Below, one piece after another: positions 1 to 36,281 of a stretch of 36,281 bases of DNA. The notes beneath the pieces are model-generated. The model was not told the origin of the DNA. It made no database searches and saw nothing but the letters and a program-made list of their open reading frames with translations. Origin of the DNA: a virus; the IMG/VR virus record IMGVR_UViG_3300046005_000589, positions 1 to 36,281 of that record. One strand, written 5' to 3'. The position numbers were made by a program, and so were the translations under genes. Numbering within the stretch: position 1 is the stretch's first letter; every line of letters begins with the position of its first letter.

Positions 1-377
1 GCATTCTGAACAATGTAGTTATACATCACATAGGTGTCGCCTTTGAACTCAGCATGGAAACTCTTGTTCTTAGTTGAATACAATTCTGCTACCTGTGCAG
101 GATTAATGTTGTAGACAACCACAGCATCAAAATCTTTCATTGTGCTGTTGTCTTTGGCAACAGGTGTCATGTCGTTCAATTGAACATTAACATCCTTGAT
201 CGGAAAGGTAAGGATGCTGCCAATTAGACTTTGGTTAAACGAGCCCGGCAACAGTTCACCACTTTGCACCTGTTTATCAAAACCAACTCGAACACCAACT
301 TCGCCGGTTTCGATACGAGTGCAACCTGTGGCCAACACAGCGGCGGCCAAAATAGAGAGAGTCAAAATACGTTTCAT
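1..377 (-). CDS. SPFH/band 7 family lipoprotein (3' end outside the window)
   Basis: The frame runs off the left edge, so only about 125 N-terminal residues are visible. The protein begins with a signal peptide ending in a lipobox-like LATGC, so the mature protein probably starts at a lipidated Cys and is membrane anchored. A band 7 type segment follows (ETGEVGVRVGFDK, then TFPIKDVNVQLND and a DFDAVVVYNINPAQ strand), typical of prohibitin/stomatin-like proteins that form rings on membranes. An AAGGA motif precedes two in-frame ATGs at 383 and 377; 377 has the better spacing (9 nt against 3). It lies directly downstream of a small membrane protein and rIIB, suggesting a membrane-related early function. 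The family call is good; the role in the phage is unknown. Confidence 0.75.
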   Translation of the reverse strand, partial: MKRILTLSILAAAVLATGCTRIETGEVGVRVGFDKQVQSGELLPGSFNQSLIGSILTFPIKDVNVQLNDMTPVAKDNSTMKDFDAVVVYNINPAQVAELYSTKNKSFHAEFKGDTYVMYNYIVQN

Positions 378-389
378 TTTCATGTGTCC

Positions 390-569
390 TTAAAAATTCA
401 AAGTTGAAATGCCAAACAATAGCAACATTGCTAGTGTAGCACTAATTATAGCATACATTCCTATCTTAGTCAATAACAATGCCTGCTCAGCTGTCATTCT
501 TTGGATTCCTCGGATGCCAAAAAAGATCAGCATCGCAAGGACCAAAAAGAGTAGAATTACTCCAATCAT
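390..569 (-). CDS. Small two-helix membrane protein (59 aa)
   Basis: This short ORF is framed between the rIIB stop and the lipoprotein start. It encodes two hydrophobic segments, about residues 2-18 (IGVILLFLVLAMLIFFG) and 37-57 (MYAIISATLAMLLLFGIS), joined by a short charged loop (RGIQRMTAEQ). The start ATG lies 8 nt after the rIIB stop with a weak purine-rich leader (AAGAGA), and the stop codon overlaps the ribosome binding site of the next gene, which suggests translational coupling. It could be a small inner-membrane accessory protein acting with the SPFH lipoprotein or the rII proteins. I do not recognise a named family. Confidence 0.65.
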   Translation of the reverse strand: MIGVILLFLVLAMLIFFGIRGIQRMTAEQALLLTKIGMYAIISATLAMLLLFGISTLNF

Positions 570-577
570 ACTATCTC

Positions 578-1342
578 TTAGAAGGATGTGTAAGGGCTAG
601 ATTGACTGTTAGCATTTTCCTGCACAGAAGCAGTGAATGCTTGTTCGGGCTCAACACCCAACTCTCCGACAACTTCATAGCGGCAAGCCCGACCCTTGGC
701 ACCATTATAGTCACTTGGGATGCTAACAACATCGGCTGGGTTGACCTTAACGATAACAGTTCGTTCGCCACTAAAGTGGCTCAGATAGCTCATACCACAG
801 AAGTGCAGGCCAGTGGAACAAGTTTGATCTTTGTTGTCGTCAACTTGGTTACGTTCCATTTCCACAACACGACCTGGACTATTGTCCATAGTGCCGCTAT
901 GGCAATCCTTAAAGTCCTGACGGACTTTCTTGTAGGCCAGGAAGTGTCCGTCCGGAGTTAACGGCAAGTTGTTCTTTTCCAAAAAGCCGTAGAGTTCATC
1001 TACTGCTCGCTTAGAAGGGTTCTGCATCAAGTTCTCCATGAACAGCACCATGGGCTCGATAGTAAACCCTTCTTGCAACATGGCAATCATCCGAGCTGCC
1101 AACGTGCCATTAAACTCAGCGCCTTTCCAAAACAACTGGTCGCCTTGGATACTTACATTACCTCGACCATAGTTAAGAACAACCTTAACAGGATCGATAA
1201 TGGCTTTTACAGTATCCCAATCCGCGGCCTTGATAGCATCAACTATCTTTTGGTAAGTGACGTGAGTTTTGGAGATAGTGTGTGGCTTATTGCCAATGAC
1301 CACGGTCACATTGGACCCTTGAATAACAAACGGATAGCTCAT
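578..1342 (-). CDS. rIIB: rIIB-like protein
   Basis: A 254-residue protein starting at MSYPFVIQ, preceded by AAAGG at good spacing; the longer upstream start lacks support. It sits 1 nt after the rIIA stop, the same pairing and order as rIIA-rIIB in T4-like phages. The central part (FTIEPMVLFMENLMQNPS, then GFLEKNNLPLTPDGHFLAYKKVR) matches the pattern of rIIB homologues, and the C-terminal half has the conserved TCSTGLHFCGMSYL segment. In T4, rIIA and rIIB are membrane-associated and counter exclusion by a resident lambda prophage; their biochemistry is poorly known. The last 25 or so residues are Ser/Gln-rich and probably disordered. Confidence 0.85.
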   Translation of the reverse strand: MSYPFVIQGSNVTVVIGNKPHTISKTHVTYQKIVDAIKAADWDTVKAIIDPVKVVLNYGRGNVSIQGDQLFWKGAEFNGTLAARMIAMLQEGFTIEPMVLFMENLMQNPSKRAVDELYGFLEKNNLPLTPDGHFLAYKKVRQDFKDCHSGTMDNSPGRVVEMERNQVDDNKDQTCSTGLHFCGMSYLSHFSGERTVIVKVNPADVVSIPSDYNGAKGRACRYEVVGELGVEPEQAFTASVQENANSQSSPYTSF

Positions 1343-1343
1343 T

Positions 1344-3515
1344 TTAAATGCCTTTCTTTGAATCAATTAAATTTACATATTCGGCAATATCGCTTGCCTC
1401 TACGCGGTAGGTGCTCAACTTACTCAACAATGGATACCTACGATTCACTTCGTCGAGTTCTTTTTGGTAATTGGCCATAAGTGCTTCTGGGCTAAGATTA
1501 GCATTAGGAGCAAACTTGCGGAACAGTCTATCAATATTGTAGCGGTTTCCTTGAAACTTGTCAACCTTTACAAACACTGAAACCAGTTTAGCGTAAGGAC
1601 TATTGGCATTAATTTCAGCCAAAACTCCTTGGTAACTGAATAGGTCTGCTCGTTCCAACCCACTGCGAACCAAACTCATCAACAGTTTGGAATTGTCTTT
1701 ACCGTTGAGCAATGTTGCAATATGGTCTTCAAAGTTAACCCAATTCTTACGTTTTTTAATATCCTCAATGTCGCTCTTACGAACACCGTAAATGTTACCA
1801 TTGAACAGTCCCGGCAATGCCTTGACATCGTCGTGCAATTCCTTGCCGCTGGTGTAGCCTTTGGCACTCAGCATAGTGAAGCCGCGCAAAGGCACATAGT
1901 AGTGAGTGGCGGTGTCGGCAAACCCGTCTGCCTTACCTGCATCACGCCAGACCATATCGTCATCTGCACGACGATATCCACTACCGCCGCGCTTTTCCAA
2001 TTGCAGGATAGTTACATTCTTGCCCATGTTCTCACGCTCACGTTGTTTCAGTGTGCTGGCTGCAAATCGACGAGTCAGTGGCGGTTCTTGGATAGCGGCA
2101 AAGAATGCCTTGATATCCATATCCTTAGTTTTGTCAGCCTTTTCCAAAATCCAAATAGCACGGCTGTAAACATCGCAACCAACTTCTTTGTAGTGGTAAC
2201 GAGCACGTTCACCTGCACCAGTCTTCAAGTCGTTGATGACAAAGTGGCAAGTGTCATCTACGGGGATCTGCCATTCTTGCCAAGTGATGTAATGTCCGTT
2301 GGCTGCACGAATTTTGCCGCCATTTTCTGCATACTCAGTAACACTCTTACCATTGCTCACAGTCTTGTTATGACGAACTTGTTGCAGTTGACGGATCTGA
2401 ATGTTGTAGTTAGTAGCCAAGTCTTCCACTTTGAAGTCGAAGCGAGCCAAGCGGTGATACTGCTTGTTATCGTAAGTAGGCAATTTATTGTCCATTGCAT
2501 ACTTGCTCACAGCCGCAGTCCACAAACGATTCTCTTTCTTTTTATACAAGAAAACAGCACGATCCCACAGATTCTCAATAGCATCTGCTTCCTTAGCAAA
2601 TACCACAGTTAGAGCAGAATTAAGTTTTTCCAACTTGGATTTGATAGCCGCAATAGTTGACGGAATATATGACAGGCCTTCACGTGACGCTTGGAAGTCT
2701 AATTCACCAATGCTGAAGTGCATTTCCAATCCACAGGCTAGCAATTGGCGCAAATCTCCCAGAGATTGATCAGCCTGTGGAATATCGATAGGGTAAGCAA
2801 TATTACCCATCACTGCATAAGCCATTCGACCGTCTTTTACAGCGTGGACGCCGGGAACAATATCCTTGCTTTCGTATTCATAGTCGACAAACTGGAAGTT
2901 GCTGTTACCAGTGACAACAGGACGGAGAGAGAAATGCTTGTAGACAACACGAGCTTCTTGAGCAAACTTGTCAAAGTCATAACGATCGTTAACGGAGAAC
3001 TTAACTTCTACGCCAGCAGGTTCGTCAGTATCTTCTTGCATCATCAACGCAATACTAGGCACACCAGTTTCGTTGATGAAAGCAGTGTAGATACCTTTCT
3101 TGCCGCCTTGGATAGCAGTTACAGTGAAGTTATCAGTATAACTAAAAGGAGACTTACTACCGAGACCGAGAGCTCCAATGAAGGCGTTACTATTAGTCTT
3201 AGTAGATTCAAAATAGGTAGTGTAAATTTGGGTAACTTGTTCATGTGAAAGTCCAGTTCCGTAGTCACGGATTGAAAAGTGTGGTTCTAATGCATTAGGA
3301 AGATGCACATCAAAAGGAGTATTAGGACAACCAGCGGCAACATGACTGTCGACAGCATTGCAAGAAAGCTCACGAATAACTGCCCGAACTTTGTTAGCAT
3401 ATAGGCCTGAACTGAGAATATTAAAGGCTTTGGCCGAGTTACGAATACGGAACTCTCCAATTTCGCCTACGTTGGAAACAATTGCTTCGTTTGCAGGAGC
3501 ATTGTTAAGAATCAT
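1344..3515 (-). CDS. rIIA: rIIA-like GHKL ATPase protein
   Basis: A 723-residue protein, close to T4 rIIA length. The N-terminal 200 residues carry a GHKL-type ATP-binding fold: the N box RELSCNAVDSH (about residues 48-58), the G1 motif IRDYGTGLS (about 82-90) and the G2-like GALGLGSKSPFSY (about 114-126), which would bind ATP and Mg. The rest resembles the transducer and C-terminal regions of rIIA homologues. The start is supported by GAAAGG upstream and by a consensus sigma70 promoter at 3556-3584. rIIB follows after 1 nt. Expected role: an early membrane-associated function in counter-defence against prophage exclusion. Confidence 0.88.
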   Translation of the reverse strand: MILNNAPANEAIVSNVGEIGEFRIRNSAKAFNILSSGLYANKVRAVIRELSCNAVDSHVAAGCPNTPFDVHLPNALEPHFSIRDYGTGLSHEQVTQIYTTYFESTKTNSNAFIGALGLGSKSPFSYTDNFTVTAIQGGKKGIYTAFINETGVPSIALMMQEDTDEPAGVEVKFSVNDRYDFDKFAQEARVVYKHFSLRPVVTGNSNFQFVDYEYESKDIVPGVHAVKDGRMAYAVMGNIAYPIDIPQADQSLGDLRQLLACGLEMHFSIGELDFQASREGLSYIPSTIAAIKSKLEKLNSALTVVFAKEADAIENLWDRAVFLYKKKENRLWTAAVSKYAMDNKLPTYDNKQYHRLARFDFKVEDLATNYNIQIRQLQQVRHNKTVSNGKSVTEYAENGGKIRAANGHYITWQEWQIPVDDTCHFVINDLKTGAGERARYHYKEVGCDVYSRAIWILEKADKTKDMDIKAFFAAIQEPPLTRRFAASTLKQRERENMGKNVTILQLEKRGGSGYRRADDDMVWRDAGKADGFADTATHYYVPLRGFTMLSAKGYTSGKELHDDVKALPGLFNGNIYGVRKSDIEDIKKRKNWVNFEDHIATLLNGKDNSKLLMSLVRSGLERADLFSYQGVLAEINANSPYAKLVSVFVKVDKFQGNRYNIDRLFRKFAPNANLSPEALMANYQKELDEVNRRYPLLSKLSTYRVEASDIAEYVNLIDSKKGI

Positions 3516-3555
3516 TTGGAACCTTTCAGTGTAGTGTGTTACTGTCTATGCGTTA

Positions 3556-3584
3556 ATTATACAGTGATTTTACCACGTTGTCAA
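3556..3584 (-). promoter_or_regulatory. Consensus sigma70 promoter for rIIA
   Basis: TTGACA (complement of 3579-3584), 17-nt spacer, TATAAT (complement of 3556-3561): a perfect match to the bacterial housekeeping consensus. The -35 overlaps the last codons of the methyltransferase gene. The predicted leader is about 35 nt. Confidence 0.85.
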
Positions 3585-4366
3585 CGATCTTTGATACGAT
3601 CTTCGGCAAATTGAATGTAATTATTATCAATATCGAATCCAATATATTCCAAATTTTGGTTAAGTGCTGCCACGGCACTGGTTCCAGAGCCCATAAATGG
3701 ATCTAGCAACACCCCTGATGTGATACCCGATACCTTGATTGCATCTTCAACTAATGCAACTGGATAGGTTGCAGGGTGGTTGCCCCTGTGCTTGGCCTTG
3801 TTACTGATAGTGTCGTAGGGAACAAACCAAGTATTACCCTTGCAACGAAGATTGGGCTTAGTGGCTGCTGTTTTAGGATTACGTAAATTAGCTTCAAACC
3901 ATTCATAAGGAACGCCAACTCCTAGTCTGTTCATTTCCACAGCACCATTTTTAGTAAAGTGGAAAAGATGTTCCCAAGTTGGACTAACGTATCTTTTACT
4001 GTTAATTGGTTTAAAGTGACCAGATGTTTTTCCGTTTACATAAATGCTTTTAACCCACATTATGCTGTTTTGTAACACAAAGTGATCCCTAGCTACTTGT
4101 GCAACATCCATAGCTACCCAAGGATCCGCGTTGCTGTATCCTACATTGAGCCAAAAGTGTCCGTCATCTTTGAGGCAATGTTTAACTGCGGCAAATACAC
4201 TGCTTAACCAATCGAGATAATCTTTACGAGGCTTATCATCTTTATACACTCCATAATTGATACCTAAGTTATATGGAGGGCTGGTAACAACAATATCAAC
4301 ACTACCTTTGGGTAATGCTAACATTCCTGCTACACAATCTTGATTATGAATTATATTAGTTTGCAT
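3581..4366 (-). CDS. DNA methyltransferase, beta-group (N4-cytosine or N6-adenine)
   Basis: A 261-residue AdoMet-dependent DNA methyltransferase. Motif IV is TSPPYN at about residues 28-33 and motif I is DPFMGSGTS near the C-terminus (about 230-238); this order (IV before I) defines the beta group. SPPY is commonest in N4-cytosine enzymes but also occurs in some N6-adenine ones. No restriction endonuclease partner is adjacent, so it is more likely to modify phage or host DNA for protection or regulation. I place the start at MQTNII because the promoter at 4374-4402 would begin transcription at or next to this ATG, which lacks a ribosome binding site. The S-adenosylhomocysteinase at 14.7-16.0 kb could recycle its product. 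Confidence 0.9.
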   Translation of the reverse strand: MQTNIIHNQDCVAGMLALPKGSVDIVVTSPPYNLGINYGVYKDDKPRKDYLDWLSSVFAAVKHCLKDDGHFWLNVGYSNADPWVAMDVAQVARDHFVLQNSIMWVKSIYVNGKTSGHFKPINSKRYVSPTWEHLFHFTKNGAVEMNRLGVGVPYEWFEANLRNPKTAATKPNLRCKGNTWFVPYDTISNKAKHRGNHPATYPVALVEDAIKVSGITSGVLLDPFMGSGTSAVAALNQNLEYIGFDIDNNYIQFAEDRIKDR

Positions 4367-4373
4367 GATATTA

Positions 4374-4402
4374 ATTATACAAGGAAATCTGGGCACTGCC
4401 AA
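4374..4402 (-). promoter_or_regulatory. Sigma70 promoter for the methyltransferase, apparently leaderless
   Basis: TTGGCA (complement of 4397-4402), 17-nt spacer, TATAAT (complement of 4374-4379). Only 7 nt separate the -10 hexamer from the ATG at 4366, so the transcript should start at about the A of the start codon. Confidence 0.75.
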
Positions 4403-4416
4403 TACCCGGATTTTTC

Positions 4417-4842
4417 TTACTTACGATAGTCTTCGTTCAAGACTGTTTTCTTTGCATGGCACACATAGCAAAGGCTACGAATGTTTGCGGCAGTGTCATC
4501 TCCACCGTCTGCTTGGCGTTCTTGATGATCACCGTGCATTAAGATTCGTGCAACTCTGCGTTTGACAATTTCATCTTCAATATCTGCAAGACGCGGATCT
4601 TCCAATACATTAGTTCCGCACTCATCACAAACCCATTTACGATGAAATGTGTGTGGACGATCATAACGCCCAAGACCACCGTAGTCTCTTTGTTGAACCT
4701 GATGATCTCTGCACAATACTCCTGACCCGGGACCTTGCATATGGGTCAGAGGTTTGCCACAACCAGGAACAGAACAAACTTTGCCCTGTTCCTTTTTAAG
4801 TTGAGACAACGACTTAGGTTGGTCCCACTTTAGTTCACGCAT
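4417..4842 (-). CDS. Zinc-ribbon HNH endonuclease-like protein
   Basis: A 141-residue protein rich in paired Cys and His: CSVPGCG near residue 23, CRDH near 44, CDECG near 73, and a C-terminal HGDHQERQ...N...CYVCHAKKT segment that has the shape of an HNH nuclease core (His, Asn and a Cys-x2-Cys zinc clamp). The ATG overlaps the stop of the upstream ParB-like gene by 1 nt (TAATG), so the two are translationally coupled. It could be a free-standing homing-type nuclease or a packaging/recombination nuclease. The HNH assignment rests on motif shape alone. Confidence 0.65.
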   Translation of the reverse strand: MRELKWDQPKSLSQLKKEQGKVCSVPGCGKPLTHMQGPGSGVLCRDHQVQQRDYGGLGRYDRPHTFHRKWVCDECGTNVLEDPRLADIEDEIVKRRVARILMHGDHQERQADGGDDTAANIRSLCYVCHAKKTVLNEDYRK

Positions 4843-6005
4843 TAGAACAAATCCGAGCTGGCAGGACGGAATTCGCTCTTGCTGTTGTTACGTGGAACAG
4901 GCAAGCCCAGAGACTTCTTAAGTTGGTCAACCAAAAACGGAAATCCATGAACTGGTTCTTTGTTAAAGCGGCCCGGCCATGTAGTTCCACTATTTGCATT
5001 ATGCCAGTTATGATATGCGTTGCTGGCTTTGATCCAGAACTTACCATTTGGACTGAAGTCGGCGTCCCACAAAGTAATTGCAACACTGGCCAATTTATTA
5101 ATATACTTGGCATCGACTACAATTCCACGCAGGCGGCACTGTTCAAAATAATGAGCCATCATAACCATTTCTTTTTCTTCAACCGGACGACTGAGTTGCG
5201 TTGACATTGCAAGATACTGACACAGGTGTGCTACGCTGGCAACATCCAGTTTATTAATTTCTTGCAAACGAGTAACAGCACCTGCTTCTTCGTCGTCACC
5301 GAACTTTTTAGCAGTAACGAACAAGCCCCATTTTTCAATGCTTTGCTGTTTTTGTTCCGCTTCTACCCACAATGGATTTTTAGATTGGTCAACACGCACA
5401 CCAAAGATCATTTGTTCCCAGATGTCGATTAGATCCAAAGGCTTTTTACCTTCACGACCGTTAATGATAATAAAGTTAGCTCGCATCTCTGCCTTAAGCG
5501 AACTTTGATACATGTTAACAGGAATTGTAAGTGTAGAGGGGTCTTCCTCAAAGATGTGTGTAGCAATTAGCCAGAGTGCAACTAAAGTATGCTGTCCGTC
5601 CCATGCAAGGAATTCATCCTTTGTTAGGTTAGGGCGATATACTTGAATAGGAACAACCAATGTTTCCATAAATTGGTTGATAATTTTAAGAACCCACATA
5701 ATGTCCAATTGACGTTGCATTGTGCCGTCAATCTTAACTGAGTCCATAATTGCAGACTTTGCTTCTGCAAGCAAAAGATCTTGAAACTTCTTTCGATTCG
5801 GATTTCTGCGCTTGAACTCAGACTTTGCAGCTTCGAGTTGGCCATCAACAATTGATTGGTAGTATGCAGGAAGTTTGTTGTAAGTTTCGTCCCATCGTTG
5901 TTTGATTGAACGGATATTGCTCTTAGTGCTAGTATAGCGAGCATTTTTAGTTTGAGCGTAAGTTTTCGCTGTGCCGAATTGCCCAGCGGTTGTCAATTGT
6001 AGCAT
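4842..6005 (-). CDS. ParB/DGQHR-type domain protein
   Basis: A 387-residue soluble protein. The start at MLQLTTAGQ is chosen because AAAGGA precedes it at good spacing and because of the promoter and leader at 6032-6085. The middle holds VPIQVYRPNLTKDEFLAWDGQHTLVAL (about residues 137-163, read in two parts), where DGQHT resembles the DGQHR/ERRH motif of ParB-like NTPase/nuclease domains. The C-terminal half is alpha helical with no motif I know. It starts an operon with the HNH-like protein. Such domains in phages occur in DNA-binding, nuclease or modification proteins; the exact function cannot be told from sequence. Confidence 0.55.
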   Translation of the reverse strand: MLQLTTAGQFGTAKTYAQTKNARYTSTKSNIRSIKQRWDETYNKLPAYYQSIVDGQLEAAKSEFKRRNPNRKKFQDLLLAEAKSAIMDSVKIDGTMQRQLDIMWVLKIINQFMETLVVPIQVYRPNLTKDEFLAWDGQHTLVALWLIATHIFEEDPSTLTIPVNMYQSSLKAEMRANFIIINGREGKKPLDLIDIWEQMIFGVRVDQSKNPLWVEAEQKQQSIEKWGLFVTAKKFGDDEEAGAVTRLQEINKLDVASVAHLCQYLAMSTQLSRPVEEKEMVMMAHYFEQCRLRGIVVDAKYINKLASVAITLWDADFSPNGKFWIKASNAYHNWHNANSGTTWPGRFNKEPVHGFPFLVDQLKKSLGLPVPRNNSKSEFRPASSDLF

Positions 6006-6033
6006 TTTGGTCCTTTCCAGTTTTGCTAATGTC

Positions 6034-6049
6034 CCGCACCCTTGTGCGG
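6034..6049 (-). other. 5' leader hairpin of the ParB-like gene
   Basis: On the minus strand the leader contains CCGCAC, a 4-nt loop AAGG, then GTGCGG: a perfect GC-rich 6-bp stem about 29 nt upstream of the start codon. It lacks a U tract, so it is more likely an mRNA-stabilising or regulatory stem than a terminator. Confidence 0.55.
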
Positions 6050-6056
6050 AACTTAT

Positions 6057-6085
6057 ATTATACAAGAAAAAACCTATGTTGTCAA
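6057..6085 (-). promoter_or_regulatory. Consensus sigma70 promoter for the ParB-like/HNH operon
   Basis: TTGACA (complement of 6080-6085), 17-nt spacer, TATAAT (complement of 6057-6062). Perfect hexamers and spacing. The leader is about 45 nt and includes the hairpin at 6034-6049. Confidence 0.85.
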
Positions 6086-6086
6086 T

Positions 6087-6617
6087 TTATTTAGGTCGAA
6101 TTTTCATCTTGGTGTAGATATTTTGGACACCTACACTTTGGCGAATAGCATCCTGTAGAGCATCGTGTTTTCCACCTTTGGGCATGTCCGGATCGAACCC
6201 CAAATCAAACAAGGTGCGGGTATCACGTAACTGCCAATAATTCCAAGGTAAGGGCTTGCCAAGTTGACGATAGAGGTTTTCGATGATTACTAAGTCAAAG
6301 GTAGCACCGTGTGACCAAAATGCATCACATCCCCAAGCAAACTTGTGGAACTGATCCATTGCGTCTACTAAAGAAATGCGATCGTCTGGACTGAATGCCT
6401 CTTCCATAATTACGGGATCTTGTTTGCTCCACCATTCGATAGTGTTAGGATCAATTTCTCGTCCTAGTTTATCTTGGTCGTCGAGATCAATACGGAAATA
6501 AAGTTTATCCCCGTATCCATTGCCCCAGGGATTAAAGTGGACAGCTCCTAGAGATAGGACAACTGCGTTTGGGGAGACAGCCATAGTCTCCATGTCGATC
6601 ATTAAATGTTTTGCCAT
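6087..6617 (-). CDS. DEDDh 3'-5' exonuclease (DexA / Rv2179c-like)
   Basis: A 176-residue RNase T-fold exonuclease. Visible catalytic residues: DMET near residues 8-11 (Asp8 and Glu10), the HGATFDLVIIENL segment near 104-116 with the third Asp, and KHDALQDAIRQ near 151-161 giving the DEDDh His and last Asp. The length fits the Rv2179c/DexA-like group; T4 DexA degrades single-stranded DNA, while other members act on RNA. A promoter at 6623-6651 places transcription start essentially at the ATG, and there is no Shine-Dalgarno motif. Substrate (host DNA turnover or RNA) cannot be decided from sequence. Confidence 0.82.
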   Translation of the reverse strand: MAKHLMIDMETMAVSPNAVVLSLGAVHFNPWGNGYGDKLYFRIDLDDQDKLGREIDPNTIEWWSKQDPVIMEEAFSPDDRISLVDAMDQFHKFAWGCDAFWSHGATFDLVIIENLYRQLGKPLPWNYWQLRDTRTLFDLGFDPDMPKGGKHDALQDAIRQSVGVQNIYTKMKIRPK

Positions 6618-6622
6618 ACTTT

Positions 6623-6651
6623 AGTATAGCACATTTAATATGATATGTCAA
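6623..6651 (-). promoter_or_regulatory. Sigma70 promoter for the exonuclease, apparently leaderless
   Basis: TTGACA (complement of 6646-6651), 17-nt spacer, TATACT (complement of 6623-6628), only 5 nt before the ATG at 6617. The -35 overlaps the bS21 stop codon. Confidence 0.8.
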
Positions 6652-6884
6652 TACATTTTTTTAGGTAATTGCTGATCGCGCAATTTTTTATTCCAACGGG
6701 CCTTGGCAGCACCTTTTTTACGTTTGCGCTCAGTAGTGGGCTTTTCAAAAAACATTCTGCTTCTTAGATCTTCAAGAAGTCCAGAATCATCTACTTTTTG
6801 TTTGAATTTCCTTAAGGCTGTGTGCAGTGGCATGTCTCCCACGATAACCTTATTACCTATAAATGCTTTATTGTTTTTGCTCAT
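6648..6884 (-). CDS. rpsU: Ribosomal protein bS21 homologue
   Basis: A 78-residue basic protein. Residues 12-78 follow bacterial bS21 closely: an N-terminal strand (NKVIVGD), [13 protein letters not shown], then the family hallmark [14 protein letters not shown] (about residues 45-58) and a Lys/Arg-rich tail. bS21 sits on the 30S platform near the anti-Shine-Dalgarno region and helps initiation. Phage-borne bS21 genes are known and are thought to exchange into host ribosomes. The ATG lies inside the end of clpX (17-nt overlap), so translation is probably coupled to clpX. It has an N-terminal extension of about 7 residues compared with E. coli S21. Confidence 0.9.
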
Positions 6885-8097
6885 TTTTTACTTTATTAAA
6901 AATCATAACTGCTGGTCTCCCTTCAACAGTATCTTTACTTATTCGAATTGTGGTTAAACCTCTTTCGACAAGGTTTACTGCATCAAATTGGTAAGGTAGT
7001 AGAATTTTTTCAATAATGTTCTTTAAGCCACGGGCATTGGTTTTAAGTTCTTTGGCTTTACGTGCAATTTCTCCCAATGCAGCATTGTCAAATTCCAGTT
7101 TAATTCTGTCTATCTCAAACATGTATTGATACTGTCTAATTGGGCTATTCTTTGTTTCTAACAGAATTTTAACTAATTGTTCCTCAGTTAGCTCATCCAC
7201 GTTGGTAATTAGACCAAAACGTCCAACAAACTCAGGAATCAATCCGTATTTGATCAAATCCTTAGTTGTTACCTCTTGGTAGTAGTTTGTGTCAGTTTCC
7301 ATTTCCACATTTGCGGCAAAACCTACAGAACGCTTGTTAGTGCGTTGCTGTATCAATTTATCTAGGCCAACAAATGCACCGCCACAAATAAACAAGATAC
7401 TGCGTGTGTCAATTTCTTGCATATCATTACCGGGATGTTTACGTTTTCCGGAAGACGGCACTCTAACCACACTGCCTTCAATCATCTTGAGCAATGCCTG
7501 TTGAACGCCCTCGCCGCTAACGTCACGAGTGATACTGACACTTTCGCCCTTGCGAGCAATTTTATCAATTTCGTCAATATAGATGATACCGCGTGAAGCT
7601 TTTTCTATATCACCGTCTGCTTCATTGATTAATCGTGTAAGGATGCTTTCAACATCGTCACCTACATAGCCTGCTTCTGTAATACCTGTGGCATCACAGA
7701 TAGCAAATGGTAGATCTAAATATTGTGCAATTTTACGTGCCATCATAGTTTTGCCACAACCAGTTGGTCCTAGCATTAGCACGTTGGTCTTTTCTAACTC
7801 AATATTAGGGTTAGAGTGATTGATACGTTTGAAGTGCTGACTAACTGCAACACTGAGTGCAATCTTAGCATCTTCCTGGCCGATCACATACTCGTCAAGA
7901 AAGTCTTTAATCTTAACGGGATTGAGTAGCTTAGACTCGTCGGTTCGAAATGGTTTGATCTTTTCGTCTCTGAGTATGTCAACGCATAGGTCAACACAGT
8001 CATTACAGATAGCCGCATTTTCTCCAACTATTAATTTTTCAACGTCCTCTTTGCTCTTACCACAAAAGTCACAGACGTGTTCTTCCTGCTTTGCCAT
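6868..8097 (-). CDS. clpX: ATP-dependent protease unfoldase ClpX
   Basis: A full-length 409-residue ClpX. The N-terminal zinc-binding domain has Cys9, Cys12, Cys31 and Cys34. AAA+ features: Walker A GPTGCGKT (110-117), pore loop GYVGDDVE, Walker B IIYIDEID, the RKH loop (KRKHPG), sensor and arginine-finger region PEFVGRFG, and ARGLKNI in the C-terminal subdomain. The ClpP-docking IGF loop appears as VGF (RSVGFAA). ClpX unfolds substrates, including proteins bearing the ssrA tag (C-terminal LAA), and feeds them to ClpP. No clpP lies in the window, so it would use host ClpP or act alone. ATG at 8097 is preferred over TTG at 8100; AAAGG precedes it. It overlaps the upstream gene by 29 nt. Confidence 0.96.
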
Positions 8098-8479
8098 CAA
8101 ATGCCTTTTCTAAAAATGATTCAATATTAGTTATCCGATTTTGATTTATATAATGATAAACTGCGGATGTGTTTTCATTAGTAACCTTATAGAATGTTTC
8201 TTTCTTACCTAACATAAAACCGGCCAATGACTCTGTGATATAATTTAGACCATCTAAGTCTATAAACTTATACTCGCATCTATTCAACGCATGAAACAAC
8301 CAAGGCAGGTCAATCTCATGATCGTAAAAATAAACATTAATATTTTCCGTAATATCGGAATTTGCCAACCACTCGCTGACTTTTTCTTGATCCGTATCAC
8401 TTAGGTGCATAAACAACACACTATATGATTCGTTTTCAAAAATATCAGGTGGAGTGATTAGTGTAATTTTACCTTCCAT
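8069..8479 (-). CDS. Unknown protein upstream of clpX (136 aa)
   Basis: I do not recognise this family. It is an acidic protein with a likely alpha/beta fold: ITLITPPDIFENESYSVLFMHLSD, then NINVYFYDHEIDLPWLFHALNRCEYKFIDLDG (read in parts), resembling a small regulator with a receiver-like pattern of hydrophobic strands. AAGGA lies just upstream of the ATG. It begins 1 nt after the stop of the membrane protein and its end overlaps the clpX start, so the three are probably co-translated. The context allows a role as an adaptor or partner of ClpX, but nothing in the sequence proves it. Confidence 0.7.
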   Translation of the reverse strand: MEGKITLITPPDIFENESYSVLFMHLSDTDQEKVSEWLANSDITENINVYFYDHEIDLPWLFHALNRCEYKFIDLDGLNYITESLAGFMLGKKETFYKVTNENTSAVYHYINQNRITNIESFLEKAFDGKAGRTRL

Positions 8480-8480
8480 T

Positions 8481-9791
8481 TTAAATCCTTGCTCTAACTT
8501 CTAGTAGAATATGTGCCGGGACATCGGCCATACTAATTTCTTTTGATCTAATCTTACTAATCCATTCGTTTAACGTAAGCTCTTGTCTACTTATCGCTTC
8601 CGCTTGATATTCTTCCTGACTAATGGTTTCAACTGTTTTGGTCCAAAGATTGCTTTCCTTCTGTTCTTCGTTCTGAACAAACAGACTTTCATCTGCTTTG
8701 TTTAGTTCTTCTTGTAGTGCAGGAAAAAGTCGATAAGTTGAGGTAGAAGCTACTTCAGGTTTATACACCATTGGTTCTAAATCTTTGAAACTTACAAATG
8801 GTTCTAATAGATAAGGGTGTTGTGCTAGTATAGATTTTTCTTTTTCTGTATCCCTAGCTATAGGATCAGAGAACATCCAGCCTGGGGGGTGTGGATCTTG
8901 AGATTGTGTGACAGTGGGTTGTTCTTCGACTATGTCGTCACCCTCCGCCAATTCTTCTGCTGTGGGTTTTTCGCCTACATCGGCAACATAATAAGGAGGA
9001 TGGTCTTCTTGCCTGCGCTCTCTAAAGTTTTGGAAACTAATTTGGCTAGACAGCAGTAGAATAACAGCTAACGGATCAAACACTACAATCAGTATAATGA
9101 TAACCCAGGTCACTGCTTTTTCGAGAATTGTCTGATCAGTCTCACCGTAGACGAAGGCAGCGATATATTTGATTGGTCCTACTTCTGCTTCAACTTTACG
9201 AACCTCGGCTGCAATTGGCGCACGTTCTTCGCTAAGGGCATTAATAGTTTTCTGTTCGGCTTGTATCTCAGACTGAAGACGGGCACGTTCTTTTTGTTGT
9301 GAGCGTCTAATGTTAACAGCTTTGTCCGCACCCGTTTCTGAACTGCTTCGTGCCATAACTTGGTCCACAGCTTCATCCATCTGTTTAAGCGCCTTACGGT
9401 TAACATCTATATTGTCCTTGCTAGTTTTAATCTTTTCATCATATACGGCAATCCTAGCCATTACATCACCACTGACTAGACTTTGGTCACTGTGTGCTTT
9501 GCTTAAGAAGCCAAAGATGCCCATGCTGGTTACTATCATAAGAACCATAATGGCAGTGAATAGATACGCTCGCATACTCCACGGGGCAATATTCCAATTT
9601 TGTTTTAGCCACAAGGTAGCTGATATTTTACCTAGTCCCAACGCTATGCCCATAATAACTACAGGAATAACTGCGGCGGAGAAAATAGAGGTTAGTCCCA
9701 GAATACTATAATACTCTGCAACCAGTGATAAGAACAATCCGCTGAATAGTGCTAGATAGGCGAGAAATTTTTCATTTAATGTCGGTTTCAT
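8481..9791 (-). CDS. Conserved phage membrane protein with central coiled coil (436 aa)
   Basis: The start is taken at MKPTLNEKF, just after the late octamer at 9796-9803. Hydrophobic segments lie at about residues 8-28, 33-52 and 72-96. A long charged coiled coil follows (about 105-205, with AVYDEKIKTSKDNIDVNRKAL and EIQAEQKTINALSEERAPI), then another membrane segment near 225-255 (VTWVIIILIVVFDPLAVILLL). The C-terminal 170 residues are acidic, Pro-rich and probably cytoplasmic. From memory, similar large membrane proteins with a VFDPLAV segment recur in T4-like aquatic phages; their function is unknown. It is followed 1 nt later by the next gene. Confidence 0.72.
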   Translation of the reverse strand: MKPTLNEKFLAYLALFSGLFLSLVAEYYSILGLTSIFSAAVIPVVIMGIALGLGKISATLWLKQNWNIAPWSMRAYLFTAIMVLMIVTSMGIFGFLSKAHSDQSLVSGDVMARIAVYDEKIKTSKDNIDVNRKALKQMDEAVDQVMARSSSETGADKAVNIRRSQQKERARLQSEIQAEQKTINALSEERAPIAAEVRKVEAEVGPIKYIAAFVYGETDQTILEKAVTWVIIILIVVFDPLAVILLLSSQISFQNFRERRQEDHPPYYVADVGEKPTAEELAEGDDIVEEQPTVTQSQDPHPPGWMFSDPIARDTEKEKSILAQHPYLLEPFVSFKDLEPMVYKPEVASTSTYRLFPALQEELNKADESLFVQNEEQKESNLWTKTVETISQEEYQAEAISRQELTLNEWISKIRSKEISMADVPAHILLEVRARI

Positions 9792-9795
9792 TGAA

Positions 9796-9803
9796 TATTT
9801 ATC
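9796..9803 (-). promoter_or_regulatory. T4-type late promoter octamer (GATAAATA)
   Basis: Complement of TATTTATC, 4 nt upstream of the start codon of the membrane-protein gene. It matches the T4 late consensus TATAAATA at 7 of 8 positions. Confidence 0.45.
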
Positions 9804-10191
9804 GGCGCATGTTCGCAATAGCCACTGCTTCCTCGTCCGAGAAAATTGGCACGGCATTACTCTTATGCATGGTTCCGATACCTTTAATTTTAGTGCCAGT
9901 ATAAACGGGACTTGGCTTTAATACAGCAACACCTGCACCGGAGTTTAGGCTTTTAATATGATGAGTGTTTGTTCTGCCAATAGGAGTTGGCAATGAATAG
10001 ATAAGAGTTTCGGCAGACATTGCTCGTTTTCGTTTTTTGTCTTCAGACTCTACTCCCCATTTTTTTTGCAAGGCAGTCCACTGTTCATCGAGCTCGCGAG
10101 ACTTCCGTGCTTCCTCGGCATTTCGGAATTTAACCTTACCCTTCTTTTTCCCAGAAAGGCTCAGTGCAGGGTGATGTAGATGCATTGTCAT
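9799..10191 (-). CDS. Conserved phage protein of unknown function (130 aa)
   Basis: Basic, largely helical protein with no membrane segment. The N-terminal HHPALSLSGKKKGKVKFRNAEEARKSRELDEQW region and the C-terminal HKSNAVPIFSDEEAVAIANMRR ending (each read in parts) look like conserved blocks that I associate with T4-like aquatic phages, but no function is known to me. It overlaps the upstream Cys-rich gene by 56 nt in another frame. Both frames look genuine because each has a compositionally ordinary, motif-bearing product; the start could be Met3 instead. Confidence 0.7.
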   Translation of the reverse strand: MTMHLHHPALSLSGKKKGKVKFRNAEEARKSRELDEQWTALQKKWGVESEDKKRKRAMSAETLIYSLPTPIGRTNTHHIKSLNSGAGVAVLKPSPVYTGTKIKGIGTMHKSNAVPIFSDEEAVAIANMRR

Positions 10192-10378
10192 TAGGGTTTT
10201 TCCTTAGGATTTCGAAGCAGAAAAAGTCGTCGCAAAGACTTGCAGGATCTTCTTTACGTTTATGTTTGCGACACCAACCATCGCCTGTGTATCGGCCACG
10301 TTCGTCACCGTTGAACTGGTAGTAAGCACAGAAGTCACAGCATAGAGCACGAGGCTCACATTTTGGACAAAGTTTCAT
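10136..10378 (-). CDS. Cys-rich putative zinc-binding protein (80 aa)
   Basis: The N-terminus holds CPKCEPRALCCDFCAYY, then GDGWCRKHKRKEDPASLCDDFFCF: eight Cys within about 45 residues in CxxC-like pairs, consistent with one or two zinc sites. The tail (NPNDNASTSPCTEPFWEKEG) is polar. The ATG overlaps the stop of the upstream gene by 1 nt (TAATG). The family is not identified. Small zinc proteins like this in phages often bind nucleic acid or host enzymes, but that is only a general expectation. Confidence 0.65.
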   Translation of the reverse strand: MKLCPKCEPRALCCDFCAYYQFNGDERGRYTGDGWCRKHKRKEDPASLCDDFFCFEILRKNPNDNASTSPCTEPFWEKEG

Positions 10379-10704
10379 TAGTTATTACAGACTTCAAGGT
10401 CTTGCTCGGCGTTAGCTACCTGATGAGCAGATTCGAAAGTTTTTTGGATCTTGCTAGGGATACCGGTAAATCGCAACACAGTCCCATGTTCGTTAATTTT
10501 AAAACTGCCAGCAACTACCCAAATTTGGGCACCGGTTGCGTCAATACCTGCTAGTTTTCTCACTACTCCGTTAACTAGTCCGGATGCAGTATCTCGGCCA
10601 CGGTTCCATTGATATGTTGCAGACTTGTTAGTCCAAATTTGCTCATTACCGGAATTGGATAAGCAAAACTGTTTAATATTCAAAAGTGTATTTTCTGTGT
10701 TCAT
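10378..10704 (-). CDS. Unknown protein (108 aa)
   Basis: The start at MNTENTLLN is chosen because GGAGG precedes it with 5 nt spacing; the ATG 12 nt further up overlaps that site. The protein is soluble with beta-rich segments (DATGAQIWVVAGSFKINEHGTVLRFTG, read in parts) and no motif I know. It is first in a short operon with the Cys-rich protein and the 130-residue protein, behind the sigma70 promoter at 10733-10761. Confidence 0.65.
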   Translation of the reverse strand: MNTENTLLNIKQFCLSNSGNEQIWTNKSATYQWNRGRDTASGLVNGVVRKLAGIDATGAQIWVVAGSFKINEHGTVLRFTGIPSKIQKTFESAHQVANAEQDLEVCNN

Positions 10705-10732
10705 AAGAACCTCCATGTGTATAAGTTTTATT

Positions 10733-10761
10733 ATAATAGCACAATATCAAGGTATAGTCAA
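10733..10761 (-). promoter_or_regulatory. Sigma70 promoter for the 108-aa gene operon
   Basis: TTGACT (complement of 10756-10761), 17-nt spacer, TATTAT (complement of 10733-10738): five of six matches in each hexamer. The leader is about 25 nt. Confidence 0.7.
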
Positions 10762-10773
10762 CTGATGATTTTA

Positions 10774-10800
10774 CCAAAAGAAAACCCGCCGAAGCGGGTT
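10774..10800 (-). terminator. Rho-independent terminator after pstS
   Basis: On the minus strand: stem AACCCGC, loop TTCG, stem GCGGGTT, then TTCTTTT. It lies 22 nt downstream of the pstS stop. It is identical over 27 nt to the terminator at 11901-11927. Confidence 0.9.
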
Positions 10801-10821
10801 GGTAATTAATACCTATCTGAT

Positions 10822-11820
10822 TTAATTTAGTCCCAACTGTTTCCAATCTGCACGAATTTTATTTTTGACTGCTAAGGGTAACGCTACATAATCTAAGTCG
10901 TCGGCCATCTTATCACCATTGACAAATGCCCAGTCAAAGAATGTCAGTGCGGCTTTAACTTCTACAGGTCTTAACGGTTTTAGATGAACAATGATAAATG
11001 TTGCTCCACTAATAGGCCAAGCGTCTTTACCTTTTTGGTCTGTTAGAATATGATAATATGTCTTGTTCCAATCAGCATTTGCCGCGGACGCCTTGAATGC
11101 ATCTTCTGTGGGGGCTACCCAATTACCAGCGGCATTTTGCACGTTAACCCAATTCATCTTAGTCTGCTTAACATAGGCATATTCGACATAGCCCAATGTT
11201 CCTGGAAGTTGTCTAACCATTGCAGCAACACCTTCATTACCCTTGCCGCCTGCACCTACTTTCCAATTAACCGCAGTGCCTTCACCTATAGCGTCTTTGA
11301 AATCTTTGCTAACCTTGCTTAGATAGTTAGTCCAGATAAATGTTGTCCCACTGCCATCAGCACGACGAACAACTGCAATTTCTTGATCAGGTAGAGGTAG
11401 TTTAGGATTTAGTGCTACGATAGCAGGATCATTCCAACGCTTAATTTTACCTAGAAAAATATCAGCAATCATCGGTCCAGTTAGGCGCATACTACCTGGC
11501 TCAATGCCTTTAATGTTAATAACAGGAACTACACCACCGATGGCTGTGGGAAACTGAAATACTCCCAGTGCTGTTAACTTCTCATCAGTTAAGGGCATAT
11601 CACTTGCTCCGAAGGTCACAGTTTTAGCTTCAATTTGACGTAGGCCTGCACCCGACCCTACTGATTGGTAATTAATTCTAACATTAGTTGATTTGTTATA
11701 GGCTTCTGCCCACTTTGAATACAGGGGTGCTGGGAATGTTGCACCAGCTCCGTTAATTGTTTCTTGTGCGTGAGCAGTAAGTGTCACGGCTGCTAATAGA
11801 ATAGCTAATAGTCTTTTCAC
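10822..11820 (-). CDS. pstS: Phosphate ABC transporter periplasmic binding protein PstS
   Basis: A 332-residue secreted protein. A GTG start is chosen (AAGGAG precedes it by 6 nt), giving a clean signal peptide, MKRLLAILLAAVTLTAHA, before QETINGAGATFPAP, the classic PstS N-terminus. Other conserved blocks: YQSVGSGAG, FGASDMPL, PGTLGYVEYAY and RADGSGTTFIWTNYL, which contribute to phosphate binding. It should work in the periplasm with the host PstCAB permease, which is not encoded here. It stands alone between its own terminator and a Pho box-like promoter, so it probably responds to host phosphate starvation. Phage-borne pstS is known in marine cyanophages. Confidence 0.95.
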   Translation of the reverse strand: MKRLLAILLAAVTLTAHAQETINGAGATFPAPLYSKWAEAYNKSTNVRINYQSVGSGAGLRQIEAKTVTFGASDMPLTDEKLTALGVFQFPTAIGGVVPVINIKGIEPGSMRLTGPMIADIFLGKIKRWNDPAIVALNPKLPLPDQEIAVVRRADGSGTTFIWTNYLSKVSKDFKDAIGEGTAVNWKVGAGGKGNEGVAAMVRQLPGTLGYVEYAYVKQTKMNWVNVQNAAGNWVAPTEDAFKASAANADWNKTYYHILTDQKGKDAWPISGATFIIVHLKPLRPVEVKAALTFFDWAFVNGDKMADDLDYVALPLAVKNKIRADWKQLGLN

Positions 11821-11866
11821 AGTAAGTCTCCTTGTGTTAGTGATGTAACTATTTAAACACAAAATG

Positions 11867-11884
11867 ATTACAGTATGATTACAA
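11867..11884 (-). promoter_or_regulatory. Pho box-like PhoB operator upstream of pstS
   Basis: On the minus strand: TTGTAAT, 4 nt (CATA), CTGTAAT, then CATT and a weaker third copy TTGTGTT. The two 7-nt repeats at 11-bp periodicity match the PhoB box pattern (CTGTCAT-N4-CTGTCAT), with one or two mismatches each. It lies about 47 nt upstream of the start, where PhoB would replace a -35 element. Confidence 0.65.
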
Positions 11885-11900
11885 ACTCAAGAAATTTTTG

Positions 11901-11927
11901 CCAAAAGAAAACCCGCCGAAGCGGGTT
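11901..11927 (-). terminator. Rho-independent terminator after the outer-membrane protein gene
   Basis: Minus strand: AACCCGC, TTCG, GCGGGTT, then TTCTTTTGG, 18 nt after the stop codon at 11946. Same 27 nt as the terminator after pstS. Confidence 0.9.
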
Positions 11928-11945
11928 AATTCTATCTAATTAAAA

Positions 11946-12497
11946 TTAGAAACTAAAGCCTAGGCCAAGACCATAAGCATTTTCTTTGATGTCTTGATAA
12001 CTCTTGCTTGCGTTAAAGTTAACTGAAACACCTTTAGCAACTGGGAGGCTGTAAGTAGCAAACGCAACTGTTTGTTTAGTTTCGACTGCGGCAGTGGTCC
12101 CGACACGAGTCTTAGCACCTAATAGGGCAAAGCCTGGACCAACTGGACGACCAAGGGTGGCACCAACTAGACCATATGTATAGTCTGCGCCTTTAGCACC
12201 GTTGAAGCCATTGTCGTAACCAACACCAACAAATGGAGTGATACCGGCAAAGCCAACTTTGTTGTTAGCAACTGTAGCTTCTAAGCTGTTTAACATGCCG
12301 CCGCCGTCAACAGTAGCGGTACGAGCCTGTAAGCCCAATTGGTAAGAGCCAAAGCCTTTACCTGCACGAACATATTGTGCTGTGCTGTCTTTTGCCCCGT
12401 CAACACCTTTGACAGCGTCAACATCAACAGATACATAATCTGCGGCAAACGCAGTACCAGATAGGGCCAAAGCCAAGATTGCAATAATTTTCTTCAT
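11946..12497 (-). CDS. Outer-membrane beta-barrel protein
   Basis: A 183-residue exported protein. The start at MKKIIAILALAL follows AAGGAA at 6 nt; a longer ORF upstream runs through the promoter and is not used. The signal peptide (18 residues, ending GTAFA) precedes ADYVSVDVDAVKG. The mature part shows alternating amphipathic strands (YQLGLQARTATV, YTYGLVGATLGRPV, VSVNFNASKSY) and ends in GLGLGFSF, a C-terminal Phe typical of the BAM recognition signal. It is about the size of an 8-stranded barrel. It is a separate cassette with its own strong promoter and terminator. Possible roles: altering the host surface, blocking superinfection, or porin-like uptake; the sequence does not decide between them. 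Confidence 0.85.
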   Translation of the reverse strand: MKKIIAILALALSGTAFAADYVSVDVDAVKGVDGAKDSTAQYVRAGKGFGSYQLGLQARTATVDGGGMLNSLEATVANNKVGFAGITPFVGVGYDNGFNGAKGADYTYGLVGATLGRPVGPGFALLGAKTRVGTTAAVETKQTVAFATYSLPVAKGVSVNFNASKSYQDIKENAYGLGLGFSF

Positions 12498-12514
12498 TTC
12501 TATTTCCTTTAAAT

Positions 12515-12532
12515 TAATGACTTTTGTCATTA
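12515..12532. promoter_or_regulatory. Palindromic candidate operator at the outer-membrane protein transcription start
   Basis: TAATGAC, 4 nt, GTCATTA: a perfect 7-bp inverted repeat covering the expected transcription start (the -10 ends at 12537). The location fits a repressor site; it could also form a short hairpin at the mRNA 5' end. Confidence 0.45.
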
Positions 12533-12536
12533 CACT

Positions 12537-12566
12537 ATTATATATCAGTGTTTGCACTAATGTCAA
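12537..12566 (-). promoter_or_regulatory. Consensus sigma70 promoter for the outer-membrane protein
   Basis: TTGACA (complement of 12561-12566), 18-nt spacer, TATAAT (complement of 12537-12542). Perfect hexamers, predicted to be strong. Confidence 0.85.
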
Positions 12567-12576
12567 TAGATTCTGA

Positions 12577-12602
12577 ACAAAAGAAACCCGCCGAAGCGGG
12601 TT
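12577..12602 (-). terminator. Rho-independent terminator after the tmRNA gene
   Basis: Minus strand: AACCCGC, TTCG, GCGGGTT, then TCTTTTG. Third copy of the same terminator, one A shorter than the other two. Confidence 0.9.
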
Positions 12603-12645
12603 CTTGCTATTTTCTGTTACGAGGGATAACTCCCCTAAGCTGAGT

Positions 12646-12678
12646 TTAGGCAGCTAATGCGAACTGTGAGTCGTTTGC
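12646..12678 (-). other. tmRNA tag reading frame (ANDSQFALAA, stop)
   Basis: GCA AAC GAC TCA CAG TTC GCA TTA GCT GCC TAA encodes ten residues. The E. coli tag is ANDENYALAA. The start (AND) and end (ALAA, the ClpX/ClpA degron) are kept and the middle differs. Confidence 0.93.
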
Positions 12679-12790
12679 GGTTACTTTGTTTTGCTTCTTC
12701 GACCGGGTTACCCCAATCCTAACGGCTTCTACATTGCCGGACTGTCCATTTCAATACTCTTGACCCAATCGATCCTGTGTCAGGCCCATC

Positions 12791-12846
12791 ATAAACATAC
12801 TTCATGGATGAACCCACTTGTTACCTTGCGGCTAGAGTATGTTTAT
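12791..12846 (-). repeat. 11-bp inverted repeat flanking the tmRNA linker
   Basis: ATAAACATACT at 12791-12801 and its exact reverse complement at 12836-12846. In the precursor RNA this stem would extend the acceptor stem and present both ends of the linker for removal by host RNases. The last base of the arm is the A of the CCA end. Confidence 0.8.
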
Positions 12847-13016
12847 GGTGGACCTGGCGGGCACTGCCCCCGCGTCTTGAATCCTTTTCTGTCTACTTCA
12901 TACAGTCTTAACTTTTGACAGACCTCCCAGGGTGTGTGTGGCCTCTGCCGAGCCTGCAGGAATCTCACCTACTGCCTATCTGCTACGCAAACTTGCCCCT
13001 GCGAACGCACTCATAT

Positions 13017-13163
13017 TTAATTAATACGAGTATAATTCAATACATTACCCGAGCCATATTGGCTTTCGGCAATTAGTTTGGCTTCCCAATCGTTGTTTGC
13101 ATTAACGCGAACGTGTGCAGTTTGATAAGGATTTAAACGGATCCAAACTTCATAAAGATACAT
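13017..13163 (-). CDS. Small ORF between the cold-shock gene and tmRNA (48 aa)
   Basis: Begins MYLYEVWIRLNPYQ and ends GNVLNYTRIN; it contains a plausible strand-helix pattern (AHVRVNANNDWEAKLIAESQYG). The ATG lies 2 nt past the cold-shock stop with AAAGAAAG upstream. It resembles small phage proteins in which a short peptide binds a core complex, but I know no family. The tmRNA -10 candidate (TATACT, complement of 13029-13034) lies inside its last codons. I call it real with moderate confidence because of its tight spacing and ordinary composition. Confidence 0.55.
   Translation of the reverse strand: MYLYEVWIRLNPYQTAHVRVNANNDWEAKLIAESQYGSGNVLNYTRIN
13029..13034 (-). promoter_or_regulatory. 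Possible -10 element for tmRNA
   Basis: TATACT, about 20 nt before the presumed acceptor piece. I see no good -35 at 17 nt, so tmRNA may instead be read through from the cold-shock promoter. Confidence 0.3.
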
Positions 13164-13165
13164 GA

Positions 13166-13375
13166 TTAATCTTTCTTTATCGGTGTAATGTTGTGAGCTT
13201 GTTTACCTTTGTCGCCTTCTACCAATTCGAACTCAACTTCTTGATTGGTTTTCAGCGTTTTATATCCGTCCATTTTAATTTGACTAAAATGAGCAAATAT
13301 ATCATCTGTAGTTCCTGCCGGAACAACAAATCCAAAACCTTTGGAATTATTGAACCATTTTACTATTCCCTGCAT
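13166..13375 (-). CDS. Cold-shock domain protein (CspA family)
   Basis: A 69-residue single OB-fold protein of normal CspA length. RNP1 is KGFGFVV (about residues 12-18) and RNP2 is DIFAHFS (25-31, with Ala in place of the usual Val). It should bind single-stranded RNA or DNA and melt secondary structure, acting as an RNA chaperone or anti-terminator. Its own sigma70 promoter lies at 13397-13425 and AGGAAC precedes the ATG. A 48-residue ORF and tmRNA follow on the same strand with no terminator between, so they may share a transcript. Confidence 0.93.
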   Translation of the reverse strand: MQGIVKWFNNSKGFGFVVPAGTTDDIFAHFSQIKMDGYKTLKTNQEVEFELVEGDKGKQAHNITPIKKD

Positions 13376-13396
13376 ACTTCTGTTCCTACTGTGTTA

Positions 13397-13425
13397 ATTA
13401 TATACGTTTCTTTGTGAAAAGTCAA
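13397..13425 (-). promoter_or_regulatory. Sigma70 promoter for the cold-shock gene
   Basis: TTGACT (complement of 13420-13425), 17-nt spacer, TATAAT (complement of 13397-13402). The leader is about 17 nt. Confidence 0.82.
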
Positions 13426-13441
13426 CCAAAATTTTACCAAA

Positions 13442-14416
13442 TTATGCCATTAGTGCTAACCCAGGCGTGAATGCCGGACTTGGACTAACTACCATATTTG
13501 CTACCCTATTGGCTTCTGCTGTTTTGTAACCGTAACCACTATAATGGCTAACATGGATCCATCTAGTGTTGCCCGCTTTTTCTTGCAGTAATTGATCAAA
13601 TGGCAAATTATCACGTATCCAAATACATGCATCTAAATATTCTTGCGGACCAAATCCCGGAATTTGAATATCCATTGCCATTCCAGCGCCGTGTTGTGCT
13701 TGCTGACTTTTTCCACCCGGTGGATTTTGTCTAAACGTATTGGTAACTATAGCACCTGGATATTTGGCCTTAATTGGCTCCCAAACATTGGCAGCAAGAT
13801 TAGATAGGTTATGTAATAATTGTGGAACGGTAATGTGTCCTATCTTTTGCCCCTTACGGAACAAGTCTTGTTCCTTGAGATGCTTGTTGTCGCCCCCAGC
13901 AGGCTGAACTGCGTTTGGACCCAACGGAGTCGGCTGTGTGGTCCATAATCCTGTCTTTTTTGTAAAAGTTGCCAAAGACGTTTTTGGTGTTAACATCAAT
14001 GTGTCGTAAGGGATATTGTCTTGATTAAATTGATTCCAGTCAGCTGCGATAACTGTGCCGGTCGACACTGGAGCAGGAGTAGTATCAGCAATGCCCACTG
14101 TTGTAGTGGCTGTAGTTGCCGAGGTCATGGCCCCAGAGGACACACCAACAGCAACACTTTGACTGATCTGCTGTGCAGCATATGAAGATGTGCTGAAATC
14201 GTCCACTCCGTCAGCATCTAACTGTTCATTTACATACGCAACTTCGAGCTCTGTAATTTCTATTGACGGTATAACTGCACTAAAGGAATACCCGCCGGTT
14301 CCGCCGGCAGCATTCCAAAGTGCGATCAATGTATTATTTGCATATACATTTGGACTATTATAAACATCGGCAACGTGAACAACTCCGTGTGCCGATGCAC
14401 CTTTTACATATGGCAT
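13442..14416 (-). CDS. M15-family peptidase domain protein, virion or lysis associated (324 aa)
   Basis: The N-terminal 60 residues (VKGASAHGVVHVADVYNSPNVYANN, read in parts) resemble a small phage baseplate-type domain. A low-complexity Ser/Thr/Ala linker follows (about 78-120). The C-terminal 150 residues carry a D-Ala-D-Ala carboxypeptidase/M15-like zinc site: QHGAGMAMDIQIPG with the His and Asp ligands, and WIHVSHY with the second His. This fits a peptidoglycan cross-bridge peptidase. There is no signal peptide. It could be the endolysin or a tail-associated lysin; the N-terminal domain favours a virion protein. No Shine-Dalgarno is obvious beyond GGGGG. Confidence 0.72.
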   Translation of the reverse strand: MPYVKGASAHGVVHVADVYNSPNVYANNTLIALWNAAGGTGGYSFSAVIPSIEITELEVAYVNEQLDADGVDDFSTSSYAAQQISQSVAVGVSSGAMTSATTATTTVGIADTTPAPVSTGTVIAADWNQFNQDNIPYDTLMLTPKTSLATFTKKTGLWTTQPTPLGPNAVQPAGGDNKHLKEQDLFRKGQKIGHITVPQLLHNLSNLAANVWEPIKAKYPGAIVTNTFRQNPPGGKSQQAQHGAGMAMDIQIPGFGPQEYLDACIWIRDNLPFDQLLQEKAGNTRWIHVSHYSGYGYKTAEANRVANMVVSPSPAFTPGLALMA

Positions 14417-14439
14417 ATTTTACCCCCCATTACACTTAT

Positions 14440-14727
14440 TTAAGCAAGTGCAATGCCGGTAGTTCCTTGCATATATTGATCTGCGGCATCTTTTTTACTG
14501 GGGCACATTGCCAAAATATGTGAATGCTTTAATGTAATGCTATCTCTAGCACCTAGGAAGAGAAAAGGAATCATGCCTAATCCTTGTGGGCCCAAACTAA
14601 CAGTTAGCGGTTTTGTAACGGTAACTGTGTCCGAGCCTTCTTCGTCTAATCTAGCGATGATTTCTTCACCGTTGATAAATTTAATGCTGACAACATCGCC
14701 TGTTGCCATTGGTTTTTGTAATAACAT
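14440..14727 (-). CDS. LSm-like small protein (95 aa)
   Basis: Start MLLQKPMATGD, 1 nt after the end of ahcY, with AGG upstream; Met at 14709 is an alternative. The pattern GDVVSIKFINGEEIIARLDEEGSDTVTVTKPL (read in parts), followed by MIPFLFLG, looks like an Sm-type five-strand barrel: a bent first strand with the NGEEIIARL turn. Similar proteins occur in T4-like aquatic phages. If LSm-like, it might bind RNA as Hfq does. The fold call is by pattern only. Confidence 0.5.
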   Translation of the reverse strand: MLLQKPMATGDVVSIKFINGEEIIARLDEEGSDTVTVTKPLTVSLGPQGLGMIPFLFLGARDSITLKHSHILAMCPSKKDAADQYMQGTTGIALA

Positions 14728-14728
14728 A

Positions 14729-16015
14729 TTAATACCTATAAGTTTCTGGTTTGTATGGGCCTGCAACATCGACTCCGATGTATTCAGCTTGTTTGTTGGT
14801 CAGTGTGGTTAGCTCTGCCCCAATTTTCTTTAAATGTAGTTTTGCAACTTTTTCATCAAGAATTTTAGGAAGAATATAAAGTTCTCCCGGGTTGTATTCA
14901 TTGAAGTTTTTAAACAGTTCTATTTGTGCCAGAACTTGGTTTGTAAAACTGTTGCTCATAACGTAACTAGGGTGACCAGTGGCACAGCCTAGATTAACTA
15001 GTCTGCCTTTGGCCAACATGATAATACGTTTGCCGTCTGGGAAAATAACGTGATCCACTTGCGGCTTAATTTCTTCCCATGTGCAATCGCCGAGCCCGGC
15101 TACGTCGATCTCGTTGTCAAAATGTCCAATATTACATACGATTGCTTGATCCTTCATCTGGTTCATATGCTCACGTGTGATAACATCAACGTTACCAGTA
15201 GCTGTTACAAAGATGTCTGCCTTATCTGCGGCATACTCCATTGTGACAACACGATAGCCCTCCATTGCTGCCTGTAGTGCGTTAATTGGATCAACTTCAG
15301 TTACCCAAACTTGTGCGGATAGTGCTCTAAGAGCCTGTGCAGAACCTTTACCTACATCACCGTATCCAGCTACTACAGTAGTCTTGCCGGCAATCATAAC
15401 ATCGGTAGCACGTTTGATACCATCAACTAAACTTTCACGGCAACCATACAAGTTGTCAAACTTAGATTTAGTTACACTGTCGTTAACATTAAATGCTCGA
15501 AATGGAAACTTGCCAGCGGCAATTGCTTCTTTGATACGATAGATACCTGTAGTAGTTTCTTCGCTAACACCAAGGATGTTGGCAACTAACTCGGGATGTT
15601 TTTCCATAACCCACCATGTAAGGTCATGTCCGTCGTCAAGCAACATATTAGGTTCCCATCCGTTAGCACCTCTTACAGTTTGTTCAATGCACCACCAATA
15701 CTCTTCTTCAGTTTCTCCCTTCCATGCAAAAACAGGAATACCTAGATCAGCAATGGCCGCGGCAGCATGATCTTGTGTTGAAAAGATATTGCAACTCGAC
15801 CATCGAACTGTTGCACCTAGTGCAACCAATACTTTGATCAGCACGGCAGTTTGAATAGTCATATGTAATGACCCCGATATACGAGCACCTTTGAGGGGTT
15901 GTTCGTCTTTGTATTCTTCTAGTATGGCCATTAGGCCGGGCATTTCGCTTTCGGCAATGGCAATTTCTTTATGGCCCCAACTAGCAAGGCCAATGTCTCT
16001 AACTTTGTAATCCAT
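14729..16015 (-). CDS. ahcY: S-adenosylhomocysteinase
   Basis: A 428-residue cytosolic NAD-dependent enzyme that splits S-adenosylhomocysteine into adenosine and homocysteine, relieving product inhibition of methyltransferases. Recognisable blocks: [27 protein letters not shown], the NAD-binding [16 protein letters not shown] (about residues 217-232), [12 protein letters not shown], and the C-terminal [17 protein letters not shown] and the PYKPETYRY tail. Full length and apparently intact. The ATG overlaps the upstream stop by 1 nt. It sits in the nrd operon. A phage DNA methyltransferase at 3.6-4.4 kb offers a natural partner. Phage-encoded AhcY is uncommon. Confidence 0.96.
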
Positions 16016-16488
16016 TAATTATCTTCTTCTTGTTTAGGTATTTCGCATAATGCTTCGAGTGTTTTATAATGCTCGTAGGCTTTTTTAAGAGCTGCGAAGT
16101 GCTCTAGTTTTGCAGGGTCTGGCACAAGTATGGCCAAACGCTTTTGTATATCTTCTAATGCTTTGGCAATGCTAACACCTTTGATCTTAACATCGCCTTC
16201 AAACTCAGCATCTGATGTTACGTGAAGGCCTGCACCGTTAGCAGTCATTACAGAGTTATTGTTCAGTGAAGACCAAGTTCCGTTGTATCCACTCGAGCCT
16301 GTATTGAAAGTAATATTACCATAGGTAGATCCGGCTGCGCCGATTGAAAATTGTCCGCTATTAGAATAGATATAGTTACTGCTATCCATACTGCTAGTAT
16401 CTATAGTAATAGTGTCGGACAATATGTCATCTACATTTATACTAATGTTATCGTCTGAATCAAGTATAATAGTATCTTTATCATCCAT
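16015..16488 (-). CDS. Conserved phage protein, probably virion-associated (157 aa)
   Basis: The N-terminal 90 residues are Ser/Asn/Gly-rich with short beta repeats ([19 protein letters not shown]), like fibre or decoration proteins. The C-terminus has [28 protein letters not shown], then [21 protein letters not shown] (each read in parts): a helical segment I have seen repeatedly in T4-like aquatic phages without a known role. It overlaps the glutaredoxin stop by 8 nt. Its position inside a nucleotide-metabolism operon is odd for a structural protein. Confidence 0.65.
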
Positions 16489-16705
16489 TTAATCTTGCCC
16501 TCAGTTCTGTGAATCCACCAACGAGTTCGTCATCGATAAAAATTTGAGGCACAGTTCTTGCTGTTGGGATTGCTTCCAACAATTCCTCTTTGGTATAACC
16601 GTCGCCAATTTTCTTTTCTTCAAACGGGATACCTTTTTGTTTTAACAATGCTTTTGCTTGATCACAATAGGGGCAGTGATACTTACTCCATACAATAGCT
16701 TTCAT
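16481..16705 (-). CDS. Glutaredoxin
   Basis: A 74-residue thioredoxin-fold protein. The start at MKAIVWSKY follows AAGGAA; the longer ORF start overlaps nrdB and is rejected. The active site CPYC is at about residues 11-14, the cis-Pro loop TVPQIFIDD at 51-59, and GGFTEL at 62-67 for glutathione binding. It should supply electrons to the phage ribonucleotide reductase. The gene begins 10 nt after nrdB. Confidence 0.92.
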   Translation of the reverse strand: MKAIVWSKYHCPYCDQAKALLKQKGIPFEEKKIGDGYTKEELLEAIPTARTVPQIFIDDELVGGFTELRARLNG

Positions 16706-16715
16706 TTTATTTTCC

Positions 16716-17816
16716 TTATAGATCTGGTAATTCGTCATAACTGACTGCATCACTCATGACCCCGATAACATAGTTTGTGCTTTCGTTTTCTTGTAATGCT
16801 GTTTGTTTTTTATTAATGTTAACGTGTTTATTAAACCACGGAATAGGACTAGATTTAGGATGGTCGCCTAGATACTTAATTCCTATTTCTTTTAATTTAG
16901 TAAATGCTGTGTAGTCCACAAAGTCTTTTAGAATTTGTGCGTTGAGTCCAATGACTACACCTTTCTTGAACAGATATTCTGCCCATTCTTTTTCTTCTCG
17001 GATAACATCCATGTAGAGTTGATAAACTTCAGTTTTACATTCTTCTTCAATGGGCAGAAAATCTGCGTCGTCTTTTGTTACTTGATTGATCAACCAAGCA
17101 GTCCATTCTGTATGCAACAACTCGTCTTGTAAAATTAAGGATATAATATTTCCATTACCGATATAGATTTTGTTTTCTACCATAGCCAGTGAAGTGGCAA
17201 AGGATACCATGAACCTTAGGGCTTCGAGGGCGTAGGAGGCATGTAAAGCCATCCATATGGCTCGCTTGTGAACATAGAGATCAATGACCTCACCCAACTC
17301 TTTACGGCTGTTGAGAATATGAAGATCCTCATAGTAACGACCAACACTAGCTGCCATGCCAGCAATTTCAACTGTGTCGTGAATCTTGTTGAATTCATCT
17401 TTAGGCACTCCATAAACATTACGAATGATGTGACTATAACTCTTACTGTGGATGCTTGTTTCAAAGAAGCTCCATGTGAGTGTTAATGCTTCGAGTTCTG
17501 GAATCGAACAAACTGGTCCAAATACTTGGAAGGGTGCTCGCCCCTGAATGCTATCTAACGCAGTCTGTCTCAATAGGTTACTAGTGAAGATATGTTTAAC
17601 TGCATCGCTGGCTTCCTTGTGATCCATCTTATCTTTGGTAAGACTAATTTCTTCCGGGACCCAAAAGAATCCACGAGCCAGTTCTTCAAATTTAGACAGC
17701 TTAGGATATTTTACTTCCTCAAAACGTTGAACTGTAACTGGACCTGCTGGATCCAGAAACATTGTTCTCTTAAGATAGTTTGTAGGTTTGCTAAAATCGT
17801 ATTGTTCCTTACTCAT
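16716..17816 (-). CDS. nrdB: Ribonucleotide reductase class I small (beta) subunit
   Basis: A 366-residue ferritin-like radical subunit. Di-iron ligand blocks are visible: LTWSFFETSIHSKSYSHI (Glu and His ligands), the VEIAGMAASVGRYYEDL region with a candidate radical Tyr nearby, and ILQDELLHTEWTAW (the second Glu...His pair). The N-terminal FFWVPEEISLTKDK is typical. It makes the tyrosyl radical used by NrdA to reduce ribonucleotides. The start overlaps the end of the preceding 78-residue gene by 8 nt. Length is close to T4 NrdB (about 388). Confidence 0.95.
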   Translation of the reverse strand: MSKEQYDFSKPTNYLKRTMFLDPAGPVTVQRFEEVKYPKLSKFEELARGFFWVPEEISLTKDKMDHKEASDAVKHIFTSNLLRQTALDSIQGRAPFQVFGPVCSIPELEALTLTWSFFETSIHSKSYSHIIRNVYGVPKDEFNKIHDTVEIAGMAASVGRYYEDLHILNSRKELGEVIDLYVHKRAIWMALHASYALEALRFMVSFATSLAMVENKIYIGNGNIISLILQDELLHTEWTAWLINQVTKDDADFLPIEEECKTEVYQLYMDVIREEKEWAEYLFKKGVVIGLNAQILKDFVDYTAFTKLKEIGIKYLGDHPKSSPIPWFNKHVNINKKQTALQENESTNYVIGVMSDAVSYDELPDL

Positions 17817-18045
17817 ATGTGTCCTTGTTTCTTTTTAATTGTTCTATTACGTCTAAATCTTCGGGTTCATAAAAATGAATTATTAATCCACCTTCACTGT
17901 CTACTTCTGCACCTGCCACATCTTCCCTAATTAAAATCTCAAATAAATCGTCTTCTGCTTCTCGCTCAATATCAATAGGTTTAGTGATACCATAATAAAG
18001 TAGCAATGCATGAATCTTTTGAAGAGTAACCGATTTCTTCTTCAT
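17809..18045 (-). CDS. Unknown acidic protein between nrdA and nrdB (78 aa)
   Basis: A small soluble protein: a basic N-terminus (MKKKSVTLQKIHALLLYYG), then an acidic strand-helix region (EREAEDDLFEILIREDV and FYEPEDLDVIEQLK). Its ATG overlaps the nrdA stop (ATGA) and its end overlaps the nrdB start, so all three are translationally coupled. I recognise no family. The arrangement suggests a protein used with ribonucleotide reductase, for instance a regulator, but there is no motif evidence. Confidence 0.7.
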   Translation of the reverse strand: MKKKSVTLQKIHALLLYYGITKPIDIEREAEDDLFEILIREDVAGAEVDSEGGLIIHFYEPEDLDVIEQLKRNKDTYE

Positions 18046-20402
18046 AGTTTGCAGGCCTCACAATCATCTAAGTCATCATAACTGACCACAACGTTGGTAA
18101 CATTGATAGCGTTAGGTGAAATTACCGCGGTATTTGTATTTGTAACAGAACTTTTTGCACCAACCTTATTAATCAAACTGTAGTAAATTGTTTTTATACC
18201 CCATTTGTAAGCCAGCATTAAGTTTTTAGCAATTAATGTTCCGGGAACCTTGCGATCCTTTTGTGGATCTAAACTGGTAAAGTGTGCAGGGTTATAAAAA
18301 GTGTTTGTGCTTAAACTTTGGTCGATGTATGCAGCCAACACCGCAGCAGTCTTTAAATATTCAACACAATCCTTTTGGTCCCACATCAATTGATAGCGAT
18401 TCCTTAATCGTTTATATTCTGGAACAACTTGAACAAATGACCCTGCCTTACTCTCTTTAACTGAAATTAGTTCCATTGGCATTTCAATACCATTGGTAGA
18501 GTTTAAAACAACGCTGGAACTTTCAACAGGGGCAACTGCCATCAGTGTAGCATTACGAATGCCGTATTTTTTCATACGATCACGTAGCGGTTCCCAATCC
18601 ATGCTTGGTTCAAAGCTAGTGAGTTCGTCCACATTCTTATTGCGGCGCTCCCAGGGAAATACTCCCTTACCATACCATGTGTGTTCGCTACGCTTACATG
18701 GGCCTCTCTCTTGGGCCAGTTCCACACTGGTCTCGGTAAGGTAGTATGCTTGATGTTCCATCCAACGTTTGACCTCTGCTAATGCATCAGTATCTCCGTA
18801 TTTGAAACTACGTTTGGCGTGCCAGTAGGCAAGGTTAGTAATGCCCACGCCCAATGGTTCAAAATCTGTGTTGGCTAACTTGCTTTGAATACTCAGGAAG
18901 TCTTGGTAATTTAACAGGTTGCTTAGACTACGCACTAATACTCGACAGGCTTTACGCATATCTTGCGGGTTTCGAAACGCACCCCAATTTATTGACCCAA
19001 GAGTGCAAAGAGCAATTCTTCCTTCTGGATCTTCAATTCTCTGGAAAGGACGGGTGGGTAAAAGTATCTCTTGGCATAGGTTTGATTGATATATTGGATC
19101 CAATGTTGTGTCAAACGGCCCCTGGTTGATAACATTGTCGATGTTGACAAGATATATGCGCCCAGTATCAGTTCTCTCTTTAAGTATTCCATTTTTGAAT
19201 ATCTCATCCGCCGATACAACTTTCTTTTTAATTTTCGGGTTCTGCTCATATTGTAGATACAATTTTTCAAATTCTTCACTATTACGATAGTAGGCTTCGT
19301 ATAGATCTGGGACATCATGAGGATCAAACAAACTCATAGTCTGTCCATTCTTATAACGATTCCAAAACATCTTATTGACTACTACTGAGTAATCCATTTG
19401 ACGAACACGCACTTCGTCAGTGCCTTGATTGTTTTTCAATACAATGAGGTCTTCAAACTGGTAATGCCAGATGGGAAAAGTTACTGTGCAACTTGCATTA
19501 CGGATCCCGCCCTGGCTACAGCTACGAAGGTCTGCAAACCACTTTTTCAAAAAAGGAACCATTCCAGTATGCTTGATCTCACCGTTGCGAATAGGGGCAC
19601 CTAAAGGTCTAATTCTGCCAATTTCAAGGCCAATACCGGCTCGTTTTGAAGCATATTTGGCCATCATTTCGCCGCTAGCAAAGATACTGTCCAACGTATC
19701 GTCTGTGCTGATCAATACACACGAACTGAATTGTTTTGTAGTAGTTCCTAGGCCGGCAAGAACGGGCGTGGCTAAAGTAAAATGACCGTCTGAAGCACAT
19801 TCATAATATTCCTTTACTAGTTTCAATCTCTTGTCAGCAGGTTCATTGTGGAATGCTGTTGCGGCTGCAATAGCGTATCGAACTTGTGGTGTTTCATAAA
19901 TCTGCCCTGTAGCACGATTTTGAACAAGATACTTTTCTCCTAGCTGTGCAATGGCTGCATAGGTATAATCTTCATCTTTATCATGGTCTATAAAAAGATC
20001 GATAATGTTCCATTCTTCTTCAGAATACCAACTTAACAATTCTTCGGTATACATGCCCAAAGAAATATTTTTCTTTACAATTTCGTATAATCTCGGAGGG
20101 GTGTAATCACCGTATACTTCTTTGCGTAGCATACTGACTTTTTGTCGGCCTGCTACATGTTGGTAATTTACATTATTAATTTCTGGATTTTCAGTTTCGT
20201 CAATTAAATCTACCATGGCCTTTAACAACAGCTCATCAATGGTTTCTGTGGTCATTCCATCATGTAGTTCTATCTGTGCTTTGATTTCTACCATAGACGG
20301 ACTAACTCCATCTATTCCTCTGCAAGCGTGTGCAACCTGTCTCTGTATTTTTGCGATATCTAAGGGGACACGGTTCCCATTACGCTTTACAACTGTGATC
20401 AT
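18042..20402 (-). CDS. nrdA: Ribonucleotide reductase class I large (alpha) subunit
   Basis: A 786-residue catalytic subunit. It starts MITVVKRNGNRVPLD with an ATP-cone (about residues 1-90) for allosteric control. The core includes SSCVLISTDDTLDSI, GIGLEIGRIRPLGAPI, LCTLGSINWGAF and the NATLMAVAPVESSSVV finger-loop region. The C-terminus DDCEACKL supplies the mobile Cys pair reduced by glutaredoxin. AGAGG lies upstream of the ATG. It heads the operon nrdA, 78-aa gene, nrdB, grx. It makes dNTP precursors for phage DNA synthesis. Confidence 0.97.
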   Translation of the reverse strand: MITVVKRNGNRVPLDIAKIQRQVAHACRGIDGVSPSMVEIKAQIELHDGMTTETIDELLLKAMVDLIDETENPEINNVNYQHVAGRQKVSMLRKEVYGDYTPPRLYEIVKKNISLGMYTEELLSWYSEEEWNIIDLFIDHDKDEDYTYAAIAQLGEKYLVQNRATGQIYETPQVRYAIAAATAFHNEPADKRLKLVKEYYECASDGHFTLATPVLAGLGTTTKQFSSCVLISTDDTLDSIFASGEMMAKYASKRAGIGLEIGRIRPLGAPIRNGEIKHTGMVPFLKKWFADLRSCSQGGIRNASCTVTFPIWHYQFEDLIVLKNNQGTDEVRVRQMDYSVVVNKMFWNRYKNGQTMSLFDPHDVPDLYEAYYRNSEEFEKLYLQYEQNPKIKKKVVSADEIFKNGILKERTDTGRIYLVNIDNVINQGPFDTTLDPIYQSNLCQEILLPTRPFQRIEDPEGRIALCTLGSINWGAFRNPQDMRKACRVLVRSLSNLLNYQDFLSIQSKLANTDFEPLGVGITNLAYWHAKRSFKYGDTDALAEVKRWMEHQAYYLTETSVELAQERGPCKRSEHTWYGKGVFPWERRNKNVDELTSFEPSMDWEPLRDRMKKYGIRNATLMAVAPVESSSVVLNSTNGIEMPMELISVKESKAGSFVQVVPEYKRLRNRYQLMWDQKDCVEYLKTAAVLAAYIDQSLSTNTFYNPAHFTSLDPQKDRKVPGTLIAKNLMLAYKWGIKTIYYSLINKVGAKSSVTNTNTAVISPNAINVTNVVVSYDDLDDCEACKL

Positions 20403-20437
20403 TAAGTAACCTCTTTATAATTCTTCTAGGTTGATAT

Positions 20438-20872
20438 TTACCTCGGGGCAGTCACTTCAACCATATTTTCAAGTTTAAACGAATCAGTTATTTCAGGAAC
20501 GGGAATTGGCCCATTATCACTGTAGTTAATAACCCAACTGTCGTCGATATAAACTAAATTATACTCTCTAGATCGGACAGTGTCTACTAGTGTTCGGAGC
20601 TCTATCTTACTATTTTTAAATTTATCAGTTAACTTTAATGTCCAACCGATCATTAACGCCTTGGTAAAATCATCGTATCGATTGTATTCGATAATTTCCC
20701 AAGGGCTCGGCCAGCTTTGGCGGTAATAGGGATCGATCTTTCTGTTGTGCGGTGTGAAGGGAGCTTGATGCCAAAAATCCCAAACCTCTTGTAAGGGGTC
20801 TGAAGTATTTTCCAAGTTCCTTCTATGATTGATCCACTCTGTTAGTCTATCATCTACAGGGAGGTTAAACAT
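20438..20872 (-). CDS. Conserved phage protein of unknown function (144 aa)
   Basis: Soluble, Trp- and Tyr-rich protein. The central block WDFWHQAPFTPHNRKIDPY, then QSWPSPWEIIEYNRYDDFTKALMIGW (read in parts), looks conserved among T4-like aquatic phages as far as I recall; no function is known. It lies between the tail spike gene (3 nt upstream) and nrdA. The TAAATATC at its 3' end may contribute a weak late-type promoter for nrdA. Confidence 0.7.
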   Translation of the reverse strand: MFNLPVDDRLTEWINHRRNLENTSDPLQEVWDFWHQAPFTPHNRKIDPYYRQSWPSPWEIIEYNRYDDFTKALMIGWTLKLTDKFKNSKIELRTLVDTVRSREYNLVYIDDSWVINYSDNGPIPVPEITDSFKLENMVEVTAPR

Positions 20873-20875
20873 AAA

Positions 20876-23005
20876 TTATGAAATCATTAGTTTGTGTTGG
20901 TATTCTACGGTTAGAACATAACCGGCTCCGCCGGTTCTTAACGGATTAGACACTAATGCGGTACTAGTTCCAAATACAGTTGTCGTAGTTATAGTTACCC
21001 ATGATGAAGTTCCGCTAACGTATCGAACTCCTGTAATAACGCCGGCGGTGCCGGTGGACATTACTTCAATAGTTAAAGAATTCTTATCACTTGAACCACC
21101 GAGCAATGCACCATCGATACCTAAATAATCACCTGGTTCAGTTCCGCCCTTGCTGGCAGCATCCCAATAGCCGGACCCGCCGTTTACGATAGTAATGTTT
21201 GTGTAGGTGCCTGCTACCCATGTAGTGGTGCTGAGAATTGAGTATGGCAATGCGGTAACAATAAATGTGGCGCTGTTTCCGGTCTTCCAGGGATTATTAA
21301 GTGTAATTTGAAAAGTATTATCTGTTGTATTAAGTGCTGGAGTCCAGTCCACCGAACCGTCATTATTAGTATAGTTATAAGAGTCGTCGTATTCAATATC
21401 GGGAGTCGATAAAGGAGTTAACGGCTTTTTAACATAGATATTCAAAGTTCCTTGTCTATCCACTAGATCATTGGTAGAAGTTGAATCATTCCATACTTGA
21501 TACTTGTTGATTAAGAATTGTGCTCTTCCAGTTAATGGCCAACGTATCAATGTTTTAGATTCGCCTACTCGAACAGTTCTATATTCAACAGCATGTGTGT
21601 CAATAGTTGTATGACCTTGGACTAAAGGAGCATAATAAGTTCCAGTAGTTCCCTGTCTTAACTGCCAGTCGAACCGATCAAAATAATCATTCATACTTAC
21701 ACAATTTCTCTGTAAGTAAGTAATAATGGGAGTTCGATCAATTGATGATGTAGCAAGTTCAACCGTGCTAGAATTGTTATTACCTACATTAATAAATTGA
21801 TTGTTTAAACTTACATGATTTGCCGAAGTGTTGTTATAGAACGTGCCTGTTCCTGTATAGATAGCTTCACGTTGAATATCTCTAAATCTATTGTCAGTGA
21901 ATCTAGCAAATCTAGGTCCCAAGTCTTGTAAATTATCTGCAGGATCATTAAAGGTAATACCTTTGTTTAAACTTAAAAACTCGGAGTTTTTAACTATAAT
22001 GTTAGGAACGTCGTAGTTTGACTTGATACCATAATACAAGTTTTCAAACTCGCAATTGTCAATAACAACGTTTTCTGTTCTTGATGAAGATACAGAATCC
22101 ATTGGATCACCTCTTAACACAATACCAACATAGTTAGAATTAGTTGATAGGAAACCGTTGTAAGGATTTGCAGAATATCCTCCCTGGAACTTAACATCTC
22201 TAATAACAGAGTTAGGAGCAGAGTCTAAACTTATTAAACTAGCCACTTGTGAAACAGTTGTAGCAGTTGTGTCGTATCTTAATGTTAATCCTTCTATGTG
22301 AATATTTCTAGCAGTATAGGTATTGCTTATTTTTGCATTGTCGAAGTTTCTGTAGGGGCCTTGGTGCAGACCAGAAATTCCAAGAGTCGATAGTTTATTA
22401 GGCTCTGCTGTTTGGAATATGTGTGTGCTAGTGCCAGTTGACGCTAGGTTAATAATTGTCTGCCCTTTTCCTTCTCCGACAATAGTTGTGTAAGCAGGAA
22501 TAAAAATGGTGTCAGTTATCTTGTAAACTCCAGAAGGGAAGTATAATTTTTTACGAGGAGCAATACCTCCATACAAATTATAAGCACTACTGGTAGTCCA
22601 TGCTGAAAATAATCTATGAATAGCTTCTTGAATTACGGCCGTGTTATCGTTGATTCCATTGGGCACTGCTCCGAAGTCTTTGATGTTTACGATGTCATCC
22701 AATTTGTCCTGGATAGACCTTTCGACTTCAAATCCTGGATCAGTTAAATTTAATGTAATATCGCTAGCATCTCTATAGATGTAAGTAGAACTAGATGCGG
22801 CGATATTAAAGAAATTTCTTTCATCGTTTTCAGTTAAAATTCGGACGTTGGCATCCCTAGAACCACCATCTTCTCTTCTAAGACCAATGTATAAATGTTC
22901 TGTGTCTGCTGCCCATGCAAATTCACCACCCGCTAGCGTTGGTAAACCTGTTTGATTTTCTTGTCCCCTGCGAACTTGAATTTTCGCAATTTCAATGACG
23001 GCCAT
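20876..23005 (-). CDS. Tail spike/fibre with pectate-lyase-like beta-helix (709 aa)
   Basis: The N-terminus (IQVRRGQENQTGLPTLAGGEFAWAADTEHLYIG, read in parts) matches the short attachment domain common at the start of phage fibres. About residues 105-160 contain NIKDFGAVPNGINDNTAVIQ, the signature opening of the pectate-lyase-3 beta-helix, and YFPSGVYKITDTIFIPA follows. Repeated Asn-rich turns (VIDNCEFENLYYGI, IIVKNSEFLSLNKGI) continue the right-handed helix to about residue 430. The C-terminal 280 residues are beta-rich. It probably binds or cuts a surface polysaccharide of the host. The gene follows a late octamer and a leader hairpin, as expected for a late virion gene. Confidence 0.82.
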   Translation of the reverse strand: MAVIEIAKIQVRRGQENQTGLPTLAGGEFAWAADTEHLYIGLRREDGGSRDANVRILTENDERNFFNIAASSSTYIYRDASDITLNLTDPGFEVERSIQDKLDDIVNIKDFGAVPNGINDNTAVIQEAIHRLFSAWTTSSAYNLYGGIAPRKKLYFPSGVYKITDTIFIPAYTTIVGEGKGQTIINLASTGTSTHIFQTAEPNKLSTLGISGLHQGPYRNFDNAKISNTYTARNIHIEGLTLRYDTTATTVSQVASLISLDSAPNSVIRDVKFQGGYSANPYNGFLSTNSNYVGIVLRGDPMDSVSSSRTENVVIDNCEFENLYYGIKSNYDVPNIIVKNSEFLSLNKGITFNDPADNLQDLGPRFARFTDNRFRDIQREAIYTGTGTFYNNTSANHVSLNNQFINVGNNNSSTVELATSSIDRTPIITYLQRNCVSMNDYFDRFDWQLRQGTTGTYYAPLVQGHTTIDTHAVEYRTVRVGESKTLIRWPLTGRAQFLINKYQVWNDSTSTNDLVDRQGTLNIYVKKPLTPLSTPDIEYDDSYNYTNNDGSVDWTPALNTTDNTFQITLNNPWKTGNSATFIVTALPYSILSTTTWVAGTYTNITIVNGGSGYWDAASKGGTEPGDYLGIDGALLGGSSDKNSLTIEVMSTGTAGVITGVRYVSGTSSWVTITTTTVFGTSTALVSNPLRTGGAGYVLTVEYQHKLMIS

Positions 23006-23010
23006 AAGAT

Positions 23011-23032
23011 AATATCCCCTCTATGGGATATT
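23011..23032 (-). other. Leader hairpin of the tail spike mRNA
   Basis: Minus strand: AATATCCC, 6-nt loop ATAGAG, GGGATATT: a perfect 8-bp stem just upstream of the start codon, starting within the late octamer. A similar stem with a CATAGGGG-like loop precedes the gene at 27585-28001. Confidence 0.55.
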
Positions 23033-23036
23033 TATC
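23029..23036 (-). promoter_or_regulatory. T4-type late promoter octamer (GATAAATA)
   Basis: Complement of TATTTATC, 24 nt upstream of the tail spike ATG; 7 of 8 match to TATAAATA. Confidence 0.55.
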
Positions 23037-23762
23037 TTACTGTGTGAGCATTTGCTTGTAGCCTTTTAGACCTGTAGTGTAGTATTCTTCTACTTTACCC
23101 AACCACATATCCTGATATTTGTTAAAGTTGTCTTTGTTTAGATCAAACTGTTGATATTGTAAATCTCTACTGCACATAAAGATAACGCCTCTGCGGATGT
23201 CGGTTCCGTAGACTTCATTATGTGCTAAGATATATGCAACTAACTGAACGTAGTAATCTTCTACCCATTCTGCTTTCTTGGGTTTATTGGTTTGTTTATG
23301 ATCCATTACAGCTGGTTCGCCATCATATACCCCTACTAGGTCAGTAGTGCCGCTGTATAGACCTGGAAAGTATAAACTCTGTTCCATTGCCCATACTTCG
23401 TTTACTTTGCTCAGACCATTTTCGATAATAACATCGGCCATCTTGTTGGCCTGCACATGCACGGGGTTGTTTCCCGGCTGTCGCTGTTCTCCGATTAGAA
23501 ACCGTTCTAAGTTGGCATGCATAGCTGTCCCAACTCCTGCGGCCTCTGTGGTAATTTGCTGTGCTTTTTCTTCGCCGATGCGTTTGCGCCATTCAATCAA
23601 ATGTGTTTGATCTTTAGTAGCACCTAAGATAGTTGTTACACTAGGAAGGCTTTCTCCGTCCGGAGTTTGATAAACACGTTTCCGAGTTACTGGATCATTT
23701 ATCTGCTTGCAGTTTTTATATTGGAATCGTTCAATGAACGGAGGAGGAGTATATATAGTCAT
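23037..23762 (-). CDS. PD-(D/E)XK superfamily nuclease (RecB/Cas4-like)
   Basis: A 241-residue protein. The nuclease core: AAGVGTAMHANLERFL (an N-terminal His helix), then YSGTTDLVGVYDGEPAVMDHKQTNKPKK (read in parts) giving the Asp...x-D-H-K active site, and VEDYYVQLVAYILA with the trailing Gln/Tyr motif. This layout is that of RecB-type exonucleases in phages, used for DNA processing, recombination or host DNA degradation. Its consensus promoter would start the transcript at the ATG, so it looks leaderless. Neighbouring genes are structural, which makes an early-type promoter here notable. Confidence 0.82.
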   Translation of the reverse strand: MTIYTPPPFIERFQYKNCKQINDPVTRKRVYQTPDGESLPSVTTILGATKDQTHLIEWRKRIGEEKAQQITTEAAGVGTAMHANLERFLIGEQRQPGNNPVHVQANKMADVIIENGLSKVNEVWAMEQSLYFPGLYSGTTDLVGVYDGEPAVMDHKQTNKPKKAEWVEDYYVQLVAYILAHNEVYGTDIRRGVIFMCSRDLQYQQFDLNKDNFNKYQDMWLGKVEEYYTTGLKGYKQMLTQ

Positions 23763-23769
23763 AAACTTA

Positions 23770-23798
23770 ATTATAACTATATAATTTCAGGATGTCAA
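23770..23798 (-). promoter_or_regulatory. Consensus sigma70 promoter for the PD-(D/E)XK nuclease, apparently leaderless
   Basis: TTGACA (complement of 23793-23798), 17-nt spacer, TATAAT (complement of 23770-23775), 7 nt before the ATG. The -35 overlaps the stop of the upstream gene. Confidence 0.82.
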
Positions 23799-24139
23799 AT
23801 ATTTGGGGAAAGATTTTTAGCGTTACTAGACGCCATTGCATCTACTGCTGGACTACCGCCAGTTTGCTGGGCGGGGTCTTGATTTGGATTCTTTGTTTTG
23901 GTATTGAGAACCACAGCGCCGTTATCAAGGATGTCGGCAATGACATCTCCTGCAGGGTCTACTTTATTCTTGAGAGCAATTAGTCCGTCGGGTGTGTTAA
24001 TACCCAATCCAAATGGACGAATTAATTTCATAACAACAGCAAAAGGCAAAGTCGATGCTTGCCCTGCTCTGTTAGCTTGTCCTTGGAGAACTGCTAGAAC
24101 ATCTCTAGCACTTCCAAGGTCTACTTCATATAATCTCAT
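23795..24139 (-). CDS. Unknown protein (114 aa)
   Basis: A small protein with a helical N-terminal half (YEVDLGSARDVLAVLQGQANRAG) and a disordered, Asn/Gln/Ser-rich C-terminal tail. Its ATG overlaps the stop of the head-core-like gene (4-nt overlap), so it is likely co-expressed with head genes. No family recognised. Confidence 0.62.
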   Translation of the reverse strand: MRLYEVDLGSARDVLAVLQGQANRAGQASTLPFAVVMKLIRPFGLGINTPDGLIALKNKVDPAGDVIADILDNGAVVLNTKTKNPNQDPAQQTGGSPAVDAMASSNAKNLSPNI

Positions 24140-25638
24140 TTAGCCAACTTGCTGATGATAGAATGAGATTCTGCTAGTTTACGAGCAATACGTTGTTGAC
24201 GGCTTTCTCTCATTTCACGACCAGTTGTGCCTGCACCAGCACCTGCATCACTTGCACCAAATTCATCACCTACATCAGTAGGAGGATTCATTTCGTCTGG
24301 CGCAGCAATATCCATTCCTGGTTCTGGAGGAAGTTCTGCACTTGGCTCCATTCCCATATCTGTATCAGGTGTAGCTTCACCTGCTAAAACAGCCACGGCG
24401 TTTGATACTGCTTCACGTTGCTGTGTTAGTGTGTCTAGTGTTGCAGATAGTGCTGGCCCAACTGCTTGTTTAAATGCCTCTGCTTCTGCGGCTCCGAAGT
24501 CCGCCTTGATTGCGTCTGCTAGTTCAATCATTGTTTTAGTTTGATATTGACCAACACGTTGCATCCAAGATGTGTAATCATTAACCATGTCGCCTGCTGC
24601 GGTAATGGCTTTGGCTTTGCCTTCTTCATCTTCAGCTAATAGGAAGCCAAGACTTTCGTTAACAAATTTAACATTGTGTTTGAAGTTACGATTGGATTCT
24701 TTTAGTCTACCATCTTTTTCTGCTGACTTCAACATGTCGATACGATCTCTGTATCCTGCTGTGCCTGCTTTAATATCCTTGGCAGCTTTCTTTTCACCTG
24801 CTGTTGGATTCTTAACGTGCTTCATTGTAGTAGCAGCTTGATGGCTTGTTTCTTTAACTTTCTTAGCTTTCTTATCGCTGTCAGGAGCCTTAGGAGCATC
24901 AGCACCGCCATAGTTCTTACCTGCGGTATGCTTTAGGCCCGTAGCAGTCTTAGTGATTTCACCACCTGTGCTAGACTTCTTCTTCTCGCCTGCTTTCATA
25001 CTGGCTGTGCCAGCGGCTGCTTTCTTAGCATCGTCGACGGTTGGGAAACCTTCTTTTACCTTGGCAAAAGGGTTAACGCCTTTCTTAGGACCTGCTTTCT
25101 TGTTAGCAACTGCCTTTTTCATTGGCTCTTTCTTGTCGCCGTCTTTGTCCATGTCTAGAAAGTCTGGCTTAGATCCTTTGCCTTCTTCAAATGGCTTGCC
25201 TGTCTTGGCAGCGGCTTTGGCACGTGATCCCCAAACTTCGTCTTTAGGACTTTCTTTTTTGCCATCGCCATCATAATCTTTAGCGGCTGTGCCTTGAGTG
25301 TGAATCTTATGCTTAGGAGCACGAACACCTTTCTTGGCTTCACTTAACTCTGTCATTTTGTCACGTAATTTTTTGATGTCTTCACCTAGCATTTCTTTGA
25401 TCCTTGTGTTGAGCAAGTCCAACATGGCCTTGTCTTTTTGATATGTCTCATTAGTTAGCAGGTCGTTAATACCAGCTGAACCTTCTTGTTGGAACACACG
25501 AGTGCGAAGTTTATTTCGCATATCTTCCAATTGTTCTCTAGAATATTTGTCAAAGCTGACATTAACTCCGAACATCTTGTTGATATTTTCTTTGAGTTTA
25601 GAGCTAGAAATTTTAGCAGTAAAATCGGTTGTTTTCAT
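24136..25638 (-). CDS. Head core/scaffold-like protein with EF-hand-like repeats (500 aa)
   Basis: A long, highly charged, Lys/Ala/Gly-rich protein. The N-terminal 90 residues are helical. Residues about 100-260 are low complexity, with two DxDxDG loops (KDYDGDGKKESPKDE near 120 and DMDKDGDKKEP near 157) that resemble calcium-binding EF-hand or dockerin loops. Helices follow (about 320-420), then an acidic, Pro-rich tail (about 425-480) and a basic C-terminal end (RQQRIARKLAESHSIISKLAK, read in parts). The composition suits a prohead core protein that is later processed. GGAA lies upstream of the ATG and a late octamer at 25666-25673. The function is inferred from composition and context. Confidence 0.55.
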   Translation of the reverse strand: MKTTDFTAKISSSKLKENINKMFGVNVSFDKYSREQLEDMRNKLRTRVFQQEGSAGINDLLTNETYQKDKAMLDLLNTRIKEMLGEDIKKLRDKMTELSEAKKGVRAPKHKIHTQGTAAKDYDGDGKKESPKDEVWGSRAKAAAKTGKPFEEGKGSKPDFLDMDKDGDKKEPMKKAVANKKAGPKKGVNPFAKVKEGFPTVDDAKKAAAGTASMKAGEKKKSSTGGEITKTATGLKHTAGKNYGGADAPKAPDSDKKAKKVKETSHQAATTMKHVKNPTAGEKKAAKDIKAGTAGYRDRIDMLKSAEKDGRLKESNRNFKHNVKFVNESLGFLLAEDEEGKAKAITAAGDMVNDYTSWMQRVGQYQTKTMIELADAIKADFGAAEAEAFKQAVGPALSATLDTLTQQREAVSNAVAVLAGEATPDTDMGMEPSAELPPEPGMDIAAPDEMNPPTDVGDEFGASDAGAGAGTTGREMRESRQQRIARKLAESHSIISKLAK

Positions 25639-25665
25639 AATAGTTCCAAAAGAATTGATTAAATT

Positions 25666-25673
25666 TATTTATC
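25666..25673 (-). promoter_or_regulatory. T4-type late promoter octamer (GATAAATA)
   Basis: Complement of TATTTATC, 27 nt upstream of the 500-residue gene and within the last codons of the preceding gene. Confidence 0.5.
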
Positions 25674-26139
25674 TAAACCGCATCAGTTTATCAAAGCCAT
25701 TGAATATGGTTTTTCTATGCTGTTCTTTTCTGTGTTTGGCTATGTTAAATTTAGTAAACATTACATCTGCTCGATCTACGTTGTTGGACTTTAAATTGCG
25801 CTCTGCTAGTGTTAAATGTAATTCTTCTTCAAATAGTGCATGTCCGTATCTACGGTCAGCATCTAATAATTCATCATCTAGATACTTGCCCAATGCTAGT
25901 CTATTGGCCAGCATTGCAGCAGTTTGGGGCAAATTTATAAATTCAACAACTGCTTCGTTGCTATAGTTTAAGATACTATAGAAGCCAGTTTTGTTTTTTT
26001 TAATTGTATAATGACCTACACGTATTAAGCCATCGGGTGTTTTAGTGGGAACAACAATGCCTCGACGTTTTAAATTTTCTTTAACATCAATGCTAATTTT
26101 TTGTATCTTTGCGTAAAGATTATCTGGTGCTGTTTTCAT
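25669..26139 (-). CDS. Conserved phage protein of unknown function (156 aa)
   Basis: A basic helical protein. Notable stretch: VPTKTPDGLIRVGHYTIKKN, then GFYSILNYSNEAVVEFINLPQTAAMLANRLALG (read in parts), with a C-terminal basic helix (FNIAKHRKEQHRKTIFNGFDKLMRFR, read in parts). I recognise the arrangement from T4-like aquatic phages but not the function. It begins inside the end of the 70-residue gene (20-nt overlap), which indicates translational coupling. Confidence 0.68.
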   Translation of the reverse strand: MKTAPDNLYAKIQKISIDVKENLKRRGIVVPTKTPDGLIRVGHYTIKKNKTGFYSILNYSNEAVVEFINLPQTAAMLANRLALGKYLDDELLDADRRYGHALFEEELHLTLAERNLKSNNVDRADVMFTKFNIAKHRKEQHRKTIFNGFDKLMRFR

Positions 26140-26332
26140 CTAGTTGTTTAATAATTGATCGACTATCTTTACTTATAGTATAAACACCCTTACGCACAAG
26201 GTTTTGAGCCAACCATTGATCGTGTTCATCGAGACTGCTGATAAACACTTGATCTCTGTGTTTATCAATAAATTTACGTTCCTCGTTAGTTATAACTGTA
26301 GGAATACCCGACAATAGCTGTGCTATTCTCAC
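26120..26332 (-). CDS. Small unknown protein (70 aa)
   Basis: Starts MRIAQLLSGIPTVITNEERKF; helical with a central DEHDQWLAQNLVRKGVY motif reminiscent of a winged-helix turn. The ATG overlaps the upstream stop (ATGA) and the end overlaps the next gene by 20 nt. No family recognised. Confidence 0.65.
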   Translation of the reverse strand: MRIAQLLSGIPTVITNEERKFIDKHRDQVFISSLDEHDQWLAQNLVRKGVYTISKDSRSIIKQLDENSTR

Positions 26333-26730
26333 ACCGGTGCTCCCGGTGGTGCTTGCATTTGTTGGCCAGTTGAACCAGGTTTCTTTGGCATCAACAATTT
26401 GATTTTGTCAATTAATTTTGGATCTGTCATCATGGGTCCAGCTAGTTTGCCCATAAGTTCCTGTTGATCAGGATTTAACATTTTTTTGTCTAGTGTCGCT
26501 TGGGCAGCACCTAGAAAACCATTAATATCTTTTTCATTGTCAACAACTTTATTCTGTTTTAATAATGCTGTTAATTGCTGAACCATAGGATCTGGTTTTT
26601 GTTGTGAAGGGTCGGCAGGTTTACCAACAGTGCCAGGCGGCTGACTTACCTGCTGAACTTGTCCAGGTTGGCCAGTTGTGGACCCCGAAGTTCCTATCGT
26701 CTGCTCTGAAATGATTTCTAATATACGCAT
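26329..26730 (-). CDS. Unknown Pro/Gln-rich protein (133 aa)
   Basis: Starts MRILEIISEQ. The N-terminal third and the last 20 residues are Gly/Pro/Gln-rich and disordered. Between them are two helical blocks (QQLTALLKQNKVV and ADPKLIDKIKLLMP-like). The ATG overlaps the stop of the upstream gene by 1 nt. Its neighbours suggest a minor virion or assembly role. Confidence 0.6.
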   Translation of the reverse strand: MRILEIISEQTIGTSGSTTGQPGQVQQVSQPPGTVGKPADPSQQKPDPMVQQLTALLKQNKVVDNEKDINGFLGAAQATLDKKMLNPDQQELMGKLAGPMMTDPKLIDKIKLLMPKKPGSTGQQMQAPPGAPV

Positions 26731-27035
26731 TATTTTATAAATGTTAAAATAGTTTCAGCATGTGCAGATGCCCAGCTTACTACCACAGCGCCACCGGCGA
26801 TCATATAGACCCACTTTTGTTTCCACTTCTCTAAATCAGAAATCTTAATTGCCAGTTCTTCATGTTGATTACAAGATGCTGAATACATTTGGTCTAGTTT
26901 ACCTAACAAACTATCCCTAGTTTGGTCCAAGCAATCGTGCATTTCTTTAACGTCTCCCTTGAGATCGTCCATCTTTTCGTTCAAATTCTCTACCTTGGTT
27001 TCAACTATACCAAGTCGTTCTACTGTGGTGGCCAT
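26730..27035 (-). CDS. Coiled-coil protein with C-terminal membrane segment, XhlA/holin-like (101 aa)
   Basis: Residues 5-70 form a heptad-rich helix (VERLGIVETKVENLNEKMDDL...); one hydrophobic segment follows at about 75-96 (WVYMIAGGAVVVSWASAHAETIL). This layout resembles XhlA-type haemolysin/holin accessory proteins. AAGGAGA sits 8 nt before the ATG. It could help lysis or be a membrane-anchored scaffold; the first fits the family pattern better. Confidence 0.6.
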   Translation of the reverse strand: MATTVERLGIVETKVENLNEKMDDLKGDVKEMHDCLDQTRDSLLGKLDQMYSASCNQHEELAIKISDLEKWKQKWVYMIAGGAVVVSWASAHAETILTFIK

Positions 27036-27081
27036 TTAGGCTATCTCCTTATGTTTTAATACTTACTAACTGCTTGATGCT

Positions 27082-27507
27082 TTAAATAGTGCCTTGGAGT
27101 GCCTTGATGATTGTATTTTTAGTGGCTAGATCTTTTAACTCAAAAATAGCCTTATCCATATTTATCGTTTCAGTTAGTTTTTGTATAACGGGAACTTGGT
27201 CAACGTCATTTAACAATGCTCCTATATCGTTAGTTTCTCCTACATAGGCACCTGTCCTGTCGGGAGTGAATCTAAAAGTCCATACAGTGTGTTTACCTTT
27301 GTAGTTTGAACCAAACCCCATACCTTTTACATCGCTGACTTCTGAACTGGGACTAGTGTCATACATGATATTAGATCTAATCTCCACACATTGTCTCAGT
27401 GTTGTGAAGTTTCTAAATTGGTCATGTTCCAGTTGAAGGCCGGCGCGGGGGCGATTAACTTTTGTATCTGTGATGTCAACGAGGGTTTTTATTTCTATAA
27501 CTTGCAT
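27082..27507 (-). CDS. Conserved phage protein of unknown function (141 aa)
   Basis: A beta-rich soluble protein. Blocks: VDITDTKVNRPRAGLQLEHDQ, RNFTTLRQCVEIRSNIMYD and HTVWTFRFTPDRTGAYVGE, which I recall as conserved in T4-like aquatic phages. No function known. A late-type octamer lies at 27536-27543 and there is no strong Shine-Dalgarno (AGG only). Confidence 0.65.
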   Translation of the reverse strand: MQVIEIKTLVDITDTKVNRPRAGLQLEHDQFRNFTTLRQCVEIRSNIMYDTSPSSEVSDVKGMGFGSNYKGKHTVWTFRFTPDRTGAYVGETNDIGALLNDVDQVPVIQKLTETINMDKAIFELKDLATKNTIIKALQGTI

Positions 27508-27535
27508 AATATACCTATATAACGATATTTATGTC

Positions 27536-27543
27536 AAAGAAAA
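27536..27543 (-). promoter_or_regulatory. T4-type late promoter octamer (CATAAATA)
   Basis: Complement of TATTTATG, 29 nt upstream of the 141-residue gene; 7 of 8 match to TATAAATA. It directly follows the terminator of the upstream gene. Confidence 0.5.
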
Positions 27544-27566
27544 AGGACGTTAAAAAACGTCCTTTT
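27541..27566 (-). terminator. Rho-independent terminator after the 138-aa gene
   Basis: Stem AAGGACGTT, 4-nt loop, AACGTCCTT, with a T-rich run on the minus strand after it. It separates this gene from the next promoter. Confidence 0.8.
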
Positions 27567-27584
27567 ATTTTCTAATTGTTTAGA

Positions 27585-28001
27585 TTAGAATGTGAAAGCT
27601 GTAACTGTTGCGCTGTCTAGGTTTTGACCTTGGTAAGTTACCCAGCCAGATGTAGCTGTAGAAGTAGCTTGAACTAGATCTTCTAGGTGAGCAGCAAAAG
27701 TTTCGCTGTTTGTGCCGTCCCATGTATCTGTTCCAAATGTACCGCCTAGAGCTGCGATAGCGATGTTAACTGTTGTAGATCCGTTACCTGCGCCAATGCA
27801 CTCTACAGAAGCTACTTGTGTAATAGCATCTAGAGCAACTGCAACTGGACTGCGAGTAGCTGCACCAGAGTAGTTAACTGTGTCTGCATCTAATTTACCT
27901 GCGACTGTAGCTGGAAATGTGATTGTGAAGAATTGTAGTGTAACACCATTCTTAAAGGTATTTAATTTAATTTCTTCGTTCTTTTTTACTATTGTTGCCA
28001 T
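27585..28001 (-). CDS. Probable virion structural protein (138 aa)
   Basis: A beta-rich, Ala/Thr/Gly-rich protein of low charge (GATRSPVAVALDAITQVASVECIGAGN in parts), like small capsid decoration or tail tube proteins. It has a consensus late octamer (TATAAATA, 28056-28063), a leader hairpin, AAGGAG at good spacing and its own terminator, all of which point to strong late expression as a single-gene unit. I cannot say which virion part it belongs to. Confidence 0.65.
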   Translation of the reverse strand: MATIVKKNEEIKLNTFKNGVTLQFFTITFPATVAGKLDADTVNYSGAATRSPVAVALDAITQVASVECIGAGNGSTTVNIAIAALGGTFGTDTWDGTNSETFAAHLEDLVQATSTATSGWVTYQGQNLDSATVTAFTF

Positions 28002-28026
28002 GTTTATGGTCTCCTTAATCGTTTTG

Positions 28027-28045
28027 AAGTTCCCCTATGGAACTT
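28027..28045 (-). other. Leader hairpin of the 138-aa structural gene
   Basis: Minus strand: AAGTTCC, 5-nt loop ATAGG, GGAACTT: a perfect 7-bp stem about 26 nt before the start codon, downstream of the late octamer. Confidence 0.55.
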
Positions 28046-28055
28046 ACTATGCATT

Positions 28056-28063
28056 TATTTATA
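28056..28063 (-). promoter_or_regulatory. T4 late promoter consensus (TATAAATA)
   Basis: Exact complement of TATTTATA; an 8 of 8 match to the T4 late -10 element, 54 nt upstream of the gene. Confidence 0.7.
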
Positions 28064-28094
28064 TCTTTTGAGAAAAAATATTGATAATGGGTCT

Positions 28095-28394
28095 TTAATC
28101 GTCGTCTTTGACGTCACCTTCAATGATCTTAAGATTCCTTGCAGTTTCTTTACTGTCACGAAGTTTACGGATTCCTCGAGTAAATTTACTAGGATCGGAT
28201 GCTTTGATGCTGTTTAACAATCGGCGCTCTAACTCATAGGCCTGCTCGGGCGGAAAGTTTTCTTTAATTATGGTAAGAAGATTGATAGCACTGTTTATGA
28301 CATGAGTGGCTCTGCTTTCAATGACGGCTTCACCATCCTTCTTAAAAGTTATTGAATTAAGTTCTTCTAACAGACTTCTAGTAGCTCTTTTCAA
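28095..28394 (-). CDS. Conserved phage protein of unknown function (99 aa)
   Basis: A helical, charged protein starting from TTG, supported by AAAGGAA at 7 nt. Blocks: ATRSLLEELNSITFKKDG, IESRATHVINSAINLL, YELERRLLNSIKASDPSKF (in parts). Probably conserved among T4-like aquatic phages; function unknown. An ACTAAATA element lies 20 nt upstream. Confidence 0.62.
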   Translation of the reverse strand: MKRATRSLLEELNSITFKKDGEAVIESRATHVINSAINLLTIIKENFPPEQAYELERRLLNSIKASDPSKFTRGIRKLRDSKETARNLKIIEGDVKDDD

Positions 28395-28414
28395 AATATA
28401 TTCCTTTGACGTGA

Positions 28415-28422
28415 TATTTAGT
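28415..28422 (-). promoter_or_regulatory. Late-type promoter octamer (ACTAAATA)
   Basis: Complement of TATTTAGT upstream of the 99-residue gene; 6 of 8 match to the T4 late consensus. Confidence 0.4.
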
Positions 28423-28462
28423 GTTTCATAAAGTATAACAAATAATTTGGTAAAGTAAACTC

Positions 28463-28491
28463 TTGCAAATTGTGCGGTCGCAACATATACT
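28463..28491 (+). promoter_or_regulatory. Sigma70 promoter for the plus-strand island
   Basis: TTGCAA (28463-28468), 17-nt spacer, TATACT (28486-28491). A TATAAATA octamer starts 2 nt later, so this unit may be read by both early and late polymerase forms. Confidence 0.65.
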
Positions 28492-28492
28492 G

Positions 28493-28500
28493 TATAAATA
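28493..28500 (+). promoter_or_regulatory. T4 late promoter consensus (TATAAATA)
   Basis: Exact 8 of 8 match, 44 nt upstream of the first plus-strand gene, overlapping the expected start site of the sigma70 promoter. Confidence 0.6.
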
Positions 28501-28544
28501 CTCAGTAGAAACCATTAGTCTACAGTTTAACACACAGGAAAAAT

Positions 28545-28721
28545 ATGAAATACATATCAGAAAAAATGTTAGCTATCTTGGAACGTTTATCCGAAATGTT
28601 CCCAGGATCTAGCTATCAAAGCCGCTTAGACGCTTATCTAAGCACCAAAGGCATTACCGATGCCGCACAGTTGGAAAATTACATCCGACAATTTAATTCT
28701 CAAAAGGAAAGTTATCTATGA
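28545..28721 (+). CDS. Small helical protein, DUF3563-like (58 aa)
   Basis: Starts MKYISEKMLAILERLSEMF and continues YQSRLDAYLSTKGITDAAQLENYIRQF (in parts). The C-terminal pattern, an Asp-Ala-Tyr-Leu helix followed by a Leu-Glu-x-x-Ile-Arg helix, resembles the small proteobacterial DUF3563 proteins. AGGAAA sits just upstream. The stop overlaps the next ATG (ATGA), so the two are coupled. The family assignment is tentative; if right, this is a host-derived small protein of unknown function. Confidence 0.62.
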   Translation: MKYISEKMLAILERLSEMFPGSSYQSRLDAYLSTKGITDAAQLENYIRQFNSQKESYL

Positions 28722-28837
28722 AAACAATCGTCAACTCAATCTGGTCATTTTTAGAAGCATTTGCCCAAGCCCGTGCTGCCGCCAGTCTTGCTCGTCAAGG
28801 TCGTATAGAAGAAGCTAAAGCTGTATACAGCGCCTGA
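28718..28837 (+). CDS. Small helical protein (39 aa)
   Basis: MKTIVNSIWSFLEAFAQARAA followed by SLARQGRIEEAKAVYSA (in parts). It has an amphipathic N-terminal helix and a tetratricopeptide-like ending. Host genomes of betaproteobacteria carry similar short Ala/Arg-rich proteins, to my recollection. AAAAGGAAAG precedes the ATG, and the 4-nt overlap with the previous gene supports it being translated. It ends at the GATAAATA octamer before the hydrolase gene. Confidence 0.58.
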   Translation: MKTIVNSIWSFLEAFAQARAAASLARQGRIEEAKAVYSA

Positions 28838-28843
28838 TAAATA
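28836..28843 (+). promoter_or_regulatory. Late-type octamer before the hydrolase gene (GATAAATA)
   Basis: 5 nt before the ATG at 28849, the same very short arrangement as at 9796-9803. It could instead be an A/T-rich spacer that overlaps the preceding stop codon. Confidence 0.35.
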
Positions 28844-28848
28844 TTGGC

Positions 28849-29424
28849 ATGAACTTAGTGTATATTCACGGGGCGAATGCCACAAGCGAAAGCTTCAACT
28901 ATATTAAAAGTAAACTGGGCACAGGCCTAGATATCAACTACGATAGCCGCAATGGATTTGAAAATAACCTAAAAGACATGCAGTCGACATTGCAGGACCA
29001 TAAGGACATAGTGTTTGTTGCACATAGTCTAGGTGGCATTTATAGTTTACATCTAGCCAACACCATGCCTACAGTTGTTAAGGGTGCTGTGACCCTAAGC
29101 ACACCGTATGGTGGTGCCGAAGTTGCAGACTATGCCCAATACTTTTTACCGTTTAGCAGACTGATGCGTGACATTGGTCCCAGCAGTTGGGTTATGAAAC
29201 AGGCAAGTCGCATCAAGATACAACATCCTTGGTGTAACATTGTAACTGTAAAAGGGCAAAGCCCGTTTATGCATGAACCCAATGATGGTGTAGTGACCAT
29301 TGCCAGTCAGAAACATCACGAGGATATGGAACTAGTAGAAGTAGATTGCAATCACTATGAAGTTGTTCTTAGTGACGCTGTTGTTAACCTTGTTAAAGAA
29401 CGAGTAAACAAGTTTAAAAAATAA
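28849..29424 (+). CDS. Alpha/beta hydrolase (lipase/esterase-like, 191 aa)
   Basis: Oxyanion-hole HG at residues 7-8 (VYIHGAN), nucleophile elbow AHSLGG with Ser60, acid PNDGVVT near 144-150 and catalytic His in NHYEVVLS near 168-175. The full catalytic triad is therefore visible. At 191 residues it is a compact, lid-poor member of the PGAP1/lipase type. It has no signal peptide, so it acts in the cytoplasm or is released at lysis. It follows two small proteins on the plus strand; the reason for a phage esterase here is unknown. Confidence 0.82.
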   Translation: MNLVYIHGANATSESFNYIKSKLGTGLDINYDSRNGFENNLKDMQSTLQDHKDIVFVAHSLGGIYSLHLANTMPTVVKGAVTLSTPYGGAEVADYAQYFLPFSRLMRDIGPSSWVMKQASRIKIQHPWCNIVTVKGQSPFMHEPNDGVVTIASQKHHEDMELVEVDCNHYEVVLSDAVVNLVKERVNKFKK

Positions 29425-29434
29425 CTCGTATCAC

Positions 29435-29463
29435 TTTACATATAGTGATTGCGATAGTATAAT
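29435..29463 (+). promoter_or_regulatory. Sigma70 promoter for the 87-aa gene
   Basis: TTTACA (29435-29440), 17-nt spacer, TATAAT (29458-29463). A TAATAAATA stretch continues past the -10. Confidence 0.65.
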
Positions 29464-29472
29464 AAATACATG

Positions 29473-29489
29473 GACAGCAAAATGCTGTC
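29473..29489 (+). other. Leader hairpin of the 87-aa gene
   Basis: GACAGCA, 3-nt loop, TGCTGTC: a perfect 7-bp stem at or near the mRNA 5' end, likely to slow exonucleolytic decay. Confidence 0.5.
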
Positions 29490-29521
29490 ACATACAGACA
29501 TTAACACACAAGGAGAATAAT

Positions 29522-29785
29522 ATGTCAAATTTCGAAACCCCAAAAATGCCAGAAGTAAAATTCAATAAGAACGGATACGAAATCCGCACAGACATCTTGG
29601 GCATGGCCAAGAGCATGGTAACAGAAGACTTCCATTCTAAATTCCAAGGTTGGGAAATGACTGCCACTCGTGACGAGAAGACTGGTCAGATTGTTACTAA
29701 AGTAGACATGCCAACTTTCCCAGGACTAGATAAAGTTCTTGAAACTGCGGAAAAGATGTATAGCTTTGTTAATAAAGCAAAATAA
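29522..29785 (+). CDS. Conserved phage protein of unknown function (87 aa)
   Basis: Starts MSNFETPKMPEVKFNKNGYE and contains IRTDILGMAKSMVTEDFHSKF, GWEMTATRDEKTGQIVTKVDM and FPGLDKVLETAEKMYSFVN. I recall close relatives in T4-like aquatic phages, where it is well conserved but unnamed. AAGGAG lies 7 nt before the ATG, with its own strong promoter, a leader hairpin and a terminator, suggesting high expression. Confidence 0.75.
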   Translation: MSNFETPKMPEVKFNKNGYEIRTDILGMAKSMVTEDFHSKFQGWEMTATRDEKTGQIVTKVDMPTFPGLDKVLETAEKMYSFVNKAK

Positions 29786-29846
29786 TATTATATAGATAAT
29801 AATTAAAATATCGGCATAGCCAAAAATATATTATATTAGTAGAAAT

Positions 29847-29875
29847 AAAAAAGGACTCTTCGGAGTCCTTTTTTT
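29847..29875. terminator. Bidirectional rho-independent terminator
   Basis: A-run, GGACTC, TTCG loop, GAGTCC, seven T. It works in both directions between the plus-strand gene ending at 29785 and the minus-strand gene ending at 29874. Confidence 0.92.
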
Positions 29876-30278
29876 ATAGTGGCTTACTTCTTAAGTATTG
29901 CGGATATTTTTTATTAAAATGTCGCATGATTACTCCGGCAATTTCATGCGCTTGATTTTCTTCTGGGCTACCTGTTTCACCGCTGTTGTCATTTAACTCG
30001 CCGCGGATATCTTGCTTAAAATGAACTAATTCGTGTGCTGTTGTTCTTAATATGTCAACAGGATGTCGATTCTTTAATGCAACAACTAAAACATTTTCTC
30101 CCACTGCATACATACCAAAACTAGGTTGCTGACCCGTGTTTATCTCAGGTTCAAATTTTAGTTTTGGAAGACGATCTATTTCAAGAACCTGCATGGCCAA
30201 TGGCAAGAAGTCCTTGAACATTTGAACAACATTGGCTTTAGACTCTGTGCCTTCAACTAATAACTCGGTGATTTTCAT
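29874..30278 (-). CDS. Zinc metallopeptidase-like protein (134 aa)
   Basis: The HExxH motif is in TTAHELVHFKQD (about residues 83-94) and a third ligand candidate is in ENQAHEIAGVI about 25 residues on. The small size and the motif layout resemble phage and bacterial minimal zinc peptidases (gluzincin-like). The ATG overlaps the desaturase stop by 1 nt. It could process virion proteins or act on the host cell wall; the target is unknown. Confidence 0.7.
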   Translation of the reverse strand: MKITELLVEGTESKANVVQMFKDFLPLAMQVLEIDRLPKLKFEPEINTGQQPSFGMYAVGENVLVVALKNRHPVDILRTTAHELVHFKQDIRGELNDNSGETGSPEENQAHEIAGVIMRHFNKKYPQYLRSKPL

Positions 30279-30985
30279 TATCTTGTATTTAGTTTAGCCA
30301 ATCCTAATAATCTAAACAAACTTAGCCACATCCAGCCAGCATCAAATTCAAACCAACGACGGCTTAGTTTAGGGTTAGCAGGATCCAGATGATGGTTATT
30401 ATGCAAGCATTCCCCACCAACAATAATATCCCAAGGAACAATGTTTCTACTGTGATCTTTAGTTTCACCATTACGATATCCCCACCAATGTCCTAGGCCA
30501 TTTATAACACCTGCGGCCCAGAATGGGATCCAAATCATTTGTATGCCCCATATTAAAAACCCCCACACTCCGAAAAGAACAAGATCTATGATCAACATGG
30601 TCAGGACTCCTAACCACGGGTGTGGGGTGTAAACTCTGCGCTCTAGCCAATCATCCGGTGTGCCCACACCGTAGCTCTCTATCATGGCACGATCTTTACT
30701 AGATGCATTGTATAAGAACGCACCGCCAAAGACAACACGCCATATGCCAAACACATGTGGACTGTGGGGATCGCCTTCTACATCGGTTGATCTATGATGC
30801 TTGCGATGTATGGCAACCCACGCCTTGGTGTTCATGCCAGTAGTAAGCCACAACCAAAGACGCATGAAGTGGCTCAGTAAGGGATGAAATATAATACCTC
30901 TATGTGCTTGTCCTCTATGTAAAAATAGTGTAACGCATACGATAGTAATGTGTGTGAATAGCAGTGTGATTAAAAAGTTAGTCAT
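30278..30985 (-). CDS. Membrane fatty-acid desaturase
   Basis: Four or five hydrophobic segments and the three His boxes of acyl-CoA/acyl-lipid delta-9 desaturases: HRGQAHR (about residues 23-29), HRKHHR (about 60-65) and HNNHH (about 196-200). These bind a di-iron centre that inserts double bonds in acyl chains, altering membrane fluidity. The start is uncertain: ATG at 30985 (used here) or GTG at 31018. There is no clear Shine-Dalgarno; the leader is structured (GAGGG...CCCTC hairpin at 30992-31013, next to the start). Desaturases are also known from some cyanophages. Confidence 0.88.
   Translation of the reverse strand: MTNFLITLLFTHITIVCVTLFLHRGQAHRGIIFHPLLSHFMRLWLWLTTGMNTKAWVAIHRKHHRSTDVEGDPHSPHVFGIWRVVFGGAFLYNASSKDRAMIESYGVGTPDDWLERRVYTPHPWLGVLTMLIIDLVLFGVWGFLIWGIQMIWIPFWAAGVINGLGHWWGYRNGETKDHSRNIVPWDIIVGGECLHNNHHLDPANPKLSRRWFEFDAGWMWLSLFRLLGLAKLNTR
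30296..30303 (-). promoter_or_regulatory. Late-type octamer (ACTAAATA) before the metallopeptidase
   Basis: Complement of TATTTAGT inside the end of the desaturase gene, 17 nt upstream of the metallopeptidase ATG. Confidence 0.35.
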
Positions 30986-31084
30986 GTAATTAGCGAGGGT
31001 TACTTTATCCCTCAGCACACTACGCGGTGCAGTTCAATTGCGCGGACGCCTATAACCGTGACGACTAACGTGCCCTAAGGTGGG
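30986..31084 (-). other. Structured intergenic leader of the desaturase gene
   Basis: About 100 nt with several short stems on the minus strand: a CTAA...TTAG stem with an inner CC/GG pair (31065-31088), a GCAC...GTGC stem around 31013-31028, a TGCACC that can pair with GGTGCA at the SNase stop, and GAGGG/CCCTC beside the ATG. It lacks the arms of a tRNA. It may be a regulatory RNA leader. Confidence 0.35.
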
Positions 31085-31528
31085 TTAGTTGCACCAACTT
31101 TGTTTAGCTTCACCGTAATATTCACGTGCCAAACCGTTGGTAATAAGTCCTTGACGAATGCTCTGCCCATTAACTAAGATGTCTCCCAATATACGACCAC
31201 CAAACTTGTCCCAACCGTAGATCGTCACTTGATGTTTAGGATGAGATTGAATGGCCTGTGTGGTGAATTTGCTGGCTACCAATGCTCTTTCGTTTTCTTG
31301 CGGACACTGTGCTCTATGTCCTTTTTCTGGGGTATCAACACCAAAAATACGCACTGCTAGTTCTGGCTTTAGCGGTGCAGGTAGGAAAGGTGCCGCGATC
31401 ACAATAGTATCACCGTCGCTTATGCGGATGATCTGTGCGTCATATGTTGCCGAGTTCTTTGGCATTTTTTGTGCTAGGGCAGGTACTGCTGCGGCAGCAA
31501 TTAGTAGGGTTAATAATAGTTTTTTCAT
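31085..31528 (-). CDS. Secreted thermonuclease (staphylococcal nuclease-like)
   Basis: A 147-residue protein. The start at MKKLLLTLLIAAAAVPALA gives a clean signal peptide of 19 residues. The SNase fold shows RISDGDTIVIA (calcium-site Asp residues), VRIFGVDTPE (catalytic Arg and Glu equivalents of R35 and E43) and WDKFGGRILGDILVNG (Arg equivalent to R87). It should cut DNA and RNA in the periplasm or outside the cell. No Shine-Dalgarno is clear. It follows the virion protein gene by 8 nt. Confidence 0.85.
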   Translation of the reverse strand: MKKLLLTLLIAAAAVPALAQKMPKNSATYDAQIIRISDGDTIVIAAPFLPAPLKPELAVRIFGVDTPEKGHRAQCPQENERALVASKFTTQAIQSHPKHQVTIYGWDKFGGRILGDILVNGQSIRQGLITNGLAREYYGEAKQSWCN

Positions 31529-31536
31529 AATGTTAC

Positions 31537-32877
31537 TTATCCGTGTTCTTGCCAAGATACTGATGCTACGGCGTCATCGTTGTTGGTAGTGGCAATAGCA
31601 GCCAAACACCAAATGTCACTTACGCCTGCTATGGTACGACCCAGTTGATTGCTAAAATCTACATCACTACTGCTGATGCTGGCTGCACCACCTTTGTTAG
31701 ATCCCACAAATATACCTTGATCTATTACTGTGCCACCAGTTAGTGCTGTGGCTGATAAATCATACTCTACTGAACTGTTGGTGCCTGTCGATGTCCAATT
31801 AGCATCAGTCAGTGTGGGATTTAATATTACTCTATAGCCAAACGCTGCCAGTTGTAAGCCATAGAGGTCAAACTTAGTTGGAACTACAATACTGTCTATG
31901 TTAGCCGATTTCAGTCTGATACAGACCAATGGACGATACTCAGTCTGACTTAGATTCTTTCCAGTAAGACTGGTTCCTATTGCCCTACTCTGACTGCGAT
32001 TGCTGTAGCCACCTTCTGATATCACTGTGCTGCATATGGCTCGCATATTACCTGCGGCTCCTGTACTGGTTAGTTCATATCTAACGGGCAATGACGCAGT
32101 GGTCATATAGACTCTGTCCAGTATGTTAGCATGATGGAATATATGGCAAACAATAAACTGTCCGTTGATAACAAATCCACATCGCACTGATCCAACTCCT
32201 AACCATTCGACATCGCACCAAAAGATTTGTGCTTTTGTTACATCTAATGTAACACCGCTGATGTTACTCTGTCCGCCTAGACCATCCATCTTATCGCCGT
32301 TCCATTGACTGCGAGGAATTTTTTCTGTAGTGTCGTCTACAGTACCGCTGGTATATTTTCTAATCACAAGATTAATGTCAACGCCGTCTACTTCAAAATA
32401 TACACCATTCTGTGCGCCAAAGTATCCCACACGTTGTCGTAGACCCGCTGTAGGAGTGTTCATTGCAAATGTCATCATAGTCAGCAGACTCTTACCAGGT
32501 TGATAACTAAACACCTGTTTAGTTTGTCTAACAGCTGAATCACCGTTGCCTACCACCGTCATCAGCATAGTGCTTTCGTTAGGTAAAAATACACTTGTGG
32601 CTGCACCAGTGTCTACTTGGTCCCACTTAAACTCATCATCTCTATAGCGTTGATTACCGTCAAACAAGGTAAATGGATTGCTGACTCGCATACGGCCAAA
32701 TGCGTCCATGCTGGCTGAGATGTTGCCGGCATCGTTATAACTGACACCGCCTACATTGTTTACTCGTAACAATGGCTCACCTGCTGCACTATAATCCATA
32801 GCCTTATGAACGTTTAGAAGATTGCTCTCCTGAGAGTGTTCATAGTCGGTGCTGTTCTGATAGCGATCAACCGCCAT
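31537..32877 (-). CDS. Virion structural protein, probable tail/capsid surface component (446 aa)
   Basis: A beta-rich protein with the opening block DYSAAGEPLLRVNNVGG, then ISASMDAFGRMRVSNPFTLFDGNQ (in parts), which I recognise from phage virion proteins of T4-like aquatic phages. The rest alternates strands and Gly/Asn turns (FGAQNGVYFEVDGVD, WCDVEWLGVGSVRCGFVING). No membrane segments or catalytic motif. It sits between small virion genes and the fibre gene, so a structural role is likely; the precise position in the virion is unclear. Confidence 0.65.
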   Translation of the reverse strand: MAVDRYQNSTDYEHSQESNLLNVHKAMDYSAAGEPLLRVNNVGGVSYNDAGNISASMDAFGRMRVSNPFTLFDGNQRYRDDEFKWDQVDTGAATSVFLPNESTMLMTVVGNGDSAVRQTKQVFSYQPGKSLLTMMTFAMNTPTAGLRQRVGYFGAQNGVYFEVDGVDINLVIRKYTSGTVDDTTEKIPRSQWNGDKMDGLGGQSNISGVTLDVTKAQIFWCDVEWLGVGSVRCGFVINGQFIVCHIFHHANILDRVYMTTASLPVRYELTSTGAAGNMRAICSTVISEGGYSNRSQSRAIGTSLTGKNLSQTEYRPLVCIRLKSANIDSIVVPTKFDLYGLQLAAFGYRVILNPTLTDANWTSTGTNSSVEYDLSATALTGGTVIDQGIFVGSNKGGAASISSSDVDFSNQLGRTIAGVSDIWCLAAIATTNNDDAVASVSWQEHG

Positions 32878-32879
32878 AA

Positions 32880-33164
32880 TTAATCAGCGTCAATAACAGT
32901 TACATAAGCAGAACCGCTGGCAGCAAGAAATGCTACATGAGTTCCGGTTGTAAAATTAAAGTCTAGTGTGGCGTTTGCAGGAATAACACAACTGCTAGTA
33001 GTTGCTGCCACTGCGCTGGTTCCAAAGGCCATAAAGTGGCTTGTTCCATTAGTAAGAACTGTAATTCTTCGTCCTGTTATTGCTGTGCTGGTGCTAGCCG
33101 CGCCAGTAGGTAAAGTTGTAAATTTTGCGGCGCCCGCATTATAAAGTGTATGATATCTACTCAT
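32880..33164 (-). CDS. Small structural-type protein (94 aa)
   Basis: Starts MSRYHTLYNAGAAKFTT; Ala/Thr-rich with a probable beta-sandwich (RRITVLTNGTSHFMAFGT, TLDFNFTTGTHVAFLAASG). It resembles small head decoration or tail proteins. It lies 2 nt upstream of the 446-residue gene in the same operon. Confidence 0.6.
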   Translation of the reverse strand: MSRYHTLYNAGAAKFTTLPTGAASTSTAITGRRITVLTNGTSHFMAFGTSAVAATTSSCVIPANATLDFNFTTGTHVAFLAASGSAYVTVIDAD

Positions 33165-33167
33165 TTG

Positions 33168-33485
33168 TTATTGTCCTTTGTTTGGATACATGGCGACGCT
33201 ATCTGCTCGCATATCAGCAGGATTCTTGGGACCGTTCCATCCCCCGCCTGCATTAGTTGTAACTGATTCAATACCTGCTGTAACTTCTGCAGGACTATTG
33301 TCATACATCTGTGTTTGTTGTGAACTTAATATATCAAAGATTTGTTTGAATCTGTTGTTGTCGACCCCTGTTTGAACGGGTTCTTCAACAGGTTTAATTG
33401 CTACTACTTCCGGTTCAGGTTGTTGGTTGCACTCAAGTTGATCAATTAAGTCAAGGACGCCGCGGATGATTTCAGTTGCTCTCAT
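33168..33485 (-). CDS. Unknown protein (105 aa)
   Basis: N-terminal helix (IIRGVLDLIDQLE), then a Pro/Glu-rich linker (QQPEPEVVAIKPVEEPV), a helical block (NRFKQIFDILSSQQTQMYDN) and a Gly/Asn tail (TNAGGGWNGPKNPADMRADS). The ending is typical of small virion or scaffolding proteins. An ACTAAATA late-type octamer lies 8 nt before the ATG at 33493-33500. Family unknown. Confidence 0.58.
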   Translation of the reverse strand: MRATEIIRGVLDLIDQLECNQQPEPEVVAIKPVEEPVQTGVDNNRFKQIFDILSSQQTQMYDNSPAEVTAGIESVTTNAGGGWNGPKNPADMRADSVAMYPNKGQ

Positions 33486-33492
33486 AATGTTA

Positions 33493-33500
33493 TATTTAGT
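33493..33500 (-). promoter_or_regulatory. Late-type octamer (ACTAAATA)
   Basis: Complement of TATTTAGT, directly before the 105-residue gene. Confidence 0.4.
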
Positions 33501-33513
33501 GGTGAGTAGTTTG

Positions 33514-34029
33514 CTACAGTTTAATATCCAAATCTTGTGTGTCCAATAACTCTAGTATCTGACCTTGCACTGCTGGATCTTTGATACCTTGATCTACATG
33601 TTTAGCCCAGGCAAAGTTGGTTAACCAAGTGGCCATATACAAATCATCTACTGCACACCAGTGAGTGATTTCAGGATGCTGATCTAGCCAAGTGCGTATT
33701 TCACCGGCTCGCTGTTCGTGGTATGTGGCTGCTCCGGGCAACCACGCTGTATAGGCCAAGGGCATTTTTTCTATGCCCTGTTTGTGATAAAACTCACACA
33801 TTCCACTCAGTGTGGTTTCTCGTTTCCAATCACTGGATATGACTATCTCAGCACCTGTTTGCTGTATAATATCATTCAACACAGCCACCGCATCGGGATC
33901 AAAGTTGCTGAAAAAAGTTATGCCCGTGTCAGCAAATTCATCTGCTGTGGGCATACTGAACTCAGTTCTTATAACAGGCTTGGTGCTCAGGCACAGCACT
34001 CCGTAGTGATCCAAGAACAAGACTTTCAT
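33514..34029 (-). CDS. HAD-like protein with altered catalytic motif I (171 aa)
   Basis: Shape of the HAD superfamily (SAK_2-type): motif I FLDHYGVLC, where the usual DxDGV has become DHYGV; motif II ISSDWKRE; an RAGEIRTWLDQHPE helix; motif III/IV WCAVDDLYM with two Asp. The nucleophile Asp6-equivalent is kept, but the general-acid Asp two residues later is Tyr. It may be a catalytically altered phosphatase or a binding protein. Its start overlaps the fibre gene stop by 4 nt (ATGA). Confidence 0.72.
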   Translation of the reverse strand: MKVLFLDHYGVLCLSTKPVIRTEFSMPTADEFADTGITFFSNFDPDAVAVLNDIIQQTGAEIVISSDWKRETTLSGMCEFYHKQGIEKMPLAYTAWLPGAATYHEQRAGEIRTWLDQHPEITHWCAVDDLYMATWLTNFAWAKHVDQGIKDPAVQGQILELLDTQDLDIKL

Positions 34030-36281
34030 ACGCTCTCAGTTTCTCTCTCAACTTCTAAGGTGAGCAACCATTGGATATGAGTTTTAATCTCCTCAATGCT
34101 TTGTGTTTGTTCCGCCAATCTAAATCCTTTGTATAATCTTTCTTCAACATTTGGATAATCATCTGCGGTGCGTAGTGTTCTGCTGTCCTTGACAAACTTC
34201 ATATCTGTGATAGGATAGATGTTGTTATAACGCATACTGGTTAGAATTGAATTGGCAAACAGATTCATATGATAGTCTGTCATAACATTATAGAACTCAA
34301 CCTCACCAACAATCCACTCTTTGCTGATCAGCGTGATTTCTTCACCCTGGTCATTGAATGTGGTTGTTCCTATTGGAGTCTCTGGCATTGAGCCGTATGT
34401 GAATTTACCAGCCTCTTTGTTGAAAATTCTATGTGCTTTTGGTGACTCACCAACAATTCTTAATTCGCTATCATCACTAAATGTCAGCAAACAAGACACC
34501 ACTGCTGTTTGTGTTTTCTTGATCCACACAGGTTTGGCTGATGCAAACTCTCCAAGATCAAAGTCCCAGACTAGAATGTCGTCATTGTATGTGATATTCT
34601 CCACAGCCACTCTTGACATATCCGCCATGGTGATCATGGTGCCTCTTACCAAGCAAGGATTTGTTCCTTCACCTGCTATCGGTGCACCATAACCAGTGCC
34701 TGATGCATTTGTGGCAAACGGAGTGAATATATAAGTGTCGCCGGGAGTGGTGTAGGTTGCAACGGCCACAATATCAAATGATCCTGTGCCTGGGGATCCA
34801 GACAATGTAATTCGGCTGTTGGCTGGAACAGACACTCCTATCACAGTAACACCAACAGCGGTTACTGTGGTATCACTGGCAACAGTAAATTGCACCTTGG
34901 CGTGGGCAGCACCATCAATGCCCACGGCTCCAGTGGTAACCACAGTGGGTATACTGCTGCCACCGCCACCGGTATAGGCTGTGGTTTGTATTGTGGAGTC
35001 TGGGAATGTTAAGATACCGGTTTCGTCAAACCTCCAAACTTTCATTTCACTAGTTGAAGTTCCCGCAGTTAATGTTACAGCGGCAGGACCACTAAATTTG
35101 TTAAGACCTACTTGAGCAATCTGAGATGATGTGCTGGCAGTTTCCATCCACTGTAATGCCACAGAGCCAGTGCTACCTAGTCCTTGGACGCTAAATGCTT
35201 TTCCAGTGTCTGCAACAATCCTAGGAAAATGTGATCCATTGTATTCATCAATGGATACACCAATGGGTAATGTTAAACTACCATTTCTGTCAAAAGTCCA
35301 ACTGTTAGTTCCTGTAACGCCAACGTTGAATGTGCCAGTAAGATTGTTTTCATTGGTAATAACTATAACATCGCCGGTTTTGTATCCGGTGCCTGGAGTG
35401 TTTATAGTAATGGCATTGATATCAATATATCCACCGGCAGCAGTGCTAACATTTACTGTCAATCCAGTGCCGTTGCCTGTGCTCGTTGTGGCCAGATTGG
35501 TGTAGGGAGGGGAGTTCCATCCACCACCGCCACTGTAATTGGCCACGCTGGTTGGCACACCGTTTGGAGCTTTTATTATAAATTCGTCGTCGCTGGTCAA
35601 AGAGCCGTCAGTGCCAAATGTCCACGCTGCCGTATCTGAGTAATTTGCAGTAGTGGCTTTTACTTCTACATTGCCGCCATCGACCAACTTGACATAGTGA
35701 TAGTCATTGCCTAGATACAGTTCAGTTGTGCCGCCACCTGCGGTCAAGTGTATGTGATCACCTTCCTGTATACCACCTGTGGGATAAATCAACAATGCTT
35801 GAGTGCTCGAACCTCCGTCGGGTTTAAGCGTGATCGTTTTTCCAACTCCAGTCGGACTTGTGCCTTCTGCAATAGTACCACCTAAGGGTAATTGTAAAGC
35901 ACCATCATTGGCAAAATTCCAAGTGTGATTCCATGTTGGGCTCTCGTTGCCATCTGCAGGGCGAACACTTTGAATATGTGCCCCCCCACTATCAACATAA
36001 AGATATACATCTTGATTTAAATTAGCATTACTTTGCCAGGCTCCGTCCGCAGCGTGATACCACAATTCAGCAAAGTCACTACTCTTGAGATCGATACCTT
36101 GAGTTCCAGCATCTATAAAGTTACGTCCATTGTTATTGATGTCACCGATTGACATACCAGTTGGCAGGGTTAAGATACCAGTGGAACTAAGACTAACTGT
36201 AAAGGTATTATTGGCCAATGTTGATATTGTAGATCCATCAACAGTTACTTTACCGTCAGCTACACTTAATGCTGTGCCGCC
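34026..36281 (-). CDS. Tail fibre-like protein with C-terminal Hint domain (5' end outside the window)
   Basis: The frame is open to the right edge (751 codons visible), so the start is outside; the TTG at 36218 is not needed. The first 500 residues are beta-rich repeats with recurring W-x-F-x2-DG-x-L-x-LP modules (TWNHTWNFANDGALQLPLGG, AWTFGTDGSLTSD, SWTFDRNGSLTLPIGVSI, VWRFDETGILTFPD), typical of long fibres. At about residue 530 of the visible protein comes NPCLVRGTMITMADM, the Cys1 and block A of a Hint (hedgehog/intein) domain, then DDILVWDFDLGEF, GESPKAHRIF (block B His) and VEFYNVMTDYHMNLFANSI (block F). The usual terminal His-Asn is absent. Self-cleavage at the Cys is plausible. Confidence 0.8.
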   Translation of the reverse strand, partial: GGTALSVADGKVTVDGSTISTLANNTFTVSLSSTGILTLPTGMSIGDINNNGRNFIDAGTQGIDLKSSDFAELWYHAADGAWQSNANLNQDVYLYVDSGGAHIQSVRPADGNESPTWNHTWNFANDGALQLPLGGTIAEGTSPTGVGKTITLKPDGGSSTQALLIYPTGGIQEGDHIHLTAGGGTTELYLGNDYHYVKLVDGGNVEVKATTANYSDTAAWTFGTDGSLTSDDEFIIKAPNGVPTSVANYSGGGGWNSPPYTNLATTSTGNGTGLTVNVSTAAGGYIDINAITINTPGTGYKTGDVIVITNENNLTGTFNVGVTGTNSWTFDRNGSLTLPIGVSIDEYNGSHFPRIVADTGKAFSVQGLGSTGSVALQWMETASTSSQIAQVGLNKFSGPAAVTLTAGTSTSEMKVWRFDETGILTFPDSTIQTTAYTGGGGSSIPTVVTTGAVGIDGAAHAKVQFTVASDTTVTAVGVTVIGVSVPANSRITLSGSPGTGSFDIVAVATYTTPGDTYIFTPFATNASGTGYGAPIAGEGTNPCLVRGTMITMADMSRVAVENITYNDDILVWDFDLGEFASAKPVWIKKTQTAVVSCLLTFSDDSELRIVGESPKAHRIFNKEAGKFTYGSMPETPIGTTTFNDQGEEITLISKEWIVGEVEFYNVMTDYHMNLFANSILTSMRYNNIYPITDMKFVKDSRTLRTADDYPNVEERLYKGFRLAEQTQSIEEIKTHIQWLLTLEVERETESV

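Follow-up and report, generated by a model that had tools for sequence, protein, structure and literature searches.

A circularly permuted two-piece tmRNA gene with alphaproteobacterial-type loops in a T4-like phage contig

Identification of a permuted tmRNA gene

We found a circularly permuted, two-piece tmRNA gene on the minus strand of a 36,281-base IMG/VR virus record (the window, meaning here the whole stretch of DNA that was analysed), and judging from its sequence we put the probability that it is a functional, phage-resident gene at about 0.88. The identity of the locus was confirmed by a cmscan of the entire window against Rfam, which gave two matches above curated cut-offs, both at this locus. 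The match to tmRNA_permuted (RF04321) covered the full model (1-213) at positions 12907-12646 of the minus strand and scored 103.8 bits against a cut-off of 47; with that score and an E-value of 2.2e-19 in an all-Rfam scan, a chance match is ruled out. In the same scan alpha_tmRNA (RF01849) reached 60.3 bits, above its cut-off of 50. A permissive scan of the tmRNA stretch gave beta_tmRNA (RF01850) 72.1 bits, below its cut-off of 84, so that of these two subtype models only the alpha model passed, although the beta model gave more bits. The cyanobacterial subtype RF01851 had no match listed in the Rfam scans, whose output suppresses overlapping matches of the same clan. A preliminary description of this DNA, made from the letters alone, had proposed a permuted tmRNA, had suggested searching with the alpha, beta and cyanobacterial models, and would have withdrawn the proposal if no permuted model matched; the match to RF04321 bears it out, with the subtype result divided as above.

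With default settings ARAGORN missed the gene, which is a warning for tmRNA surveys that may pass over this loop type. With the slightly lowered threshold of -ps95 it reported a tmRNA called "Permuted", with the resume consensus agtaaccgcaaacgactc and the tag ANDSQFALAA. A one-piece reading was rejected: the halves rejoined by script gave no one-piece ARAGORN match, and a wrapped sequence was again called permuted.

Anatomy of the gene

Read along the minus strand from 12965 to 12584, the gene consists of an acceptor half, a 58-nt spacer, a coding half with the tag and an intrinsic terminator, that is, with the acceptor half preceding the coding half and the spacer in between, as in RF04321. 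The acceptor half, the 3' tRNA-like part, occupies 12846..12965, its start depending on the model (12907 for RF04321, 12963 for alpha_tmRNA and 12943 for the beta model). It contains the 5' strand of helix P2a (GAUUCAA, 12877..12883), a T-arm with an alphaproteobacterial-type T-loop (GCGGG-GGCAGUG-CCCGC, 12857..12873), and the 3' strand of the acceptor stem, CAGGUCC, followed by the discriminator A and an encoded CCA (12846..12856). The spacer (12788..12845) is followed by the coding half, which extends to the stop of the tag at 12646 (12646..12787; Rfam scan and ARAGORN), the mature 3' end lying before the terminator. The coding half opens at G1 with the 5' strand of the acceptor stem (GGGCCUG, 12781..12787), which forms all seven pairs with 12856-12850, G3-U70 included. 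Next come the D-region ACACAGGAUCGA (12769..12780), which is of alpha type and coupled to the T-loop type, and the 3' strand of P2a (UUGGGUC, 12762..12768). A hairpin, GAUUGGG-GUAA-CCCGGUC (12701..12718), seen in the sequence and in the centroid fold, lies between P2 and the tag. The preliminary description had correctly placed the 7-bp stem with G3-U70, the end of the CCA (12846) and the start of the coding half (12787). It had also described an 11-bp inverted repeat bounding the linker; the repeat is there (UAAACAUACU at 12845-12836 with AGUAUGUUUA at 12801-12792) and is 10 bp long, or 11 if A12846-U12791 is counted. Four unpaired bases, UGAU, separate this spacer helix from G1.

The resume codon GCA, the tag ANDSQFALAA and the stop TAA (12646..12678) were placed identically by ARAGORN and the Rfam model, in agreement with the earlier reading, and give the gene the resume codon, short tag with a small or hydrophobic end, and stop that RF04321 calls for. 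A longer frame, AVRIGVTRSKKQNKVTANDSQFALAA, was rejected as an artefact of a loose start rule. The tag had been described as novel: it is not in the ARAGORN tag list and was not found in 399 sampled Burkholderiales genomes, which were searched with a TCN-serine pattern only, but we saw it in 17 other loci that we fetched. The gene thus retains its resume codon, a tag ending in ALAA, the encoded CCA and the alanine identity pair G3-U70. Folded without constraints, the minimum-energy structure contains the T-arm, the spacer helix and the acceptor stem that joins the halves; the total energy for the 390-nt stretch is no more than mildly low (z -1.65).

Covariation and the spacer helix

Covariation was examined in a set of 115 distinct phage sequences whose spacers measure 30 nt or more. 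Standard pairs filled 100% of cells in the acceptor stem, with both sides changed at 4/7 pairs, and 100% in the T-stem (5/5 pairs), figures that are partly built in, as the search required both stems. The search placed no such demand on P2a or the spacer helix; P2a was paired in 96% of cells with both sides changed at 7/7 pairs and the spacer helix in 91% with both sides changed at 10/10, compared with 31-58% for these two helices in slid-strand controls. Covariation in relatives and the fold therefore agree that the acceptor stem and P2 form between the two halves, as in RF04321.

A spacer helix of at least 7 bp was present in 81% of beta-type and 64% of alpha-type distinct phage spacers, versus 4-5% of shuffled ones; among bacterial spacers the proportions were 54% (beta) and 30% (alpha). 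Its commonest register runs from the first base after CCA (offset 0) to 4 nt before G1. A covarying helix that keeps a constant distance to the two cut sites leads to testable predictions on how the precursor folds and is processed. Our literature search found no description of the helix; as that search was made without the key paper of Sharkady and Williams (2004) on the betaproteobacterial two-piece tmRNA, we do not claim the helix as new.

Spacers of three other phage loci (L084, L087 and L011) hold T-arm-like hairpins, e.g., AGTGGTTCAATTCCACT and TGAGGTTCGAATCCTCA in L087. These hairpins may be tRNA remnants or a processing element. As a general feature of spacers they were rejected, with 2 of 199 distinct spacers passing a strict test (0.06 expected).

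T-loop and D-region types

In sampled genes of alphaproteobacterial type, a T-loop GGC[AG]GU occurs with AGGNTCGA (or AGCTTCGA) downstream of the acceptor stem; in beta-type genes the T-loop TTCGANT occurs with GGTTTCGA. Among 483 loci we counted 218 with TTC and GGNTTCGA, 202 with GGC and AGGNTCGA, 55 with TGC and AGGNTCGA, and hardly any mixed forms; the D-region in these counts was partly fixed by the search patterns and the T-loop was left free. Over about 480 sequences the two types are strictly coupled. The pair in the window, GGCAGUG with CAGGAUCGA, is of alpha type. A coupled switch of T-loop and D-region again makes testable predictions about folding and processing of split tmRNA precursors.

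Phage context

The description of the gene as phage-borne holds: besides being an IMG/VR virus contig, the window encodes homologues of rIIA and rIIB, exonucleases, both ribonucleotide reductase subunits, and endolysin-like, tail-spike-like and virion structural proteins, one of the structural proteins being closest to those of T4-like cyanophages. With this gene content and this match, the label "T4-like" is reasonable. Auxiliary genes encode PstS, ClpX, a cold-shock protein, a fatty-acid desaturase and an S-adenosylhomocysteinase-like protein (annotated by eye from sequence). ARAGORN found no other tRNA genes in the window. In a related contig (L015), over 25 tRNA genes are packed into some 8 kb, and the stretch examined gave no tmRNA match.

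Upstream of the tmRNA on the same strand lie a cold-shock domain gene (13166..13375; Pfam CSD, 97.8 bits) and a 48-residue ORF (13017..13163), the latter a reading frame only. A sigma-70-like site, TTGACT-17-TATAAT (13397..13425, minus strand), matches the consensus at 11/12 positions; although about two such consensus matches are expected by chance in the stretch, it is probably the start of a transcript in which the cold-shock gene comes first, followed by the ORF and ssrA. A cold-shock gene on the same strand within 2 kb upstream of a permuted tmRNA was seen at 34/410 viral loci, of both loop types. The intrinsic terminator (12584..12603, minus strand) has 8 pairs, 5 of them G-C, followed by CTTTTGTT. 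Just past it, at 12537-12566 on the minus strand, is a perfect 12/12 sigma-70 consensus (TTGACA-18-TATAAT), a promoter-like site that precedes a small ORF of secreted or outer-membrane-like type and pstS.

Relatives and origin

A blastn search with the tmRNA region found no match in 50,697 phage records, and therefore no isolate among them is close at the DNA level. Pattern scans of IMG/VR, in which we kept viral loci with a 7/7 acceptor stem and a tag, yielded at least 411 viral loci with a permuted tmRNA, the window included; the number is not exact and not free of bias, because the scans were chosen by pattern and IMG/VR contigs may include misassigned bacterial DNA. Syntenic relatives of the window are L002, L003, L098, L103 and L004, and in contigs that share its neighbouring S-adenosylhomocysteinase gene (L002-L004, L008-L012) the permuted tmRNA lies 1.9-4.4 kb downstream of it. 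In trees the window groups with L086, L004, L082, L384, L012, L383 and L554, a clade that nests among beta-type phage tmRNAs, adjoined by L085, whose loop is intermediate. The nesting holds with full sequences and with both loops removed (97/94 for a 20-row set without loops), and resident bacterial beta genes and alpha genes fall in other clades. The data support phages as the closest relatives, with no sampled bacterium appearing to be a close donor; we found no nearest sequence that would place the origin in a specific bacterium among those sampled. With no close bacterium in the sample, long residence in phages fits better than a recent capture.

A bolder reading, to which we give somewhat less than even odds, is that of a mosaic phage lineage, in which an alphaproteobacterial-type T-loop and D-region came to sit in a beta-type body with its tag by coupled change or recombination inside phages; on this reading permuted tmRNA precursors of all kinds would also carry a selected spacer helix that clamps the halves together before processing. 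The mosaic gives the better tree, short of proof. If all alpha-type sequences are forced into one clade, so that the window is held with the alphas, the log-likelihood falls by 24-30 units, yet an AU test does not reject that single clade (p-AU 0.14 without loops, 0.20 with), and the roughly 160 usable columns on which the trees rest are too few to decide origin. These values leave some room for the gene having come whole from Alphaproteobacteria or their phages, as has been proposed for the phage Melnitz, its tag and body converging later on the beta type. GGC[AG]GU with AGGAUCGA, common to all sampled alphaproteobacteria and many viral tmRNAs, would be expected from such an acquisition; we nevertheless consider it rather unlikely, as both trees place the window clade within the beta-type phage set beside L085.

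The preliminary description had instead read the short ALAA tag as favouring capture from a betaproteobacterial host. Part of that reading stands: the tag ends in FALAA, the beta model outscores the alpha model in bits, and the body sits in a set of beta-type phage tmRNAs together with one Cupriavidus sequence. However, the T-loop and D-region are of alpha type, the nearest rows are all phages, and resident beta ssrA genes are set apart in a clade of their own (100/100), so that outside its loops the molecule groups with phage tmRNAs and not with resident genes. The Cupriavidus sequence in the phage set belongs to an element present in several copies, on chromosomes and on a plasmid, and is not of the resident ssrA type, and the tag itself went unseen in the Burkholderiales sample given above. 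Recent capture of a resident betaproteobacterial ssrA is thus improbable, well behind an acquisition from Alphaproteobacteria.

In Cupriavidus pinatubonensis HN-2, at least four copies of a permuted tmRNA with the tag ANDEKFALAA are spread over two chromosomes and a plasmid, and similar copies are present in other Cupriavidus. The multicopy loci (L113, L143, L151 and L159; also L112, L124, L135, L146, L156 and L164) are unlike the resident-type gene L136 and fall among phage tmRNAs in trees. In L112 and L143 a gene with an H-NS C-terminal domain lies immediately upstream of the copy. These extra copies look like a mobile or repeated element.

Predicted function during infection

From the gene and its surroundings we infer transcription, processing, charging, tagging and a benefit to the phage, the most likely function being ordinary trans-translation during infection with host SmpB and proteases. 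A single precursor RNA would probably start at the promoter-like site before the cold-shock gene and end at the terminator (12603-12584), folding with its halves joined by the acceptor stem and P2 and with the spacer helix stacked beyond the CCA end. Processing of permuted tmRNA precursors has been proposed to proceed through cleavage by RNase P and tRNase Z, and a two-piece tmRNA works in Caulobacter (PMC3985003). Here cleavage at G12787 would fall to host RNase P, and that after the CCA at 12846 to a host 3' nuclease, yielding two RNAs kept together by base pairing. Host AlaRS could charge the molecule with alanine by way of G3-U70, and host SmpB and EF-Tu would deliver it. We found no SmpB in 23 viral records searched (the window record and 22 others), and the tmRNA would therefore depend on the SmpB of the host. 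Ribosomes stalled on mRNAs broken during takeover of the cell would be rescued and recycled, to the presumed benefit of the phage, and their nascent chains tagged with ANDSQFALAA. The ALAA end is the part of the tag recognised by cellular proteases (PMC3985003), and tagged chains would pass to proteases of the ClpXP type.

The window encodes a full-length ClpX homologue (6868..8100, minus strand; Pfam zf-C4_ClpX and AAA_2 above cut-off) with zinc-binding and AAA+ domains, a GYVG pore motif and VGF in place of the usual IGF loop; with ClpX-like proteins in other phage records it shares about 50% identity. It is possibly a downstream partner of the tmRNA; we speculate that it could work on tagged chains together with host ClpP, and its presence alongside a tmRNA offers a lead for phage control of tagged-protein turnover. 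ClpX was present in 5/28 other tmRNA-bearing viral records (6/29 with the window), which are fragments and mostly short; a rule of co-occurrence was rejected, as such records support no conclusion.

A decaying or inhibitory relic without tagging would resemble what has been reported for phage DS6A, whose coding-less tmRNA inhibits host tmRNA in E. coli (PMC11915505), and the non-canonical T-loop and only mildly low fold energy of the window gene could be taken in that sense. The same T-loop, however, is present in active-looking alphaproteobacterial genes, and the window gene keeps a complete tag with its stop codon, its resume site and every stem, the stems covarying as well, which makes a relic highly improbable, the least likely of the alternatives considered here.

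Comparison with known systems

The preliminary description had thought a permuted tmRNA in a T4-like phage rare or undescribed, which is not the case. The myophage Melnitz, with T4-like transcription and replication proteins, was described with a two-piece tmRNA in 2022 (PMC9004378), and the same work lists 53 two-piece tmRNAs suggested by ARAGORN among 133 distinct tmRNA structures from 402 of 18,146 phage genomes, 50 of the 53 being from marine or aquatic samples. Another study, from which the merged permuted model applied to the window comes, gives 79 distinct tmRNA sequences of bacteriophages (PMC11915505). Given Melnitz, those 53 cases and the viral loci found here, the window gene is not new in kind; it is a well-formed addition to the phage split tmRNAs already reported in 2022, and with its syntenic relatives it enlarges by one group of T4-like phages the known set of viruses equipped with a split ribosome-rescue RNA.

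Melnitz, a Methylophilales phage, is like the window in being a myophage with T4-like proteins, a complete permuted ssrA and an aquatic source (PMC9004378). Set beside the window by its published description, Melnitz differs in having a glutamine riboswitch with its ssrA, whereas the Rfam scan of the window gave no riboswitch, and in having a tmRNA placed with those of alphaproteobacteria, whereas the body of the window gene groups with beta-type phages. The alphaproteobacterial tmRNA (RF01849) shares with the window its permuted order, GGC-type T-loop and AGGAUCGA D-region, and the window passes the cut-off of that model; tags of the sampled alphaproteobacteria, in contrast, are mostly of ANDN type (one, the L414/L415 type, is ANNN), and the window differs in its tag, in a longer spacer and in the position of its body in the tree. 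With the betaproteobacterial tmRNA (RF01850) it shares the permuted order, a FALAA tag and, in many members, a spacer helix at the same offset. The betaproteobacterial genes differ in having the T-loop UUCGANU and the D-region GGUUUCGA; the window scores below the RF01850 cut-off, and CCA, often not encoded in those sampled, is encoded in the window.
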